Assembly (NCBI RefSeq): GCF_900119695.1
Contig: NZ_LT632547.1
Location: 744,001-808,000, forward strand
Length of the DNA stretch: 64,000 bases
From: Actinomyces urinae
GTDB taxonomy: Bacteria > Actinomycetota > Actinomycetes > Actinomycetales > Actinomycetaceae
Reading direction: 5' to 3'
Shown: one piece after another, positions 1 to 64,000 of the stretch
Numbering within the stretch: position 1 is the stretch's first letter
How the letters are laid out: every line of letters starts with the position of its first letter
Program-made: the position numbers and the translations under genes
Notes under the pieces: generated by a model
What the model was told of the DNA's origin: nothing
Seen by the model: only the letters and a program-made list of their open reading frames with translations
The model's database searches: none

Positions 1-1232
1 ATGGCGTAGCCGCCTTCCAGCGTCTGCAGTGCGCGCTCAAAACGCTCTGGTGTTGCCGTGTGTAGCGTCATGAGCGGCTGGCCCTTAACTACCCTGTCAC
101 CCGGCTTTGCGTGAAGCTCGATGCCTGCAACCGCCTGAACGTCCTCGCCAGCGCGAGCACGACCCGCGCCAAGACGCCAGGAAGCCACGCCAACTGAAAG
201 TGCGTCGAGGCGGGTTAGGTACCCATCTCGTTCGGCAACAACATCGTGCGTGTCCTTCGCAACCGGTAGCGGAGCATCCGGATCACCACCCTGGGCGCTG
301 ATCATTTCTCTCCAACGGTCCATTGCACGGCCGTCCTTCAATGCGGCCTCAATATCCGCATCAGGCTTGCCAGCAGCGGTGAGCATCTCGCGAGCAAGCT
401 CAACGGTCAGCTCAACAACATCGGCTGGGCCTCCGCCCGCAAGAACCTCAACAGACTCGCGCACTTCGAGGGCATTACCAACCGTAAGACCAAGCGGAGT
501 AGACATGTCGGTCAGGAGCGCGGAGGTCTTAACACCATGATCAGTACCAAGATCAACCATTGTGCGGGCAAGCTCGCGCGCCTTGTCGAGATCCTTCATG
601 AACGCACCCGAACCGACTTTCACGTCCAAAACGAGTGAGTCGGTGCCCTCCGCAATCTTCTTCGACATGATCGAACTAGAAATCAGCGGAATGCAGTCCA
701 CAGTAGAAGTGATGTCGCGAAGCGCGTACAGCTTCTTATCGGCGGGGGCAAGGCCTGAACCAGCTGCACAAATCACGCATCCGGGGCCGGCCAGCATGTC
801 AATGACTTCCTGGTTGGATAGGTTTGCCCTCCAGCCGGGAATCGACTCTAGCTTGTCGAGAGTGCCGCCAGTGTGCCCGAGTCCGCGGCCAGAGAGCTGC
901 GGGACAGCCACGTCAAATGCAGCTACCAACGGAGCGAGCGGAAGAGTGATCTTGTCTCCGACACCGCCCGTAGAGTGCTTATCTGCGGTGCGGCGCGGAA
1001 GCGAGCTGAAGTCCATACGCTCACCGGAATTGATCATTGCGAGCGTCCAGCGTCCGATCTCCGCGCGCGTCATTCCGTTTAGGAAGATCGCCATCGCCAT
1101 GGCAGCCATCTGCTCTTCACCCACGTCACCGCGAGTGTACGCATCGATGATCCAATCAATTTCTTCGGGGGTTAGTTCCCCACCGTCACGCTTGTGACGG
1201 ATAACGTCTACAGCGTCAAAAGTTTTCTTCAT
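1..1232 (-). CDS. deoA: Thymidine phosphorylase (3' end outside window)
   Basis: This is a pyrimidine-nucleoside phosphorylase that cleaves thymidine or deoxyuridine with phosphate to the base and deoxyribose-1-phosphate, in the cytoplasm. About 410 residues are visible, starting MKKTFDAVDVIRHKRDGG. The phosphate-binding motif KHSTGGVGDK lies near residue 85, followed by SGRGLGHTGGTLDKLES. The last 20 or so residues of a normal DeoA (about 430) fall beyond position 1. The ATG lies 1 nt after the cdd stop codon, with GAAAGGTC as ribosome-binding site, so translation is probably coupled. It is the last visible gene of a nucleoside uptake and salvage operon. Family assignment is secure. The distinction from PyNP (broad specificity) is by similarity only. 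Confidence 0.95.
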   Translation of the reverse strand, partial: MKKTFDAVDVIRHKRDGGELTPEEIDWIIDAYTRGDVGEEQMAAMAMAIFLNGMTRAEIGRWTLAMINSGERMDFSSLPRRTADKHSTGGVGDKITLPLAPLVAAFDVAVPQLSGRGLGHTGGTLDKLESIPGWRANLSNQEVIDMLAGPGCVICAAGSGLAPADKKLYALRDITSTVDCIPLISSSIMSKKIAEGTDSLVLDVKVGSGAFMKDLDKARELARTMVDLGTDHGVKTSALLTDMSTPLGLTVGNALEVRESVEVLAGGGPADVVELTVELAREMLTAAGKPDADIEAALKDGRAMDRWREMISAQGGDPDAPLPVAKDTHDVVAERDGYLTRLDALSVGVASWRLGAGRARAGEDVQAVAGIELHAKPGDRVVKGQPLMTLHTATPERFERALQTLEGGYA

Positions 1233-1233
1233 G

Positions 1234-1647
1234 CTATGACCTTTCAACTTCGTCGAGGTCGTCTGGGCCGAACGCGTCCGGGAGGACCTCGGCCATCGTC
1301 TGGATACCCCGAGGCATCTTCATAAGTAGCTGCTTGCCTCCGTGCTCGTACAAGATTTGCCGACACCGGCCACACGGCACGATATGGTCGCCCTCCTGGT
1401 TTACGCACGTGAATGCGACGAGGCGGCCTCCACCTCCATTAATGAGGTCGGAAATCACCCCACATTCGGCACATAGCGTGACTCCCAGGCCCGCATTCTC
1501 CACGTTGCAACCAGTAACAATGCGCCCGTCGTCTACGAGTGCGGCAGCGCCAACCCGGTAGTTCGAGTAGGGAGCGTAAGCTCTTTTGTTCGCAGCTACC
1601 GCTGCTTCATACAGCTTGGTCCAGACTTCATCATTAATCTCAGTCAT
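1234..1647 (-). CDS. cdd: Cytidine deaminase
   Basis: This enzyme deaminates cytidine and deoxycytidine to (deoxy)uridine, feeding the phosphorylase encoded next door. At 137 residues it has the small tetrameric form. The zinc site is visible as C59-A60-E61 (Glu61 as proton shuttle) and P91-C92-G93-R94-C95. The substrate motif is present as NVENAG at about residues 48-53. The ATG is preceded by CTAAGGAAAATC. The gene sits between the second nucleoside permease and deoA. A strong hairpin occupies the gap upstream (see 1666-1699). Nothing is missing from the active site. Confidence 0.96.
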   Translation of the reverse strand: MTEINDEVWTKLYEAAVAANKRAYAPYSNYRVGAAALVDDGRIVTGCNVENAGLGVTLCAECGVISDLINGGGGRLVAFTCVNQEGDHIVPCGRCRQILYEHGGKQLLMKMPRGIQTMAEVLPDAFGPDDLDEVERS

Positions 1648-1665
1648 GATTTTCCTTAGGGTGCT

Positions 1666-1699
1666 CCGTTAGCCCCCAAAAAATATTGGGGGCTAACGG
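1666..1699 (-). other. Perfect 14-bp stem hairpin inside the nucleoside operon
   Basis: The arms at 1666-1679 and 1686-1699 are perfectly complementary (ccgttagcccccaa / ttgggggctaacgg), with a 6-nt A/T loop. It lies between the second permease stop and the cdd ribosome-binding site, which stays outside the stem. On the transcribed strand no run of U follows the stem, so it is not a classical terminator. It may act as a processing or stability element, or as a partial attenuator setting transporter-to-enzyme ratios. Confidence 0.8.
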
Positions 1700-1714
1700 C
1701 TAATTGATTCCGGT

Positions 1715-2989
1715 TTACGGGTACGGTTTACCTTCTGCGGCAGGCGCGCGGACGACTCCGACGAAGCCAGCAACCGCGAGGATCGTAATCACGTACGGGA
1801 TCATGAGCAGGAATTCGGATGGAACATTTGAGCCAACGGCCTGCATGATCGCACCCAGGTTCGTGGCAAAGCCGAACAGGAGGGCCGCACCGAATGCGCC
1901 CTTCGGGTTCCAACGTCCCAGGATCATTGCCGCCAGGGCAATAAAGCCGTTGCCGGCAGCCATGTCCTTAGAGAACGCGAGACCCTGACCGATCGTGAAG
2001 AATGCGCCACCCAGGCCGGCAAGAGCACCGCCCAATAGCACGTTCATCCAACGCGTGCGGTTAACTTTGATACCCACGGTGTCAGCGGCACGCGGGTGCT
2101 CGCCACAAGCCCTCATGCGCAGGCCCCAACGGGAGTTGAAGACCATGAACTGCAGGATGATTACCGTGAGGAACATAAGGTAAACGAGGATCGACTGGTT
2201 GAACAGGATCGGGCCAATTACCGGAATATCCGCAAGTACGGGGATCTTCAAGTTCGGCAGGCGGTTAACCGAGTTCAAAGTCTCCGCGTTGTACTTCAGA
2301 ACCGTGGAGTAAAGGAACGAAGTTAGACCAACCACCAGCATGTTCAGCACAACACCCACAATGATGTGATCGGTGCGGAAGTTGATAGTGAACAGTGCCA
2401 GTAGTACCGCAACTAGAGCGCCAGCGATTGGCGCGCCAATGAGGCCAAAGTACGGATTGCCCGCAACGGAAGCCACAACCGCGCCAAGGAAAGCACCGAA
2501 TAGGAGCTGACCTTCAATCGCAATGTTGATAATGCCTGAACGTTCGTTGACTACACCCGAGAGCGCGCCGAATACGAGCGGCGTAGCGAATGCTAGAGCG
2601 CCGGTCAGCAGCGACACGGCCGGCAGGTGTGCGTCCTTGCCCGCAATGGTGGAGAGCAAGAATGCGATCACGAATGGTACCGCCACAGCTACAAGTAGCC
2701 AGCCGTTTACGTGCTTGCGTTCCTTAGCCAGATACCAGATGTATCCGGTTACGGGTACTGCGATTAGTACCATGATCCACGCGGTCAGACCGGCCGGCAA
2801 AGTGGTATCTGGAATGGTAAACCACGAGGTTGCGCCCGCCCACGAGACTGTTGAGTCTCCCTTGGTGGTGAGCGCGATGATTAGCGTGAGGACTGCCATT
2901 ACTGTTGCTGCGATCGGATCGCGCAACTGCATCTTCAGACGAATGTCGTCGCCTGCCTTCTTGTGTTGAACTACGCTTTCAGTGCTCAC
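1715..2989 (-). CDS. Nucleoside ABC transporter permease (second permease)
   Basis: This is an inner-membrane permease of the BPD_transp_2 family (NupQ/YufQ-like). It forms a heterodimer with the permease encoded just upstream to import nucleosides. It is 424 residues long with roughly ten hydrophobic segments. The family hallmark loop that contacts the ATPase is seen as EHPRAADTVGI near residue 300. The start codon overlaps the stop of the first permease by 4 nt (ATGA), so the two are translationally coupled. The BMP-family binding protein, ATPase and two downstream salvage enzymes make nucleosides the likely substrate; the exact spectrum is unknown. Confidence 0.9.
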   Translation of the reverse strand: MSTESVVQHKKAGDDIRLKMQLRDPIAATVMAVLTLIIALTTKGDSTVSWAGATSWFTIPDTTLPAGLTAWIMVLIAVPVTGYIWYLAKERKHVNGWLLVAVAVPFVIAFLLSTIAGKDAHLPAVSLLTGALAFATPLVFGALSGVVNERSGIINIAIEGQLLFGAFLGAVVASVAGNPYFGLIGAPIAGALVAVLLALFTINFRTDHIIVGVVLNMLVVGLTSFLYSTVLKYNAETLNSVNRLPNLKIPVLADIPVIGPILFNQSILVYLMFLTVIILQFMVFNSRWGLRMRACGEHPRAADTVGIKVNRTRWMNVLLGGALAGLGGAFFTIGQGLAFSKDMAAGNGFIALAAMILGRWNPKGAFGAALLFGFATNLGAIMQAVGSNVPSEFLLMIPYVITILAVAGFVGVVRAPAAEGKPYP

Positions 2990-4284
2990 TTTGCGGCCTC
3001 CTTCTTAGCTCCAGCCGAGGCTCGCGCAGCCACCTTTCGCTTGTTGCGGTAGTACTGAACTGCTTCAGATGCAGCAATCAACAAAACGATGATCGCCTGC
3101 GTGACCTGAACGATGTCCACAGGAATTCCAGCGGCTGCCTGCATGGTGGAACCACCTGCAGCGAGTGCGCCAAACAGGATGCCCGCGAGGACGGTGCCAA
3201 GCGGCGTCGATTTACCAAGCAGCGCAACCGTGATTGCGTCAAAGCCGTATGATCCGGCCGTAGCGCCGGTAAGGAACTTCTCGGTGCCCAATACGGGAGC
3301 TGTACCCGCAAGACCGGCGAGGCCACCCGAAATGACAAGCGTCAAGAAGATGACGCGCGGAACGGATATGCCGGCCGTACGCGCTGCGTGCGGGTTTGCA
3401 CCTGCGGCGCGAAGCTCAAAACCGAACGTGGAGCGCTCTAAGAGCCACCATACGAATACGGCGGCGAGGATCGCGATAATGAATGAAAGATCAAGACGGT
3501 AGCTGGAGCCGAGCAGGCTCGGGTACGTGGCCGTGTCGGCAACGTACATTGACTTACCTGCCGAACCATCACCCTTCATGAACTCCTGGCTCAGCGTCCA
3601 CGAGAGGAACAGTAGAGCAATAGAGTTCAACATGATGGTCACGATAACTTCATTTGCGCCAACCTTTGCTTTCAAGAAGCCCGGGATAGCGCCCCACAGA
3701 GCACCACCCAAAACAGCGCACACGATCGCAACAATGAGGTGCAGGACAATCGGAAGGTGCAGGTGCATGCCCACTACTGTGCCCACAAAAGCACCCATGA
3801 TCAGCTGGCCCTGCACGCCGATGTTGAACAGGCCTGCACGGAACGAAACCGCGATTGCAAGACCGGCAATGATCAGTGGCACCGAACGGGTTAGCGTCTC
3901 AAGAAGAGGCTTAATACCAACCGAGAAAGAATCTGCCTCGTAGTTGTAGATCGAGCCTCTAAACAGTGACGAGAAGAAGCTCTGGAACGTAGAGCCGGCC
4001 GCTTGGAAGAAATCAGACGGCTGCGCAAAAAGATAACCGGCAGCGGTTTGTACGTCCTCGTTGAAGATCACAACGATCAACGCACCGAGCACCAGTGCAA
4101 TAGCAATAGCACCTACGATGACGGCCGTATTGATAGAGAACAGGCGCTGCGTCAGCCGGCTCCCAAATGGAACCTTGTCAGATTCCGCTTTCTTTCCAGT
4201 CGGCTTCTCAACTTCGCGCTCTTGCCCGTGAATCTCACCGGAGCGTTTCTGGTCGGTCGGCTGCGGATTTGTTTCCTGACTCAT
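2986..4284 (-). CDS. Nucleoside ABC transporter permease (first permease)
   Basis: This is a BPD_transp_2 permease of the NupP/YufP type, 432 residues. A hydrophilic, charged N-terminus of about 45 residues precedes the first membrane segment. The cytoplasmic coupling loop is visible as GANPHAARTAGISVPR around residue 300, equivalent to the EHPRAADTVGI loop of its partner. It lies 38 nt after the ATPase gene and overlaps the second permease by 4 nt. With that partner it should form the membrane channel of the BMP-dependent nucleoside importer. Confidence 0.9.
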   Translation of the reverse strand: MSQETNPQPTDQKRSGEIHGQEREVEKPTGKKAESDKVPFGSRLTQRLFSINTAVIVGAIAIALVLGALIVVIFNEDVQTAAGYLFAQPSDFFQAAGSTFQSFFSSLFRGSIYNYEADSFSVGIKPLLETLTRSVPLIIAGLAIAVSFRAGLFNIGVQGQLIMGAFVGTVVGMHLHLPIVLHLIVAIVCAVLGGALWGAIPGFLKAKVGANEVIVTIMLNSIALLFLSWTLSQEFMKGDGSAGKSMYVADTATYPSLLGSSYRLDLSFIIAILAAVFVWWLLERSTFGFELRAAGANPHAARTAGISVPRVIFLTLVISGGLAGLAGTAPVLGTEKFLTGATAGSYGFDAITVALLGKSTPLGTVLAGILFGALAAGGSTMQAAAGIPVDIVQVTQAIIVLLIAASEAVQYYRNKRKVAARASAGAKKEAAK

Positions 4285-4322
4285 TCGCCAGCCTCCTCAA
4301 TCTTCGTTGTATGAGCCTGCGC

Positions 4323-5834
4323 CTACGCCTCTTCAAGAGGCACACCAGCCATCATGAGGCCGAGCACAGAACGGGGCGTTCCAGCCGGAACAATGCCCAC
4401 GATCTTGCCGCGGTACATAACCGCAATACGATCAGCAAGCGCATCCACCTCGTCAAGCTCGGTAGAGATCACCAGGACAGCGGTATCGTTGTCGCGTTCT
4501 TGCACGATGCGCTCGTACACAAACTCGATGGAACCAACGTCGAGGCCGCGGGTGGGCTGTGACGCCACCAGGGCATCTAGATCGCGCGAAAGCTCACGTG
4601 CCAAGATAGCCTTCTGCGCGTTACCACCAGAAAGCGTTGAAATCGGATCGTGGATGGACGTCACGCGCACGTCAAACATGTCGCGTAGCTTCTCCGCGTG
4701 TTCTTCCACCACCGCGGGCAACATATTGATGCCCTTCGCAAAGGGGGCCCGATCGTAAACGTCTAGAATCATGTTCTCTGCGATCGAGAACGAGGCGATC
4801 ATACCGTTCGTTGACCGGTCTTCCGGCACGTAGCCGAGGCCCTTCTTCTGCAAACGCTCCTTGATAGTGAATGCGGCAAGATTTTCACCGCTGATCTTAA
4901 TGGAGCCGGAGTTTGGTTCAATGTCACCGAGGATCGCTTCGGCAAGCTCAGTTTGACCATTGCCCTGCACGCCCGCTACACAGACGATTTCGCCCTTATG
5001 AACATCTAGGTTCACTCGGTCGAGCAGGATATTACCCTCTTCGCTTACAACCGACAGATCCGAAACGGATAGGCCCACTTCGCCCAGCTTTGACTCACTC
5101 TTATCAACGTCAAGCTTGACGGGGCGGCCAACCATCTGGGAGGCCAATTCGGTTTCTGTAGACTGCGGGGACGCCTCACCAACAACCTTGCCGCGCCTAA
5201 TCACCGTGATTCGGTCTGCAACCGCTCGCACCTCACGTAGCTTATGGGTGATGAACACGATTGAAGTACCCGATTCCTTAAGCTGAACCATGATGTCCAT
5301 GAGCTCATCGGTTTCTTGCGGCGTGAGCACTGCAGTGGGCTCATCCAAAATCAAAACCTTGGCCTCGCGCGACAGTGCCTTAATGATCTCCACGCGCTGC
5401 TGTGCGCCAACCGAGAGATCTTCAATGCGCGCATCCGGATCAATATCAAAACCGAAACGAGCCGAGAGCTCGTTAACCAGTTTGCGTGCCTTGGCCTTAT
5501 TTATAACGCCAAGTGCTCCAGTGGGCTCGTAGCCGAGGGCCACAGATTCTGCCACTGTAAAAACAGGGACCAGCATAAAGTGCTGGTGCACCATACCAAT
5601 GCCAGCTGCGACCGCATCTCCGGGGCCGCTGAAATGAACTGGCTTATCATCAATCAGGATCTCACCGCCATCTGGCTGGTAGAGACCGTAAAGGACATTC
5701 ATCAAAGTTGACTTGCCCGCACCATTTTCACCAAGAAGAGCATGAATCTCCCCAGGCTCGACGGTGATGTTTATGTTGTCGTTAGCGACGAGCGGACCGA
5801 AAACCTTGGTGATGCCTCGAAGTTCGAGTTTCAC
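4323..5834 (-). CDS. Nucleoside ABC transporter ATPase with two NBDs
   Basis: This cytoplasmic ATPase has two fused nucleotide-binding domains (503 residues), as in NupO/YufO and sugar ATPases of the RbsA type. NBD1 has Walker A GENGAGKST near residue 36, signature LSVGAQQR and Walker B VLILDEPTAVL. NBD2 has a weak Walker A (GVQGNGQTE), the signature LSGGNAQK and a Walker B replaced by DALVASQPTRGLD. That asymmetry is normal for this family. It is the second gene of the operon, about 100 nt after the binding-protein gene. It powers the two permeases that follow. Confidence 0.93.
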   Translation of the reverse strand: MKLELRGITKVFGPLVANDNINITVEPGEIHALLGENGAGKSTLMNVLYGLYQPDGGEILIDDKPVHFSGPGDAVAAGIGMVHQHFMLVPVFTVAESVALGYEPTGALGVINKAKARKLVNELSARFGFDIDPDARIEDLSVGAQQRVEIIKALSREAKVLILDEPTAVLTPQETDELMDIMVQLKESGTSIVFITHKLREVRAVADRITVIRRGKVVGEASPQSTETELASQMVGRPVKLDVDKSESKLGEVGLSVSDLSVVSEEGNILLDRVNLDVHKGEIVCVAGVQGNGQTELAEAILGDIEPNSGSIKISGENLAAFTIKERLQKKGLGYVPEDRSTNGMIASFSIAENMILDVYDRAPFAKGINMLPAVVEEHAEKLRDMFDVRVTSIHDPISTLSGGNAQKAILARELSRDLDALVASQPTRGLDVGSIEFVYERIVQERDNDTAVLVISTELDEVDALADRIAVMYRGKIVGIVPAGTPRSVLGLMMAGVPLEEA

Positions 5835-5935
5835 AATGTTTTCCTTCGTTTCAAAGCTTCCATAAAGCCAGGTAAGGCCCGGATGCCGAGAAGGGCGCCC
5901 GGGCCTTACCTACTTGTATTGGTCAGCTCTGTAAA

Positions 5936-7024
5936 TTACGGCTGGTTCTTGGTCTCAACCTTGATCTTGCCAGAGATGATGTCCTGCTTGACCTGCTCGA
6001 CCTCATCCTTCAGCTCTGCAGGGACCTTCGAATCGAAGTCGTGGAACGGAGCGATCGAAACGCCGCCGTTCTCGAGGTTGCCGACGTACTGCTCCGAAGT
6101 CCACTTGTCATCAGCAACAGACTTGATCGTGTCGAACACAGCCTCGCCGATCTGCTTCATCACCGAGGTGAGGATGTACTGGCCCTGCTCCGGCTGAGTG
6201 AGGTAACCATCAGCGTCAACCCAGATGACGGAAACGCCATCAGATTCAGAAGCAGCGGTGAGTGCACCGGCACCAACCGGGCCTGCTACAGGCATGATGA
6301 CGTCAGCGCCCTGGTTAATGAGCTGCTGAGTGGTGTTCTTACCCTTAGCAACATCAGAGAAGTCGCCAGTGTAGGAGCCTTCCTGGCTCTCCATGTTCCA
6401 GCCGAGAAGCTTCACGTCGGTCGAGTGAACCTCGTTGTACTTCATCATGCCGCCTTCGAAGCCATCAGCAAAGATAGCGGTCGACGGAATCTTCATGCCG
6501 AGGAAGGTACCGATCTTACCGGTCTGGGTCATACCCGATGCGAGGTAGCCAGCGAGGTAGCCAGCCTCAGCAGTGTTAAATACGAGTGCGCGAGCATTCT
6601 CTGGCTGGTTCTCAAACGTCGAGTCAACTAGAGCGAACTTAACATCCGGGTGCTCAACAGCCTTAGCCTCGAGCTGAGCGGCCATCTTGAAGCCAACACC
6701 GATGATCAGGTCACAGCCCTCATCAACCATGGTGGAGATGTTCGGATCAAAATCAGCATCCGAGCTCGACTCAGCGGTCTTCACCTCAACGCCGAGTTCC
6801 TTCTCAGCGCGCTTCAAACCTTCATAGCCCGACTGGTTAAACGACTTGTCATCAAAGCCGCCCTCGTCAGAAACCATGCAAGCCTTTACGTTGCTTGCGC
6901 CCTGCGCGCCGCCGGTCTCGCCGCTTGTGCCTTCGTTACCGCCCTGATCCGGGGCCGAACCACAAGCTGCCAGCATCAACGCTGCTGCAGCAGCGACCGC
7001 AGATACCTTAATCGTTTTCTTCAC
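5936..7024 (-). CDS. BMP-family nucleoside-binding lipoprotein
   Basis: This extracellular substrate-binding lipoprotein (362 residues) is of the BMP/PnrA family and delivers nucleosides to the ABC importer encoded downstream. The signal peptide ends in the lipobox LAAC (Cys21), followed by a Gly/Ser/Glu-rich linker. The mature part starts with the family-typical KACMVSDEGGFDDKSFNQ. The start is GTG, with a strong CAGGAGGAACT site. It is the promoter-proximal gene of the operon; a gap of about 100 nt to the ATPase gene is common where the binding protein is made in excess. Confidence 0.93.
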   Translation of the reverse strand: MKKTIKVSAVAAAAALMLAACGSAPDQGGNEGTSGETGGAQGASNVKACMVSDEGGFDDKSFNQSGYEGLKRAEKELGVEVKTAESSSDADFDPNISTMVDEGCDLIIGVGFKMAAQLEAKAVEHPDVKFALVDSTFENQPENARALVFNTAEAGYLAGYLASGMTQTGKIGTFLGMKIPSTAIFADGFEGGMMKYNEVHSTDVKLLGWNMESQEGSYTGDFSDVAKGKNTTQQLINQGADVIMPVAGPVGAGALTAASESDGVSVIWVDADGYLTQPEQGQYILTSVMKQIGEAVFDTIKSVADDKWTSEQYVGNLENGGVSIAPFHDFDSKVPAELKDEVEQVKQDIISGKIKVETKNQP

Positions 7025-7103
7025 AGTTCCTCCTGTGGAAAGGTTTTAGAAGTTTGACGAGTCTCCCCCGCAATCTGGCAAGGTCCGCTCGCATGCACGT
7101 AAT

Positions 7104-7109
7104 AGTATA
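7104..7109 (-). promoter_or_regulatory. Probable -10 element of the nucleoside operon
   Basis: On the minus strand the hexamer TATACT lies about 80 nt upstream of the GTG of the binding-protein gene. A weak -35-like TTCTGG sits about 17 nt further upstream. Position relative to the gene and the match to TATAAT support a promoter. No start site has been measured. Confidence 0.5.
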
Positions 7110-7210
7110 ACCGATCCAGAAGCCCGCCAGAACTCGACATTAAGATCGTAAGCGAACAGTTATATTTGCGGGCTTACCTCCCCCAACTCACCCATCACGC
7201 CTCAAACCAA

Positions 7211-7249
7211 ATAAAAAAGCGGATTGGGAGACCTCGTCTCCCAATCCGC
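7211..7249 (-). terminator. Rho-independent terminator of rplY
   Basis: A perfect 13-bp stem (7219-7231 with 7237-7249) and 5-nt loop is followed on the minus strand by TTTTTTATTT. It lies 30 nt after the rplY stop codon and separates rplY from the nucleoside operon. Confidence 0.93.
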
Positions 7250-7277
7250 AACAGCTAAGTGGCTAAGCCGGTGAGGA

Positions 7278-7913
7278 TTACGCCTCTTCCGCAGCCTCTT
7301 CCTCTGCCTCAGCTTCGCCTTCAGCGGCTTCGCCCTCTTCGTCCTCGGCAACCTCGGGCTCCGGAACTTCCTCAGCAGCAACGATCGAAACCAGAACCTC
7401 TTCTGGATCCATCTCGTGCGTTACGCCCTCAGGCATTTCGAGCGCAGCAACCGTCAGGCTGTCACCCTCGGCCATACCCTCAATAGAAAGCTCGAAGCTC
7501 TGCGGAATAGCAATAACTGGAGCCTTGACCAGGATCTCGAAGTGCTCCTGGTTAGCAACCATGTTGTCCTTGACCTCACCGTGAATGACCAGCGGAACAG
7601 TAACATCAACCATCTCGTCGCGACGAACCGCAAACATGTCGACGTGCAGAATGTCGCGACGAACCGGGTGACGCTGAATATCCTTAACCAGAGCAAGCTG
7701 CTCATTGCCATCGAACACGAGGTTAACGAGAGCGTTCGCGCTGTCCTTAATGACAAGGAAAGTCTCGTGACCCGGCAGATCGAGGTGAATCGGATCAACA
7801 AAATCAGAGTAGACAACGGCCGGAACTAGGCCCTCGCGGCGTGCGCGACGAGCAGCACCCTTACCGAACTCGGTGCGAAGCTTCGCTTCCATACGCGTAA
7901 TATCAGCAGGCAT
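7278..7913 (-). CDS. rplY: 50S ribosomal protein L25 (long Ctc/TL5 form)
   Basis: This ribosomal protein binds 5S rRNA. At 211 residues it is the two-domain Ctc/TL5 form: an N-terminal L25 domain (about 1-90, with REGLVPAVVYSD) and a C-terminal beta domain (about 100-185). A strongly acidic Glu/Ala tail occupies the last 30 residues. The start is ATG after CCTAGGAGGATAA. It has its own promoter (TACACT at 8033-8038 on the minus strand) and terminator, giving a leader of roughly 110 nt. A small inverted repeat cgaaac/gtttcg at 7962-7978 lies in that leader. Confidence 0.95.
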   Translation of the reverse strand: MPADITRMEAKLRTEFGKGAARRARREGLVPAVVYSDFVDPIHLDLPGHETFLVIKDSANALVNLVFDGNEQLALVKDIQRHPVRRDILHVDMFAVRRDEMVDVTVPLVIHGEVKDNMVANQEHFEILVKAPVIAIPQSFELSIEGMAEGDSLTVAALEMPEGVTHEMDPEEVLVSIVAAEEVPEPEVAEDEEGEAAEGEAEAEEEAAEEA

Positions 7914-8032
7914 TTATCCTCCTAGGATCTCTCAAAATGAACGTGACCCCGGATGGTGGTGCGAAACAACGCGTTTCGAACGCCCTGTCGATAACGGCCA
8001 GCAATGCCAGCCCTCGCCGAGGCAACTTCACT

Positions 8033-8038
8033 AGTGTA
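8033..8038 (-). promoter_or_regulatory. Probable -10 element of rplY
   Basis: The hexamer TACACT on the minus strand lies just downstream of the prs stop codon and about 120 nt before the rplY ATG. No convincing -35 is visible because the upstream bases are prs coding sequence. Confidence 0.4.
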
Positions 8039-8044
8039 GCGAAA

Positions 8045-9025
8045 TTATGCGACTCCGTCGAATAGCGACGTCACCGAACCATCGTCAAATACCTCACGAA
8101 TTGCGCGCGCAAGCAGCGGGGCGATGGAGAGAATGGTCAGCTTATCAAACCGCTTGGACGGAACGATCGGAAGAGTGTTAGTCACAACCACTTCCCTAGC
8201 ACCGCATTCGGAAAGACGCTGAGTTGCCGGATCAGAGAGAACGCCATGGGTTGCCACCACAATCACGTCCTTAGCGCCCGATGCAAGCAGAACCTTCACG
8301 GCCTCTGCAATCGTGCCGCCCGTATCAATAAGGTCATCCACCAAAACGCACTCGCGGCCCTCCACGTCGCCAACAACCCGGTTTGCAACCGCCACGTTGG
8401 GACGCGTGGTGTCGCGCGTCTTATGGATGAAAGCAAGAGGAGCACCGCCCAGCTTCTGTGACCATTTCTCCGCAACCCGAATACGGCCGGCATCAGGAGA
8501 AACCACCGCAACGTTAGACAGATCCACGCGGGTACGAACATAGTCAACGAGTACCGGCATGGCCCACAGGTGATCGACCGGACCGTCGAAGAAACCTTGC
8601 GCCTGGGCCGCGTGCAAATCTACCGACATGAGGCGGTCGGCACCCGCGGCCTTGAAAAGATCGGACATGAGACGGGCCGAAATGGGCTCGCGGCCAAGGT
8701 GCTTCTTGTCCTGGCGCCCATACGGGTAGAACGGTGCTACAACCGTGATGCGCTTCGCGCTTGCACGCTTGAGCGCATCAATCATGATCAGCTGTTCCAT
8801 AACCCACTTGTTGATGGGCTCGGTATGTGATTGGATCACAAACGCGTCACAGCCACGAACGGACTCGTTGAAGCGCACGTAAATCTCGCCGTTCGCAAAA
8901 TCGTATGCCGTGGTAGGTAAAACACCCGTTTGAAGTTCTTCGCCAACAGCTGCCGCCAGCTCAGGGTAGGCTCGCCCTGACACCAGGATCAGGCGCTTTT
9001 CACCGGTGGTGATAATTCCAGTCAC
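8045..9025 (-). CDS. prs: Ribose-phosphate pyrophosphokinase
   Basis: This enzyme makes PRPP from ribose-5-phosphate and ATP for nucleotide, NAD, His and Trp synthesis. It has 326 residues, the normal length. The ATP loop FANGEIYVRFNESVRG lies near residue 44 and the flexible-loop region PYGRQDKKHLGREPIS near 105. The PRPP-binding motif VLVDDLIDTGGT is near residue 225. The start is GTG after GGAGAAATCAAA. Only 11 nt separate it from the glmU stop codon, so the two form the usual glmU-prs operon. No unusual residues were noticed. Confidence 0.97.
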   Translation of the reverse strand: MTGIITTGEKRLILVSGRAYPELAAAVGEELQTGVLPTTAYDFANGEIYVRFNESVRGCDAFVIQSHTEPINKWVMEQLIMIDALKRASAKRITVVAPFYPYGRQDKKHLGREPISARLMSDLFKAAGADRLMSVDLHAAQAQGFFDGPVDHLWAMPVLVDYVRTRVDLSNVAVVSPDAGRIRVAEKWSQKLGGAPLAFIHKTRDTTRPNVAVANRVVGDVEGRECVLVDDLIDTGGTIAEAVKVLLASGAKDVIVVATHGVLSDPATQRLSECGAREVVVTNTLPIVPSKRFDKLTILSIAPLLARAIREVFDDGSVTSLFDGVA

Positions 9026-9036
9026 TTTGATTTCTC

Positions 9037-10068
9037 CTAAATGCGGTTTTGCAGCTGTTGGAAGGCGGGTAGAAGGGTACCTGCTTCAACCAACGCGTCG
9101 AAGGCGAAGCAGTACGGCATTATGGAGCCCTCACCGACTTCTACATTGCGTAGCGTCGTATGAGGGCCAATTTCAGAATAAGAATCAATAAAAGTGTTGC
9201 CTTCGAGGATGCAACCCGGCTCAATCGTCACATCCGGCGCGATTTCCACATCAACATCAATCCACGTTGAGGTTGGATCAACCACGGTTACGCCCCCGCG
9301 CATGTGCTCTTCGAGGATCCGCCGGTTCATTTCCGCACGAAGCTCGGATAGTTGAACACGGTCATTACACCCCTGTGCCTGCCACACGTCCTCGAGAATG
9401 AAAGCCCCGCACCTGCGTCCACGCTCAATAGCCGCTGAAATGGTGTCGGTCAGATAAACCTCACCCTGGTCGTTATCCGTCCCGAGCGTAGGTAGCACCT
9501 CGGCTAGGAAAGCCGCATCAAAGGCGTAGATTCCCGCGTTGATTTCCCGCACAGCTAGTTCGTCTTCCGAGGCGTCGCGGTGCTCCACGATCTTCGTAAC
9601 CGCACCCTCTTCACGAATGATCCGGCCATAACCCGTAGGGTCATCCACAACTGTTGTTACAACCGTAACCGCATTCTTCGCGCTCTCGTGAGCCTCACCC
9701 AGCTCGCGCAGCGTCTGTCCGGTAAGCAGTGGTACGTCAGCGGAAGTAACAAACACGGTTCCCGCGAGTTCATCCACGTGCTTCGCGAGCTCCTCCAACC
9801 CACATTGAACGGCGCGGCCCGTACCCGGAATCTCATCCTGATCTGCAATCACGGCCTCCGGCGCGAAATCCTGCACCATCTGCGCCACGCGATCACGCTG
9901 GTGACGAATCACCACAACCTGCTTGGCCGCCCCGGATTCTTCTGCCGCAACAATGGCGTGCCCCAGAAGCGGACGCCCACACATGGGATGAAGAACCTTT
10001 GGAGTATTAGACTTCATGCGCGTGCCCTGGCCTGCCGCTAGGACGATTACAGCCAACGGGTTACTCAC
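9037..10068 (-). CDS. glmU: GlmU uridyltransferase lacking the acetyltransferase end
   Basis: Normal GlmU acetylates GlcN-1-P and then makes UDP-GlcNAc. The uridyltransferase domain (about 1-230) is complete: LAAGQGTRMKSNTPKVLH, PGTGRAVQ, TSADVPLL, NDQGEVYLTD and QGCNDRVQL. Only about 90 residues of left-handed helix follow before the stop, for 343 residues against about 450-480 normally. The missing part holds all the acetyltransferase catalytic residues (E. coli Arg333, Lys351, Tyr366, Asn377 region). The stop lies 11 nt before prs, so this is a clean deletion, not a frameshift. The start is GTG after AAAGGATGGGAAT. It should make UDP-GlcNAc from ready-made GlcNAc-1-P only. Confidence 0.9.
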   Translation of the reverse strand: MSNPLAVIVLAAGQGTRMKSNTPKVLHPMCGRPLLGHAIVAAEESGAAKQVVVIRHQRDRVAQMVQDFAPEAVIADQDEIPGTGRAVQCGLEELAKHVDELAGTVFVTSADVPLLTGQTLRELGEAHESAKNAVTVVTTVVDDPTGYGRIIREEGAVTKIVEHRDASEDELAVREINAGIYAFDAAFLAEVLPTLGTDNDQGEVYLTDTISAAIERGRRCGAFILEDVWQAQGCNDRVQLSELRAEMNRRILEEHMRGGVTVVDPTSTWIDVDVEIAPDVTIEPGCILEGNTFIDSYSEIGPHTTLRNVEVGEGSIMPYCFAFDALVEAGTLLPAFQQLQNRI

Positions 10069-10196
10069 ATTCCCATCCTTTTGGTTTTGTAAAACCGCGA
10101 GAGTTGCGCCAACACCTCCGATCTTAATAGGAACAGAGGCGTCGAGGCGAAAATTTAGGCAGACTCAACATATTTTGGGACGAAACGTGGGCAGAC

Positions 10197-10226
10197 AATA
10201 AAAACTCCCACGCGTTTGCGTGGGAG
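10197..10226 (-). terminator. Rho-independent terminator of tRNA-Gln
   Basis: A 9-bp perfect stem (10205-10213 with 10218-10226) with a 4-nt loop is followed on the minus strand by TTTTTATT. It lies 7 nt after the tRNA. Confidence 0.9.
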
Positions 10227-10232
10227 CAACCG

Positions 10233-10304
10233 TTCCGCCCCTAGGATTCGAACCCAGACCTCAAGGCACCAAAAGCCTGTGTGCTGCCGTTACACTAGGG
10301 CGGA
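10233..10304 (-). tRNA. tRNA-Gln (anticodon TTG)
   Basis: This 72-nt cloverleaf has acceptor strands TCCGCCC and GGGCGGA. The D arm contains TAACGGCAGC, the anticodon loop is TTTTGGT (anticodon TTG, reading CAA) and the T arm contains GGGTTCGAATCC. The discriminator base is A. CCA is not encoded and must be added after transcription. It is a single-gene unit with its own terminator. Confidence 0.96.
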
Positions 10305-10347
10305 AAGCCACAAATCATTGTGCCATACTTTAAAGCTGAGCACCTAA

Positions 10348-11028
10348 ATGAAACCGGTGCCAGTGACCGAAGTTAAAAATGCCCGCAGGGGCGGAGGAAA
10401 TAAAGTGGCTGCGAAAAGGACCAGGCTAAGCGCAATCGAACGCCGTGAACAACTCATCGCAACCGGACGTTCCGTTTTTGCCGCCCGCGGTTTTGACGCC
10501 ACCACGGTAGAAGAAATCGCTAGCAAAGCAGGGGTAACGAAACCCGTTGTGTACGAACACTTCGGAGGCAAGGAAGGCCTCTACGCCGTGATCGTGGACC
10601 GAGAAGTGCAGCTCCTTGTCACCACTATCACTAGCTCCCTTAACTCGGCGGAGCACCCGCGCCGCATTGTAGAAAATACCGCTCTTGCCCTCCTGGACTA
10701 CATTGACGAGCACACCGACGGTTTCCGCGTACTCGTTCGAGACGCACCCCTAAACCGATCCGAAGGCTACTACTCCTCTGTAATCGGCGACGTAGCAAAC
10801 AAGGTTGAGCACCTTGTTGCCGCCCGCTTCAAGGAAGCCAAACTAAATGCCAAAGCCGCCCCAATTTACGCACAGATGCTGGTTGGCCTCATCGCCCAAG
10901 TTGGCCAATGGTGGCTAGAAGAGCGAAGCCCCGACAAGAAAACCGTGGCCTCCCACATCGTTAATCTCACCTGGCTTGGCCTTAGAAACCTGCACCCTGA
11001 TCCGCAGCTACTTAGCGACGCTGAATAA
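10348..11028 (+). CDS. TetR/AcrR-family transcriptional regulator
   Basis: This is a dimeric DNA-binding repressor of 226 residues. After a basic, disordered N-terminus of about 25 residues, the TetR helix-turn-helix covers about 28-75 (RREQLIATGRSVFAARGF, then TTVEEIASKAGVTKPVVYEHF). The C-terminal ligand domain is of the type often annotated for actinobacterial fatty-acid or drug regulators; its ligand cannot be told. No clear ribosome-binding site precedes the ATG. It is followed at 56 nt by marR on the same strand. Confidence 0.88.
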   Translation: MKPVPVTEVKNARRGGGNKVAAKRTRLSAIERREQLIATGRSVFAARGFDATTVEEIASKAGVTKPVVYEHFGGKEGLYAVIVDREVQLLVTTITSSLNSAEHPRRIVENTALALLDYIDEHTDGFRVLVRDAPLNRSEGYYSSVIGDVANKVEHLVAARFKEAKLNAKAAPIYAQMLVGLIAQVGQWWLEERSPDKKTVASHIVNLTWLGLRNLHPDPQLLSDAE

Positions 11029-11064
11029 GAAAACCGTCAAAAGCGACGCAGACAAGACTCTTAA

Positions 11065-11082
11065 TTTCAAGTATCTTTGAAA
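11065..11082 (+). promoter_or_regulatory. Candidate MarR operator over the marR -10 region
   Basis: The inverted repeat TTTCAA-N6-TTGAAA ends 1 nt before the marR GTG. Its spacer and right arm hold TATCTT (11072-11077), a -10-like hexamer exactly 6 nt before the GTG. A dimeric regulator bound here would block a leaderless marR promoter, suggesting autorepression. Binding is inferred. Confidence 0.5.
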
Positions 11083-11083
11083 C

Positions 11084-11605
11084 GTGAGAGAAAACAAACG
11101 CATCCCCGTCCCAACTCCGGACGACGAGGTCGACCGCATCGTCAGCTCTTGGCAAAAAGAGAGGCCCGACCTCGACTCCACTCCCATGCTTGTTTTCTCG
11201 CGCATCACGCGGCTGGCCCGTCACCTCGACCTCGCGCGGCGAAACGCGTTTCTTTCACACGGCCTCGAACCCTGGGAATTTGATGTTCTATCCTCCCTGC
11301 GCCGGTCCGGTAGCCCATACGCGCTTACCCCGGGCGTCCTCATGAACGAACTACTCGTGTCATCTGGAACCATGACCAACCGCATCGACAGGCTAGAAGC
11401 AAAAGGACTTGTGGAACGTTCCCCTTCTCCATCGGACCGGCGCGCCGTTCTGGTGTCGCTAACCGTCGAGGGCCGTAAACGCGTGGACTCCGCGCTCAAA
11501 TCACTACTTGACGACGAACGTAATCTGCTGGTTGGTATCAGCGAAGAAGATGAGCAGAGGCTTTCACTACTGTTGAAACCACTACTACTCGCATTCGACG
11601 CTTAA
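11084..11605 (+). CDS. MarR-family transcriptional regulator
   Basis: This is a winged-helix dimeric regulator of 173 residues. The DNA-binding core covers about 70-135 (SSGTMTNRIDRLEAKGLVERSP and the wing SPSDRRAVLVSLT). Dimerisation helices lie at both ends. The start is GTG with no Shine-Dalgarno site. A TATCTT hexamer 6 nt upstream suggests a leaderless transcript. It precedes an ABC-2 exporter by 82 nt on the same strand, so it may control that exporter as well as itself; the link rests on position only. Confidence 0.9.
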   Translation: MRENKRIPVPTPDDEVDRIVSSWQKERPDLDSTPMLVFSRITRLARHLDLARRNAFLSHGLEPWEFDVLSSLRRSGSPYALTPGVLMNELLVSSGTMTNRIDRLEAKGLVERSPSPSDRRAVLVSLTVEGRKRVDSALKSLLDDERNLLVGISEEDEQRLSLLLKPLLLAFDA

Positions 11606-11687
11606 CGCTTATGGGGGCGCCACACGCGCCTACCAGTTTTATTACCTAACATTTTCGACTCGATTTGTAACCGGTTAAGAGGAAATC

Positions 11688-12515
11688 GTGAGCAACGAAA
11701 ACATGAACACGCAAGCTCCCACGAGCTCTACGCAAAGCATTCACAGCACTCGCTTTGATGGACCGCCCATCGCGATAGACGCGCGTGGGCTAACAAAAGT
11801 TTTTGGCAACACCATCGCAGTAGGCAACCTAACGCTGGGAATCCCGCGCGGATCTTTCTTTGGCCTAGTTGGCCCTAACGGGGCAGGCAAAACCACCTTC
11901 CTTTCTATGGTTACGGGCATGCTCGTGCCAGACGCTGGAACCGCATACATTTCCGGCGTAGATATTTGGGATAGATCCGCAGAAGCAAAAGCCATGCTCG
12001 GCGTTCTGCCCGACGGATACCGCCTGTTCGACCGCCTCTCCGGCGCTGCTCTGGTGGAATACATGGGAATGCTCCGTGGGCTCGACAAGGACACTGCCCG
12101 CACTCGGGCAAGCGAGCTGCTCGAAGCGCTCGGCCTCGAAAATACCGGCAAGAAACTTGTAGCCGACTATTCGCAGGGCATGACCAAGAAAGTTGCGCTG
12201 GCCTGCGCCCTCGTACACGGCCCGAAGATTGTTGTGCTTGACGAGCCGTTTGAATCGGTAGACCCAATCTCCGCGGCCGGTATTCGCAACCTCTTAACCG
12301 AATTCGTAGAAGCTGGAGGCACCGTAGTGCTCTCCTCGCACGTTATGGATACGGTTGAAAAACTGTGCGACCACGTAGCGATTTTGAATCACGGTCAAGT
12401 GCTTGCTGCCGGCACCACTGAGCAAGTATCAGCTGGTAAGAGTCTGGACGAGCGCTTCCGCGAGCTCGTAGGTGGGGTGAAGGAAACAGGAGGTCTCGAT
12501 TGGTTGCGTCGATAA
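11688..12515 (+). CDS. ABC-2-type exporter ATPase
   Basis: This ATPase of a two-component ABC exporter has 275 residues. Walker A is GPNGAGKTT near residue 66, the signature is the divergent YSQGMTKKVALA and Walker B is IVVLDEPFESVD. An unusual Ser/Thr/Asn-rich extension of about 30 residues precedes the domain. The start is GTG after AAGAGGAAATC. The permease gene begins inside its last codons (16-nt overlap). Substrate is unknown; drugs, lipids or antimicrobial peptides are all possible for this class. Confidence 0.9.
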   Translation: MSNENMNTQAPTSSTQSIHSTRFDGPPIAIDARGLTKVFGNTIAVGNLTLGIPRGSFFGLVGPNGAGKTTFLSMVTGMLVPDAGTAYISGVDIWDRSAEAKAMLGVLPDGYRLFDRLSGAALVEYMGMLRGLDKDTARTRASELLEALGLENTGKKLVADYSQGMTKKVALACALVHGPKIVVLDEPFESVDPISAAGIRNLLTEFVEAGGTVVLSSHVMDTVEKLCDHVAILNHGQVLAAGTTEQVSAGKSLDERFRELVGGVKETGGLDWLRR

Positions 12516-14176
12516 TTGGCCTTAAACTTCGCTCTTTGTGGAACAACCTAACCCAAAAATGGTGGAAGTTAGTTCTCGTTATCCTAGCTACGCTCTACTT
12601 TGGCGTGTTCCTTGGCTTCATGCTCATCGCGCCCCTACTGATTTTGGACGCCGGCTTAATAACCCCGTTCACCCAAATTGTCCTGCTGGTGGCCAGCGCA
12701 AGCACCCTAGCCTGGGCGGGCGCTCCCCTATTCGGTATGGGACTAGATGCCACAACCGCGCCAAAGTCCTTCTCCCCTTATGTTGCACCAACCAGGTGTC
12801 TATCTAGAGCGCTGCTTTACGCCTCGGTAGCAGGGCCCGCCGGCCTCATCACACTCCTTGTTTTCGTTACCGGCACTGCGGGACTGTTCAAGGTAGATGA
12901 GCCCCTATATGGCGTTCTCTCTATAGTGCTGATGCCGTTTGCTCTGGTCTCCCTTGCTCTAGTGTCACGGTTTATCAGCTTCTGGTTTGCCGCCCGCGTT
13001 GAGGCCTCTCAAGGCCGACGCGACCTCATGCAAATGGTTGGCGTAGTCCTGTTTGTGGCAATTATGTGGGGATTTTCCTACTTCATGTCTACCTTTGCAG
13101 AAGGCGCAATCAGCTTCGACGTTGGCACTTTGGCAAACATCGCGAAATGGACACCACTGGCGGGAATCGTCTCTATCCCCTACCTTCTAGCAGGCGGTGA
13201 GCTTATTCCTGCCCTCGTGCAAGTGGCTTACGGGGTGGCCATCTTTGCGGTACTTGGAGCCGGCTGGCACTCGCTAGTTCGCGGCGAAATGGTGGGGCGC
13301 AAACACGAACTCACCAGTGCGGCCAAGCAAGCCGTAGCCACGGGCCAAAGCGTTGTGGATCCTACTTTGGTAACCACTGAGATCAACACTGTTGCCGGCC
13401 TGGACCAGCAGTTGAAGTCTCTAAACTTCTGGCTAAAACTGGGCCTCAACCCACCAACTGCGGCCTTAGCCGCACGTAACCTTCACATGTGGGTGCGTGA
13501 CGCGCGCCTAGCCCCCTCCCTCATCATCATGCTGATGATGCCGATTCTTGGGTTCGGCTTTTCGTTAAGCCCAACGGGCGCATCCACGGGCTGGTTTCTA
13601 TTCGTATTCACTCCCCTGATCTTCGGTCAGACTGCGGGCATGTTGCTTTCATACGACTCAACCGCCTACTGGATGCACGTCAGCGCGGGTGTAACCGGAC
13701 GAGCCGACCGCTTCGGGCGCCTCTTCGCATCACTTCCCGCTCTAATCGTGGTATCAGTATTCAACGGCGTTCTGGCATCCATTGCACTACCAATCGGAAT
13801 GTCCTGGTTGGCGCTGACCATCGCCTCGCTCTCGTTGGGCTTGCTTACTGCAAGCCTCATGTCTGCCATAACTGGATACCGAGCATTTGGCGTGCAACCC
13901 CCGGGAACCTCCGCCATGTCTACCAAGGGCACGGCAAACCAAATGGCCACATTTATTGGCGGCTTGGTCGTATTCCTCCTCGGTAGTTTGCTGATGGTCC
14001 CAGCAGTTCTCGCATACATCTACCTTGGCCCCATCATCACCGAGGCCGCGGTTTACCTACTGGTATTGGTATGGACGCTAGGAATCAGCTACGTGACACT
14101 GCGCATCGGAGCAGGCCTGCTAGAGCGCAACCAGGCCGCTATTTTGCAACAGATCAAGAGTTGGCCCGGCCATTAG
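12500..14176 (+). CDS. ABC-2-type exporter permease
   Basis: This large integral membrane protein (558 residues) has about twelve hydrophobic segments in two halves, joined by a hydrophilic stretch near residues 260-330. It pairs with the ATPase whose 3' end it overlaps. The start is TTG, chosen because ACAGGAGG lies 7 nt upstream; no other start in the frame fits that site. It ends only 7 nt from the 3' end of the convergent ABC-F gene, with no terminator visible between them. Family is clear; substrate is not. Confidence 0.85.
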   Translation: MVASIIGLKLRSLWNNLTQKWWKLVLVILATLYFGVFLGFMLIAPLLILDAGLITPFTQIVLLVASASTLAWAGAPLFGMGLDATTAPKSFSPYVAPTRCLSRALLYASVAGPAGLITLLVFVTGTAGLFKVDEPLYGVLSIVLMPFALVSLALVSRFISFWFAARVEASQGRRDLMQMVGVVLFVAIMWGFSYFMSTFAEGAISFDVGTLANIAKWTPLAGIVSIPYLLAGGELIPALVQVAYGVAIFAVLGAGWHSLVRGEMVGRKHELTSAAKQAVATGQSVVDPTLVTTEINTVAGLDQQLKSLNFWLKLGLNPPTAALAARNLHMWVRDARLAPSLIIMLMMPILGFGFSLSPTGASTGWFLFVFTPLIFGQTAGMLLSYDSTAYWMHVSAGVTGRADRFGRLFASLPALIVVSVFNGVLASIALPIGMSWLALTIASLSLGLLTASLMSAITGYRAFGVQPPGTSAMSTKGTANQMATFIGGLVVFLLGSLLMVPAVLAYIYLGPIITEAAVYLLVLVWTLGISYVTLRIGAGLLERNQAAILQQIKSWPGH

Positions 14177-14183
14177 GCAGAGA

Positions 14184-16124
14184 CTACTTGGCGCGCTCGG
14201 CGGCCTCTGCGGCCTCTAGCCACGCCATTTCTAGCTCATCATGCTCGCTTTGAGCATTTTGAAGCGAGGCCGAAACCTGGGCCATCTGTCCGATCTGCTC
14301 GCGTGAAGGCTCCGGGTTAGACGCGAGCTCTTCTAACTGAGCCTCGTATTTCTCTATCTGACTGGCCAAACGATCCATCTGCCGCTCGATTCGGCGCGCT
14401 TCCTTTTGGGCTTCGCGAAACAATTGCGCGTCGGAAGTTTGTAGCACGGACGAGGTCTTACGCACGCCGTTTTTGCCCGCTTCTTCGCGGCTGCTTTCCG
14501 ACCACTGCGATGTGCCTCTTCCGGCCACACCGCCCATGCCGGCCTCGCGCATCTGCAAATACTGCTCCACACCGCCGGGGATGGCACGAAGCTTACCGTC
14601 GCCAAACAGGGCCAGTTGGTGAGTGGTAGTGCGCTCCAGCAAATAACGATCGTGAGAAACCACTACCAGCGTGCCGGGGAATGAATCCAGCAGATCTTCC
14701 ATGGCCGCAAGCGTGTCAGTGTCGAGGTCGTTGGTAGGCTCATCGAGCAAAATCACGTTCGGCTCCGACATGAGCAGGCGGATCAGTTGCAACCTGCGCC
14801 TCTCCCCGCCCGAAATGTCAGCAACCGGGGTCCACGCCCTACTGCGCGTAAAACCGACTCGTTCAACCAGCTGGGAGGCAGACACCTCTCTATCGCCAAT
14901 CATCACTGACTGTGCCACGTCAGCCACGGCCTCAACCACGCGCCTATGCGAGACCGCGTCAAGTTCATGCGTATCTTGTGAAAGGGTGCGCACCTTCACT
15001 GTTTTGCCGCGCTTTACCCGACCTGAATCGGGCTCCACCTCGCCACTAAGCAGGCGCAGCAGGGTGGTTTTACCCGCGCCATTCACACCTACAATTCCCA
15101 CGCGCTCAGCCGGAGCCAGACGGTATGTCACGTCCTCAAAAATTGTCTGCTTCTCGTTGCCCTCGCCAAAAGCTAAAGACACGCCCTCTAGGTCAATCAC
15201 CTGTTTACCTAGCCGCGCGGTGGCCATTCGCACCAGTTCAACGTCATCACGCGGAGGCGGTTCGTTAACGATCAGTTCTTCCGCGGCCTCAATACGAAAA
15301 CGAGGCTTCGAAGTGCGCGCGGGCGCGCCGCGACGCAACCAGGCGAGCTCCTTACGAAGCACGTTCTGCCGTTTTTGTTCCGCCAGGGCGCTCTGGCGAG
15401 CCCTCTCCGCCCGAGCCAAAATGTAAGCCGCGTAGGAGCCCTCGTACATTTCGATTCGGCCCGGAATCTGCGGGCGCGAACCTCCCGGGTCAATACCTGG
15501 AACCACTTCCCACACGTGGGTGCACACCGCGTCCAAGAACCAGCGGTCGTGCGTCACCACGATCAGCGCGCCGCTATTGCGGCCCGAACCATCGCGCGGT
15601 CCCATCCGCTGATTCAAGTGTTTGGCCAGCCAAGATACGCCCTCAACGTCCAAATGGTTCGTCGGTTCATCCAGCACGAGGACGTCCGCCGGATGCCCCT
15701 GCACAACGCCTGCAGACAAAACTCGCGCCAAGTTCACGCGCCTGCGCTGACCGCCCGAAAGCTCACTCATTTTCGCTTCCAGATCAATATCAGCCAAAAG
15801 CCCCTCATGAACATCCCTAATCGCGGGCACAGACGCCCACTCGTGAGCTGCCAGCCCGGGGTGGACCACGCTTTGTACCGTCTGCTCGCTAATGATGTCG
15901 CGCTGCGATAAGTGCACAAACCTTACGCCATCGCGCACAATAATCTGGCCGCTATCTACCTCACGTTCGCCCGCGAGCATGGCCAACAGCGTGGTTTTGC
16001 CGGCCCCGTTTGGGCCGAGCACACCAATGCGATCTCCATCTGCCACCGAAACCGAAATGTCAGCCAAGATCTTGCGCGAACCACCGATCGCACCAATGCT
16101 CTGCGTTCCAAAAAGATGTGCCAC
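14184..16124 (-). CDS. ABC-F protein (Uup-like, with C-terminal coiled coil)
   Basis: This is a soluble duplicated ATPase without membrane domains, of the ABC-F class acting on ribosomes. NBD1 has GPNGAGKTT and LSGGQRRRVNLAR; NBD2 has GVNGAGKTT and ISGGERRRLQLI. The linker is rich in basic residues. The last 85 residues form a coiled coil (Glu/Arg/Gln-rich), as in Uup. I chose the GTG at 16124 (646 residues): it has AAGGTGGAG upstream and overlaps the ispE stop by one base, whereas the longer frame lies inside ispE. It could be a housekeeping translation factor or a resistance-type protein. Confidence 0.88.
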   Translation of the reverse strand: MAHLFGTQSIGAIGGSRKILADISVSVADGDRIGVLGPNGAGKTTLLAMLAGEREVDSGQIIVRDGVRFVHLSQRDIISEQTVQSVVHPGLAAHEWASVPAIRDVHEGLLADIDLEAKMSELSGGQRRRVNLARVLSAGVVQGHPADVLVLDEPTNHLDVEGVSWLAKHLNQRMGPRDGSGRNSGALIVVTHDRWFLDAVCTHVWEVVPGIDPGGSRPQIPGRIEMYEGSYAAYILARAERARQSALAEQKRQNVLRKELAWLRRGAPARTSKPRFRIEAAEELIVNEPPPRDDVELVRMATARLGKQVIDLEGVSLAFGEGNEKQTIFEDVTYRLAPAERVGIVGVNGAGKTTLLRLLSGEVEPDSGRVKRGKTVKVRTLSQDTHELDAVSHRRVVEAVADVAQSVMIGDREVSASQLVERVGFTRSRAWTPVADISGGERRRLQLIRLLMSEPNVILLDEPTNDLDTDTLAAMEDLLDSFPGTLVVVSHDRYLLERTTTHQLALFGDGKLRAIPGGVEQYLQMREAGMGGVAGRGTSQWSESSREEAGKNGVRKTSSVLQTSDAQLFREAQKEARRIERQMDRLASQIEKYEAQLEELASNPEPSREQIGQMAQVSASLQNAQSEHDELEMAWLEAAEAAERAK

Positions 16125-17065
16125 TACTCCACCTTTGCCGGCTGTGCGGGGCCGGACACCACCAGCGTGTTCTCCACCTCGCACGCCCCTGCCAGACGCC
16201 GCTCAATCTGGCGCGCATGCTCCAAGCTACCTGCCAGCGCCGCTACCGTTGGGCCCGAACCGGACAGTAAAACCGCGAGCGGCCCGGCCTCTTCAATCAC
16301 CATCCACGCTTGCCCAAGCGCGGGGTGCATACCCAAAGCGGTTTCCTGCAGATCGTTTTCTAATAGACCCACCAGTTGCTCAGCGCCTTCAAGCAGGCGC
16401 ATGTCGTCTTCACGCAGACTTGTAGGCAACATGTCCCGACCTCTACCCTGCGCGTCAAACTCTTTAAACACAGCCGGAGTTGAAAGCCCCTCCCGCATCG
16501 TGCACATCACCCAGTGGTGTGCGGGCGTATCGGGCCGGTCAAGTCGCGTCATGTGGTCGCCGTATCCCAGGCCCAGGCTAATCCCGCCCTCCAAACACGC
16601 CGGTACATCTGCGCCAAGCCCACGGGCAATCTCATGCATGCGCTCACGATCGAGGTTTAATCCCAGAAGCTTATCAACCGCTACGAGGGTTGCGGCCGCA
16701 TCTGCAGAGCCTCCAGCCATTCCGCCTGCTACCGGGATGCGTTTCTCGATTTCTATCTCGAGGACGTGGCCGTCTGGAACCGCTGGAATACCAAGCTTCG
16801 CGGCCTCCAGAATCAGCGCTTTTGCTGCTCGGAACGCCAGGTGTTTCACAGGTTCTAAATCCAACAGGTCCGCGCCCAGCGTGTGCACAACGATCGGCAT
16901 GCCGGTACGAGCAGAGCCATCATGCTGCGGGCGAAAACGAACGGTTGCCCGCTCCCTAATACTCAATGTTTCAAAAATCGAATAAAGCGGATGGTAGCCA
17001 CGTTGGTCGGGTTTACCTACTAGGAGGACAAGATTCACTTTGCCCGGTGCGCTCGCTGTGATCAC
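16124..17065 (-). CDS. ispE: 4-diphosphocytidyl-2-C-methyl-D-erythritol kinase
   Basis: This GHMP-family kinase phosphorylates CDP-methylerythritol in the MEP route to isoprenoid precursors. It has 313 residues. The N-terminal substrate region begins TASAPGKVNLVLLVGK, and the ATP-binding glycine motif is PVAGGMAGGSADAA near residue 105. The C-terminal GHMP motif is VLLSGSGPTVAAL. The start is GTG, overlapping the rsmA stop by 4 nt (GTGA). The rsmA-ispE order matches mycobacteria. The window suggests the MEP pathway rather than mevalonate. Confidence 0.96.
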   Translation of the reverse strand: MITASAPGKVNLVLLVGKPDQRGYHPLYSIFETLSIRERATVRFRPQHDGSARTGMPIVVHTLGADLLDLEPVKHLAFRAAKALILEAAKLGIPAVPDGHVLEIEIEKRIPVAGGMAGGSADAAATLVAVDKLLGLNLDRERMHEIARGLGADVPACLEGGISLGLGYGDHMTRLDRPDTPAHHWVMCTMREGLSTPAVFKEFDAQGRGRDMLPTSLREDDMRLLEGAEQLVGLLENDLQETALGMHPALGQAWMVIEEAGPLAVLLSGSGPTVAALAGSLEHARQIERRLAGACEVENTLVVSGPAQPAKVE

Positions 17066-17979
17066 GAGGCGCCCTGCTTCAACTCGTTGCGCGCCTTAGC
17101 TAAGGCCAAGAATTGGTCAATATCCAATACCTCGCCTCGCGCCAGCGGGTCTATACCCGCATTTTCTATCAGCGCGTCTACGTCCACATCCGCCCACTTG
17201 TTCAAGGCGGCGCGAAGGGTTTTGCGGCGTTGAGAGAACGCGGCATCCACAACTTCAAAAAGTTCTTGGCGAGTAACACCAGCCTGTTCGGCGGCCGGCA
17301 AAGCATCGGCCTCGTAACGCGAAATTCGTACCAGCGAAGAATCAACATTTGGGATGGGCCAAAAGACGCGCCGGGAAATAGTGCCAGCTAGCTCAGCATC
17401 GCCATACCAAGCAACTTTGACGGATGGCACGCCGTAAATTTTTGACCCTGGTTTGGCGCTCAAACGCTGCGCAACCTCAGTTTGTACCATCACCAAAAGC
17501 TCACGAATGGAAGGGAAGTTATCCAATACACCTAGGATCAGCGGCACAGCCACGTTGTACGGAAGATTTGCCACGAGGCGGGTGGGAGCCTCCCACTCTT
17601 GTGTCTCCCCCTCAATAGACTTCGCCTCATTCAGACGCTCCAAAGTGGTGACTTTAAGAGCATCCGCCTGCAGAACCCGAAGCGGCGCTCCCGGCGCATG
17701 CCCTGCTACAGTGGCCGGCAGAGCCGTTGCCAAAACAGGGTCTATCTCAATCGCTGTGACACGCGCACCGGCCTGCAACAAACCCAGAGTCAAAGATCCA
17801 AGGCCTGGACCGATCTCTAACACGTGCTCCCCAGCTGTAACACTCGCAGCTTTCACAATCTTGCGAACTGTACCGGCATCGTGAACGAAGTTCTGACCCA
17901 GCGTTTTTGTAGGTTGGATGTGAAGGGCGGCGCAGATCTCGCGCACATCCCTTGGCGTCAACAACTTAACTTCGCTCAT
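17062..17979 (-). CDS. rsmA: 16S rRNA dimethyladenosine transferase
   Basis: RsmA (KsgA) dimethylates two adjacent adenines near the 3' end of 16S rRNA during 30S assembly. It has 305 residues. The SAM-binding motif is VLEIGPGLGSLTLGLL near residue 53, and the catalytic motif NLPYNVAVP lies near residue 140. The N-terminal GQNFVHDAGTVRKIV is typical. No ribosome-binding site precedes the ATG. TAGAAT lies exactly 6 nt upstream, so a leaderless transcript from its own promoter is likely, although it follows rpfB. It overlaps ispE by 4 nt. Confidence 0.97.
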   Translation of the reverse strand: MSEVKLLTPRDVREICAALHIQPTKTLGQNFVHDAGTVRKIVKAASVTAGEHVLEIGPGLGSLTLGLLQAGARVTAIEIDPVLATALPATVAGHAPGAPLRVLQADALKVTTLERLNEAKSIEGETQEWEAPTRLVANLPYNVAVPLILGVLDNFPSIRELLVMVQTEVAQRLSAKPGSKIYGVPSVKVAWYGDAELAGTISRRVFWPIPNVDSSLVRISRYEADALPAAEQAGVTRQELFEVVDAAFSQRRKTLRAALNKWADVDVDALIENAGIDPLARGEVLDIDQFLALAKARNELKQGAS

Positions 17980-17985
17980 ACAACC

Positions 17986-17991
17986 ATTCTA
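17986..17991 (-). promoter_or_regulatory. Candidate -10 for a leaderless rsmA transcript
   Basis: TAGAAT on the minus strand is followed by 6 nt and then the ATG. There is no Shine-Dalgarno sequence in between. A terminator-like hairpin (18018-18050) ends just upstream, which fits a fresh promoter here. Confidence 0.5.
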
Positions 17992-18010
17992 CCGGGCAGA
18001 TACAGACACA

Positions 18011-18050
18011 AATTACAAGGGGAAGTGGTAGCTGGGCCACCACTTCCCCT
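18011..18050 (-). terminator. Terminator after rpfB
   Basis: A perfect 12-bp stem (18018-18029 with 18039-18050) and 9-nt loop is followed on the minus strand by TTGTAATTTGTG. The U-rich tail is interrupted, so termination may be partial, allowing some readthrough into rsmA. Confidence 0.75.
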
Positions 18051-18064
18051 ACTAGAGCTTTGAT

Positions 18065-19219
18065 TTATCGCAATCCAAGCATCGACGAGCACGCGGGCCA
18101 CTGTCCCCAACCAGCGCGCTGCTGGAGGATCTGGGCACGCTTCGTCTGCTCTTCAGCCGAAGCATCCGACGGCAGACCACTTCCACCTACCGCTTGCCAT
18201 GTAGGTAGCGAGAACTGGTACAGGCCGTAAAAGCCATTACCGGTGTTCGTTCCTGGATTTCCACCAGACTCACACTGAGCCAGTGCGGCCCAAACACCTG
18301 CTGGCGCGGAACCCGTACCCGAGCCCTGCTGCGGGGCCGCCGCTACGGCTTCTGCCGGACGTTTCTTGGTGCCATGCTCAACGATCTTGTCGGTAGGCTC
18401 TTCACGCTTTTCAGAAACCTTGGTAGAAACAAGGACTTCACTTCCGCGCTTCTGCTCGTACTTTACAGTGGTGATCTTGCCCTTCTGACCTTCTTGCACC
18501 ACGCGGGATTCACCCTCGTAAAGTTCATCCGTGTCACGCTCAATCGTCTTGAAATCAAGTTCTTGCGTCTCGGTTACGTTGCCGCGCGTTTGGCGCACCA
18601 CGTTTACCTTCACATCATCGGCACCGGTTTCTAAGAAAACCTGGTCAATAGGCGATGGCGTAACGCTTGCGGCTTCGAGGATCTCAGGCACCGTGGCATC
18701 CTCAGGGACCTCAACAGATTTGGCCTTACCGTCAACCACAACGCTTACAGTGCCAGCCTCGTCGAGAACAGCGGGCAGAGCCTCGCGAACACTAGAGCGA
18801 TTCGCAGCGAGGGCAACATCGCGGCCTGAATCAGCAAACACGCTCATCACGCCCTCAAGCGAATCAGCGGTGGACCAAACCTCAGACCGGCCCTTCTCGT
18901 CGTGGATCGTGTAAGGCTTCGCAGACGTGAACGTAATCGTCTGGCCCTTCTGAACCGGAGCAGAAACTGCAGGGGTTACGAGGTCATGCTCGCCAACCTT
19001 CACGCCAGCTACCTCCAGTGCGCCGCCAACCGTGCCGCCCCAGACCGTTACGATCGAAGTTGCGCCATCAGCGTTCACCAGGACATCGGTACGCGTCGAA
19101 GCAATCGAAACACCAGCCGTCGCAACGAGAGCCAAAGCAGACGCAGCTGCAACCGATTTAATGGTCTTTTTCGATGCGTTCGTTGCCCAACGGGCAGACG
19201 CTACATTGTTGAAAGCCAA
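18065..19219 (-). CDS. rpfB: RpfB-like resuscitation-promoting factor
   Basis: This secreted, membrane-anchored muralytic enzyme cleaves peptidoglycan glycan strands and promotes growth from dormancy. It has 384 residues. A basic N-terminus and hydrophobic segment (about 20-42) come first, then about three DUF348 repeats (45-210). A G5 domain covers about 210-290, and a Pro/Ala/Gly linker leads to the Rpf transglycosylase domain (about 308-384). That domain has VWAALAQCESGGN (catalytic Glu in CESGG) and GFYGLYQFS, with two Cys for a disulfide. The start is TTG after CTCAAGAGG. The order tatD-rpfB-rsmA-ispE is conserved with mycobacteria. Confidence 0.95.
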   Translation of the reverse strand: MAFNNVASARWATNASKKTIKSVAAASALALVATAGVSIASTRTDVLVNADGATSIVTVWGGTVGGALEVAGVKVGEHDLVTPAVSAPVQKGQTITFTSAKPYTIHDEKGRSEVWSTADSLEGVMSVFADSGRDVALAANRSSVREALPAVLDEAGTVSVVVDGKAKSVEVPEDATVPEILEAASVTPSPIDQVFLETGADDVKVNVVRQTRGNVTETQELDFKTIERDTDELYEGESRVVQEGQKGKITTVKYEQKRGSEVLVSTKVSEKREEPTDKIVEHGTKKRPAEAVAAAPQQGSGTGSAPAGVWAALAQCESGGNPGTNTGNGFYGLYQFSLPTWQAVGGSGLPSDASAEEQTKRAQILQQRAGWGQWPACSSMLGLR

Positions 19220-19347
19220 ACTTTTACCTCTTGAGTAGATAACTAACTACCCTCTACCGTAACCAGATCGTTATAGAAATAGGAAGCTAATCCGCCGGCA
19301 AATTGTGCAAGCTCACACAGAGTTTGTGCCCTTACTTACAAAGCACT

Positions 19348-20292
19348 TCAAGCGAAGAAAACATTGCCATATACTGCCTCACTATTCTTTTGGAGCTGCT
19401 CAAGAGTGGCTTCTTCGCTACGCTCCCACATCTGCGCGATAAACCGAACTGTGTGCGCCATAACGTATGAGGCATTCGGATGACCGCGATAGGGCACGGG
19501 AGTGAGATAAGGAGCATCCGTTTCCACCAAAACCCGATCTGGCGACAGCGACTTGAAGGCCTCGCGTAGCTCATCATTAGCCGCAAATGTTAGTGATCCA
19601 CCAAACGAGGCATACCAGCCGTTCTTCTCTACGTGGCGGGCCAGCTGCGTTCCACCGGAAAAGCAGTGGAACACGATCGGAGTGTGCCCCTTATCTGCGC
19701 CCGTGTCGTAGAGGACGTCCAAGCATTCCTCATGCGCATCCCGGTCATGGATTTGCACTGGTAGTGCGCGCTTGAATCCCATGCGCAAATGAGCGGCAAA
19801 CGAGTCTTTTGCAGCTGCAAGGCCCGCGTCAGCCGTGCGGAACAAATCGATGCCGGTTTCTCCCACAGCCACAATGGACGGATCATCCAGCCGGCTCTCC
19901 ACCGCGGCAAGAGCCTCATCTAAAGGCACGTGATGTGCCTTCAGTTCGTGCTCCCAACCGTCGGCGGCCACGTCCAGCACGCCCGCGTGTAGGGGCGCCT
20001 CATTGGGGTGGAGCGCAATAGCTGCACGCACCCGCGGGAAGCCGGCTGAGTCACCAAACTTGTGGGCAAGCTCGATGGTGGGATCAAAATCGGTAATCTC
20101 ACAGCCCACAGTGATCAGGCCGCGAACTCCCACCTCGTACGCACGGTGGAGCTGTTCCTCAAGAGGAAGCTTGACGTCGCCAGCTTTGGGGATTTCCCAC
20201 TCCCCAATGGGCAGGTGCGTGTGATTATCGAGGACGGGACTGGCTAGAGCCGCAGGGGTCTCGGGCCAGTTCCGAGGCTTTTTTCTACTCAT
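19348..20292 (-). CDS. tatD: TatD-family metal-dependent hydrolase
   Basis: This TIM-barrel metalloenzyme (314 residues) is of the TatD DNase family, with 3'-5' exonuclease activity reported in homologues. Metal ligands are visible as DNHTHLP (HxH), VGETGID, QIHDRDAHEE, VFHCFSGG and ETDAPYLTP. The ATG overlaps the end of yfhO by 8 nt, so it is probably co-transcribed with that gene. It lies upstream of rpfB as in mycobacteria, with a gap of about 130 nt that must hold any separate rpfB promoter. All metal-binding residues look intact. Confidence 0.93.
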   Translation of the reverse strand: MSRKKPRNWPETPAALASPVLDNHTHLPIGEWEIPKAGDVKLPLEEQLHRAYEVGVRGLITVGCEITDFDPTIELAHKFGDSAGFPRVRAAIALHPNEAPLHAGVLDVAADGWEHELKAHHVPLDEALAAVESRLDDPSIVAVGETGIDLFRTADAGLAAAKDSFAAHLRMGFKRALPVQIHDRDAHEECLDVLYDTGADKGHTPIVFHCFSGGTQLARHVEKNGWYASFGGSLTFAANDELREAFKSLSPDRVLVETDAPYLTPVPYRGHPNASYVMAHTVRFIAQMWERSEEATLEQLQKNSEAVYGNVFFA

Positions 20293-23227
20293 CTTTCATT
20301 ACACCGTCATGCATTTCATCTGCGTCCAAGGTTTCCTCGTTAAGCTCCCCCGCTTCGGCCGGGGAAGACTCATCCTGGGCCAAAGCAGCATTTACAACCT
20401 CACGCTCGTGCTTGCGCTTCAACTGGCGTTGCCTCGTTTTACGCTCGAACACAACCAAACCGATCAATAGCATGAGCGCAAGGGCACTGGTGAGCTGTCC
20501 CGCCCGCAATCCGATAGGCGTGAAACTCATGTGCACCTGGTTATCACCCGCCTGTACCGGGATCAGCATGAGCGAATCATCGAAAGGCTCTACCTTTGCA
20601 TTCTGCCCATTAACTGTAGCTTCCCAACCCGGATCGTAAATATTGCTTACCAGCAAGTAGCCGGCCTGGGGCGCGTTGACACTCATATCCATAGAACGCT
20701 GCCCCCGTTCAATCTTCACCGGGTTGGCCTGCGCCTTGGCCACGGCACTTTCATAAACGGAATCGTTCATGACGCCCGCTTCAAAGCTGACCGTGCCAGA
20801 CTTGTCTTTTTCGGTCTTGAACTCCACCAGACCGGTATCGCCCGCGCGCAACACACCCAAGTCAACCAGGCCATTCTTTTGGGTATTTACCTGCACCTTC
20901 TGTTCATTCCCGGTGTAAACCGAAACATTTTGTACCTTCACCGTTCCAGACTTGTAGGCGAGGAAGTAGTGGCCATCCTTTTGCGCCGTAACGCTCACGT
21001 TCGCGACAGCCTGCCCGGAAGAAGCCTCAAACTTGACCTGCTGACCGAAAGGCTCGTTAGACTCCTCAGACACCGTGCCCGCGGTAGCTGAGAACTCTGC
21101 CTTCACTGTCTCATACAGGCCGGAGGTGCCAAACGCAGCCTCGTACATCCTCGCTTGATTGGTAAGAAAACCCTCGGACTCGGTTTTGAAATCCTTTGCC
21201 GTGCTATCAACCAGGAACGCCATGGGCAGGGCGTCCGCGTTCTCGTACACATCGAGGCTGGCCGATTCGAAATAGGTTGGGTAGTCAATCAACTGCCCGC
21301 GTTCTTTCTCGCTGGTCATTACGTACTTCACGCCGAAGAAGGTATCGAGCGGTTTAGCCGGATTGTAAGCGTAGGAGTTGATACCGTTAGTGGATAGGCC
21401 AACACCCTCCATGAGCTTCAACTGCGCCTGGCTGAACGAAGAACCAAACAGCGTGACACCGTCGTAGCCGTAGAGGAATGCGTCGTTATAAGTCTTGCGA
21501 TTAGCGAGCTCTGCCCGCGGATACCCGTCATTCTCAGCCTTGATCTTGCCGGCAACCTCGCGCACATCTCGGGGGAAGTCACCCGCGGCATAGCCATCAC
21601 GGTTGCCAAATACCTGCCCGTCTCGCACATCTTTAATGCCCGCAATCGAAGAAGCCAGTAGCTCCACTGAAACCAGGCCGATCATGGTTGCCACTGCAAC
21701 TCCTTGCGCGGCAAGCACTCGCGGCGACTTCCCCAGTTTCAAAGTGATTTCTTCTCGCCCCGAAATGACTACAAGAACCGCTACGTACAGCGCACTAACC
21801 GCGATTGTTGCGACCATCGAACGCGCTGTCACAGCCTCCTTATCGATGCGATACATGACCAGGGCAAGCAGGCCTATTCCGGATGCGATCTTCGCCAGCG
21901 GAAGCGGCTCGGTTTTGAGTGCGCGGAAAGCCTCGGCAGCCATTACAACCAGGAGGAACACGGCGGTGAACGCAAACCTGTGGTTCAACTGGTTCGGGTA
22001 GTGCATTCCGTGCCAAAAGAAGTTCAACGAGTTGACCGACAAGCTAAGGGCCATGAAGGTCAAGAGGATTCCGTTCGCGATCTTCCCCCTCGTGGAAATG
22101 CTTCGAGCCAGGAAATACGCCGGGATCAGCAACAGAACGAGGGCTCCTGCGTAAATATTCGGAAGGCCCTCGCGCACAGCGGGTGCGGACAGGAACATTT
22201 GGCGCCCAAACAGATCAATGGGCGAATACATGAAGTCCACTTTGTCTGGCCACGCATCGCCGTATGCCGACGTGTGTTGTAGCTTCAAATAGACCGGGAT
22301 TAAAAGCACTGAAGCCAGCGCGGCCCCGAACACGGACGCCCCACCAAACAGGATTGCTTTAGCCACCTGATCACGCCAACGTTTGAACGGAACGTTCTCA
22401 ACCAGAAGGACCAGGAAGTACAGGGCGATAAACAGGACCGCGAAGAACGCCGCGTAATAATTTACGAAGAGGGTTATGGCCGTGAAAATCACGTACGGCA
22501 CAAGCCGCTCGTATTTGACGATCAACCACGCTCCGTAAGCGAGGAGAGGCAGCATGATCTGCACGTCCAGCCACATGATGTTCCAAAAGTACGCGAGCGT
22601 GAACGAGGACAGCGCGTACCCGAGGGAGAACAAGACAGCAACCCACGGGGTGTGAGCACGGCCTCGACGCAAGAAGAAATAGCTGGTGTAGCCTGCCAAG
22701 CCCGTCTTCAAAACGACGTCAAACAGCACAAAGTTAGACAGTTGCGAGGCGGGGAACAGCAAAATGAGCAGGTTTATTGGACTTGCCAAGTAGTAGGCGA
22801 AGAGCGAAAGGAAGTCGGCACCCAGGCCGCCTCGCCACGAATACATCAAAGTTTCGAAGTTTGACAGCTTGCGCTGATACTCAGCGAGGAACGGCGCGTA
22901 CTGGTGGTACAGGTCGATAGTGAGGATGTGCCGGTTGCCGCTCGGCCACACCCCCGATGCCTGGAACGCGATGAAAATGATCAGCGCAGGGATGACGAAT
23001 GCTGCGACGCCCGGGCGATTCTTTGGAGCAAACCAAGCTTTCGGATTCAACAACGCGTCCTTGAACCTGCGCGTCCTGCTCGGCACTGCCGACTCGGCGG
23101 ATTCCGGCTGCTCAGAAGCATCTATGGGCTGAATACCCTGCTCAGTCTCCTCCGAATGTGCCACCGGCATGCCCTCAGGTTCTGCGTCCGGGGGCGCTAC
23201 GTCCTGGAGCGCTGCATCGTCCGGCAT
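20285..23227 (-). CDS. YfhO-family large membrane protein
   Basis: This polytopic membrane protein (980 residues) belongs to the YfhO family, which is related to GT-C glycosyltransferases and in firmicutes is linked to glycosylation of lipoteichoic acid. An acidic cytoplasmic N-terminus of about 75 residues precedes about a dozen membrane segments up to about residue 530. A large extracytoplasmic domain (about 540-880), one more membrane helix and a charged C-terminal tail follow. The start is the ATG at 23227, because AAGGAG lies 6 nt before it; longer readings would put that site inside the gene. It ends overlapping tatD. The acceptor here is unknown. Confidence 0.85.
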   Translation of the reverse strand: MPDDAALQDVAPPDAEPEGMPVAHSEETEQGIQPIDASEQPESAESAVPSRTRRFKDALLNPKAWFAPKNRPGVAAFVIPALIIFIAFQASGVWPSGNRHILTIDLYHQYAPFLAEYQRKLSNFETLMYSWRGGLGADFLSLFAYYLASPINLLILLFPASQLSNFVLFDVVLKTGLAGYTSYFFLRRGRAHTPWVAVLFSLGYALSSFTLAYFWNIMWLDVQIMLPLLAYGAWLIVKYERLVPYVIFTAITLFVNYYAAFFAVLFIALYFLVLLVENVPFKRWRDQVAKAILFGGASVFGAALASVLLIPVYLKLQHTSAYGDAWPDKVDFMYSPIDLFGRQMFLSAPAVREGLPNIYAGALVLLLIPAYFLARSISTRGKIANGILLTFMALSLSVNSLNFFWHGMHYPNQLNHRFAFTAVFLLVVMAAEAFRALKTEPLPLAKIASGIGLLALVMYRIDKEAVTARSMVATIAVSALYVAVLVVISGREEITLKLGKSPRVLAAQGVAVATMIGLVSVELLASSIAGIKDVRDGQVFGNRDGYAAGDFPRDVREVAGKIKAENDGYPRAELANRKTYNDAFLYGYDGVTLFGSSFSQAQLKLMEGVGLSTNGINSYAYNPAKPLDTFFGVKYVMTSEKERGQLIDYPTYFESASLDVYENADALPMAFLVDSTAKDFKTESEGFLTNQARMYEAAFGTSGLYETVKAEFSATAGTVSEESNEPFGQQVKFEASSGQAVANVSVTAQKDGHYFLAYKSGTVKVQNVSVYTGNEQKVQVNTQKNGLVDLGVLRAGDTGLVEFKTEKDKSGTVSFEAGVMNDSVYESAVAKAQANPVKIERGQRSMDMSVNAPQAGYLLVSNIYDPGWEATVNGQNAKVEPFDDSLMLIPVQAGDNQVHMSFTPIGLRAGQLTSALALMLLIGLVVFERKTRQRQLKRKHEREVVNAALAQDESSPAEAGELNEETLDADEMHDGVMKDE

Positions 23228-23328
23228 AAAAATCTCCTTGCTCATCACTACACTGCGACAACAGTATTTTGACAGACTTGCGCGATATCAGCACCTACCT
23301 GCATCAAGGACCGGCTTCCCTATAAGCG

Positions 23329-23365
23329 TTTGGGGAGGGCCGCTCCATGCACTGCCCTCCCCAAA
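23329..23365 (-). terminator. Terminator-like hairpin after guaA
   Basis: A perfect 12-bp stem (tttggggagggc / gccctccccaaa) with a 13-nt loop lies 15 nt after the guaA stop. The minus strand continues CGCTTATAGG, so the U tract is weak. It probably ends guaA transcripts before yfhO. Confidence 0.65.
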
Positions 23366-23379
23366 ACTGCTTTAGGAAA

Positions 23380-24945
23380 CTACTCCCACTCGATCGTTGC
23401 CGGCGGCTTCGACGTCACGTCAAGCACAACCCGGTTGATTTCGGGGACCTCGCTGGTGATTCGCGTAGAAATGCGGTCCAGCACATCAAATGGCACGCGT
23501 GCCCACTCAGCACTCATAGCGTCCTCAGAAATGATCGGACGCAGAACAATCGGGTGACCGTACGTGCGTTGATCGCCCGTGACACCCACAGACTTGACAT
23601 CAGCAAGCAGAACAACCGGGCACTGCCAAATGACCTCGTCAAGGCCAGCATTCGTCAGTTCCTCGCGCACAATGTAGTCAGCTGCGCGCAGAACATCCAG
23701 ACGCTCCCGAGTCAGCGCGCCAACCACGCGCACACCCAAGCCGGGGCCGGGGAACGGCTGACGCTTCACCATGGAGGCCGGCACCCCGATCTCGAGGCCA
23801 AGCTCGCGAACCTCATCCTTAAAGAGGGCGCGCAACGGCTCAACCAGCTCAAAGTTCAAATCCTCAGGCAGGCCGCCCACGTTGTGGTGCGACTTGATGT
23901 TTGCCGACCCCTCGGCTCCGGACTCAACCACATCGGGGTAGATCGTACCCTGGACGAGGAACTTAACTTCCTCCCCATCGCGATCAGCTTCCGCCACGAA
24001 CTTCTTCTGCGCATCCTCGAACACCCGAATGAACTCGCGGCCAATGATCTTGCGCTTCTGCTCCGGTTCGGTGACGTCCTTCAACGCATTCAAGAAGCGT
24101 TCGGACTCATCAATCGTGACCACGCGGATACCCATCGTGGCGGCGTAGTCGCGCTCAACCTGCTCGCGCTCACCCAGACGCAACAGGCCGTGGTCCACGA
24201 AGAAACAGGTGAGCTGATCGCCAACAGCCTTGTGTACAAGCGCTGCCGCAACCGAAGAATCGACGCCACCAGACAGTGCACAAATTACGCGCGCAGAACC
24301 AACCTGCTCGCGAATCTTCTGAATCTCACTATCGATAATCGAGGCCGCGGACCACTCGCCCTCAATACCGGCAATATCGCGCAAGAAACGCACAATCTGA
24401 TCCTGACCGTGCTCGGTGCGACGAATCTCCGGGAGCCACTCCACGCCGTAAAGGCCGCGAGCTACATCCTCGGCTGCCGCAATCTGCGACTTATCCGTGC
24501 TTGCACTCACGCGAAATCCATCGGGGAGCTCCTCCACGCGGTCAACGTGAGACATCCACACATCCTGGTCGCCATCAGCGCCCAGCAGTTTCGAATCCGA
24601 AACCGTCACAGTTGCGCGGGCTCGACCATTTTCAGGAACATCTCCAGGGGCAACCACACCACCCAGGGCATCCACCATCACGTGGAAGCCCGACGAAATA
24701 GCAAGAACTGGAACCCCAGAATTAAGAATGTCCGCGTCAAACTTAACGTGCGCGGACGACGGACCACCAGAAAGAATAATCGCAGCAGGATTCTTTTCAC
24801 TGATCTGCTGCGCACTATAAGTCTGGGGAACAATCTCGGAGTAAACATGGGCCTCACGGACCCGGCGGGCAATCAGTTGCGCGTTCTGCGCACCCAAATC
24901 GACCACCAGAACCGGGCGATTCTTCATTTCATTTGCGTTAGTCAC
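23380..24945 (-). CDS. guaA: GMP synthase with a catalytically degenerate glutaminase domain
   Basis: GuaA converts XMP to GMP with ATP and an amide nitrogen. The ATP-pyrophosphatase domain is intact (SGGVDSS at 225-231), as is the C-terminal dimerisation domain ([14 protein letters not shown]). The N-terminal class I glutaminase domain (about 8-190) is full length but its triad is broken. The usual GICYG nucleophile motif reads AISSG (Ser84 for Cys), and the usual FHPE reads WLPE (Leu171 for His). WMSHGD reads WMSHVD and the EYG motif reads ENG. The enzyme should therefore use free NH3 or a partner amidase. I start at the GTG (521 residues): no ribosome-binding site exists, and TAGAAT lies 6 nt upstream, suggesting a leaderless mRNA. 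Confidence 0.93.
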
Positions 24946-24951
24946 AGCCAA

Positions 24952-24957
24952 ATTCTA
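24952..24957 (-). promoter_or_regulatory. Candidate -10 for a leaderless guaA transcript
   Basis: TAGAAT on the minus strand, then 6 nt, then GTG. No -35 of note is visible. The same spacing is seen at guaB, guaB3, rsmA and marR in this window. Confidence 0.5.
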
Positions 24958-25012
24958 CCGCGCAAATTTTGCCTTCCGCCGCTGCGTCCAAAAATAGGGC
25001 AGAATACTAAAC

Positions 25013-26323
25013 ATGGCACACAAGAAGTCGGCAACGTCTCTTTCCGAAGTCTTCATCCGCAAATGGGGCACGCGCAAGCTCAAAACCCTTACAAAAACGG
25101 AAAAACAAGCCATCGCCGCCATCAATCACGACTTCCTTCAAGCCGCCAACGAGGCCGCGACCGCCGCTCACTGCCCCGACACAGCGTGGTTAATATCTCT
25201 TTGGACCAGCCCTCGCGACCTCGGAAAACGAAAAGGTCCAGACCTACCTGACCTTGACCTGGTACTTGCCGCTATCAACATCATTGAAAACGAGTACACC
25301 AACCGCACGCGAACACTCCCGCGCCGCAAAATTCGCGAACCACTTGCACGCATGTGGCAAGCCCACGAGGCTCGAAAAACCAATCCAAACTGGGCAAAAC
25401 TAACCGACAGTAAATCTCGCTGGTACACCACCGAGGACCTGCAACAGTGGTACAACAACGTCGAAGAGGGCGCCAAGAACCTTACCGTTTTGCCCACCCG
25501 CACCTACCCGCACGCGTTTGTACAAGCCGTGGCGTGGGTGGAAGCGTGGGACGAGTTCCTTAAACTGCGCGGCCACATCGGCGAGCGCTTCTCACTACGT
25601 GAAGAACTAACCCGCCTGCATAACTGGCCCGGAGACCAGTGGAACACCGGAGATGACTACGAATCTGCCCAAAACCGCTTCCATCGCCGGCTCGCCAAAG
25701 CCCAAAAGCGCGTTGCCGACCCGCTGCGAGACCAGGTGCTTCGCCGCGCCCTCTACCTGCGTGAAGGTCTGCTCACCGAACCCGTTGATCCTCTCGAATG
25801 GTTCCTGGCGTCCGCCTCGTACACGGCTATCAACCCCGGCGTCATGATTCCGTGGACGCAAAAGGACTACAACGCCCTGGGCGATCTAGTTGACAGCTTT
25901 GAAAACTTGCGTCTGCGTTCCAAACGCAAGTCGTTCGAGGCGAAAAAGTCGGACCTCAAACTAAAACTCACGTCCATTGACGAAAGCGAACTAGCGTGGG
26001 TATCCGGACCGCAACAAATGATTGACCTGGATGAGGACGTCGTGGCCGCCCTCCCACCCGGTTGTGCGGTGAAGCGGCTTATCGTCTCACGCCAGCACCC
26101 AATTGGGCCAGATTGGATGGTCTACTGGGTTGAATCTGAAGACGGGGGCGCCAAACCTATCCTCAACCTCGTTGAAACCGCGAAGTTGCGCCCGCCAATC
26201 CTTTTCGTCTCAGACGGCACGCCCGCGAACCTCGCCTCGCTGGTATCCGAACACCTTGACATTGCCTTTACCATTCCCACCCACCCGCTAAGCGTGTGGA
26301 ACAAACCCGACCACCCATTCTGA
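25013..26323 (+). CDS. Unrecognised 436-residue protein
   Basis: I do not recognise a family. The protein is soluble, with no signal peptide or membrane segment. It is rich in Trp, Arg and Lys (about fourteen Trp residues), with a very basic N-terminus (MAHKKSATSLSEVFIRKWGTR). A mostly helical, charged region spans about 1-290. The last 120 residues look like alternating beta and alpha structure, with hydrophobic strands such as AVKRLIVSR and PPILFVSDG. The ATG has no ribosome-binding site. It is divergent from guaA with only 67 nt between start codons, and it is followed by a ROK kinase 93 nt later. Codon use is like its neighbours. Confidence 0.8.
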   Translation: MAHKKSATSLSEVFIRKWGTRKLKTLTKTEKQAIAAINHDFLQAANEAATAAHCPDTAWLISLWTSPRDLGKRKGPDLPDLDLVLAAINIIENEYTNRTRTLPRRKIREPLARMWQAHEARKTNPNWAKLTDSKSRWYTTEDLQQWYNNVEEGAKNLTVLPTRTYPHAFVQAVAWVEAWDEFLKLRGHIGERFSLREELTRLHNWPGDQWNTGDDYESAQNRFHRRLAKAQKRVADPLRDQVLRRALYLREGLLTEPVDPLEWFLASASYTAINPGVMIPWTQKDYNALGDLVDSFENLRLRSKRKSFEAKKSDLKLKLTSIDESELAWVSGPQQMIDLDEDVVAALPPGCAVKRLIVSRQHPIGPDWMVYWVESEDGGAKPILNLVETAKLRPPILFVSDGTPANLASLVSEHLDIAFTIPTHPLSVWNKPDHPF

Positions 26324-26416
26324 TTAACCTTTATAGCGGCTTGACGTACAGTTTAGGTGCGGACCAAGAGTTTGAACTTTGCGTAATAACCGCTGTGACT
26401 AAATAAGGAGTAGCAC

Positions 26417-27364
26417 GTGAGCCTCACGATTGGAGTTGACGTAGGCGGCACCAAGATCGCCGCTGGCCTTGTTAATGAAGAAGGTGAAGTTCTTCGCACC
26501 GAAGTTATTCAAACGCCTGCACAAGAAGTTGACGCAACCGCGAGCGCAATCGCCACGCTGGTTGCAAAGCTGCGTGAGGGTGAGGAAGTAAGTGCTGTAG
26601 GTATTGGAGCCGCGGGTTTTTGCGACGCTGCGCGCACTTCGGTTGTGTACGCGCCAAACTTGGCGTGGCGCAACGAGCCGCTGGCTTCCAAGATCAAGGA
26701 GGCAACCGGGCTTCCCACAGTGGTTGAGAACGACGCAAATGCGGCGGCCTGGGGCGAGTTCCGTTTCGGAGCTGCCCGCGAAGCGAAGAACGCCATTGTT
26801 ATCACGCTAGGTACTGGCATTGGCGGCGGCATCATCGTTGATGACAGGCTGGTGCGCGGCTATCAGGGCTTTGCCGGCGAGGTTGGCCACATGCAGGTCA
26901 AGGCGGGAGGACGCCGCTGTGGCTGCGGTAATCGAGGTTGCTGGGAGCGTTACGGTTCGGGCACGGCTCTCGTGCACGAAGCTCGCGAAATCGCGACGGT
27001 TGCACCCGCGTCCGCACTGCGACTGCTGGAAATGGCGGACGGCAATCCGCAGCAGATCACCGGACAGATGGTTACCGCCGCCGCGAAAGAGGGCGACCCG
27101 GTTGCACTCGACGTGGTGGAGACCATTGCGGAGTGGGTGGGCCGCGGGCTTGCTGACCTTTGCGCCATCCTCGATCCAGAAATGATCGTGCTAGCCGGCG
27201 GCGTGGCCTCTGCCGGAGAGCTGTTGCGCGCGCCCGTCCAAAAGTCTTTTGAGAAGAACCTTACCGCTCGCCTTTACCGCCAGCCCGCCCAGATCACTCT
27301 TGCTGAGCTAGGCGTTCCCGCTGGCCTGATCGGCGCCGCCGACCTGGCTCGCCAGTCCGGTTAG
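26417..27364 (+). CDS. ROK-family glucokinase
   Basis: This sugar kinase (315 residues) most likely phosphorylates glucose at C6 with ATP. The phosphate-1 motif GVDVGGTKIAAGL is at residues 6-18, and the sugar-binding/catalytic ENDANAAAWGE lies near residue 115. The adenosine loop LGTGIGGGI and the ROK motif GEVGHMQV are present. The zinc-site CGCGNRGCWE follows at about 168-177. The start is GTG after AAGGAGTAGCAC. A terminator follows at once, so it is monocistronic. Some ROK kinases use N-acetylmannosamine or GlcNAc, so specificity is likely but not proven. Confidence 0.9.
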   Translation: MSLTIGVDVGGTKIAAGLVNEEGEVLRTEVIQTPAQEVDATASAIATLVAKLREGEEVSAVGIGAAGFCDAARTSVVYAPNLAWRNEPLASKIKEATGLPTVVENDANAAAWGEFRFGAAREAKNAIVITLGTGIGGGIIVDDRLVRGYQGFAGEVGHMQVKAGGRRCGCGNRGCWERYGSGTALVHEAREIATVAPASALRLLEMADGNPQQITGQMVTAAAKEGDPVALDVVETIAEWVGRGLADLCAILDPEMIVLAGGVASAGELLRAPVQKSFEKNLTARLYRQPAQITLAELGVPAGLIGAADLARQSG

Positions 27365-27388
27365 CATCAAAGTCGCTCAAATAGAGGT

Positions 27389-27434
27389 GCGCGGTGAGCC
27401 GTCCTTACAGACTCGGTTCACCGCGCCCCCTTTT
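27389..27434 (+). terminator. Terminator of the glucokinase gene
   Basis: A 13-bp stem with one G-T wobble (27389-27401 with 27414-27426) is followed by CCCCTTTT. It lies 25 nt after the kinase stop. The following gene runs in the opposite direction and begins to overlap the structure at its own 3' end. Confidence 0.85.
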
Positions 27435-27435
27435 G

Positions 27436-29169
27436 CTATTCGTGTTGCCAAGCGCTCCACAAGGATGCGTATTCGCCGCCGCGAGCTACAAGTTCATCGT
27501 GCGAGCCGAGCTCCACGATGGCCCCATCTACCATCACCGCTACGCGGTCCGCGTCGTGAGCCGTGTACAGCCGGTGCGCGATAGCAACCACGGTTCTCCC
27601 CTCCAACGCCTTCCCAAGGGAACGCTCCAACTGCCTTGCCGCCGTTGGATCCATAAGCGATGTAGCCTCGTCAAGAATCAAGGTGTGCGGATTCATGAGG
27701 ACGATACGGGCAAGCGCTAACTGCTGGGCCTGCGCTGGGCTGAGCGTCAGAGCGCCCGAGCCGACCTTAGTGTCCAGCCCATCCGGTAGTTCCTGTACCC
27801 AGCTGGCCGCCCCCATGCTTTTTAGGACATGCCACATTTGTTCAACAGTGGCGTCCGGTTTTGCGAGCCGAAGGTTGTCCGCAATCGTTCCAACAAACAC
27901 GTGGTGCTCCTGCGTCACCAAGGCTATGTTCTGGTGCAACTCGTTTTCCGTGAGCTCAACCAGGGGAACTCCCCCAACCGTTACCGATCCGGAGGTCGGT
28001 GGGTGAATACCTGCAAGCATCCGGCCGAGCGTGGACTTACCCGCACCTGACGGGCCCACGATTGCGAGGGTCTCCCCCGGCCTCAGCTCTAAATCAACCC
28101 CGTGCAAAACGGGATGCCCCGGTCGGTACTCAAAGCTCACCTCGCGCGCACTTACCGCCGTCGAGGTAGGCTGCTTGCCTGACGCGATCCTGTCCGATTC
28201 CACCTCGTCTACGCCAAAAATACGGGCCAACGAGGTTGCCGCACTTTGAAGTACATCTACCCAGAACGAAAGTTCACCAAGCGGATGCGAAAGTTGCACT
28301 CCGTACAGTGCGATCGTGGTTACCACGCCCAGCGTGGCGTAGCCGTTTGGAATCGCCCATGCTCCGGCCAACGCCACCAACAGCGCCGGGGTTTGCAAGA
28401 AGAAAATCACGGCACTTAGCAAGAAAATACGCAGGTAGGCGGTGTAGCGCTCCAGATTCCAAATCTGGGTGATAGCCACGTCCAGGATGTTGTTCCTGAC
28501 CCGGCGCAAGTTCAGTGCATCAACCGTGGAATGCTGCTCAACCGTCTCCGTGGTGATGCCGGACAGCGCTGCCCACTGCGCGGACTCCGCCTGATATCCC
28601 GGCACAGCGCGGCGCAAGTACCAGCGCACTATGAATATGAGAGGAATCAGCGGAACCAATAGCAGTAGCGCCAACATGGGGGCAAGCAAAAACGCGGCTA
28701 CGTAGGTGACTAGCGCAGTTAGCACGATCATAATAATGCGGTAGATTCCGCGCTGGACCAGGTACTGAATGCGGTCAATATCGTGGGTTGTACGCCCAAT
28801 AAGGTCTCCCGTACCTGCCGCTTCCACAACGGACAGAGGCATGTGGGTAACCGAACTCACCAGATCCTCACGAAGCTGGGCAAAAACCGCCTGGCCGAAC
28901 ACACGCGAGAAGTACTCGCCCAAATAAGTCAGCAACAACTGCGCCGCCACCAGCGCCCCAATAATGAATAGGTAACGGGTCACTTCCGCGCGAGTAGTTC
29001 CCACCACGATCAGATCCAATAGCGTACCGATCAGCCACGGGGTTGCCACCACGATTAGAGACGCCACAACTTGGAATACCAAAACCGCGGCAACCAGCTT
29101 GGGGAACCGGCGAATAACCGCCCAAAACCTCGAGATTACCTGCGGTCTAGCAGCAATGGGAAGCTTCAT
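27436..29169 (-). CDS. ABC exporter half-transporter, catalytic-site subunit
   Basis: This half-transporter (577 residues) has six membrane segments (about 25-310) and a C-terminal NBD. Walker A is GPSGAGKST, the Q loop is VTQEHHVF and Walker B is LILDEATSLMD. Its signature motif is the degenerate LSPAQAQQ instead of LSGGQ. The partner gene ends on the first base of its ATG (TAATG overlap). In the heterodimer its Walker A/B would pair with the intact LSGGQ of the partner to form the one working ATP site, as in TmrAB-type exporters. Substrate unknown. Confidence 0.9.
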   Translation of the reverse strand: MKLPIAARPQVISRFWAVIRRFPKLVAAVLVFQVVASLIVVATPWLIGTLLDLIVVGTTRAEVTRYLFIIGALVAAQLLLTYLGEYFSRVFGQAVFAQLREDLVSSVTHMPLSVVEAAGTGDLIGRTTHDIDRIQYLVQRGIYRIIMIVLTALVTYVAAFLLAPMLALLLLVPLIPLIFIVRWYLRRAVPGYQAESAQWAALSGITTETVEQHSTVDALNLRRVRNNILDVAITQIWNLERYTAYLRIFLLSAVIFFLQTPALLVALAGAWAIPNGYATLGVVTTIALYGVQLSHPLGELSFWVDVLQSAATSLARIFGVDEVESDRIASGKQPTSTAVSAREVSFEYRPGHPVLHGVDLELRPGETLAIVGPSGAGKSTLGRMLAGIHPPTSGSVTVGGVPLVELTENELHQNIALVTQEHHVFVGTIADNLRLAKPDATVEQMWHVLKSMGAASWVQELPDGLDTKVGSGALTLSPAQAQQLALARIVLMNPHTLILDEATSLMDPTAARQLERSLGKALEGRTVVAIAHRLYTAHDADRVAVMVDGAIVELGSHDELVARGGEYASLWSAWQHE

Positions 29170-31157
29170 TATTCTCCTCCCTGGGCGCGCTGAACGACCC
29201 TCAGATACATAAGGCCGCCCTCCTCTCGCCTCAACGCCCGCTGCAGCAGTTCGTCATGAGATCCGCGAGCGGCCTCCTTGCCGTCCTCGCCAATAAACAC
29301 AACCTCGTCGCACTGTTCTAAAACCAGCGGGGAGGAGGTTACTAGCACCGTGGTGCGCTGCTGGCGCCGCGAGCGCAACCGGCTGGCAATCCGCGCTTCG
29401 GTATGCGAGTCCACCGCGGAGGTAGGCTCGATTGCTATTAGCACCTCCGCGTTTGTTGCGAGGGCACGTGCGAGTGCAACACGCTGGCGTTGACCACCAG
29501 AAAGCGTGCGGCCCTTCTCTGCCACTGCTCCGTTCAAAGCTCCAGGAATAGAATCCAGCACATCTTGAGCGTCCGCAGTCCACATAGCATCAAGCAAAGC
29601 CTCGTCCATCGCGTGCTCCCCCATCTCAACTTCGGGGCGCTCTTCGCGGATCCGACTATCCAGATACGTCTCAATAATGGTGTTCTGCACCATCAGCGGC
29701 TCGCGCATATCCGCCCGATCGGCCAGCAGATTGTCTCGCAAACTTCCCCTAAACAGGTGGTCGTGTGCCGAAGCCAGAACGATGTGCCTGCGTACCTCAT
29801 CTACCGGGCGATCACGCAAGTCATCCTCGCCAATGAATACCGGGTTCTCATCGTTTACCCGACTAAGCCTTGTGGCCAGTTGCGCAGAAACATCCGGATC
29901 AGCAGCAACCAGTGCGGTAATCGCGCCGCCCGTCACCTCCACGCCGCTGATACCGTCGCGCAGAGGCTGCAGATACCGGCTGTCCGCTGGACTAGAACCA
30001 GCCTGCTTTTCCGGAGCATTGTCCACGTCCTCGTTAGCATCCGTCCGGTCGTGCACACTCGATTTTAGCTCCTGCACGCGAGCCACCTTGCGCAGTCCCA
30101 CCCACGCGCGCGTGCCCACCTGCATCGCTCCCACGATTACAAACAGCGGGGTGGTCAAATACCCCGCAAAACCGTAAAAGGCGATCATCTCTCCGGCAGA
30201 TAGCTGGCCTTCAAGAACCAAGAACGCTGCGATTGCTACCACCACGAGAGCGAATGCGTGCGGCACCCCCTGCGATGCGGCGCTTAACAACGCCTGCGGG
30301 CGGGCAGCATGAATCCCTCGACGACGAACCTCTTGCGACAACTCCCTGTAACGCTCGTTAAATACGTCTTCCCCTCCGATTCCACGCAAGACGCGCAGAC
30401 CGGTCACAACATCCGTGCCTATATTTGTGAGGTCGCCTTGCGCATCACGTTGGGATTGCTGGCGCTGCTCAAGTGGTTTTATTAGCAACGAGAGACCGCC
30501 AACCACCACCGGCATTCCGATCAGCACCACCAGCCCCAAGGGGACTGAGACAGAGAACATCAGAGCGGCAATCACGACTGTTGTAATCAGGGACGCAGCC
30601 AGATCTGAAATGTAAGCAAAAAGTGCGCCAATATGTGTGGAGTCGGTTGTTATCGTGGCAATAATGTCTCCGGTTGCCATGTCTGTTCTTGTATGCCCGC
30701 GCCGGTTTGTCAGGTGATACGAGGACATTCGTGCACTTCCAGCTTGGGCTTGGAACCAAGTTCCGATCTCGAACACCTGGTACAACCCCGAGAACACGGT
30801 TGCGATTAGAATCAGCGAGAAGAAAATCACCACGGGGCGAACAAGGTGGCTACCCAAGCCCATATCCAGGCCGGCATCCAAAAGGAGCCCGAGCGCCCAA
30901 GCCAACAGAGCTGAAGACACCTGCGACAGGGTTGCCACCAATGTGGCGCCAAGAAGCAACCACCTATTCTTGCGCAAGAGCCCTAGCAAAATCCGCTTGG
31001 GAGAAGCCTCCATATCCACAGGATCACCCGATGGCGGACGCAAGAAAGACGGCCACCAGCCAGGCTCTTTTGCCACCGTAGGAAGCTCAATGCCGTTCCT
31101 GCCCGCAAGACCCCGGCTTATGGCCTCGTGCTTTTTGTTAAAACTCATGCTACGCAC
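29169..31157 (-). CDS. ABC exporter half-transporter with a degenerate NBD
   Basis: This is the partner half-transporter (662 residues): a cytoplasmic N-terminus of about 75 residues, six membrane segments and an NBD (about 410-660). The Walker A is gone: the P-loop position reads ALVAADPDVSAQL with no GKS/T. Walker B reads VLIAIEPTSAVD, with Ile in place of the usual Asp. The signature LSGGQRQRVALARAL is perfect. It should provide only the signature half of the active site for the neighbouring subunit. I take GTG 31157, because TAACGT lies 7 nt upstream and no ribosome-binding site is seen; ATG 31148 is the alternative. Confidence 0.87.
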   Translation of the reverse strand: MRSMSFNKKHEAISRGLAGRNGIELPTVAKEPGWWPSFLRPPSGDPVDMEASPKRILLGLLRKNRWLLLGATLVATLSQVSSALLAWALGLLLDAGLDMGLGSHLVRPVVIFFSLILIATVFSGLYQVFEIGTWFQAQAGSARMSSYHLTNRRGHTRTDMATGDIIATITTDSTHIGALFAYISDLAASLITTVVIAALMFSVSVPLGLVVLIGMPVVVGGLSLLIKPLEQRQQSQRDAQGDLTNIGTDVVTGLRVLRGIGGEDVFNERYRELSQEVRRRGIHAARPQALLSAASQGVPHAFALVVVAIAAFLVLEGQLSAGEMIAFYGFAGYLTTPLFVIVGAMQVGTRAWVGLRKVARVQELKSSVHDRTDANEDVDNAPEKQAGSSPADSRYLQPLRDGISGVEVTGGAITALVAADPDVSAQLATRLSRVNDENPVFIGEDDLRDRPVDEVRRHIVLASAHDHLFRGSLRDNLLADRADMREPLMVQNTIIETYLDSRIREERPEVEMGEHAMDEALLDAMWTADAQDVLDSIPGALNGAVAEKGRTLSGGQRQRVALARALATNAEVLIAIEPTSAVDSHTEARIASRLRSRRQQRTTVLVTSSPLVLEQCDEVVFIGEDGKEAARGSHDELLQRALRREEGGLMYLRVVQRAQGGE

Positions 31158-31161
31158 CCGC

Positions 31162-31194
31162 GTAACGTTACATCACACAGGTGATGTGTTCACC
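31162..31194. promoter_or_regulatory. Overlapping palindromes between the ABC exporter and pta
   Basis: The 10-bp palindrome GTAACGTTAC (31162-31171) is followed by the inverted repeat ACATCAC-N4-GTGATGT (31170-31187). A further pair GGTGA-N5-TCACC lies at 31180-31194. They sit immediately upstream of the exporter start and cover its likely -10 (TAACGT). Operator function is inferred; no regulator gene is adjacent. Confidence 0.4.
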
Positions 31195-31300
31195 ACTTAA
31201 TTGCGCATTTCAGCCCTTTACGCTCTTTTTGACTCTACTTTCACAGTTGTTTTTAACTACCATTGGAACGAGTCATTAAATTATTTAGAAGGAGATAGTT

Positions 31301-33361
31301 TTGGCACGCACGCTTTTCGTTGCCTCTCCAGAGCCTCGCACCGGTAAACCAATGGTGACTATCGGGCTGGCTTCATTTTTTATTGAAAAAGGTATGACGG
31401 TTGGCCTCCTGCGCCCCATTGTGCGAGACCGATCCACCGACGCGATGCTGAACATCTTCAACAACGGCACCGTTATTTCCGGCCCCGCAGTTGGCGCCCT
31501 CACCTATGACGAGTACATCGCGGACCCTGATTCCGCTTTGGAAAGCATCGTGCGCACACACCGCAAGCTGTCTGAAAACGTTGATATTGTCATCGTTTCG
31601 GGCTCCGATTTTGAAGGCGTCGTTGGCTTTGACGAGTTCGAGTTCAACTGCCGAGTAAGCGCCAACATCGGGGCGCACATGGCCGTTGTGCTATCCGGTA
31701 TTGACCGCACTCCAGAGGACATCATGGACGCGGGACGCCTGGCCGTAACTACCGCTCGCCAGGAGTTCGCGCACGTTGCAGGCGTGGTTATCACGCGCGT
31801 CCCAGAGGACAATGTGGATGACTACCGCCGCAAAGTCGAGAAGATCCCTACCTACGTGATCCCGGAAGACCCGTTGTTGACCGCCCCTCGCGTCATCGAC
31901 ATTATGAACTCCACCAACGCCACACTGGTAAATGGGGACCGCGCAAATCTGCTTCGCGAGGCCGAGAGCGTGCTTGTTTGCGGCATGAACTCCACACACG
32001 TGCTTGAACGGCTACAGGATGGCCAGATCGTTATTGCCGCAGCGGATCGCCCCGAGCTTTTGATGACCGTTGCCGCAGCACACGCGGTTGAGGGCAAGCC
32101 GAGCCTCGCCGGCCTCATCCTAAACGGCGACTTTGAACTGTCCGCGCAGGTTATGGACCTGGTCGGCAAACTCGTTCCAGACCTACCGATCATGACCGCC
32201 TCGACCGGCACTTTTGAAACCGCGGACAGGGTTTCGCGCACCCGCGGCCCCGTGCACCTACACACCCCTCGCAAACTTGAGCGTGCTATCGAACTGGTTC
32301 GCGCCTCAATTAATCCGGCCGCGATGGAAGCCATTTCACAGGCGCCTGGCACCGCGCACGTCACGCCGCTCATGTTCCAGATTGATCTGCTTGAAAAGGC
32401 TGCGGCCAAGCGCATGCGCATCGTTTTGCCTGAGCCCGACGATGATCGTATTTTGCACGCTACCGACACGATTGTGCGGCGCGGCGTTGCCGATGTGATT
32501 CTGATTGGCGATGAGGAGGCGATTCGCGCCCGTGCAGGCGAGCTAGGCGTCGAACTGGCGAACACGCAGATTGTGTCCCCACAAGATCCCGAGCTTTTAG
32601 AAAAGTATGCGGCTGAGTTTGCCCGCCTGCGCGCAAAGAAGGGCGTGACTTTGGAGCAGGCGCGCGAGAAGGTCCAAGATGTGTCCTACTTTGGCACCAT
32701 GATGGTACACATGGGAGATGCGGACGGCATGGTTTCAGGTGCTGCCCACACCACGGCGCACACCATCGTGCCGTCTTTCCAGATCATCAAGACCAAGCCC
32801 GGCACCTCGATCGTGTCTTCCACCTTCCTCATGCTGATGAAGGATCGCGTACACGTTTACGGCGACTGCGCTGTGAATCTGGACCCGTCGGCCGAACAAC
32901 TTGCCGACATCGCGATTTCGTCCGCTGAAACCGCCGCCCAGTTTGGGGTGGAACCTCGCGTTGCGATGATCTCCTACTCCACCGGCACCTCCGGCCACGG
33001 CCCGGACGTGGACAAGGTTCGGGAAGCCACCGAACTCGTACGTCAAAAAGCACCCGGCCTTGCCGTTGATGGCCCGCTTCAGTTTGACGCATCCATCGAT
33101 CCGGTAGTTGCCTCGCAGAAAATGCCAAACTCGGACGTAGCCGGAAAGGCCACCGTGTTCATCTTCCCCGACCTCAACACCGGTAACACCACGTATAAAG
33201 CCGTGCAGCGTTCCTCCGGCGCTGTTGCCGTAGGCCCCATCTTGCAGGGCCTCAACAAGCCGGTCAACGACCTTTCGCGCGGCGCCCTCGTGGAAGACAT
33301 CATCAACACGGTTGCAATCACCGCCGTGCAAGCCCAAAGCATCAACAACGAGCAGAACTAG
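31301..33361 (+). CDS. pta: Phosphate acetyltransferase (three-domain form)
   Basis: Pta interconverts acetyl-CoA and acetyl phosphate, and with AckA yields ATP and acetate. At 686 residues it is the long form. An N-terminal AAA_26/BioD-like domain (about 1-200), a DRTGG domain (about 210-320) and the C-terminal PTA_PTB catalytic domain (about 355-680) are present. That domain has KRMRIVLPEPDDDRILHA and the motif VMVHMGDADGMVSGAAHTT region. The N-terminal P-loop is changed to ASPEPRTGKPMV. The start is TTG after AGAAGGAGATAGT. ackA follows 14 nt later. Confidence 0.96.
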   Translation: MARTLFVASPEPRTGKPMVTIGLASFFIEKGMTVGLLRPIVRDRSTDAMLNIFNNGTVISGPAVGALTYDEYIADPDSALESIVRTHRKLSENVDIVIVSGSDFEGVVGFDEFEFNCRVSANIGAHMAVVLSGIDRTPEDIMDAGRLAVTTARQEFAHVAGVVITRVPEDNVDDYRRKVEKIPTYVIPEDPLLTAPRVIDIMNSTNATLVNGDRANLLREAESVLVCGMNSTHVLERLQDGQIVIAAADRPELLMTVAAAHAVEGKPSLAGLILNGDFELSAQVMDLVGKLVPDLPIMTASTGTFETADRVSRTRGPVHLHTPRKLERAIELVRASINPAAMEAISQAPGTAHVTPLMFQIDLLEKAAAKRMRIVLPEPDDDRILHATDTIVRRGVADVILIGDEEAIRARAGELGVELANTQIVSPQDPELLEKYAAEFARLRAKKGVTLEQAREKVQDVSYFGTMMVHMGDADGMVSGAAHTTAHTIVPSFQIIKTKPGTSIVSSTFLMLMKDRVHVYGDCAVNLDPSAEQLADIAISSAETAAQFGVEPRVAMISYSTGTSGHGPDVDKVREATELVRQKAPGLAVDGPLQFDASIDPVVASQKMPNSDVAGKATVFIFPDLNTGNTTYKAVQRSSGAVAVGPILQGLNKPVNDLSRGALVEDIINTVAITAVQAQSINNEQN

Positions 33362-33375
33362 ACAGGAAGCAACCA

Positions 33376-34569
33376 ATGAGTGAAACTCCTCCCCGGGTGC
33401 TTGTTATCAACTCCGGATCCTCATCGCTCAAATACCAGCTGGTAGAGCCTGAAGACGGCATCTCCATCGCCTCGGGTATCGCTGAGAGAATCGGCGAACC
33501 CGTGTCTCACACCGAACACCGATTCGGAGACAAAGAGGTTGCGATGGACCAACCGATCCTCGACCACACCGCAGCACTGCGCGAAGCCCTGCGCCTATTC
33601 GACCAGGTTGGGCCAAAGCTCGAGGAAGCCAACATCGTGGCAGTTGGACACCGCGTGGTCCAAGGTGGCAGGTATTTCTCTGGCCCCGCCCTCATTGATG
33701 ATCAAACGCGCAACCTAATCGACCAGTTGTCCCCGCTAGCACCGCTGCACAACCCCGCCCACCTAAAGGGCATTGACGTAGCGCGCAAGATGCTTCCAGA
33801 CGTTCCTCACGTGGCAGTTTTTGACACGGCTTTCTTCCAATCTCTGCCCGACGAGTCGGCAACATACGCGTTGGAAAAGGAAACCGCGGACAAGTACTCG
33901 ATCCGCCGCTACGGTGCACACGGAACCTCGCACCAGTACGTCTCTGGCCGAGTCCATGACCTGCTGGGACGCAAGCGCATCCGCCAAATCGTACTCCACC
34001 TTGGTAATGGAGCGTCCGCTTCCGCGGTCGTAAACGGCGAGGCCGTAGACACCTCGATGGGTCTAACCCCCCTCGAGGGCCTTGTGATGGGCACGCGAAC
34101 CGGTGACATCGACCCGGCGGCTGTATTCCACCTCATGCGTAATGGCGGCATGAAGATCGATGAGATCGACACGCTGTTTAACAAGCGCTCCGGTCTTAAA
34201 GGCCTTACCGGCGACAACGACATGCGTGTCGTTCGCGCCCGCGCAAACGCCGGAGATAAGGAAGCCCGTCTTGCCCTTGACGTCTTACTACACCGCCTGG
34301 TCAAGTACGTTGGCGCTTACGCTGCCGAAATGGGTGGTCTGGACGTTCTCACGTTCACCGCAGGTATTGGCGAAAACGACTCGGCTCTACGCCAAGAACT
34401 GTGCGACAAGCTGAAGATGTTTGGCATCACGCTAGATCCGGTTGCAAACGTTTTGCGTTCAAAGGATCCGCGCACAATCTCGGCCTCCGACTCGAAGGTG
34501 CGAGTAATGGTTGTGCCTACCAACGAGGAGCTAGCCATCGCCCAGCAGGCGATGTCGCTGCTTGACTAA
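33376..34569 (+). CDS. ackA: Acetate kinase
   Basis: This kinase makes ATP and acetate from acetyl phosphate and ADP, or the reverse. It has 397 residues. The acetate kinase signature VLVINSGSSSLKYQL is at residues 8-22. The active-site His lies in HRVVQGG, RRYGAHGTSH is near 175, and the adenosine-binding HLGNGAS region is near 207. The ATG has ACAGGAAGCAACC upstream. With pta it forms the usual acetate overflow pair, suggesting mixed fermentative growth alongside succinate dehydrogenase and fumarase. Confidence 0.97.
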   Translation: MSETPPRVLVINSGSSSLKYQLVEPEDGISIASGIAERIGEPVSHTEHRFGDKEVAMDQPILDHTAALREALRLFDQVGPKLEEANIVAVGHRVVQGGRYFSGPALIDDQTRNLIDQLSPLAPLHNPAHLKGIDVARKMLPDVPHVAVFDTAFFQSLPDESATYALEKETADKYSIRRYGAHGTSHQYVSGRVHDLLGRKRIRQIVLHLGNGASASAVVNGEAVDTSMGLTPLEGLVMGTRTGDIDPAAVFHLMRNGGMKIDEIDTLFNKRSGLKGLTGDNDMRVVRARANAGDKEARLALDVLLHRLVKYVGAYAAEMGGLDVLTFTAGIGENDSALRQELCDKLKMFGITLDPVANVLRSKDPRTISASDSKVRVMVVPTNEELAIAQQAMSLLD

Positions 34570-34576
34570 AGCACTG

Positions 34577-34650
34577 TGGCGCCCCGCTCCCGCGAGAAAT
34601 CGACCGAGCTGTTCGGTTTTGTTCACGGACCGGGGCGCCATTTCAATTTG
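34577..34650 (+). terminator. Structured region between ackA and nadE
   Basis: A 10-bp perfect stem (34577-34586 with 34631-34640) encloses a 44-nt loop holding a nested ACCGA/TCGGT hairpin (34603-34617). The outer stem is followed by TTTCAATTTG. It probably ends pta-ackA transcripts, at least in part, and could also fold as the 5' leader of nadE. Confidence 0.55.
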
Positions 34651-34714
34651 GGCTCTAAAATCGTAATCAGGGATAACCAAGCCCTGCTTTACCTGCCATT
34701 CGTGAAGGAAAAAC

Positions 34715-36727
34715 ATGTACGACTTTCACTCCCCCATCGCAAACGGGTTTGCCCGTGTGACGGCAGCAAACATCCCCATCAAGGTTGGGGATCCCGCCGC
34801 GAACGCGGCCAGCATCATTGAAGCAGCCAAGCGGGCGAGCGAAGCCGGAGCAAGCGTCGTCGTGTTTCAAGAGCTCACGCTGGTAGGAGTAACGGCAGAC
34901 GATCTGCTGTTCCAAGACACTGTGCACGAGGAATGCGAAGCTGCGATAGAGACCATCAAGCAGGCCTCTGTCGATTGGCCCCTAGTAGCTCTGTTTGGCA
35001 CTCCTCTACGGGTAAGTGGCAAGACTCTGAACGCCGCAATCGCTGTCACCCGCGGCCAAATAGCAGGAATCTGGTTTGATCCCGCCCAAAACGACCCGAT
35101 GCGAAAACGCTGGTTTAATTCCTGCTCTGATGCCTCCCCCGCCTACTCGGTCATATTGGACCAACCGCTATTTGTTGCGGGTGAGATATCTCTGACGGTC
35201 CTGGATATCCCCGGCCTATCTATCGGCGTGCAATTGCACGAAGCAGTCGACTACGAGATACAGGCAAAACGCGGCGTTAGCCTGGTTGTGAGCTTGGGAG
35301 GAGCACCCGCGTTTGCGGGGACAGCGCGCCGTCGTTTGGCCCGGGCGCGTGAGGCCTCACGAACCGCAAAACTCGCGGTTGTGTACGCGGGTGCTGGCCA
35401 AGGCGAGTCCACAACCGATTACGCGTGGGACGGGCAGACTTTCATCGTGGAGGCCGGCGAGGTACTGGCACAAAACGACCGGTTCGGATCCGGTGTACGC
35501 CTCACTTATGCCGATATTGATCTGGCTCGACTGCAGGCAGAGCACAAGCTTTCAAGCCCCGCGCAAGAGGAAATGTTTGCCAGCCAACAGGTGCGGGTGC
35601 AACCGCGCAGCGACTGGACGCTAGAGCGCAGGCTTCCCCGCTTCCCTTATTTGGATACGGATCCGGGGCTTTGGGAATCTGACCTCGAGGACATGTTTGG
35701 CCTGCAGGTCCAGGCTCTGATGCGCAGACTTGAGGCCACCGGAAACCCGCACCCGGTTATCGGCATATCCGGCGGGCTAGATTCGACCCACGCCCTCCTC
35801 GTGTGTGTTGAGGCGATGGAGCGCATGGGCCGGCCACGCACCGACATTTTGACCTTCACCATGCCGGGCTTTGCCACTACCTCGCACACGAAGAACAATG
35901 CGACGAAGCTGTGCGAGGTTCTGGGCACAACGTTTGAGGTGATCGATATTCGCGATACCGCCCGCCAAATGCTTGCCGACATGGGGCACCCGTTTGGACG
36001 CGGCGAAGAAGTGTACGACGTGACGTTTGAGAACGTGCAGGCGGGTCTGCGCACCGATTTCTTGTTCCGCATTGCCAACGGCAGGCGCGGCCTGGTGATC
36101 GGTACGGGCGACTATTCGGAGCTCATGCTCGGATGGTGCACGTTTGGCGTTGGCGACCACATGTCGCATTACAGCGTTAACCCGGGCGTGCCAAAAACGC
36201 TTATGCAGCATCTGATCCGTTGGATTATGGCCTCGAATCGTTTTGGCGAGGACGTAAATGACACGCTGGATTCGATTTTGAACACCGAAATCACACCGGA
36301 GCTGATCCCCACACGTGAAGGCGAAGAGGCCCAGTCTACGCAGGCAATGATCGGCCCTTACGCGTTGCAGGATTTCAACGCCTACTACCTGGTTCACCTG
36401 GGTCTGTCCCCAGAATTCACGGCTTTTCGCGCATTGAATGCTTGGAGCAATGCAGAAGAGGGTGTTTGGCCCGCCGGTTTAGAGGGAGTGGATCGCGCCG
36501 AGTTTAACCTTCAGCAGATCCTCACGTGGGAGCGCGTGTTCCTGCGTCGCTTCTTCACAAACCAGTTCAAGCGCTCCACCTTGGCAAACGGCCCGCGTGT
36601 ACTTGAAGGCGCGAATCTGTCGCCCCGTGGTGGCCTGATGCTCGCATCTGATCTTTCGCCCGCGCCGTGGCTTGCGCGCATAGACAAGTTGGCTGATAGC
36701 CTCGACATCGAATTAGAAAAGAGGTAG
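34715..36727 (+). CDS. nadE: NAD synthetase with a catalytically degenerate glutaminase domain
   Basis: NadE amidates deamido-NAD to NAD with ATP. The synthetase domain is intact: SGGLDS at 352-357, PGFATTSHTKNNATK, and GTGDYSELMLGW. The length (670) and order match the two-domain mycobacterial enzyme. In the N-terminal nitrilase-fold glutaminase domain the Glu is kept (E53 in FQELTL). The catalytic Lys region (PKSYLP in homologues) reads FDPAQN, with Asp122 at the Lys position. The nucleophile motif (EICED in homologues) reads QLHEA, with His175 for Cys. It should depend on free ammonia while keeping the dead domain as a scaffold. The ATG follows GAAGGAAAAAC. A membrane protein gene follows at 2 nt. 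Confidence 0.94.
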   Translation: MYDFHSPIANGFARVTAANIPIKVGDPAANAASIIEAAKRASEAGASVVVFQELTLVGVTADDLLFQDTVHEECEAAIETIKQASVDWPLVALFGTPLRVSGKTLNAAIAVTRGQIAGIWFDPAQNDPMRKRWFNSCSDASPAYSVILDQPLFVAGEISLTVLDIPGLSIGVQLHEAVDYEIQAKRGVSLVVSLGGAPAFAGTARRRLARAREASRTAKLAVVYAGAGQGESTTDYAWDGQTFIVEAGEVLAQNDRFGSGVRLTYADIDLARLQAEHKLSSPAQEEMFASQQVRVQPRSDWTLERRLPRFPYLDTDPGLWESDLEDMFGLQVQALMRRLEATGNPHPVIGISGGLDSTHALLVCVEAMERMGRPRTDILTFTMPGFATTSHTKNNATKLCEVLGTTFEVIDIRDTARQMLADMGHPFGRGEEVYDVTFENVQAGLRTDFLFRIANGRRGLVIGTGDYSELMLGWCTFGVGDHMSHYSVNPGVPKTLMQHLIRWIMASNRFGEDVNDTLDSILNTEITPELIPTREGEEAQSTQAMIGPYALQDFNAYYLVHLGLSPEFTAFRALNAWSNAEEGVWPAGLEGVDRAEFNLQQILTWERVFLRRFFTNQFKRSTLANGPRVLEGANLSPRGGLMLASDLSPAPWLARIDKLADSLDIELEKR

Positions 36728-36729
36728 CT

Positions 36730-37083
36730 GTGACTGCACTGCTGTTGATTTTTGGGGCACTATTCATAATGTCCGCTACTCTCGGCGTAGCTTTGATTGC
36801 GAGCATTGTGAAAGAGGACGCCTGGCAAGGTTCCCCCCTGCGTTTGCCCGTGCAGTCCGATGATACCGAGGTGGTTCGCCACGTGCACCGCGCGTCCTTG
36901 CCGATTCTGGGGGCCCTCGTGTTCATTGCTCTGGCTCACGGAGCCACCTTGCTGATCCTAGCTTTCTACCCTTCGGTGACCGTAGCCGTGAAAGTGGCGG
37001 TCATCGTCGCGGGCCTCGTAACCGCCACAGGCTTGGCCGCCACGATCATCTCTTACGCAAAACACCCGCACGTGAAGCGCTGA
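36730..37083 (+). CDS. Small membrane protein, unknown function
   Basis: This protein of 117 residues has three hydrophobic segments (about 3-25, 55-80 and 85-108) and a short hydrophilic loop between the first and second. The start is GTG, 2 nt after the nadE stop, with AAAAGAGGTAGCT as ribosome-binding site, so it is almost certainly co-translated with nadE. I recognise no family. A strong terminator follows. Confidence 0.75.
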   Translation: MTALLLIFGALFIMSATLGVALIASIVKEDAWQGSPLRLPVQSDDTEVVRHVHRASLPILGALVFIALAHGATLLILAFYPSVTVAVKVAVIVAGLVTATGLAATIISYAKHPHVKR

Positions 37084-37096
37084 ACCACGTTTATAG

Positions 37097-37134
37097 TTTT
37101 GCTCCGAGGCCACTTGAATGGCCTCGGAGCAAAA
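37097..37134. terminator. Bidirectional terminator between the nadE unit and the MFS gene
   Basis: A perfect 16-bp stem (37097-37112 with 37119-37134) has a 6-nt loop, with T runs on both strands built into the ends of the arms. It lies between convergent genes and can serve both. Confidence 0.9.
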
Positions 37135-37144
37135 TCATTTTGGA

Positions 37145-38346
37145 CTAATCTTGTACGGGTTTGCGCTCTTCAAGCACAACCGTAGAGGCGATGACCAGAA
37201 CGCCTCCGATAGGCAAGATCACGATGGGCGCCAGCAGGGACGTTGCGACAACCGCTTGGCCTAGAAGCGGTGGCAACAGCAGGAATGACACGCGCATGAG
37301 CCAGGAGACCACCATGAGGCCAACCCCCGGTTTCAGTCCGGGGACGTCGTCTGCGGCGTTCATTGCCAACGGAACGGTGGTGGCAGCGCCAAAGCCCGCT
37401 GCGGCGAAGGCAATGACGGTGACGAAGATGTTTTGGAATAGGAGGGCCGCGCTCATACCAACAATGATGAGAGTACCACCCATCAAAATGGTGTGCTTCG
37501 CGCCAAGCTGATCAACAAACCTGTCCCCCGTAACGCGACCCAGGAAGTGGAAAGCAAGCATGCACACGTAGGCTGCGGGAGCGAGGGCCGCTCTGGCCCC
37601 CAGGTAGTCACGCATGTAGAGCGTGGACCAAGATTGCGCGATGTCTTCGACGAGCACACCGGAAATCGCCAGAAGTAGCAAAAGCGCAATAACGAGGGGA
37701 ACAGACCAGTTTTTCCAGAGAGCCGGTGAATACTGGGTTCGTCTTGATCTTCCCCGTCACGTCCCGGGAGGGTGCACTTGCTGGCGATGAGGGCAACGAG
37801 GCTGAAGAGGACTCCGGCAAATCCGATGTGGTAGCCGATTGGAACGGCGAGCGCGGTGGCTACCATAGCCATCAGTCCTCCGGTCATTGCACCCAAGGAC
37901 CAGGAGGCGTGGAAACTGTTAATAATGGAGCGTCCGTAGCGTTTTTGTACGCGCAGGCCGTGCGCGTTTTGACCCACGTCAACGATTGCATCTGTTGCTC
38001 CGCCGAGCGCGAAAAGAAGGGCGAATGGGACTACGAGGATAGCTCCCCCACCCTGCGCAACGGCTACCAGGATCGCCGAAAGAGTCAGCGCGATTCCAAT
38101 CAGGAACGTGCCGTAGGCCGCTACTTTAGCGGAGGTAAAACGTTCCACGAACTTCGCGGCGAAGGGCCCGCCAATGATGGCGCCTAGCGGGAACGCCGCG
38201 ATAATGAGGCCGTAGCCTCCTGCGGTTAGTCCGAATGCGTCTTTTAGTTCTGGGAACCTCGGCGCGAAGTTTGCAAACAGTGCGCCGTTGGTGAAGAACA
38301 GTGCGGTTACGCCCGCACGCGCTCTAGCGACATCAGCAGAAACCAA
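37145..38346 (-). pseudogene. MFS transporter interrupted by a frameshift
   Basis: The two halves of one major facilitator protein lie in different frames. The N-terminal part (from the TTG at 38346, about 200 residues, six or so membrane segments, with the motif GAIIGGPFAAKFVER) runs to EDQDEP. The C-terminal part (178 residues to 37145, starting near LWKNWSVPLVIALL) continues in another frame. The switch falls between about 37700 and 37757; restoring one base near 37730 gives a continuous protein of about 400 residues. Frames upstream of 38346 run into the fumC terminator, so the TTG is preferred. Recent inactivation, phase variation or a sequencing error are all possible. Confidence 0.8.
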
Positions 38347-38442
38347 CTTGCCTTGCCCTTTCAAAAGTGGATCTCGGTTGATTGTGCCAAAGTCAGCGCA
38401 CACTTTCCAACTACCGATTATGCGAGGAAACCGGGCCACACA

Positions 38443-38479
38443 GATAAAAAGACTCGCGTCCAACCTTGCTGGACGCGAG
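38443..38479 (-). terminator. Terminator of fumC
   Basis: A perfect 10-bp stem (38453-38462 with 38470-38479) with a 7-nt loop is followed on the minus strand by TCTTTTTATC. T residues also follow on the plus strand, but nothing upstream there needs it. Confidence 0.88.
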
Positions 38480-38494
38480 CCTTTTTCAGCTTTG

Positions 38495-39895
38495 CTAGTT
38501 GGCCTTCGGATGGGTCATGGACGCCACATCGAGGGCTTCATCAAGCTGTGCTTCGGTGATCTCACCGCGCTCTACGAATCCGAGGTCAATCACGGCCTCG
38601 CGAACCGTGATGCCCTTAGCTACGGAGTGCTTGGCGATCTTCGCGGCGTTCTCGTAACCAATGATGCGGTTGAGCGGGGTAACGATGGACGGCGAGGACT
38701 CGGCAAGCTCCTTGCAACGTTCAACGTTTGCGATCAGGCCGTCAACCGTGCGCTTTGCGAGGACGGTGCAGACGTTGCCAACGATGTTGATCGACTCGAG
38801 GATGTTGCGAGCCATGACGGGCAGCATCACCAGCAGGTCAAAGTTGCCCTGTGCGCCAGCGAACGCGATAGCCGCGTCGTTACCGATAACCTGGGCTGCA
38901 ACCATGACGGTGGCTTCAGGAACAACGGGGTTAACCTTGCCCGGCATGATCGAGGAGCCCGGCTGCAGGTCAGGCAGGTGAAGTTCGCCGATGCCGGTGC
39001 GCGGGCCGGAGCCCATCCAGCGCAGGTCGTTAGCGATCTTGGTTAGTGACACTGCGATGGTGCGCAGGGCGCCGGACAGTTCAACGAGGGAGTCCTGGGC
39101 GGCCTGAGCTTCGAAGTGGTTGCTGGCTTCCTTGAACGGAAGGCCCGTGTTCTCGGCGATGAGCTCGATGACGCGCTCGGAGAAGCCGGCTGGGGTGTTA
39201 ATGCCGGTGCCCACAGCGGTGCCGCCAAGAGGGAGCTCGTACAGGCGCGGCAGAGCAGCGTGCACACGGTCGATGCCGTAGCGGATCTGGGTGGCGTAGC
39301 CGGAGAACTCCTGGCCGAGCATGATCGGGGTTGCGTCCATCAAGTGGGTGCGGCCCGACTTCACAACGTCCTTGTACTCTTCAGCCTTGGCTTCGAGCGA
39401 CTTCGCGAGGGTTTCAAGCCCGGGCAGAAGAACCTCATCAACGGCCTGAGCGGCAGCAATGTGGATTGACGTGGGGAACACGTCGTTAGAAGATTGTGAC
39501 GCATTTACATGGTCGTTCGGGTGTACCTTGTCGCCCTTGATACGGGTGGCGAGGGTAGAGATGACCTCGTTGGTGTTCATATTCGAGGACGTGCCCGAAC
39601 CGGTCTGGAAGACGTCGATGGGGAACTCACAGTCGTGCTTGCCGGCAATGACCTCTTCGGCGGCTTCACGGATAGCGTCCGAGGTGGCCTGGTCGATGAC
39701 GCCGAGCTCGAGGTTGGCAATCGCGGCAGCGCGCTTCACCTGGCCGAGTGCGGCGATGTGGTGATCGGAAAGTCCGCGCCCGGAGATCGGGAAGTTCTCA
39801 ACTGCACGCTGCGTTTGTGCGGCGTAGAGGGCGTTCTTGGGAACGCGAACTTCACCCATCGTGTCGTGCTCAATGCGGTATTCGATTTCGGTCAT
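38495..39895 (-). CDS. fumC: Class II fumarate hydratase
   Basis: This iron-independent fumarase interconverts fumarate and malate. It has 466 residues. The superfamily signature [11 protein letters not shown] lies near residue 320. [11 protein letters not shown] and [15 protein letters not shown] are both intact. The start is the ATG at 39895, because AAGGAGAACTA precedes it; the frame continues upstream without a site. It is a single gene with its own terminator, and it complements the succinate dehydrogenase at the end of the window in a (partial) TCA cycle. Confidence 0.97.
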
Positions 39896-40027
39896 TAGTT
39901 CTCCTTCATCGTTGATCGCGCGACGTGCGCGCACTTACTTCTATTGTCTAACACGGGGGCCATGCTGGGGGCGGTTTGCACGCATGCCCAGGCAGGCGGT
40001 GCCGTATCGAATATTGGTGAGGAACCT

Positions 40028-41152
40028 TTAGTGCGGTTCGTAGGGCGCCACCACCATGTCCACGCGTTGGAGTTCTTTGACTTCCAGGTAGCCGGTGGTT
40101 GCCATGGTGCGACGGAGCGAACCGATGTAGTTAACGGTGCCGTCGGCGCGTGAGGACGGGCCGAAGAGGATTTCTTCCATGCTGCCAACTGTGCCCACGT
40201 GTACGCGGTGTCCGCGGGGAACTTCGGGGTGGTAAGCCTCCGATCCCCAGTGCCATCCGCTTCCGGGGGCTTCTTTGGCGCGAGCGAGGGCTGCACCGAG
40301 CATGACTGCATCCGCGCCGCAGGCGATTGCCTTGGGCAGATCTCCAGAAAGCCCAATACCTCCGTCAGCGATGATGTGCACGTACCTACCGCCAGATTCG
40401 TCGAGGTAGTCGCGCCTAGCCGCCGCAATGTCCGCGAGCGCTGTTGCCATGGGTGCGTGGATTCCGAGGAGTTGGCGGGTGGAGTGCGCGGCTCCCCCAC
40501 CAAAGCCCACGAGCACGCCGGCCGCTCCCGTCCTCATTAGGTGTAGGGCGGCGTTGTAGTTGGCTACCCCGCCCACGATGACGGGCACTTCGAGTTCATA
40601 GATGAAGCGCTTTAAGTTGAGTGGCTGCACCCTGCTGGATACATGTTCTGCAGATACCGTGGTGCCGCGAATGATGAACAGGTCAACTCCGGCATCAACA
40701 ACGTAGCGCCAGTACTTTTGGGTGCGTTGCGGGGAGAGCTTGCCGGCAACCACAACTCCGGCCTCGCGAATCTGGCTAAGGCGCTGGCCGATGAGTTCAG
40801 GCTTTATGGGCTCGGCGTAGATTTCTTGAAGCCGGCGGTTAGAGGCGCGCGCAGGTAGGCCGCGGATTTCCTCGTAGACGGGTTCGGGGTCCTCATACCT
40901 GGTCCACAGGCCTTCGAGGTCGAGGACGCCAATGCCACCCAGTTTGCCTAGTGCGATCACGTTTTCGGGGCTCATGGCCGAGTCCATTGGCGCGCCAAGG
41001 ACGGGAATATCCACGTTGTACGCGTCGATTTGCCAGGACGTGTTAACGTCTTCAGGGTCGCGCGTGCGCCGGGAGGGGACGATTGCCACGTCGTCCAGCG
41101 AGTATGCGCGGCGGGCTTGTTTGCCGCGTCCAATGTTAATCGTCTCAGTCAC
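40028..41152 (-). CDS. guaB3: GuaB3-type IMP dehydrogenase family protein
   Basis: This IMPDH-fold barrel protein (374 residues) has no CBS domains, as in the actinobacterial GuaB3 group. At the loop where true IMPDH has GPGSICTTR the sequence is FGGGAAHSTRQ, so the catalytic Cys is absent. The downstream phosphate-binding region IIADGGIGLSGDLPKAIACGADAVMLG is kept. Its reaction is unsettled; annotation as IMP dehydrogenase would be wrong on active-site grounds. The start is GTG, with TATCAT 6 nt upstream and no good ribosome-binding site, pointing to a leaderless mRNA. It is divergent from the exonuclease gene. Confidence 0.9.
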   Translation of the reverse strand: MTETINIGRGKQARRAYSLDDVAIVPSRRTRDPEDVNTSWQIDAYNVDIPVLGAPMDSAMSPENVIALGKLGGIGVLDLEGLWTRYEDPEPVYEEIRGLPARASNRRLQEIYAEPIKPELIGQRLSQIREAGVVVAGKLSPQRTQKYWRYVVDAGVDLFIIRGTTVSAEHVSSRVQPLNLKRFIYELEVPVIVGGVANYNAALHLMRTGAAGVLVGFGGGAAHSTRQLLGIHAPMATALADIAAARRDYLDESGGRYVHIIADGGIGLSGDLPKAIACGADAVMLGAALARAKEAPGSGWHWGSEAYHPEVPRGHRVHVGTVGSMEEILFGPSSRADGTVNYIGSLRRTMATTGYLEVKELQRVDMVVAPYEPH

Positions 41153-41158
41153 ACTTCC

Positions 41159-41164
41159 ATGATA
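41159..41164 (-). promoter_or_regulatory. Candidate -10 for a leaderless guaB3 transcript
   Basis: TATCAT on the minus strand, 6 nt, then GTG. A TTGAAC hexamer lies 19 nt further upstream as a possible -35. Confidence 0.5.
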
Positions 41165-41244
41165 CGAGCCTTGCGTGATGCTTGTTCAAATAGTTGTCCG
41201 TATGGGCGTATAAGCTCTACGTAGTGAAACGTTAAGGAGGATCC

Positions 41245-41934
41245 ATGTCTTGGATTGCCGGCCCGTTCTTGGGTTTTGATACGGAGACTACGGGGGTTAC
41301 TCCAAGTAGTAGCCGGCTGGTTACAGCCTCGATTATTTTTCGAGGAGAGGACGTCGATGAGGTCTCGAATTGGCTGACGGATCCGGGTGTTGAGATCCCC
41401 GAAGCTGCCCAGAAGGTACATGGGATAAGCACGGAGTATGCGCGCGAACATGGGCGCCCGCACCTCGAGGTGTTGGAGGAGGTCGCGCAGACTCTAACCC
41501 AGGCGCTCGGTAGTGGTATTCCCGTGGTTGCGTTTAATGCGGGGTTTGACCTGGGGCTCATGGAGGCCGAACTCGCCCGCATGCAACTACCCACGCTGAC
41601 GCAGCGTTTAGGTGCGATCCGCCCGGTTATTGACCCGCTGGTACTTGATCGCGCTCTTGTTCCCAGGCGACGCGGCAAACGCACCTTGGCAGACCTAATG
41701 AAGGCCTATGGCGTTAGTGCCGATGAGTCTTTGCACGATGCGGAAGTGGACACGCGCGCAACTTTAGATCTGCTGGGGCAAATGATTCGAAAGCACCCTC
41801 GCCTAGCAATGTACAGCCTGGACAATCTGCACGAGTATCAAAAACAGGCGCACGCGATTTGGGCTGCCGATTTTGAGGCGTACTTGCATAGCAAAGGCCG
41901 GGAAGCCCATATCAACCGCACCTGGTTGGTTTAG
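41245..41934 (+). CDS. DnaQ-like 3'-5' exonuclease
   Basis: This DEDDh exonuclease has 229 residues. Exo I is FDTETTG at about 11-17, with HGIS near 59. Exo II is FNAGFD near 97, and Exo III is HDAEVD, with His and Asp intact, near 165. Length and lack of other domains fit an epsilon-like proofreading or repair exonuclease rather than a PolC-type domain. The ATG follows TAAGGAGGATCC, a near-ideal site. It sits between guaB3 and guaB but on the opposite strand, and converges with guaB. Confidence 0.92.
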   Translation: MSWIAGPFLGFDTETTGVTPSSSRLVTASIIFRGEDVDEVSNWLTDPGVEIPEAAQKVHGISTEYAREHGRPHLEVLEEVAQTLTQALGSGIPVVAFNAGFDLGLMEAELARMQLPTLTQRLGAIRPVIDPLVLDRALVPRRRGKRTLADLMKAYGVSADESLHDAEVDTRATLDLLGQMIRKHPRLAMYSLDNLHEYQKQAHAIWAADFEAYLHSKGREAHINRTWLV

Positions 41935-41989
41935 CTTCCCGGCCTGCAGCTACGCTAATTCAGCTGGTTGCCAAGTACTCCTTGGCCCG

Positions 41990-43516
<1,527 letters not shown>

Positions 43517-43641
43517 ACGCAGGGCGCAGGCCCGTCCCATCCGCGCCCGCATAGTGAAGAAAAGCTTCACACACTTGCACGCCCAGGTCCGAGTCTCGGT
43601 CCCTCAAAAATCTTCGCTCTTCTAGGCCAAGCGGCGGCCTG

Positions 43642-44895
43642 TTACGCGATAGCTTCCTTGATTGCACGCGCAAACGTGGGCGCAAGTGGAAGCTCGGGCA
43701 GCAGCAGCATTTGGGCCACGTGATAGGCGTCCGGCTTGCCGGGCCAGGTGACGGTGGATGGCTGATTATTCTCATCCAGCTCATGCCACCAGCGGCCCGG
43801 CTGCTCAATCAGGTAGCGCTCGCAGTAGTCCCACCAAGCCCCAGCGCGAGCTTTCAGATCTTCTGCCTTCGCTGCGTCACCAGCCACATACCCCTCGTTT
43901 CCTTCGAGGGCGCGCGCCAGCGTCACGGCCGCCCCTATCGCTTCACACGCCACCCAGTGCATACGCTCGCGCGCCACGGGATTGCCGTTTTGATCAATGG
44001 TGTAAACGAATCCGGGGGCGCCGTCCGCGCTCCACCCGTCCGCCACGGCGCGATCAAAAAGTTCGAGGGCACCCTCTAGCATCCAGTGCGACACTTTTTC
44101 TCCGCTACGCGCCAGCTGCGCCCCGGCGTGCAGGGCAAGACGAGCCCACTCAAACCCGTGCCCCGGCGTGAAACCGAACGGACGGAACGGATCCTTGGGC
44201 CGATCCCTGTTATAGTCCGGTAGCACCTTCCAGTTCTCGTCGAAATGCTCCGGCACGCGCCAATCGTTCTTCGAGGCTTCCTCAACAACCCAGTTCAGGA
44301 TCGCCACCGCACGGTTAAGCCACTGCCTCTCATCCGTCGCGTCATATGCGGCCAGGTAGGACTCAACGGTGTGCATGTTCGCATTAACGCCGCGATACTT
44401 TTCGCATTCCACAAACTCGCGGTCATAGCTTTCGCGCACCTTAGCCTGGTCGCCCTCCCACCAGAACTCATCCTGCACTGACAGAGCTAGATCGAGCAGG
44501 TCCGAGGCGCCCTCGACACCCGCAATTTTTGCCGACGAGGCCGCTAACACCACAAACGCGTGCGCGTAGGCCATTTTGGTGCCATCAACAATCTGCACGT
44601 TATCCGCGTCGTGCCCGATGGTCGCGAACCATCCGGAATACTGCTGGTCATAGAAGTATGTGGAGAGTGTTTTGACGCCGTGAGCGGCAAGCACGCTGGC
44701 TTCTAGGTCGCCCATCATCGACGCCAGTGAGAACACGTGCGTCATGCGGCAAGTGATCCAAAGCTCCACGGGACGAGAGGAATCTACGGTTCCGCTTGCA
44801 TCCAGGTAGCCAAAGCCGGTTGGCACCTGGGAGCCTTTTGCAAAATCGATTAGGGCGTCGAAGTGCCCGGCGCGTGTATCTGAATCGAAAGTCAT
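43642..44895 (-). CDS. AGE-family epimerase/isomerase
   Basis: This (alpha/alpha)6-barrel enzyme of the N-acylglucosamine 2-epimerase family has 417 residues. The family includes GlcNAc/ManNAc epimerases, YihS and mannose isomerases. Typical His-containing motifs are visible: MHTVESYLAAYDAT near 185, PGHGFEWARL near 245 and HWVACEAIGA near 315. Length and motifs resemble the aldose isomerase branch (mannose-fructose) at least as much as true epimerases, so the substrate is open. The ATG follows TTGGAG. It lies 34 nt after the MerR gene on the same strand, so co-transcription is possible. Confidence 0.85.
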   Translation of the reverse strand: MTFDSDTRAGHFDALIDFAKGSQVPTGFGYLDASGTVDSSRPVELWITCRMTHVFSLASMMGDLEASVLAAHGVKTLSTYFYDQQYSGWFATIGHDADNVQIVDGTKMAYAHAFVVLAASSAKIAGVEGASDLLDLALSVQDEFWWEGDQAKVRESYDREFVECEKYRGVNANMHTVESYLAAYDATDERQWLNRAVAILNWVVEEASKNDWRVPEHFDENWKVLPDYNRDRPKDPFRPFGFTPGHGFEWARLALHAGAQLARSGEKVSHWMLEGALELFDRAVADGWSADGAPGFVYTIDQNGNPVARERMHWVACEAIGAAVTLARALEGNEGYVAGDAAKAEDLKARAGAWWDYCERYLIEQPGRWWHELDENNQPSTVTWPGKPDAYHVAQMLLLPELPLAPTFARAIKEAIA

Positions 44896-44929
44896 CTGGC
44901 ACTACTCCAATCGAGGCAGCGGAATAATA

Positions 44930-45868
44930 CTAGTTAACCTCAGCGCATTCTGGGATGGAGCAGTTTCGAGCTGAGTCCACGGCTTCCTCTACGCATGCGG
45001 TTAGCGTGCGCAGGCGCGTGGCACCCGGGGCGGAATCCAACGGGCAGTGCCGGCCAACCAGAATCAGGTTTGAAAACCCATCGTCCACGCCTTCGATCAC
45101 TTTTTCATCGGCTGAAAGCAGGCCTGTGAGGATCAGAACGTGCGCACCAAAACTGTCACGGTATTCTTTGATCGCTTCGCTAACATCTTGCGGGCAGATG
45201 TCCGAACCTTCCGCGGGCGCGGTTACGGGAACGATGCGGGCGGGAACGCCCTCCCATTCGAGGGCCACGCCAACAATATGGGCGCGCAGTTCATGTGCCG
45301 CATCACAGACAATGAGGACGGGGCATGCATCCGGGAATCCTGCGGAGTGTTCCGGCGCCTGCTTGGCTACCTGATACACGGCATACAACGTTGCCTGCGT
45401 GATTAGCGACCTGGGGGCGATGCCGGGTTTATCCCCTTTGGGCGGGTAGTAGGTGCCGCGCATCGCGGGGCCAATGTACTCGTGCCAGGTGTGTAGCAGG
45501 CCGTCTCGGGAGATCAGCACGTCAAGATTGCGCTGGAGGGAGTTGAAGTCGCCTTGGCGCGCTGTATCAAGAATTGACTCGACCGTAATTGCAGATTCAC
45601 TATCGGTGAGAACTTCATCAGAAGATTTAATCGCTTGCGCCGCATCCGAAGGGAACACGCCGGAACGCACCAGGCGAACCATTTGTTCAAGTCGCTTCAG
45701 CTCAATCTCGTTATACCTTCTGCGCTTGCCCGGCTCGCGTTTTGGCCCAAGCCCATAACGGCGCTCCCAAGTACGGATCGTAGACGCGGAGACTCCCAGG
45801 CGCTGCGCAACCGTTGCGATGGTTAGCGGCGCGGGATTCATGTGCGCGCTTAGATCTGGGCGGGGCAT
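44930..45868 (-). CDS. MerR-family regulator with a B12-domain-like C-terminus
   Basis: This transcriptional regulator has 312 residues. The N-terminal MerR winged helix (about 12-80) reads TIATVAQRLGVSASTIRTWE, then RRYGLGPKREPGKRRRY. The rest resembles the CarH/LitR layout: a helical bundle (about 85-185) and a Rossmann-like domain (about 190-300). However, the cobalamin-binding DxHxxG motif is absent; the equivalent stretch reads CDAAHELRAHIVG. It may sense something else or act without cofactor. The ATG has CTGGAGATGAACA upstream. Downstream is the AGE-family gene. Confidence 0.87.
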   Translation of the reverse strand: MPRPDLSAHMNPAPLTIATVAQRLGVSASTIRTWERRYGLGPKREPGKRRRYNEIELKRLEQMVRLVRSGVFPSDAAQAIKSSDEVLTDSESAITVESILDTARQGDFNSLQRNLDVLISRDGLLHTWHEYIGPAMRGTYYPPKGDKPGIAPRSLITQATLYAVYQVAKQAPEHSAGFPDACPVLIVCDAAHELRAHIVGVALEWEGVPARIVPVTAPAEGSDICPQDVSEAIKEYRDSFGAHVLILTGLLSADEKVIEGVDDGFSNLILVGRHCPLDSAPGATRLRTLTACVEEAVDSARNCSIPECAEVN

Positions 45869-45906
45869 TGTTCATCTCCAGTTTGGACAATTCTCAGAAA
45901 TTATTA

Positions 45907-45919
45907 AGGTGCATCACCT
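45907..45919. promoter_or_regulatory. Candidate operator upstream of the MerR gene
   Basis: The repeat AGGTG-N3-CACCT lies about 40 nt upstream of the MerR start codon, within an A/T-rich, imperfectly symmetric stretch (ATTAA on one side, TTAAT on the other). It would suit a dimeric regulator, possibly MerR itself. This is inference from symmetry. Confidence 0.35.
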
Positions 45920-46073
45920 ATTAATATTGTTACGCCCGAAGAAGCGAAGCGCCACCGGAGCCTAACTTCATAAAAGTTTCGAACAATATGCGGAAGGGTC
46001 TTGAACAACTTTTGCATAACTAATAATATAGGTTCTGGTCGCAGACAGAGGCGATATGAAAGGAAGCAGAAGG

Positions 46074-46367
46074 ATGACAGATATCTCCAGGCTTCCCGGT
46101 CCCGTAGCGGATCGGTGGGATTGGCAATACCTCGGCGCGTGTCGCGACATGGACACGGAACTTTTCTTCCATCCGGAAGGCGAGCGCGGCTCAACTAGGC
46201 GTCGCCGTGCGGAGGCCGCCAAGGCAATTTGCGCCTCTTGCCCCGTACTTGAACAGTGCCGCGAGCACGCCCTACGCGTACAGGAACCATACGGCGTATG
46301 GGGCGGTTTGACCGAAGAAGAGCGGCGCGAAATTATTAATCGTAAGAAGCGCTTCCGCGTAGCTTAA
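46074..46367 (+). CDS. WhiB-family iron-sulfur regulator
   Basis: This small actinobacterial redox-responsive regulator (97 residues) binds a [4Fe-4S] cluster. The four ligands are visible: Cys in LGACRDMD, then CASCPVLEQC (CxxC and CxxxxxC). The GVWGG turn near residue 75 and a basic C-terminus (RKKRFR) bind DNA or partner proteins. The sequence resembles the WhiB2/WhmD type linked to septation. I prefer the ATG at 46074, with GGAAGCAGAAGG upstream; the ATG at 46056 adds six residues and also has a plausible site. It shares a terminator with groES. Confidence 0.93.
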   Translation: MTDISRLPGPVADRWDWQYLGACRDMDTELFFHPEGERGSTRRRRAEAAKAICASCPVLEQCREHALRVQEPYGVWGGLTEEERREIINRKKRFRVA

Positions 46368-46380
46368 GCAACATACAAAG

Positions 46381-46411
46381 AATCCCACGCCAATGGCGTG
46401 GGATTCTTTTT
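46381..46411. terminator. Bidirectional terminator between whiB and groES
   Basis: A perfect 11-bp stem (46381-46391 with 46395-46405) with a 3-nt loop has CTTTTT on the plus side. On the minus strand the tail is CTTTG, weaker. The genes converge here. Confidence 0.88.
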
Positions 46412-46421
46412 GAAGAGCTAG

Positions 46422-46718
46422 TTACTTCTCAACGATCGCGAGGACATCGCGAGCAGAGAGAATCAAGTACTCCTCACCGCGGTACTTAACCTCGGTGCCG
46501 CCGTACTTGGAGTAGATAACAACGTCACCTTCGGAAACATCCATCGGAACGCGGTTACCATTGTCATCGACACGGCCCGGACCAACTGCAACAACGGTGC
46601 CCTCTTGCGGCTTTTCCTTCGCAGTATCAGGAATAACAAGGCCTGAAGCCGTAGTCTGCTCGGCTTCAACCTGCTGGATCACAATACGATCCTCAAGTGG
46701 TTTAATGGAGATCGACAT
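46422..46718 (-). CDS. groES: Co-chaperonin GroES
   Basis: This is a 10-kDa co-chaperonin (98 residues) forming the heptameric lid of GroEL. It starts [20 protein letters not shown], and the mobile loop [19 protein letters not shown] lies at about 22-40. The conserved end is [15 protein letters not shown]. The ATG at 46718 has GAAAGGGAG 8 nt upstream. No groEL follows; the next gene downstream is the convergent whiB. A CIRCE operator and a TTGCAA/TAATCT promoter lie about 110-135 nt upstream, indicating HrcA control. Confidence 0.97.
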
Positions 46719-46826
46719 TGGCCAACTCCCTTTCACATTCGTAGTTGAACTGCACGCATTTGCTGCATCCGCCGTCGCGGGTGGTCGGATACGGTAAGCG
46801 TTACATGTACAAGATTAGATCTTCGA

Positions 46827-46853
46827 TTAGCACTCTTGCAAGCTGAGTGCCAA
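46827..46853 (-). promoter_or_regulatory. CIRCE element (HrcA operator) of groES
   Basis: TTAGCACTC-N9-GAGTGCCAA differs from the CIRCE consensus (TTAGCACTC-N9-GAGTGCTAA) at one base. It overlaps the -35 (TTGCAA at 46836-46841) of a minus-strand promoter whose -10 is TAATCT, 18 nt away. It is also only 23 nt upstream of the THUMP-like gene start on the plus strand, so HrcA could affect that gene too. Confidence 0.92.
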
Positions 46854-46875
46854 AAGTTGGATCCGAAGGAGCCTC

Positions 46876-48132
46876 GTGAGCATTTCTCCTATCGAGCTGG
46901 TTCTAAGGCCACTCCCCTGGCAAGCTTTGAGTGAGCTACAGGAACTCGACGAATCTGCACGTGAGGGCGCCGTCGCAAATTTTGAGCTTGAGGCGGGAGA
47001 ACGCGCGGCTGTGCTCACGCAGCTGACATTGCGGAGGCAAGCCGAAGATAAGTTGGGCGAGTTTGCCCGCGCCATGATCTTCACGCGCGACGGTCTGGAA
47101 CAGGCAACGAGGTTGCAGGTGGCTGCAATGCATGCCGCTCGGTTCAAGGACGCGGGAATCACCACGGTTGCGGACCTGGGGTGCGGCATTGGTGTCGATT
47201 CGCTGGCGATGGCCACTCTGGGCTTGCGCGTGCGATCGTGGGATATTAACCCGGAGGCCGTTGCCTGCACCAAGGTTAATCTGCGATTTATGCCCGATTG
47301 CGAGGCCAACCTGGGGGATGTAACCGCTCTCGACATTGAGCATTTAATTAGCGAGGGCGTGCAGGCGATCGTTGCTGACCCTGCCCGGCGCACCGGCGCC
47401 GCAGCTGGCGGGAGGCGCATTAGTTCGCCCGAAGAGTGGTCTCCCTCCCTCCCCGCCGCGCTGTCGTGGCGCGAGCCGCTGCGCGAGGGCGGCTTTGACG
47501 CGCTCGGACTCAAAGTTGCCCCCGGTTTGGCCTATGAGCATATCCCCTCTGATTTTGAGGCGAACTGGGTTTGTGTGGACGGGCAGCTACTCGAAGCAGG
47601 CCTGTGGAGCCCGGCGCTACAAAGCCACGGCCCAGGGCGCAGCGCCACCGTAATCAAGGGTAGTGAGGCATTTACTTTCAGACAGGCTTGCGACCCCTCG
47701 GAGCCGGCCAAACAGTTGGACAGCGCGGGCCTTGGCAAATATTTGTGGGAACCGGACCCGGCGATAATCCGCGCCGGCCTCATCGCCCAATTTGTAGACA
47801 GCACGGCGCTAGAAGGCCCGATTTCGCCATCTATTGCCTACCTGGCCTCAAACGAAATCGTTGCGGGGAAGGAAGGTAACGCGCTTACCGGATTCGAAGT
47901 GCTGGACGTGACGCAGCTACGGCCGAAAGCCGTCTCGAAGGCACTACGCGCACTCGAGCCAACCAGCGTGGAGGTCAAGAAACGCGGGACGGACATTAAT
48001 CCCGCAGCCTTGCAAACGGCATTAAAACGCATTTTGGCGCCCCGAACGGCGGATCACAACAACCCCATTACCGTCATTGCAACAAGGGTTGACGGGCGTC
48101 ACCAGGCAGTCATCGCAAAGCGGTTACATTAA
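46876..48132 (+). CDS. SAM-dependent methyltransferase with THUMP-like domain
   Basis: This class I methyltransferase (418 residues) has a C-terminal THUMP-like domain, a type common in actinobacteria and presumed to act on RNA. The SAM motif is VADLGCGIGVDSLAMA near residue 100. The motif IVADPARRTG near 170 resembles the DPxR catalytic loop region. The C-terminal THUMP-like part covers about 340-418. The start is GTG after GAAGGAGCCTC. It is divergent from groES, and the CIRCE element lies in the shared control region. Target RNA unknown. Confidence 0.85.
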   Translation: MSISPIELVLRPLPWQALSELQELDESAREGAVANFELEAGERAAVLTQLTLRRQAEDKLGEFARAMIFTRDGLEQATRLQVAAMHAARFKDAGITTVADLGCGIGVDSLAMATLGLRVRSWDINPEAVACTKVNLRFMPDCEANLGDVTALDIEHLISEGVQAIVADPARRTGAAAGGRRISSPEEWSPSLPAALSWREPLREGGFDALGLKVAPGLAYEHIPSDFEANWVCVDGQLLEAGLWSPALQSHGPGRSATVIKGSEAFTFRQACDPSEPAKQLDSAGLGKYLWEPDPAIIRAGLIAQFVDSTALEGPISPSIAYLASNEIVAGKEGNALTGFEVLDVTQLRPKAVSKALRALEPTSVEVKKRGTDINPAALQTALKRILAPRTADHNNPITVIATRVDGRHQAVIAKRLH

Positions 48133-48184
48133 ACACGTGGAATCACTTCACTCGCCCATAACCGCGAGCGCACGCAGCCGAGGT

Positions 48185-48751
48185 TCACATGCCGGGAGGC
48201 ATCTGCGGGCACTGTTGGAAAATCTCGTCAAGATTTCCTTCCATCGGAGTGATCTGAGCGAATGGAGACCACCCTGCCCCCACCTTGTCAGCTTTCGCTT
48301 GCGCAACGAAGGTGTCCTCACTGGGCGGGGCAGATATTTCGTACCCGAGGCCTTCAAGGCATTCCTTCTGCTTCACCCAATGGCGGTAAACAAGCCGAAT
48401 CTGATCATCAGTTAAGGGCAGATCGTTTGGCGCTACTCCCACTTGCGCCTCACACTCGAAGCGAGATTGATTAAATGCGCCCATTTGTTCTTTTGTTACA
48501 GTGTCATCCTGGATCCCCCAGTTAACTTCTGTAGCTACGACATTGCTCCAGCCCGCATCATGCATACACTGCACAAGCGCACCCACCCACTCCTCCATGC
48601 TGGAGTACTTCAAATCCGAAGTGGAAATAGTGTTCCGAGAGGTCGGGACATCGCTATCGGCTGAAGGAATGCCACTGCACCCGGCGACGGTGAGGATCAC
48701 GCAGGCAACGCCCGATAAACAAGCGAATCTTTTCAAATCATGCCGGTTCAC
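48185..48751 (-). CDS. Putative lipoprotein, unknown function
   Basis: This is an exported lipoprotein of 188 residues. The signal peptide ends in VAGC (Cys25). The mature part is hydrophilic, with four further Cys residues spaced like two pairs (CMHDAGW, FECEAQVG, KECLEGLGY, QQCPQMPP), suggesting disulfides. I recognise no family. The start is GTG with GGGTAGGCC upstream. It is divergent from a MacAB-like export cassette, and a small leader ORF overlaps its start (see 48738). Confidence 0.72.
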   Translation of the reverse strand: MNRHDLKRFACLSGVACVILTVAGCSGIPSADSDVPTSRNTISTSDLKYSSMEEWVGALVQCMHDAGWSNVVATEVNWGIQDDTVTKEQMGAFNQSRFECEAQVGVAPNDLPLTDDQIRLVYRHWVKQKECLEGLGYEISAPPSEDTFVAQAKADKVGAGWSPFAQITPMEGNLDEIFQQCPQMPPGM

Positions 48752-48836
48752 GGCCTACCCGCAATGCAGTATGCATACGTTCCACCATAAGCGCCAAAAC
48801 ACTTGCCGCAACAAGAACACTTCTGATTCTCTTCAT
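48738..48836 (-). CDS. Possible 32-residue leader ORF before the lipoprotein
   Basis: This short frame (MKRIRSVLVAASVLALMVER and twelve more residues) has an ATG with AGGTGG 5 nt upstream, a better site than that of the lipoprotein gene. It overlaps that gene by 14 nt. It has a basic start and a hydrophobic stretch like a truncated signal peptide. It may be a coupling leader or the remnant of a longer start. Evidence is limited to the site and the frame. Confidence 0.3.
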   Translation of the reverse strand: MKRIRSVLVAASVLALMVERMHTALRVGREPA

Positions 48837-49004
48837 GGAGACCACCTATTCTGCAATTTGTTTGCGCTTGTGCTCATATAAACAGTCACCTAATCTACAC
48901 ACAATACCTATCCGCATTTTGGTACGAATACATTTCATAGTCCCGTCCATAACCGCTAATGGCTATATTTACAACAACAGTTTGCAATGCAGTGAGGAGC
49001 CACC

Positions 49005-50078
49005 GTGCAAGCGAAACTACGGTTACTATTTGCCGCTATCGCAGTACTTACCGTGGGCATCGTTACTGGCTGGGCAATTCGCGAACTGACTTTTCCTAAA
49101 ACTGAAGTGTTTCAAGGCTCCGATTTTGCACTAGTTGCAGCTAAAGAAGGGGAACTTGCCCGCGATATACGGCTAGACGCTTCCTTGACGTGGGATAAGA
49201 GCGTACCAGTTATAGCTACGAGGTCCGGAATCTTGACCCGGCTGAGCGCGGGCGCTTCCAGCTCCTTCGAAAACGGTAGTGAGGTTTTCTCAATCGACCT
49301 TGCCCCCACCTTCGCATTGCACGGAGATATTCCGATCTATCGTGATCTTGCTTCTCAAGACGAAGGCCCTGATGTCAAACAATTCCAACAGTTCTTGACT
49401 GACACATCTGACGCAACCCTTGAAGCTACCGGTTACTTCGATGAGGCAACACGACAAGCAACTCGCGGTTGGCAGACACAACATGGTCTTGAGCAAACCG
49501 ACGTCGTAGCCGCATCTTCATTTATCGCCATTCCACAGTTTCCCGCACGCATTAGTTGGGCTGAAGACACACGAGTTGGAATCCGCGTAGAACCCGGTCA
49601 GCTTCTTGGGGAAGCGTACTATGGTGAGCCCAGTTTCACGATTGAGGCGCCCGCCGCACAGGCAAGTATCATCACCAGCAACATGAGGGTCACGCTCCAA
49701 TTCGGCGAAGACTCCTGGGAGGCCACGGTATCTGAAATCGGGGCGCCCAAGGATGATGGTTCCAGCACAGTCATTCTTGCTCCTGCTGCAGGCCAAGAAT
49801 CAATCTGCGGCGACGGCTGCGCGGCGCTATCAAGCTCAACAGCGCGGATTCCAAGCCTCATTCACGTGGTTGAGCGTGTCGCTGGCATTGTCATTCCTAC
49901 CGCGGCTATAACCAACGGCGACGACGGCTCTGCAGCCGTGATCGCGCAGGACGGAACCAAGCTACCGGTAACTGTTATTGCTACTGTAGGCGGGCAGTCA
50001 ATCGTTGAAGGTGTGGATTCGGAGCAAGTGGTACGGGTTGGCCCAAATGCAGGAGCGCGCATTGAGGACACGCAGTGA
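49005..50078 (+). CDS. Membrane-fusion-like protein with a peptidoglycan-binding domain
   Basis: This is the periplasm-side adaptor of an export cassette (357 residues). It has a membrane anchor at about 5-25 and a beta-rich barrel/lipoyl-like region of the HlyD/MacA type. An inserted PG_binding_1 domain lies at about 118-165 (QDEGPDVKQFQQFL, then GYFDEATRQATRGWQ). It would tether the transporter to the cell wall. The start is GTG after GTGAGGAGCCACC. The ATPase gene overlaps its stop by 4 nt. Substrate unknown. Confidence 0.82.
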   Translation: MQAKLRLLFAAIAVLTVGIVTGWAIRELTFPKTEVFQGSDFALVAAKEGELARDIRLDASLTWDKSVPVIATRSGILTRLSAGASSSFENGSEVFSIDLAPTFALHGDIPIYRDLASQDEGPDVKQFQQFLTDTSDATLEATGYFDEATRQATRGWQTQHGLEQTDVVAASSFIAIPQFPARISWAEDTRVGIRVEPGQLLGEAYYGEPSFTIEAPAAQASIITSNMRVTLQFGEDSWEATVSEIGAPKDDGSSTVILAPAAGQESICGDGCAALSSSTARIPSLIHVVERVAGIVIPTAAITNGDDGSAAVIAQDGTKLPVTVIATVGGQSIVEGVDSEQVVRVGPNAGARIEDTQ

Positions 50079-50752
50079 GTGCCCCCGTCCTCGTCGCCGA
50101 AAATGTCAGTTTTCACTACCGTAAGCATCTGCCTCCTGTAGTGAACGACTGGACACAAGAGTTCTTCGCTGGCACTCTGTCCGCTTTGACAGGTCCTTCC
50201 GGCTGCGGCAAATCGACGCGCCTGTACCTACTGGCCCTCATGTCACAAATCGCTTCTGGATCGATTCACCTGTTTGGGCACCGAGTTGACGATTTATCCG
50301 AGGCTGAACGCGCCACCATCCGGGCACTCTATTTCGGATTCGTGTTCCAGGATGCCCTCCTGGATCCAACGAGGTCAGTGATTGAAAACATCACCGAACC
50401 CGCACTATACAGAGGCGAATCACCCGACGCGTATAAAAATCAAGCCCTTGAACTAATCGAACAACTACAGGTTGACATTCCCCCAGAACGCAAACCCACC
50501 CAGATTTCAGGCGGCCAAAGTCAACGCATTGCACTATGCCGCGCGCTGATAACAAGGCCAAAAGTGGTGTTTGCCGACGAACCTACGGGCAACCTTGACC
50601 CGGCTTCAGCCGCAACCGTTTTCTCCACATTGCGAGAGGTCGCCAACAAGGGCACATGCGTTATTCTCGTAACGCACGACCCTGAACTGGCAGAGCGTGC
50701 CGACACCCATCTTGTACTCCCCCAAGTCGGCGGGTGCTCGTATGAGCAATAA
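50075..50752 (+). CDS. MacB/LolD-type ABC ATPase
   Basis: This ATPase of 225 residues energises the FtsX-like permease that follows. Walker A is GPSGCGKSTR near residue 41 (Arg where Leu or Thr is usual), the signature is ISGGQSQRIALCRA and Walker B is VVFADEPTGNLD. The start is GTG inside the end of the adaptor gene (4-nt overlap), and the permease start lies inside its last codons. All three genes are therefore tightly coupled. Confidence 0.92.
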   Translation: MSAPVLVAENVSFHYRKHLPPVVNDWTQEFFAGTLSALTGPSGCGKSTRLYLLALMSQIASGSIHLFGHRVDDLSEAERATIRALYFGFVFQDALLDPTRSVIENITEPALYRGESPDAYKNQALELIEQLQVDIPPERKPTQISGGQSQRIALCRALITRPKVVFADEPTGNLDPASAATVFSTLREVANKGTCVILVTHDPELAERADTHLVLPQVGGCSYEQ

Positions 50753-51887
50753 CCATCCGGCTAGTTACTCGCCTCGACGAGTCAAAACGCGCTCAGGTTT
50801 TCGAGAGATTTGGAAATCTACGTTAGCCGCTCCGGTAACTTCCATCGCCCTATTCTTGGTTGTAGCAATTGCTAGTTGCGTCGTTGTACTAACGGCAGGA
50901 CGAGGCGAGGGCGCGCAAGCACAGGTACTCGCGCAAATCGACTCTGCTGAAATTCGATCAGTCACACTGCATGACAATGCCGGTGCACTGGGGTTAGACA
51001 CTAGCTGGGTGAGCGAACTCGAACGATACAGCGTGGTTGAAGCGGCAACTGGAATTGGACGCACTGTTGACGTAACTATTTCTGCGAATGAGGACGGCAC
51101 CCGCGTGTCAGCAAGCGACATCTACACCACTTGGCTACCCGCCGTTGGTCACGCGTTTCCAACTCAGACAATGAAACACCCAACTAGTGCGTTAGCATCC
51201 CGAGGGGCTCTGCAAACTCTTGGATTCGAACGTGACACGGGAGTGGTTCGGGTTGTTCCCGAAGGGGAAGACATTGTCATCCGCGGCCCAATCGAGCTAC
51301 CAGACTCTCTTGATTTTCTTGCAAACAGCGTGATTATTCCTCATAACGCAGACGAATCAGCACCAATAAGCTCTCTGGTTATAACTACGGCACGTGCAGA
51401 AGATGTCCCGCTTGTGCTCAAGATCGTTAGCAGTTATCTCACGGGACATTCGCCAGACGACTACAGCCTTGAGTCCTCAACTGACCTCGTTAACGTACGT
51501 GAGGCCGTGAAGGGAGAGCTCACCCGGAACAACTATGTGTCCGTACTGATTTCGGTGGGGGTAGCAGCCGCACTCGCAATGACACTCGTGTGGGCCGTCG
51601 CACTTCTTAAACGCAGAGACTTTGGCAGGCGTCGCGCGCTCGGCGCGAGCAGAAGAATGATTATCGGCCTGGTGACGGGACAAATGCTACTAATTGCAAC
51701 CGTTGGGAGTATCAGCGGCACGGCGATCGGCGTCCTGGCGCTCGCGTTTTTGAAAGCCCCCTACCCCACTATTCGTTTCAGTCTCGCTCTAATAATCGCC
51801 ATGACAGTGCTTAGCACACTGGCTTCTATAGTTCCCGCACTCTGGGCTGGAAACCGCGATCCGCTCACCGAGTTGCGCGTTCCGTAG
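50742..51887 (+). CDS. FtsX/MacB-type ABC permease
   Basis: This permease (381 residues) has one N-terminal membrane helix (about 30-50), a large extracytoplasmic domain (about 60-270) and three C-terminal helices, the MacB/FtsX topology. The motif RRRALGASRRMI in the last cytoplasmic loop is typical. I prefer the ATG at 50742, with GGCGGGTGC upstream and an 11-nt overlap with the ATPase; a longer frame from 50697 would lie further inside it. With the adaptor it forms a mechanotransmission-type exporter suited to peptides, antibiotics or lipoproteins. Confidence 0.87.
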   Translation: MSNNHPASYSPRRVKTRSGFREIWKSTLAAPVTSIALFLVVAIASCVVVLTAGRGEGAQAQVLAQIDSAEIRSVTLHDNAGALGLDTSWVSELERYSVVEAATGIGRTVDVTISANEDGTRVSASDIYTTWLPAVGHAFPTQTMKHPTSALASRGALQTLGFERDTGVVRVVPEGEDIVIRGPIELPDSLDFLANSVIIPHNADESAPISSLVITTARAEDVPLVLKIVSSYLTGHSPDDYSLESSTDLVNVREAVKGELTRNNYVSVLISVGVAAALAMTLVWAVALLKRRDFGRRRALGASRRMIIGLVTGQMLLIATVGSISGTAIGVLALAFLKAPYPTIRFSLALIIAMTVLSTLASIVPALWAGNRDPLTELRVP

Positions 51888-51978
51888 CTTTCACGTCCTG
51901 TCCAAACAGGCAGGACGGCGCGTGCTTCCTTTAGACTGATCTCTGACTGCTGAAAACGCTGGAGACCTGGGGGACAGC

Positions 51979-53163
51979 ATGAAATTCGAACAGTCTGAAC
52001 GCGGCCTGATTGGCGTGGAGTGGGAACTCCAGATGATCGATAAGGACACGGGCGACCTCAGACAAAGTGCCGATGCCGTCATGGACATCGTGGAGTCTTT
52101 GGGCGATGTGCCGAACATCCACCGAGAGATGCTCCTCAACACCATTGAGATCACGTCGAAACCGCGACGCCTCGCCTCTGAATGTTTGGATGACCTGCTT
52201 GAGAACATCGCGATCATCCAGCCGGTGACCACGCCGATGCGCATCGACCTGGCAACCGCGGGCACGCACCCCTTTGCAACCCCCGCATACCAGCGCGTTA
52301 CCGACACGGGCCGCTACAACGACCTCGTGGAAAGAACGCAGTATTGGGGCAGACAGATGCAGCTGTACGGTGTTCACGTGCACATCGGCATTGAGGACGC
52401 CGCCAAGGTTCTGCCCATTCTAAATGCCCTACTCACGCGGTTTGCGCATCTGCAGGCGCTGTCTTCTTCCTCGCCATACTGGGCGGGTGAAGACACCGGG
52501 TACGCGTCTAACCGCGCCATGTACTTCCAGCAGCTACCCACGGCCGGCATTCCGCGCCAGTTTGAGAAGTGGGATGACCTCGAGCGTTACGTTGAGGACG
52601 TGACGCGAACCGGCATTATCAGCGACTTCTCTGAGATTCGCTGGGATATTCGCCCCTCGCCAAAGCTGGGAACCATTGAGATTCGCGTTTTTGACGCAGC
52701 CACGAACATTCGCGAGGTGGGCGTGCTCGTTGCCCTCACGGCCACACTGGTTGAATACTATTCGCGCATGTACGACCGCGGCGAAGAACTGCCCCGTATT
52801 CCCGACTGGTATGTTGCGGAGAACAAGTGGAGGGCGTCGCGCTACGGCATGGAAGCCAACCTGATCGTTGACGAGGCTGGCAACCAGGAAGATGTGACAA
52901 CCACGATCCGGAATATGCTTCCCGAGCTGCTACCCATTGCCGATGAGATCGGCTGCCGCGACGAGCTTGAGCATATTCACGAGATTATGCGCAAGGGAGC
53001 GGCCTACCAGCGACTCAGCATTGCGGCTGCGCGACACAAGGACGGCCCGCGAGCGATGGTTGAACTTATGCAGGCCGAATTCAAGGCCGGCCACCCGATC
53101 GACCCACTTACCTTCCTAGCCAGCAAACCCAACGAGCTCAAGAAAGAAGTGCGCCGGCAGTAG
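51979..53163 (+). CDS. YbdK-family carboxylate-amine ligase
   Basis: This ATP-grasp-like ligase of the glutamate-cysteine ligase type 2 family has 394 residues. The N-terminal GVEWELQMIDKDTGDL is diagnostic (metal-binding Glu), as are LYGVHVHIGIED near 130 and TIEIRVFDAATN near 235. Homologues make gamma-glutamyl-cysteine weakly or join other carboxylates and amines. The true product is unknown, and no gshB-like partner is near. The ATG follows CTGGGGGACAGC. A long terminator hairpin follows. Confidence 0.9.
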   Translation: MKFEQSERGLIGVEWELQMIDKDTGDLRQSADAVMDIVESLGDVPNIHREMLLNTIEITSKPRRLASECLDDLLENIAIIQPVTTPMRIDLATAGTHPFATPAYQRVTDTGRYNDLVERTQYWGRQMQLYGVHVHIGIEDAAKVLPILNALLTRFAHLQALSSSSPYWAGEDTGYASNRAMYFQQLPTAGIPRQFEKWDDLERYVEDVTRTGIISDFSEIRWDIRPSPKLGTIEIRVFDAATNIREVGVLVALTATLVEYYSRMYDRGEELPRIPDWYVAENKWRASRYGMEANLIVDEAGNQEDVTTTIRNMLPELLPIADEIGCRDELEHIHEIMRKGAAYQRLSIAAARHKDGPRAMVELMQAEFKAGHPIDPLTFLASKPNELKKEVRRQ

Positions 53164-53207
53164 GAGCCGAGGCTATCCGATAGCAACCCTTTAGGGTAGG
53201 GCAAATA

Positions 53208-53252
53208 AAAGTAGTTGGGACAAGAACTGGAGGTTCTTGTCCCAACTACTTT
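53208..53252. terminator. Bidirectional terminator with a 20-bp perfect stem
   Basis: The arms 53208-53227 and 53233-53252 are perfectly complementary, with a 5-nt loop; A and T runs at the ends serve both strands. It lies between the convergent YbdK-type and binding-protein genes. The stem is unusually long for a terminator here. Confidence 0.9.
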
Positions 53253-53286
53253 GGATTCCAGAGGTAAGTTTCCTTACTCCTTTGTT

Positions 53287-54324
53287 TTACTGGTGTGCGG
53301 TGAACAGCTCAGTCCACTTAGCGACAACCTCATCTCGGTGTTCGGTGAGCCACTTAACATCCCTGTCTACCCACTTGATGGTGTCGGACTTCGGCAGGAA
53401 TTCAGATTCGTACGGTTCCTTGGTTGTCACGCGAACGGTGCCAACTCCTTCAGCGAAAGCAACCTGGCCTTCAGGGCTCATAATGTAGTTGATGACTCGC
53501 TTAGCAAGGTCCGAGTTCGGACCGCCCTTGATCACCGCTGTTCCGAACGCGGTAGCGCTCGTGCCCTCCTCCGGGTAGACCATGCGGATGTTGTCGGTGC
53601 CCGACTTCAGCAGCGACGCAATGCCATCCTCATAGGTCAGTCCCACAACGTACTCTCCATCTGCTACTGCAGTGAACGGAATAGATGACGAGGATGCGAT
53701 CACGAGGTCATTGCTCAATAGGTCATCGATGTACTTGTACGCCTCATCACTACCATTGCCGAAGACGGACATGATGTTAGAAATGTTGTTCCAGGCCGAC
53801 GAAGACGAAGTGGGATCCGCCATGGTGATGCGGCCCTTTAGCTTCGGATCAAGCAAATCCGCGTAGCCCTTGATATTCAGCCCTAGCTCTTTTTCAAGGT
53901 CGGTGTTAACCGCAAATGCCACAGTCGAGAGGTGGTCTACGTTGTAGAAACCGTTTGGCGAGTGGTAGGCATCTTCAATGGTGTCTTCATAATCGGACAG
54001 CCAGTGCTCGAAAATGTCGGAGTGTGCATCTCCGTTAGAGACGTCCAAACCGCCCCACATCATGTCTCCCTGCGGGTTACCCGCTTCCGACTTGATACGT
54101 GCAGTCAGTTCGCCAGCAGAGCCATTCACGATCTCAATATCGATTCCGGGAAACTCTTGCTCTAGAAGATCCGAGAGGACATTGAGGTCATTCTCCGTCA
54201 TCGAAGAATACAGCACGAGGCGATTATTCTCCCCGTCCGCAGTTTCACCTCCTCCACAAGCTGCTAGGCCAACACTAGCCAATGACAGAGCACCGACCAC
54301 GGCGACGGCTTTTCTGAAACGCAT
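53287..54324 (-). CDS. FbpA-type ABC substrate-binding lipoprotein
   Basis: This extracellular binding lipoprotein has 345 residues. The signal peptide ends in LAAC (Cys23), and the mature part starts RLVLYSSMTENDLN, as in the iron(III)/sugar-phosphate binding family (FbpA/AfuA). It is the last gene of a permease-ATPase operon. The conserved Tyr pair of true ferric binders is not obvious, and the region SSSIPFTAVADGEY suggests a ligand with phosphate or hydroxyl groups. Iron, sugar phosphate or phosphonate are all possible. Confidence 0.87.
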   Translation of the reverse strand: MRFRKAVAVVGALSLASVGLAACGGGETADGENNRLVLYSSMTENDLNVLSDLLEQEFPGIDIEIVNGSAGELTARIKSEAGNPQGDMMWGGLDVSNGDAHSDIFEHWLSDYEDTIEDAYHSPNGFYNVDHLSTVAFAVNTDLEKELGLNIKGYADLLDPKLKGRITMADPTSSSSAWNNISNIMSVFGNGSDEAYKYIDDLLSNDLVIASSSSIPFTAVADGEYVVGLTYEDGIASLLKSGTDNIRMVYPEEGTSATAFGTAVIKGGPNSDLAKRVINYIMSPEGQVAFAEGVGTVRVTTKEPYESEFLPKSDTIKWVDRDVKWLTEHRDEVVAKWTELFTAHQ

Positions 54325-54361
54325 TGTTACTCCTTATAGTTTTGCGGATATTTGAAAATCT

Positions 54362-56071
54362 CTAAAGCCTGACGTCTTCTTCCTTTGTGAACTTCAAGTA
54401 CACAATGAGAATGACAGCCGTTATAAGCGTCAATACCGCAGAGAATGCGGACGCAAGCCCGTAATTTCCTCTTGTGATTGCCACATATGCAGACATAGTC
54501 AGGGTTATCGTCTGGTTGTTGTACAAAATAATTGCGGCTGACATTTCAGTCACGATGGTTACAAAGCTCAAGATCGCACCCGATGCAATCCCGGATCCCA
54601 TTAGGGGAACGGTGACCTTCCAGAAGGTCTTCAGCTTAGATGCCCCCAAGCTGCGCGATGCCTCTTCCATCGAAATCGGCTGATGCATCAACGAGGCCGT
54701 TGCAGAGCGGATCGTGTATGGCATACGGCGAATAACCAGAGCAATGATCATAATGGTCATGGTTCCGGTTAGGGCAAGTGGAGCCGAGTTAAACGAGATC
54801 ACAAGAGCAATACCGATGACCGCGCCAGGCATGATGTAGGGAATCATAGACGTGGTGTCGATGAAGTTATTGATCGCGCTAGGTCGGCGAACCACAAGGT
54901 ATGCGATGAGAATCGACAACACAATGATGATTACCATCGAGATTGCTGCCAGTACGAGCGTGTTGTAGATCGAGCGCTCAAGCAGACGGTTCGCGGCCTG
55001 CCGGTATGAATCCAGGGTGTAGCCCGGCAAGAAACGGGATTGGGAGTTCTTGCGGAATGACAGGTACACAACATAGAACTGCGGGAGCAACGCAAATGCG
55101 ATCAAACCATACTGGTAAATGTAGATGAGGGCACCGCCGATACCACGCGGCTTCTTGGGTTGGATCGGGCGACTGGAGCGCAGCTGGAAGTTAAACTTTC
55201 CAGCAACGTACTTCTGAATCAAGAACACAATCGTCGTGACGATCACGCCAATGATTCCAATTGCTGCCGCAAAGTTGTGGTTCTGTCCTGTTTCACCTAG
55301 GTACTGGTTGTAAATCTCAACCGTAAATGTCCGATAGTTTTGTCCAAGAAGTAGCGGAGTACCAAAGTCGGCGAATGTGCGCATGAACACGAGCAGGGCG
55401 GCTGCGAGTAGCGTCGGAATGGTGAGGCGCAATATGACCTGCCAGATCCGTTTTAGCCCCGTGCTTCCCATCAAAGATGCTGCCTCAAGCAAAGATGAAT
55501 CGATGCTTCTAAAAGCAGCGTTCATGTATAAAGACACAAGGGGAAATAGCTTCAGACTTAAGACAATAACCAAGCCCCAGAATCCATAGATGCTAGGTGG
55601 CTCTATGCTAAGTGTTTGCTTAAAGAACTGCGTAATCAGGCCGTTTCTGCCGAGTAACAAGATCCATGCGTACGCGCCGATGAAGGGTGCGGACATGACG
55701 GATAGGACCGCACCAACGAAGAGTACCTTCCGCCCTTTCAAGCTAAAGAAAGAGTAGAAGTAGGAAAACGGCACACCAATTAGCAGCGAAACCAAGGTGA
55801 CGGTAATACTCAGCACGAAGCTGTTTTTGATGGTCTGAAAATAGTACGAGTTCGCAAAGAAACGGTAGAAGTACTCTAGGGTGAACTCGCCTTCGCCATT
55901 AACTATCGATTCGCGCAGAACGTTGAAGAGCGGATATACAAGGAAAAGACCAAATAGCAGAAGTAAAGCAAGCGAAACGCCGCTCCACATATCCAGCTTT
56001 GGCAACCGCCTACGCTTTTGTTTCACTGCCCCGCCGGCGGAGACCGGGCTTGCAGAAATATTCGCGCTCAT
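54362..56071 (-). CDS. FbpB-type ABC permease (fused double permease)
   Basis: This permease of 569 residues carries two BPD_transp_1 domains in one chain, as in FbpB/AfuB, with about twelve membrane segments. The EAA-like coupling loops are EAASLMGSTGLKRIWQV (first half) and EASRSLGASKLKTFWKV (second half). The ATG overlaps the ATPase stop by one base (TAATG). The binding-protein gene follows 37 nt after its end. It forms the membrane pore of an importer. Confidence 0.92.
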   Translation of the reverse strand: MSANISASPVSAGGAVKQKRRRLPKLDMWSGVSLALLLLFGLFLVYPLFNVLRESIVNGEGEFTLEYFYRFFANSYYFQTIKNSFVLSITVTLVSLLIGVPFSYFYSFFSLKGRKVLFVGAVLSVMSAPFIGAYAWILLLGRNGLITQFFKQTLSIEPPSIYGFWGLVIVLSLKLFPLVSLYMNAAFRSIDSSLLEAASLMGSTGLKRIWQVILRLTIPTLLAAALLVFMRTFADFGTPLLLGQNYRTFTVEIYNQYLGETGQNHNFAAAIGIIGVIVTTIVFLIQKYVAGKFNFQLRSSRPIQPKKPRGIGGALIYIYQYGLIAFALLPQFYVVYLSFRKNSQSRFLPGYTLDSYRQAANRLLERSIYNTLVLAAISMVIIIVLSILIAYLVVRRPSAINNFIDTTSMIPYIMPGAVIGIALVISFNSAPLALTGTMTIMIIALVIRRMPYTIRSATASLMHQPISMEEASRSLGASKLKTFWKVTVPLMGSGIASGAILSFVTIVTEMSAAIILYNNQTITLTMSAYVAITRGNYGLASAFSAVLTLITAVILIVYLKFTKEEDVRL

Positions 56072-57195
56072 TAGTTTTCCTCACCACCGCGCGCGGCCAC
56101 TGTAAGCAGGTTGGTAGAGCCGTCTGCTGAGAAAAGATTGACCTTGTTGATTTTTATATCGACGTTAACTTTTGCGCCGTCAGCGTAGGAGTCATCTAGA
56201 TCCGACTCTTGCTCAGCCTCGATAGCAGTACCATCTTCTAGCCTGAGGAAGTACCGGATGGAGGCACCCAAGTACACCGAATGCTCAACTACAGCGGGGA
56301 CACTCGTAGACGTGGGTTCGGGGGTAATTTCCAAGTGCTCAGGCCGAATGGAAGCAATTACTCCTTCATCCTTGGCCGCCATCAAACTTTGCGCAAACGG
56401 CTGGGGTAGATCAATGGTTTGGTTAGCCAGGTGAAGCTTCAGGCTATCCCCAACATGCTCCAAAGTTCCAGGAACCTCATTCGTTCTGCCAATGAATCCT
56501 GCGACAAAGGTGTTGGCCGGGCGGTGGTAGAGCTCGCGCGGGGTTCCAATTTGCTGGATTACACCTTCCTTCATAACCGCAATACGGTCGGATACCGCCA
56601 TTGCTTCTTCTTGATCGTGGGTGACGTAAACTGTGGTAATACCAACGCTTTGCTGGATCTCGCGGATCACTTCTCGCATCTCCACACGCAGTTTTGCGTC
56701 TAGATTGGACAAAGGCTCATCCATCAGCAACACGTCGGGCGACGTAACTAGTGCACGTGCAAGCGCAACGCGTTGTTGCTGACCGCCAGATAGGTTGTCG
56801 GGCATTTGGTCAGCCCATTTATCTACGTGCACTAGATCAATGTATTTTTGGGCTCTATCGCGGATATCTTTTCTGGGGAACTTAATATTCTTTAGTCCAA
56901 ATTCCACGTTCTTACGAACCGAAAGATGGGGGAAAATAGCATAGTTTTGAAACACCATGCCAATGCTGCGCTTGGCGGGATCTACGTCGTTAATCCTTTG
57001 ATCATTAAAGTAAATGTCACCATCCTCAATGGAGTTAAAACCGGCGATCATGCGCAACAAGGTGGTCTTACCGCACCCTGAAGGTCCTAATAGGGTGAAA
57101 AATTCGCTTTCTTTGATTTCCGTTGTAAGACCGGGGATAACAGTCACGTCCCCGAAACGTTTCACAACATCATTTATTTTTATAGTTACGCTCAC
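56071..57195 (-). CDS. FbpC-type ABC ATPase
   Basis: This importer ATPase (374 residues) has Walker A GPSGCGKTT near residue 38 and Q-loop FQNYAIFPH. The signature is LSGGQQQRVALARAL and Walker B is VLLMDEPLSNLD. A C-terminal TOBE-type regulatory domain covers about 240-365. The start is GTG after CAACAGGAGTAGAT. It is the first gene of the operon. The control region upstream carries 11-bp-phased repeats and a 12-bp palindrome, so the operon is probably under strict control. Confidence 0.93.
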   Translation of the reverse strand: MSVTIKINDVVKRFGDVTVIPGLTTEIKESEFFTLLGPSGCGKTTLLRMIAGFNSIEDGDIYFNDQRINDVDPAKRSIGMVFQNYAIFPHLSVRKNVEFGLKNIKFPRKDIRDRAQKYIDLVHVDKWADQMPDNLSGGQQQRVALARALVTSPDVLLMDEPLSNLDAKLRVEMREVIREIQQSVGITTVYVTHDQEEAMAVSDRIAVMKEGVIQQIGTPRELYHRPANTFVAGFIGRTNEVPGTLEHVGDSLKLHLANQTIDLPQPFAQSLMAAKDEGVIASIRPEHLEITPEPTSTSVPAVVEHSVYLGASIRYFLRLEDGTAIEAEQESDLDDSYADGAKVNVDIKINKVNLFSADGSTNLLTVAARGGEEN

Positions 57196-57293
57196 ATCTA
57201 CTCCTGTTGGCCTTCTGTGATTGTGAATGCGGCCGCAGGCAAGTTACTCACTGCTTAAACAATTAGGGAAAGCGGCTTTGCCTTCACGAATAA

Positions 57294-57305
57294 GTTCCTT
57301 GGAAC
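57294..57305. promoter_or_regulatory. 12-bp palindrome upstream of the FbpC gene
   Basis: GTTCCTTGGAAC is a perfect 12-bp palindrome about 100 nt upstream of the ATPase start, between the gene and the 11-bp-phased repeats. An operator is plausible; no regulator is identified. Confidence 0.35.
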
Positions 57306-57324
57306 GAACCAAGTTTACCCAATG

Positions 57325-57363
57325 TTAACCTCGAAGTGATGTCACAGTAACCAATTTGTAACC
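57325..57363. repeat. TAACC direct repeats in 11/22-bp phase
   Basis: The motif TAACC occurs with its AACC core at 57327, 57349 and 57360, i.e. 22 and 11 bp apart, always on the same strand. GTAACC-N5-GTAACC forms the tight pair. Such phasing is typical of OmpR-family operators (PhoP, RegX3 and GlnR boxes in actinobacteria). It lies 130-170 nt upstream of the importer operon. Confidence 0.5.
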
Positions 57364-57448
57364 TTTGTGATAGCAAGAGACCTAATAAACTATTCGCAAC
57401 ACCTCTCAACGCCCCATTTTCGACAGCTAGAAATCATGCATTGGTAAA

Positions 57449-57670
57449 CTAACCGAGCTTGAGAATGTCCCCCGGCTGACACTGAAGGACCTCACAGATT
57501 GCGCTGAGCGTAGAGAACCGAATCGCGCGCGCCTTGCCCGTTTTTAGAATCGACAAGTTAGCCATCGTGATTCCCGTGGCCTCGGATAGCGCGGTGAGCG
57601 TCATCCCTCTTTGCAAAAGCACAGCATCTAACGTCACCTCAACGCGATGCGGCAATGGTTTAGACGACAT
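57449..57670 (-). CDS. Small XRE-family regulator (YozG-like)
   Basis: This one-domain helix-turn-helix protein has 73 residues. The helix-turn-helix spans about 20-60 (MTLTALSEATGITMANLSIL, then CEVLQCQPGDILKL at the end). The ATG at 57670 has GGGAGGAGC upstream and overlaps the DUF2975 gene by 11 nt, so the pair is translationally coupled. Pairing of a YozG-like regulator with a DUF2975 membrane protein is common in Gram-positives. A 33-bp palindrome precedes the pair and is a candidate autoregulatory operator. Confidence 0.88.
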   Translation of the reverse strand: MSSKPLPHRVEVTLDAVLLQRGMTLTALSEATGITMANLSILKTGKARAIRFSTLSAICEVLQCQPGDILKLG

Positions 57671-58253
57671 AGTCGAGCTCCTCCCGCATACGTGCCCCCT
57701 GCCTAAACGCCGCCCACAGCGCCAGCGCCAACACTCCCGCAAAGAACAGCGCCATGGCAAGTAGCGGTTTCTCCCCCACGACAAGAGTGCCAGACCCAGG
57801 GTGCACGGCCTCTTGGAACGCAATCAGGTCCTGCTGCAGGGCAGACCTAGCCGCGTCGGAGACAAAACCACAGACAACTCCACCTAGCGCGAGCACTAGA
57901 CCGGTCGCTCCCATAAGCCGCACGGTGCGCCTCTCAAAAGCGCGGCCCTTACTGATTGCCCGGATAACCGCAGTACCAATAACGAGGCCCGCAGCGATCA
58001 CCACAGCGACAAGCGCGGCCTCAGCAATAGCAAGCTGAATGCTAGTGGTCGAGACGTAGCTTAGCGGAACCTCCGATTCGCCCTGCAAACAGAAATTCGG
58101 CAAGTCGCAGGCGCTAATTGGAGCGCCACCAAATATGCGTTTCCCACTTGCCAGTTCAATAACTGTCACCGTCTGACCGGCAATAACCAGTAGCGACAGT
58201 AGCCACACCAGCGCAACCGCGAACCAGAACGGCACTTTTTCAAGTCGAGACAT
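57660..58253 (-). CDS. DUF2975 membrane protein
   Basis: This is an integral membrane protein of 197 residues with four hydrophobic segments (about 10-30, 75-100, 115-135 and 165-185). An extracytoplasmic loop after the first segment carries two Cys residues (SACDLPNFCLQ). It resembles DUF2975, usually encoded with a small XRE regulator. The start is the ATG at 58253, because AAGGAGG lies 5 nt upstream; earlier codons would run into the palindrome. Function unknown; a sensor or anti-regulator role is only a guess from the pairing. Confidence 0.8.
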   Translation of the reverse strand: MSRLEKVPFWFAVALVWLLSLLVIAGQTVTVIELASGKRIFGGAPISACDLPNFCLQGESEVPLSYVSTTSIQLAIAEAALVAVVIAAGLVIGTAVIRAISKGRAFERRTVRLMGATGLVLALGGVVCGFVSDAARSALQQDLIAFQEAVHPGSGTLVVGEKPLLAMALFFAGVLALALWAAFRQGARMREELDYVV

Positions 58254-58263
58254 CACACCCTCC

Positions 58264-58296
58264 TTATCGTTCATCAATATTATTGATTAACGATAA
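58264..58296. promoter_or_regulatory. 33-bp near-perfect palindrome before the DUF2975/XRE pair
   Basis: Two 16-bp arms (58264-58279 and 58281-58296) around a central T match except at one position. The sequence runs from TTATCGTT to AACGATAA, with ATCAATA/TATTGAT inside. It abuts the AAGGAGG site of the DUF2975 gene, so it must cover the promoter or transcript start. It is a strong candidate operator for the XRE protein. Confidence 0.7.
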
Positions 58297-58464
58297 ACCC
58301 AGGTGGCGCCAAAGTCAATATCCCAAAAGACCAGTTACTGACATTCACCGTGCGACGCCGCCATCCAAGTTCATGGCACTCCGTCAGCAAAACCGCAGAA
58401 TGTAGGCGTTTATTCGCGGTTCCAACTATCCTTTCTGTGGCTGACATAGACAAAAAGGGGAAAC

Positions 58465-59139
58465 ATGACCGCCGCGCAAGAGCTAACGCCCGCAGAAGAG
58501 AAGAAGAAAAGTGGTCTAGCCGCCATCAACGAAGACGAGTTTGACGCTCTCACCGTCATCGGCGGCTGGCGCGTGCTAGTTGAAGCCGTTGTCCCCACGA
58601 TAATTTTTCTTGTTGGACTGAACATCACGGGAGACTACCTGCTACCCGCTGGCCTGGCTCTTGGTTTTACATCGATCGCCGCACTCATACGCCTGATTCA
58701 GCGGCTTCCCGTGCGCCCGGCCCTCATCGGCGTGCTCAGCATGAGCGCCTCGGTATTTGTGGCATGGAAAACGGGACAAGCCGTCAACGTATTTGCCATC
58801 TCCATCTTGAAAAACACGTTCTACGGCTCGCTCCTGCTGATCTCCATCCTGGTGCGCTGGCCGCTACTGGGCGTCATGCTCGGAGCAGTGCGCGGGGAGA
58901 AAACCCGTTGGCGTAAAGGTGAAGAGTGGAAGCTCACCCGACTGCGCTACTACCAGATCACGTGGATATGGTTCTTCGTGTTCGTAGCCCGCCTCAGCGT
59001 TCAAATCCCGCTCTACTTCACCGATAACGTGCAATGGCTAGCGCTCATGAAGCTGTCGTTGGGAATGCCCGCGGACGTCGTAGCTGCATACTTTTCTTGG
59101 AGGCTTTTGCGTACGCTACGCCATCGCCATCTCGTCTAG
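58465..59139 (+). CDS. DUF3159 membrane protein
   Basis: This actinobacterial membrane protein has 224 residues with about six hydrophobic segments and a charged N-terminus of about 30 residues. Sequence features such as GGWRVLVEAVVPTIIF and RGEKTRWRKGEEWKLTRLRY fit DUF3159. Function is not known. The ATG follows AAAAGGGGAAAC. Its 3' end overlaps that of tsaD by 24 nt on the opposite strand, so no terminator separates them. Confidence 0.85.
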   Translation: MTAAQELTPAEEKKKSGLAAINEDEFDALTVIGGWRVLVEAVVPTIIFLVGLNITGDYLLPAGLALGFTSIAALIRLIQRLPVRPALIGVLSMSASVFVAWKTGQAVNVFAISILKNTFYGSLLLISILVRWPLLGVMLGAVRGEKTRWRKGEEWKLTRLRYYQITWIWFFVFVARLSVQIPLYFTDNVQWLALMKLSLGMPADVVAAYFSWRLLRTLRHRHLV

Positions 59140-60162
59140 CGACATCTGCGAATCCGGTGAGAACTGCAAGGTTGAGGGCTCCACACCGTTACGCACCAGC
59201 TGCGAACCCATTGCCGCGATCTGTGCCCCATTGTCCGTGCAGAAGCGGATTGGCGGAATTCGAACCTCAACGCCAACCGCATTTGCGCGCTCAGTCAAAA
59301 GTTCACGCAAGCGCGAGTTTGCGGAAAACCCGCCTCCAACCACAATCGTCTTCACATCGTGGTCAAGCGCTGCCCGAACAGCCTTAGCCGTCAGCGAATC
59401 ATTCACGGCCTCACTAAAACCAGCGCAAATGTCAGCCTTGCTGATCGGTTCACCACGAAGCTCCTTGGCCTTCACGTAGCGCGAAACTGCGGTTTTCAAA
59501 CCCGAGAATGAGAAGTCGTAGCGGTAGCGCTCCTTATCGCGTCCACCCGAGAGTCCGCGCGGGAACTTAATCGCTTCCCTATCGCCCTGCTGCGCCAGCC
59601 TATCTACGTGTGGACCACCCGGATACGGCAACCCCAGCAGGCGGCCAACCTTGTCAAACGCTTCGCCGGCCGCATCATCGAGGGTGCCGCCCAGCTCGCG
59701 CACATCGGTTGCAATATTGTTTACGAGCAAGAGGTTAGAGTGTCCGCCCGATACAACCAGCCCAATGAACTTATCTGGAAGCGGCCCATGCACCAGCTCA
59801 TCAACAGCCAAATGACCCAGCACGTGGTTCACCCCGTACACTGGCACGCCCAAGGAGGCGGCCAGAGCCTTACCAGCGCAAATCCCAACCGTTAGCGACC
59901 CCACCAGACCGGGCCCTGCCGCAACAGCAACCGCGTCCACGTCAGAAAGCTGCACTCCGGCCTCATCTAACGCCGCTTCAAGAGTGGGCAAGAAAGATTC
60001 AAGGTGTGCGCGCGAGGCGATCTCGGGGATAATACCGCCGTAACGGGCGTACTCGTCCATCGACGTGGCTGTACGATCAGCCAACAGCTGCCCGCCGCGA
60101 ACCAGCGCCACGCCAGTCTCGTCACACGTCGACTCAATACCTAAGACCAAAGCATCTTTCAT
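59116..60162 (-). CDS. tsaD: tRNA N6-adenosine threonylcarbamoyltransferase
   Basis: TsaD transfers the threonylcarbamoyl group to A37 of ANN-reading tRNAs. It has 348 residues from the chosen start. The N-terminal ASKHA motif is LGIESTCDETGVAL, the metal ligands are HVLGH near 110, and SGGHSNLLLV and GEAFDKVGRLLGLPYPGGP are both typical. I chose the ATG at 60162, with GAGGTGATGGAA upstream; the frame continues 15 codons earlier without a better site. It stands alone here, without tsaB/tsaE beside it. Confidence 0.96.
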   Translation of the reverse strand: MKDALVLGIESTCDETGVALVRGGQLLADRTATSMDEYARYGGIIPEIASRAHLESFLPTLEAALDEAGVQLSDVDAVAVAAGPGLVGSLTVGICAGKALAASLGVPVYGVNHVLGHLAVDELVHGPLPDKFIGLVVSGGHSNLLLVNNIATDVRELGGTLDDAAGEAFDKVGRLLGLPYPGGPHVDRLAQQGDREAIKFPRGLSGGRDKERYRYDFSFSGLKTAVSRYVKAKELRGEPISKADICAGFSEAVNDSLTAKAVRAALDHDVKTIVVGGGFSANSRLRELLTERANAVGVEVRIPPIRFCTDNGAQIAAMGSQLVRNGVEPSTLQFSPDSQMSLDEMAMA

Positions 60163-60255
60163 TTCCATCACCTCAAGCATTCTAAACCCTGAGCGGCACA
60201 ATCCCACACCAGAGCCTATTGCCTCCCCTCTCCATTAGTGTGAGACGATAAAAGT

Positions 60256-61071
60256 ATGAAAAGACTAGTATTCCTCGACCTTGATGGAACCGTTGTTACC
60301 CAGCATCAAACCGTTCCCGAATCCGCGCGCGAGGCGCTGAAGAAGGTATACGATAACGGGCACACCCTGTGGATTTGCACGGGCAGGTCTGCACCCGAGA
60401 TCTACCCGTGGCTGTGGGACCTAGGCTTTCAAGGATTCATTGGCGCAAATGGCGCTCATGCCCGCCTTAATGGGGAAGACCTTTTCGATCACCGGCTCTC
60501 TAAAGAGTTCATAGAAGAGGCTGAAGCTTACTTTCGCGAACACGGCATTATGAGCCTGTGGCAAACCCCGGATGGGCTTCATCCAGCTGAGGGGTTTATG
60601 GAAATGTTTTTCCAGTCCACTCCCGAAGCAGTTGAGCGATGGAGCGCCTACATAGACCAGGTCACCCCGTACGTCAAGAAAGGACTTCCAGCGGGCTCAT
60701 CTAAAGGGATGATTACCATTCCCCCAACCTCGGACCTCACGCTCGAAGACGTTAACGCGCATCTTGGCCCCCAGATCCTCATCATTCCCGCTTCGGTTGA
60801 TACCGGCGTGGCAAATACGGGAGAGGTGATGCTATCTGCATACAACAAGGGCACAGGGCTTAAGGAGGTAGCCGAGGTCCTTGGCTTCCCCATTGAGCAA
60901 ACCGTAGCTGTTGGGGATGAACTGAACGACCTGCAAATGGTTGCTACTGCAGGCATGGGCATCGCGATGGGTAATGCAGTTCCAGAAGTGAAAGAGGTAG
61001 CGGATTTCGTCTCTACCCACATTGAAGAGGACGGCCTCGCAAACGCCCTCAAACACGCAGGACTGTACTAG
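60256..61071 (+). CDS. Cof-type HAD hydrolase
   Basis: This HAD-superfamily phosphatase with a C2B cap (Cof/YbiV-like) has 271 residues. The nucleophile motif is FLDLDGTVV (Asp8 and Asp10), motif II is ICTGR, the motif III Lys lies in the STPEA to KKGLPAGSSKG region, and motif IV is VGDELNDLQM. Substrates of this group are usually sugar phosphates or FMN; the choice here is open. The ATG has no strong ribosome-binding site. It is divergent from tsaD and ends at a shared terminator. Confidence 0.9.
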   Translation: MKRLVFLDLDGTVVTQHQTVPESAREALKKVYDNGHTLWICTGRSAPEIYPWLWDLGFQGFIGANGAHARLNGEDLFDHRLSKEFIEEAEAYFREHGIMSLWQTPDGLHPAEGFMEMFFQSTPEAVERWSAYIDQVTPYVKKGLPAGSSKGMITIPPTSDLTLEDVNAHLGPQILIIPASVDTGVANTGEVMLSAYNKGTGLKEVAEVLGFPIEQTVAVGDELNDLQMVATAGMGIAMGNAVPEVKEVADFVSTHIEEDGLANALKHAGLY

Positions 61072-61090
61072 CCGCTGCACTACGGCAACA

Positions 61091-61130
61091 AAAAGGTGGC
61101 TTCGAGATTATTCTCGAAGCCACCTTTTGC
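61091..61130. terminator. Bidirectional terminator between the HAD gene and sdhB
   Basis: A perfect 16-bp stem (61091-61106 with 61113-61128) with a 6-nt loop ends in A/T runs that serve both strands. The flanking genes converge. Confidence 0.92.
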
Positions 61131-61149
61131 TTGGCCAATACGGCTTGGA

Positions 61150-61893
61150 TTACACGCCCTTCAAGACGGCCTTTCCAAGCTGGCGGTTCAGCGTAGAAAT
61201 AACATCCAGCGGAATCTGCTTCGGGCAGACGGCCGCGCACTCACCAATGTTCGTGCACGTGCCAAAGCCTTCCGCGTCATGCTGGTTCAGCATGTTCTTC
61301 ACGCGCATAAGGTTCTCCGGCTGGCCCTGCGGAAGCAGGTTCAGGTGGGTGACCTTAGCGGAGGTGAACAGCATTGCCGAGGCGTTCGGGCAGGCAGCTA
61401 CGCAAGCACCACAACCGATGCAAGCAGCGGCCTCGAACGCACGGTCAGCGTTCTGCTTTGGAACCGGCGTGGCGTGAGCGTCCGGAGCTGCACCCGTGTT
61501 CACGGAAATGTAGCCACCGGCCTGAATGATGCGGTCCAGAGCCGAGCGGTTAACAACCAGGTCCTGAATAATCGGGAATGCGGTTGCGCGCCACGGCTCG
61601 ATGGTGATTGTGTCACCATCGTTGAACGAACGCATGTGGAGCTGGCAGGTGGTGGTGACCTCCGGCCCGTGTGCAACGCCGTTGATTACAACGCCACACT
61701 GGCCACAGATGCCTTCACGACAGTCCGAGTCGAACGCGATCGGCTCTTCGCCAGCCTCGAATAGTTCTTCGTTGAGGATGTCCAGCATTTCCAGGAACGA
61801 CGAGTCTTCCGACACATTGTGTACCTGGTATTCGTGCATCGCGCCAGCGTCTTCGGGATTGGCCTGGCGCCAAATCTTAAGGGTGATGTTCAC
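61150..61893 (-). CDS. sdhB: Succinate dehydrogenase iron-sulfur subunit
   Basis: SdhB carries electrons from the flavoprotein to quinone. It has 247 residues. The [2Fe-2S] ligands are in [10 protein letters not shown], with a later Cys in TTTCQLH. The [4Fe-4S] motif is [12 protein letters not shown] and the [3Fe-4S] motif is [12 protein letters not shown]. The start is GTG and overlaps the sdhA stop by 4 nt. The enzyme is the actinobacterial SdhCAB form related to epsilonproteobacterial and Bacteroidetes fumarate reductases; it may work in either direction. Confidence 0.96.
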
Positions 61894-63866
61894 TTGTAAC
61901 TCCGCTGCTTAAGCTCGATGTTGTTGTAAATCAGGTCTTCCTTGTGCAGGGTCGGAACGCCGTCGGCGCCAAACTCCCAGGCAGCCACGTAGGTGAACTT
62001 GTCATCATGACGAAGCGCTTCACCTTCAGGTGTCTGGTGCTCTGCACGGAAGTGGCCACCACAGGACTCCTCGCGGTGCAATGCGTCGATACACATCAGT
62101 TCACCCAGCTCGAGGAAGTCTGCAACGCGGCCGGCCTTTTCCAAAGACTGGTTCATCTCGCCCTTGGTCTTACCCGGAATGCGCACGTTGTTGTAGAACT
62201 CTTCGCGAAGTTCGCGGATCATTCCAATAGCCTTCTTGAGGCCCTCCTCGTTGCGCTCCATACCGCAGTACTCCCACATGATGTGGCCGAGTTCCTTGTG
62301 GAACGAGTCAACGGAACGGTTACCGTCGATCGACATGAGCTTGTCAATGCGAGCCTGCGTGGAGTCCAAGGCCTCCTGAACGGCAGGCGAGTTCTCGTCA
62401 AGCTTGTCGAAGCCAAACGCACCAGCGAGATAGTCGTTGATCGTGTTCGGAAGAACGAAGTAGCCATCGGATAGGCCCTGCATAAGTGCGGAAGCACCCA
62501 GGCGGTTAGCACCGTGATCCGAGAAGTTAGCCTCGCCAGCCACGAATAGGCCCGGCAGGTTGGACTGGAGGTCGTAGTCTACCCACAGGCCACCCATCGT
62601 GTAGTGAACAGCCGGGTAGATACGCATTGGAACTTCGTAAGGGTTGTCGCCAGTGATGCGCTCGTACATGTCGAACAGGTTGCCGTACTTAGCGGAAACC
62701 GCGTCCTTGCCCATGCGCTCAATAGCTTCTGCGAAGTCAAGGTAAACGCCGCGTGCAACGCCGTTAATCTCCGGGCCCACGCCGCGACCATCGTCACACA
62801 TGTTCTTCGCCTGGCGCGAAGCAATATCACGCGGAACGAGGTTACCGAACGACGGGTAGATGCGCTCCAAGTAGTAGTCGCGATCCTCTTCTGGAATGTC
62901 GCGCGGATCCTTCTTGCAGTCCTCAGCCTTCTTCGGAACCCAAATGCGGCCGTCGTTACGTAGCGACTCTGACATTAGCGTCAGCTTCGACTGCTGATCA
63001 CCGTGCTGCGGGATGCAGGTCGGGTGAATCTGCGTGTAGCAGGGGTTGCCAAAGTAGGCTCCCTTGCGGTGTGCACGCCAAACAGCCGTACCGTTACAGC
63101 CCATCGCGTTGGTGGACAGGAAGAATACGTTGCCGTAACCACCCGTTGCCAAAACAACAGCGTCAGCCGTGTAGGTCTCCAGCTCACCCGTTGCCATGTT
63201 GCGGGCAACGATACCGCGAGCGCGACCGTCCGAAACAATGAGCTCAACCATCTCGTGGCGGCGGTGTTCTACAACCGTGCCGGCCTCAACCTGACGCTCA
63301 AGCGCCTGGTAGGCGCCAATCAAGAGCTGCTGGCCTGTCTGGCCACGAGCGTAGAACGTACGGGATACCTGCACGCCACCGAACGAGCGGTTATCTAGCA
63401 GGCCACCGTACTCACGAGCGAATGGAACGCCCTGGGCGACGCACTGGTCGATGATGTTTGCCGAAACCTCAGCAAGACGATAAACGTTGGTCTCGCGAGC
63501 ACGGTAGTCGCCGCCCTTAACAGTGTCGTAGAACAGGCGGAATACCGAGTCGTTGTCGTTGCGGTAGTTCTTCGCAGCGTTAATGCCACCCTGCGCAGCA
63601 ATGGAGTGTGCGCGGCGAGCAGAATCCTGGTAAAAGAATGCGTCTACGTGGTAGCCCATTTCGCCAAGAGAAGCGGCAGCAGCGCCACCTGCAAGACCGG
63701 TACCAACGATGATTACCTTGAGCTTGCGTCGGTTGGCCGGGTTCACGAGCTTTGCGTTGAACTTACGGGTTTCCCAACACTGCGCTAGGGGCACATCCAA
63801 AGGTGCCTTGGTGTCCGCGATTTTCTCGCCTTCGCGGTAGAGGCCGTGGATAAGCTGATCAGTCAT
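61890..63866 (-). CDS. sdhA: Succinate dehydrogenase flavoprotein subunit
   Basis: This is the FAD-containing catalytic subunit (658 residues) oxidising succinate to fumarate. The FAD-binding [18 protein letters not shown] lies near residue 53. The flavin-linking His lies in [15 protein letters not shown] near 85, and the catalytic Arg lies in [26 protein letters not shown] is near 445. The ATG follows GAGGAACGTGAA, 10 nt after the sdhC stop. The order C-A-B and the overlap with sdhB show one operon. Confidence 0.97.
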
Positions 63867-63876
63867 TTCACGTTCC

Positions 63877-64000
63877 TCAAGAAATAAAGCCGAATGCGAT
63901 AGCGACCGGCGGCAGCATGAACATCACGAACACGATTGCAGCAACAATGCCACCGATTACAACAGTGACGTGCTGGGTGTTGCGACGGAGCCAGCCCATG
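63877..64000 (-). CDS. sdhC: Succinate dehydrogenase cytochrome b subunit (5' part outside window)
   Basis: Only the last 41 residues are visible, beginning [17 protein letters not shown] and continuing with one hydrophobic helix to the stop. Position directly before sdhA and the membrane helix support the membrane anchor subunit, which in this enzyme type is a single five-helix cytochrome b of about 220-250 residues. The haem ligands lie in the unseen part. Confidence 0.8.

Follow-up and report, generated by a model that had tools for sequence, protein, structure and literature searches.

Among described systems, the locus studied here is best compared with the two-domain NAD synthetase (NadE) of Mycobacterium tuberculosis (PDB 3DLA, 3SYT; models NF002730/PRK02628). 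As described in PMC6946656, the YRE loop comprises residues Tyr127–Glu132, and the glutamine site is defined by Phe130 together with Phe180. Glu129 forms a bond with Lys644 at constriction 2A of the tunnel, and the last position of ammonia is at Asp497; the octamer core of NadE consists of the glutaminase domains. According to the same report, M. tuberculosis NadE prefers glutamine, and human NadE has no preference for glutamine vs. ammonia. These preferences imply that ammonia use needs no new chemistry and may need a better affinity, and the ancestral enzyme may have used ammonia poorly, because M. tuberculosis NadE prefers glutamine. All type-F (fused) NAD synthetases characterized before 2012 are said in PMC3376133 to use glutamine efficiently, besides ammonia.

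Two other amidotransferases are relevant as examples of enzymes that work without the catalytic Cys. Human CPS1 carries a Ser in its place, keeps the domain and uses free ammonia (PMC4655335). For Plasmodium GMPS, a double mutant lacking the catalytic Cys was reported to be active with NH4Cl, with a Km for NH4Cl below that of the wild type (PMC9312489).

The nadE gene described below lies in a 64,000-nt stretch of the Actinomyces urinae genome, referred to here as the window. Its product resembles M. tuberculosis NadE in full-length homology, domain order, synthetase motifs and the last ammonia site, but lacks the nucleophile, the Lys, the YRE loop, most of the glutamine-site residues and Lys644. 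With the single-domain (type N) NadE it shares the predicted donor, free ammonia; type N enzymes are described as having no glutaminase domain (PMC3376133), whereas the window NadE keeps one and scores as the fused form.

The active site of the window NadE

The gene nadE (positions 34715..36727, + strand) encodes a two-domain NAD synthetase of 670 aa with an inactivated glutaminase domain, recognized by NF002730, PF00795 and PF02540. The two-domain NAD synthase model NF002730 matched with 725.9 bits (cut-off 473), the Pfam matches were PF00795 with 37.6 bits (residues 14–275) and PF02540 with 81.9 bits, and residues 3–658 could be aligned with the solved M. tuberculosis NadE. The genome (1.95 Mb, 99.75% complete) contains one NadE match. 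The nearest of three named relatives is Gleimia europaea UMB0652, with a NadE identity of 93%. The ORFs directly before nadE we take, by eye from their translations, to be phosphate acetyltransferase and acetate kinase.

In the nitrilase-type glutaminase domain (approximately residues 1–300; 34715..35614, + strand), fold-level residues are kept and the active site is lost. The triad Glu is retained as E53 (34871..34873, + strand), as seen in the codons and in the alignments. The position of the nucleophile Cys176 is occupied by H175 (35237..35239, + strand; CAC), which stands opposite Cys176 in four alignments. D122 (35078..35080, + strand; GAT) lies at or beside the position of the catalytic Lys; depending on the alignment, the Lys column of the window protein reads as D122 or as a gap of 2–3 residues, and never as Lys. 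These results confirm the original prediction that the domain has lost its Lys and Cys while keeping Glu53; its assignment of the Lys position to Asp122 holds in some alignments only. A Lys retained elsewhere was considered as well and rejected, as no alignment places a Lys of the window protein in this column.

The damage extends beyond the triad. Residues 125–130 (QNDPMR; 35087..35104, + strand) represent a degenerate form of the YRE loop (Tyr127–Glu132 in M. tuberculosis numbering), and in the same numbering the window protein carries Y127Q, E129D, F130P, Y58V, S203A and an Asp at Trp/Phe180. Unlike most glutamine-site residues, E177 and P204 are retained. The synthetase domain (approximately residues 312–670; 35648..36724, + strand) is conserved. 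Codon checks showed that its SGGLDS (35768..35785, + strand) and GTGDYSEL (36101..36124, + strand) motifs are intact, as had been claimed, and D481 (36155..36157, + strand), the equivalent of the last ammonia-transfer site Asp497, is present in all 21 NadE proteins that have lost the Cys, this one included. Among the changes in this half, H561 (36395..36397, + strand) replaces Arg576 of helix alpha-17, described as a coupling partner of the YRE loop, and R628 (36596..36598, + strand) replaces Lys644, assigned to tunnel constriction 2A (PMC6946656 for both roles). An AlphaFold2 model based on four sequences (window, L031, L032, L033) had a mean pLDDT of 53.2 and is a poor one.

Distribution of the Cys loss

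For the comparison of genomes, we call a NadE dead when it has no catalytic Cys and live when it carries the complete Glu-Lys-Cys triad. In the genus, 11 genomes were searched. The Cys is absent in five of them, being replaced by His in the window genome, by Gln in G. europaea (G002) and by Gly in G005, G003 and G006, while the complete Glu-Lys-Cys set was found in all of the other six. The five dead proteins formed one branch with 100% SH-aLRT in a quick tree of the synthetase domain, and a dead-only clade was obtained again in a more careful tree. Sequencing error can be ruled out, because the assemblies are separate and the replacement residues differ. Chance is no explanation either, with the Cys absent from every genome of the clade and the full triad found in 128 of the 149 family sequences read. 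Of the genus members, the window genome and G. europaea alone are without the Lys; as the three remaining clade members (G005, G003, G006) still carry it, the Cys was probably lost before the Lys. A Cys at position 74 of the window NadE (34934–34936) is common to the five dead genus members and is found in none of the six live ones.

The original prediction had proposed a comparison with the NadE of neighboring genera, and this showed that the Cys is also absent from some NadE proteins of other genera of the GTDB family. Of 213 genomes of the family 192 gave a match, and we read the NadE of the 149 strong matches, which represent 23 genera; the 43 weak matches (best E 1.3e-16) lie outside this set. 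Glu-Lys-Cys is present in 128 of the 149 proteins and the Cys is absent in 21, spread over eight of the 23 genera: five of 11 in the window genus (g1), 2/2 in g2, 1/6 in g4, 1/1 in g20, 4/4 in g23, 1/2 in g29, 1/6 in g30 and 6/6 in g34. The replacing residue is Gly in 17 cases, Ala in two, and His and Gln in one each. The four g23 genomes (G129–G132; L056–L059) have the most decayed glutaminase domains, in which Glu is changed to Gln or Arg and both Lys and Cys are gone, and they sit on a long branch.

The careful tree comprised 88 rows: all 21 dead proteins, a subset of 58 from the 128 live proteins, and nine sequences from other families. The dead rows fell into seven dead-only clades. Parsimony gave six changes (5–6 over the bootstraps), three of which are forced by well-supported branches; the exact number of losses is uncertain, given the long branches and the unsettled bootstrap. 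We also read 60 sequences belonging to ten further families in the order, a chosen subset of the matches listed that included many of the weaker long ones. Fifty-eight had Glu-Lys-Cys, one was cut at the N terminus and had Lys and Cys, and one was uninformative at a contig edge, so that no Cys loss was found among the 59 informative sequences of these ten families. In this sample, the loss of the Cys is confined to one GTDB family.

Residues lost and kept in dead NadE proteins

Conserved positions were defined as those shared by 95% or more of the live proteins (128 in total). The glutaminase half has 65 such positions, of which the window NadE retains 58%, and the synthetase half has 152, of which it retains 86%; live genus members retain 95% and 98%, respectively. 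Twelve of the 65 glutaminase-half positions are kept in every dead NadE. Among the residues invariant in all 128 live family proteins are E52, K121, C176, Y127, E129, Y131, Y58, E177 and S203. In the 21 dead proteins, C176, the Trp at position 180 and F130 are retained in none, Y127 in one, E129 in two and S203 in three, while D497 and SGGLD are each retained in all 21. Counted by genus, C176, F130, Trp at 180, V181 and L242 are lost by all members of each of the eight dead genera, and E129, S203, Y58 and Y127 are lost in at least seven of the eight (weighted).

The synthetase-domain position that is lost in most dead lineages is K644 (7.6 of 8, weighted), present in 127 of the 128 live proteins and in two of the 21 dead ones. 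In independent pairs its loss accompanied that of the Cys in 2.6 of three supported pairs, a number too small for significance. A correlated loss of R576 was rejected since it was not consistent in the independent pairs. Decay has thus hit the handling of glutamine and the coupling of the two sites, and the fold and the ammonia-using half have stayed. The dead proteins offer a natural series in which to ask which residues of a tunnel-coupled enzyme serve coupling only, caught at several stages: Cys gone with Lys kept, both gone, and Glu gone too.

To describe selection on the two halves, omega was calculated (NG86) for 22 species pairs, some of which share species and some of which have high dS. 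For the glutaminase domain, the eight dead pairs gave 0.085–0.262; among the 14 live pairs, 12 had a computable value, and these spanned 0.031–0.214. The dead pairs are thus relaxed on average, overlap the live range and lie well below 1. In the dead pair G129/G130 omega was higher in the synthetase half than in the glutaminase half. Between the window genome and G. europaea it was 0.249 (bootstrap 0.157–0.387) for the glutaminase domain and 0.084 (0.033–0.156) for the synthetase domain. The dead glutaminase domain is still under purifying selection. This fits a structural role, given that the octamer core is made of glutaminase domains, and retention of the dead domain as that core is plausible.

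A second dead glutaminase in GuaA

The other PF02540 match in the window led to guaA (23380..24951, - strand), which lies 10 kb from nadE and encodes a 523-aa GMP synthase whose class-I glutaminase domain is inactivated. The protein matched the GMP synthetase model NF000848 over its full length with 687.5 bits (cut-off 400), and the N-terminal model TIGR00888 gave 166.4 bits, slightly below the cut-off of 172.15. Alignment to solved GMP synthetases placed S86 (24694..24696, - strand) at the catalytic Cys, where GICYG has become AISSG, and L173 (24433..24435, - strand) at the catalytic His, where HPEV has become LPEI. Of the class-I Cys-His-Glu triad, only the Glu (E175) is kept. Pfam scans of 20 other long ORFs of the window revealed no further amidotransferases.

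We then compared GuaA stretches from 20 further genomes, 19 of which were usable; the stretch of G005 is without guaA. The Cys is replaced by Ser in all four dead-NadE genus genomes that could be read (window, G002, G003 and G006), and the His by Leu in the window genome and G002, by Arg in G003 and by Met in G006. GuaA is intact in all six live-NadE genomes of the genus and in each of the ten dead-NadE genomes read outside it, which represent seven genera, so the losses in NadE and GuaA are not generally linked. The four dead GuaA proteins form one clade (95/95), and the death of GuaA is one event in one clade. The 16 intact proteins share 66 GATase positions without variation, and four of these, including the catalytic Cys and His, have been lost by every dead protein; for the rest of the protein the figure is two of 193 such positions. 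The ATP-pyrophosphatase and dimerization parts are conserved, with 96% of the positions invariant in intact copies being kept. GATase omega was 0.168–0.180 in three dead pairs; among five intact pairs, three had a computable value, and these lay at 0.047–0.114.

NAD supply and alternative explanations

Each of the 11 genus genomes has one strong NAD synthase match (78–87 bits), the others being partial and at most 31 bits; likewise, each of the 16 other dead genomes has one (48–92 bits), with other matches partial and at about 32 bits or less. The possibility of a second glutaminase-competent NadE, which the original prediction had named as refuting evidence, was followed through the genus genomes, and none was found. 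A second NadE in the window genome was rejected, as the other PF02540 matches were GuaA and a 383-aa frame (partial, 19.9 bits, below cut-off). In all six g34 genomes (G203–G208), a weak PF02540 match lying in a frame of 368–369 aa coincides with an in-frame TAA. NadA was not found in 39 of the 42 genomes tested, including all 11 of the genus; the only ones with it are three of the four g23 genomes G129–G132. PnuC was not found in any of the 42. NAPRTase-family matches occur in 36 of the 42, mostly weak and PncB-sized, with a PncB-like one in the window genome and a single weak match (21–33 bits) per genome in the genus. NAD is thus most likely made from nicotinate with NadE as the sole last step. 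NadE is likely to be essential, because there is one strong NAD synthase, PnuC is absent, NadA is mostly absent and a PncB-like match is present.

For the NadE with a dead glutaminase half, several sources of nitrogen other than free ammonium were weighed. Nicotinamide salvage could in principle provide it: PncA releases one NH3 per nicotinamide, so the chemistry would balance, and NadA is missing throughout the genus. A stoichiometric supply of this kind is nonetheless very improbable and largely refuted, since four of the five dead genus genomes and five of the six dead g34 genomes have no match to the isochorismatase family. The only such protein of the window genome (L235; G000:C3:1256057-1256623, outside the window) is biuret-hydrolase-like, with 242.6 bits to NF050097 (cut-off 370) vs. 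36.9 bits to the nicotinamidase model PRK11609 (cut-off 174). Supply of ammonia in trans by a separate glutaminase, an arrangement known from two-subunit NAD synthetases of types C and R (PMC3376133), is improbable too, although a non-homologous partner could conceivably play this part. Each of the 11 genus genomes, whether dead or live, has exactly two matches to the nitrilase family, which in the window genome are NadE and the apolipoprotein N-acyltransferase Lnt, and a stand-alone nitrilase-type glutaminase was found in none of the 11; moreover, the channel of the dead NadE that would have to receive the ammonia is itself degraded. What speaks for such a supply is an extra stand-alone nitrilase-family protein of 286 aa in G126, a dead genome outside the genus (G126:C46:68063-68818, 140 bits), which could be a trans glutaminase or an unrelated amidase. 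Among the 16 other dead genomes this is the only one with a third match, although the model has limited sensitivity, as it misses those domains that are most decayed. That NadE is simply decaying because NAD comes from elsewhere we consider hardly credible: the window frame is open, the synthetase half is under the strong constraint given above (omega 0.084), PnuC is absent from 42/42 genomes and the NAPRTase matches of the genus are weak. In its favor, the dead genome G180, which is outside the genus, has a strong NAPRTase/NadV-like match of 444 aa (G180:C109:8563-9243, 237.8 bits), perhaps a NadV that bypasses NadE.

Two further explanations leave the domain a function of its own. It could still be a glutaminase that employs H175, C137 or C74 as a substitute nucleophile, and the C74 column does separate the five dead from the six live genus members. 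Yet the residue at the nucleophile position varies (H, Q, G, G, G) among the five, C137 occurs in only two of them, C74 is distant from the motif in sequence, and the window NadE has lost the equivalents of Tyr58, Tyr127, Phe130, Trp180 and Ser203; we regard this possibility as remote. Pseudoenzyme domains often acquire regulatory roles, and the persisting purifying selection (omega 0.249) would agree with a sensor of glutamine or nitrogen that tunes the synthetase. This is unlikely, as the glutamine contacts and the YRE loop, through which the synthetase is signaled to, rank with the elements lost most frequently. The interpretation in the original prediction is partly upheld. Dependence on ammonia is well supported by the sequences, as residues of the triad, the glutamine site and the YRE loop are gone and neither a second NadE nor a separate nitrilase-type glutaminase was found in the genus, while a retained regulatory role for the domain became less likely with the loss of the loop that couples the sites. 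The triad argues against the use of glutamine by the window NadE, and free ammonium would remain the candidate source of nitrogen.

Discussion

We consider it very likely that the NadE of the window clade is ammonia-dependent, with its dead glutaminase domain kept for structural reasons, and that, counting GuaA, at least two essential amidotransferases have moved to free ammonia. The glutaminase half of NadE would be unable to hydrolyze glutamine after the loss of its nucleophile, of the Lys (in the window lineage) and of residues of the glutamine site and the coupling loop. In the synthetase half, which is intact, free NH3 may then reach the NaAD-adenylate through what is left of the tunnel or from the solvent. 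Published structures and the purifying selection on the domain suggest that it is kept as the octamer core and as a shaper of the synthetase half. With the loss of the unrelated class-I site of GuaA in the same clade, a second amidotransferase would depend on free ammonia as its presumed donor. For both enzymes the ammonia most likely comes from solution, and GuaA, like NadE, would retain its former glutaminase domain in a structural capacity.

The closest parallel is vertebrate CPS1, in which an ancestral glutaminase domain is likewise kept with its catalytic Cys replaced (H175 in NadE and S86 in GuaA); the change from Cys to Ser in GuaA is the same swap as in human CPS1. CPS1 differs in being another enzyme, the NadE domain has the nitrilase-type fold, and here the change is bacterial and concerns two enzymes in one clade. 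The NadE and GuaA of the clade are best read as having exchanged glutamine for free ammonia, as CPS1 has. GuaA matches the GMP synthetases (NF000848) over the full length and differs from them in that, in this clade, it no longer has the class-I Cys and His. Titles and abstract openings among the literature matches listed, in which few subscription journals are represented, describe no natural two-domain NadE or GuaA without the Cys, and within the same scope no work on NAD in Gleimia was found. The loss of the GuaA Cys and His alongside a dead NadE is a new observation.

The findings bear on how such enzymes are classified. NAD synthetases have been sorted by architecture, the fused form being taken as glutamine-using, and within a single bacterial family this rule is broken no fewer than three times, perhaps seven. 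The contrast drawn by the original prediction, with bacteria that encode the short NadE, thus proves too narrow, as the same decay is found in eight genera of the family and here in GuaA likewise. Automatically assigned names, such as the 'glutamine-hydrolyzing' in the name of the GuaA model, are misleading in these cases.

For the organisms themselves, the joint loss in NadE and GuaA raises the question of whether the clade has enough free ammonium for the synthesis of both NAD and GMP. It is possible, and we put it forward tentatively, that the G. europaea clade is abandoning glutamine as an amidotransferase donor altogether, with NadE and GuaA dead already, and CTP synthase, CarA, PurQ/PurL, GlmS and others that may follow. 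If this is true, the cell would run its biosynthesis on a large pool of free ammonium.
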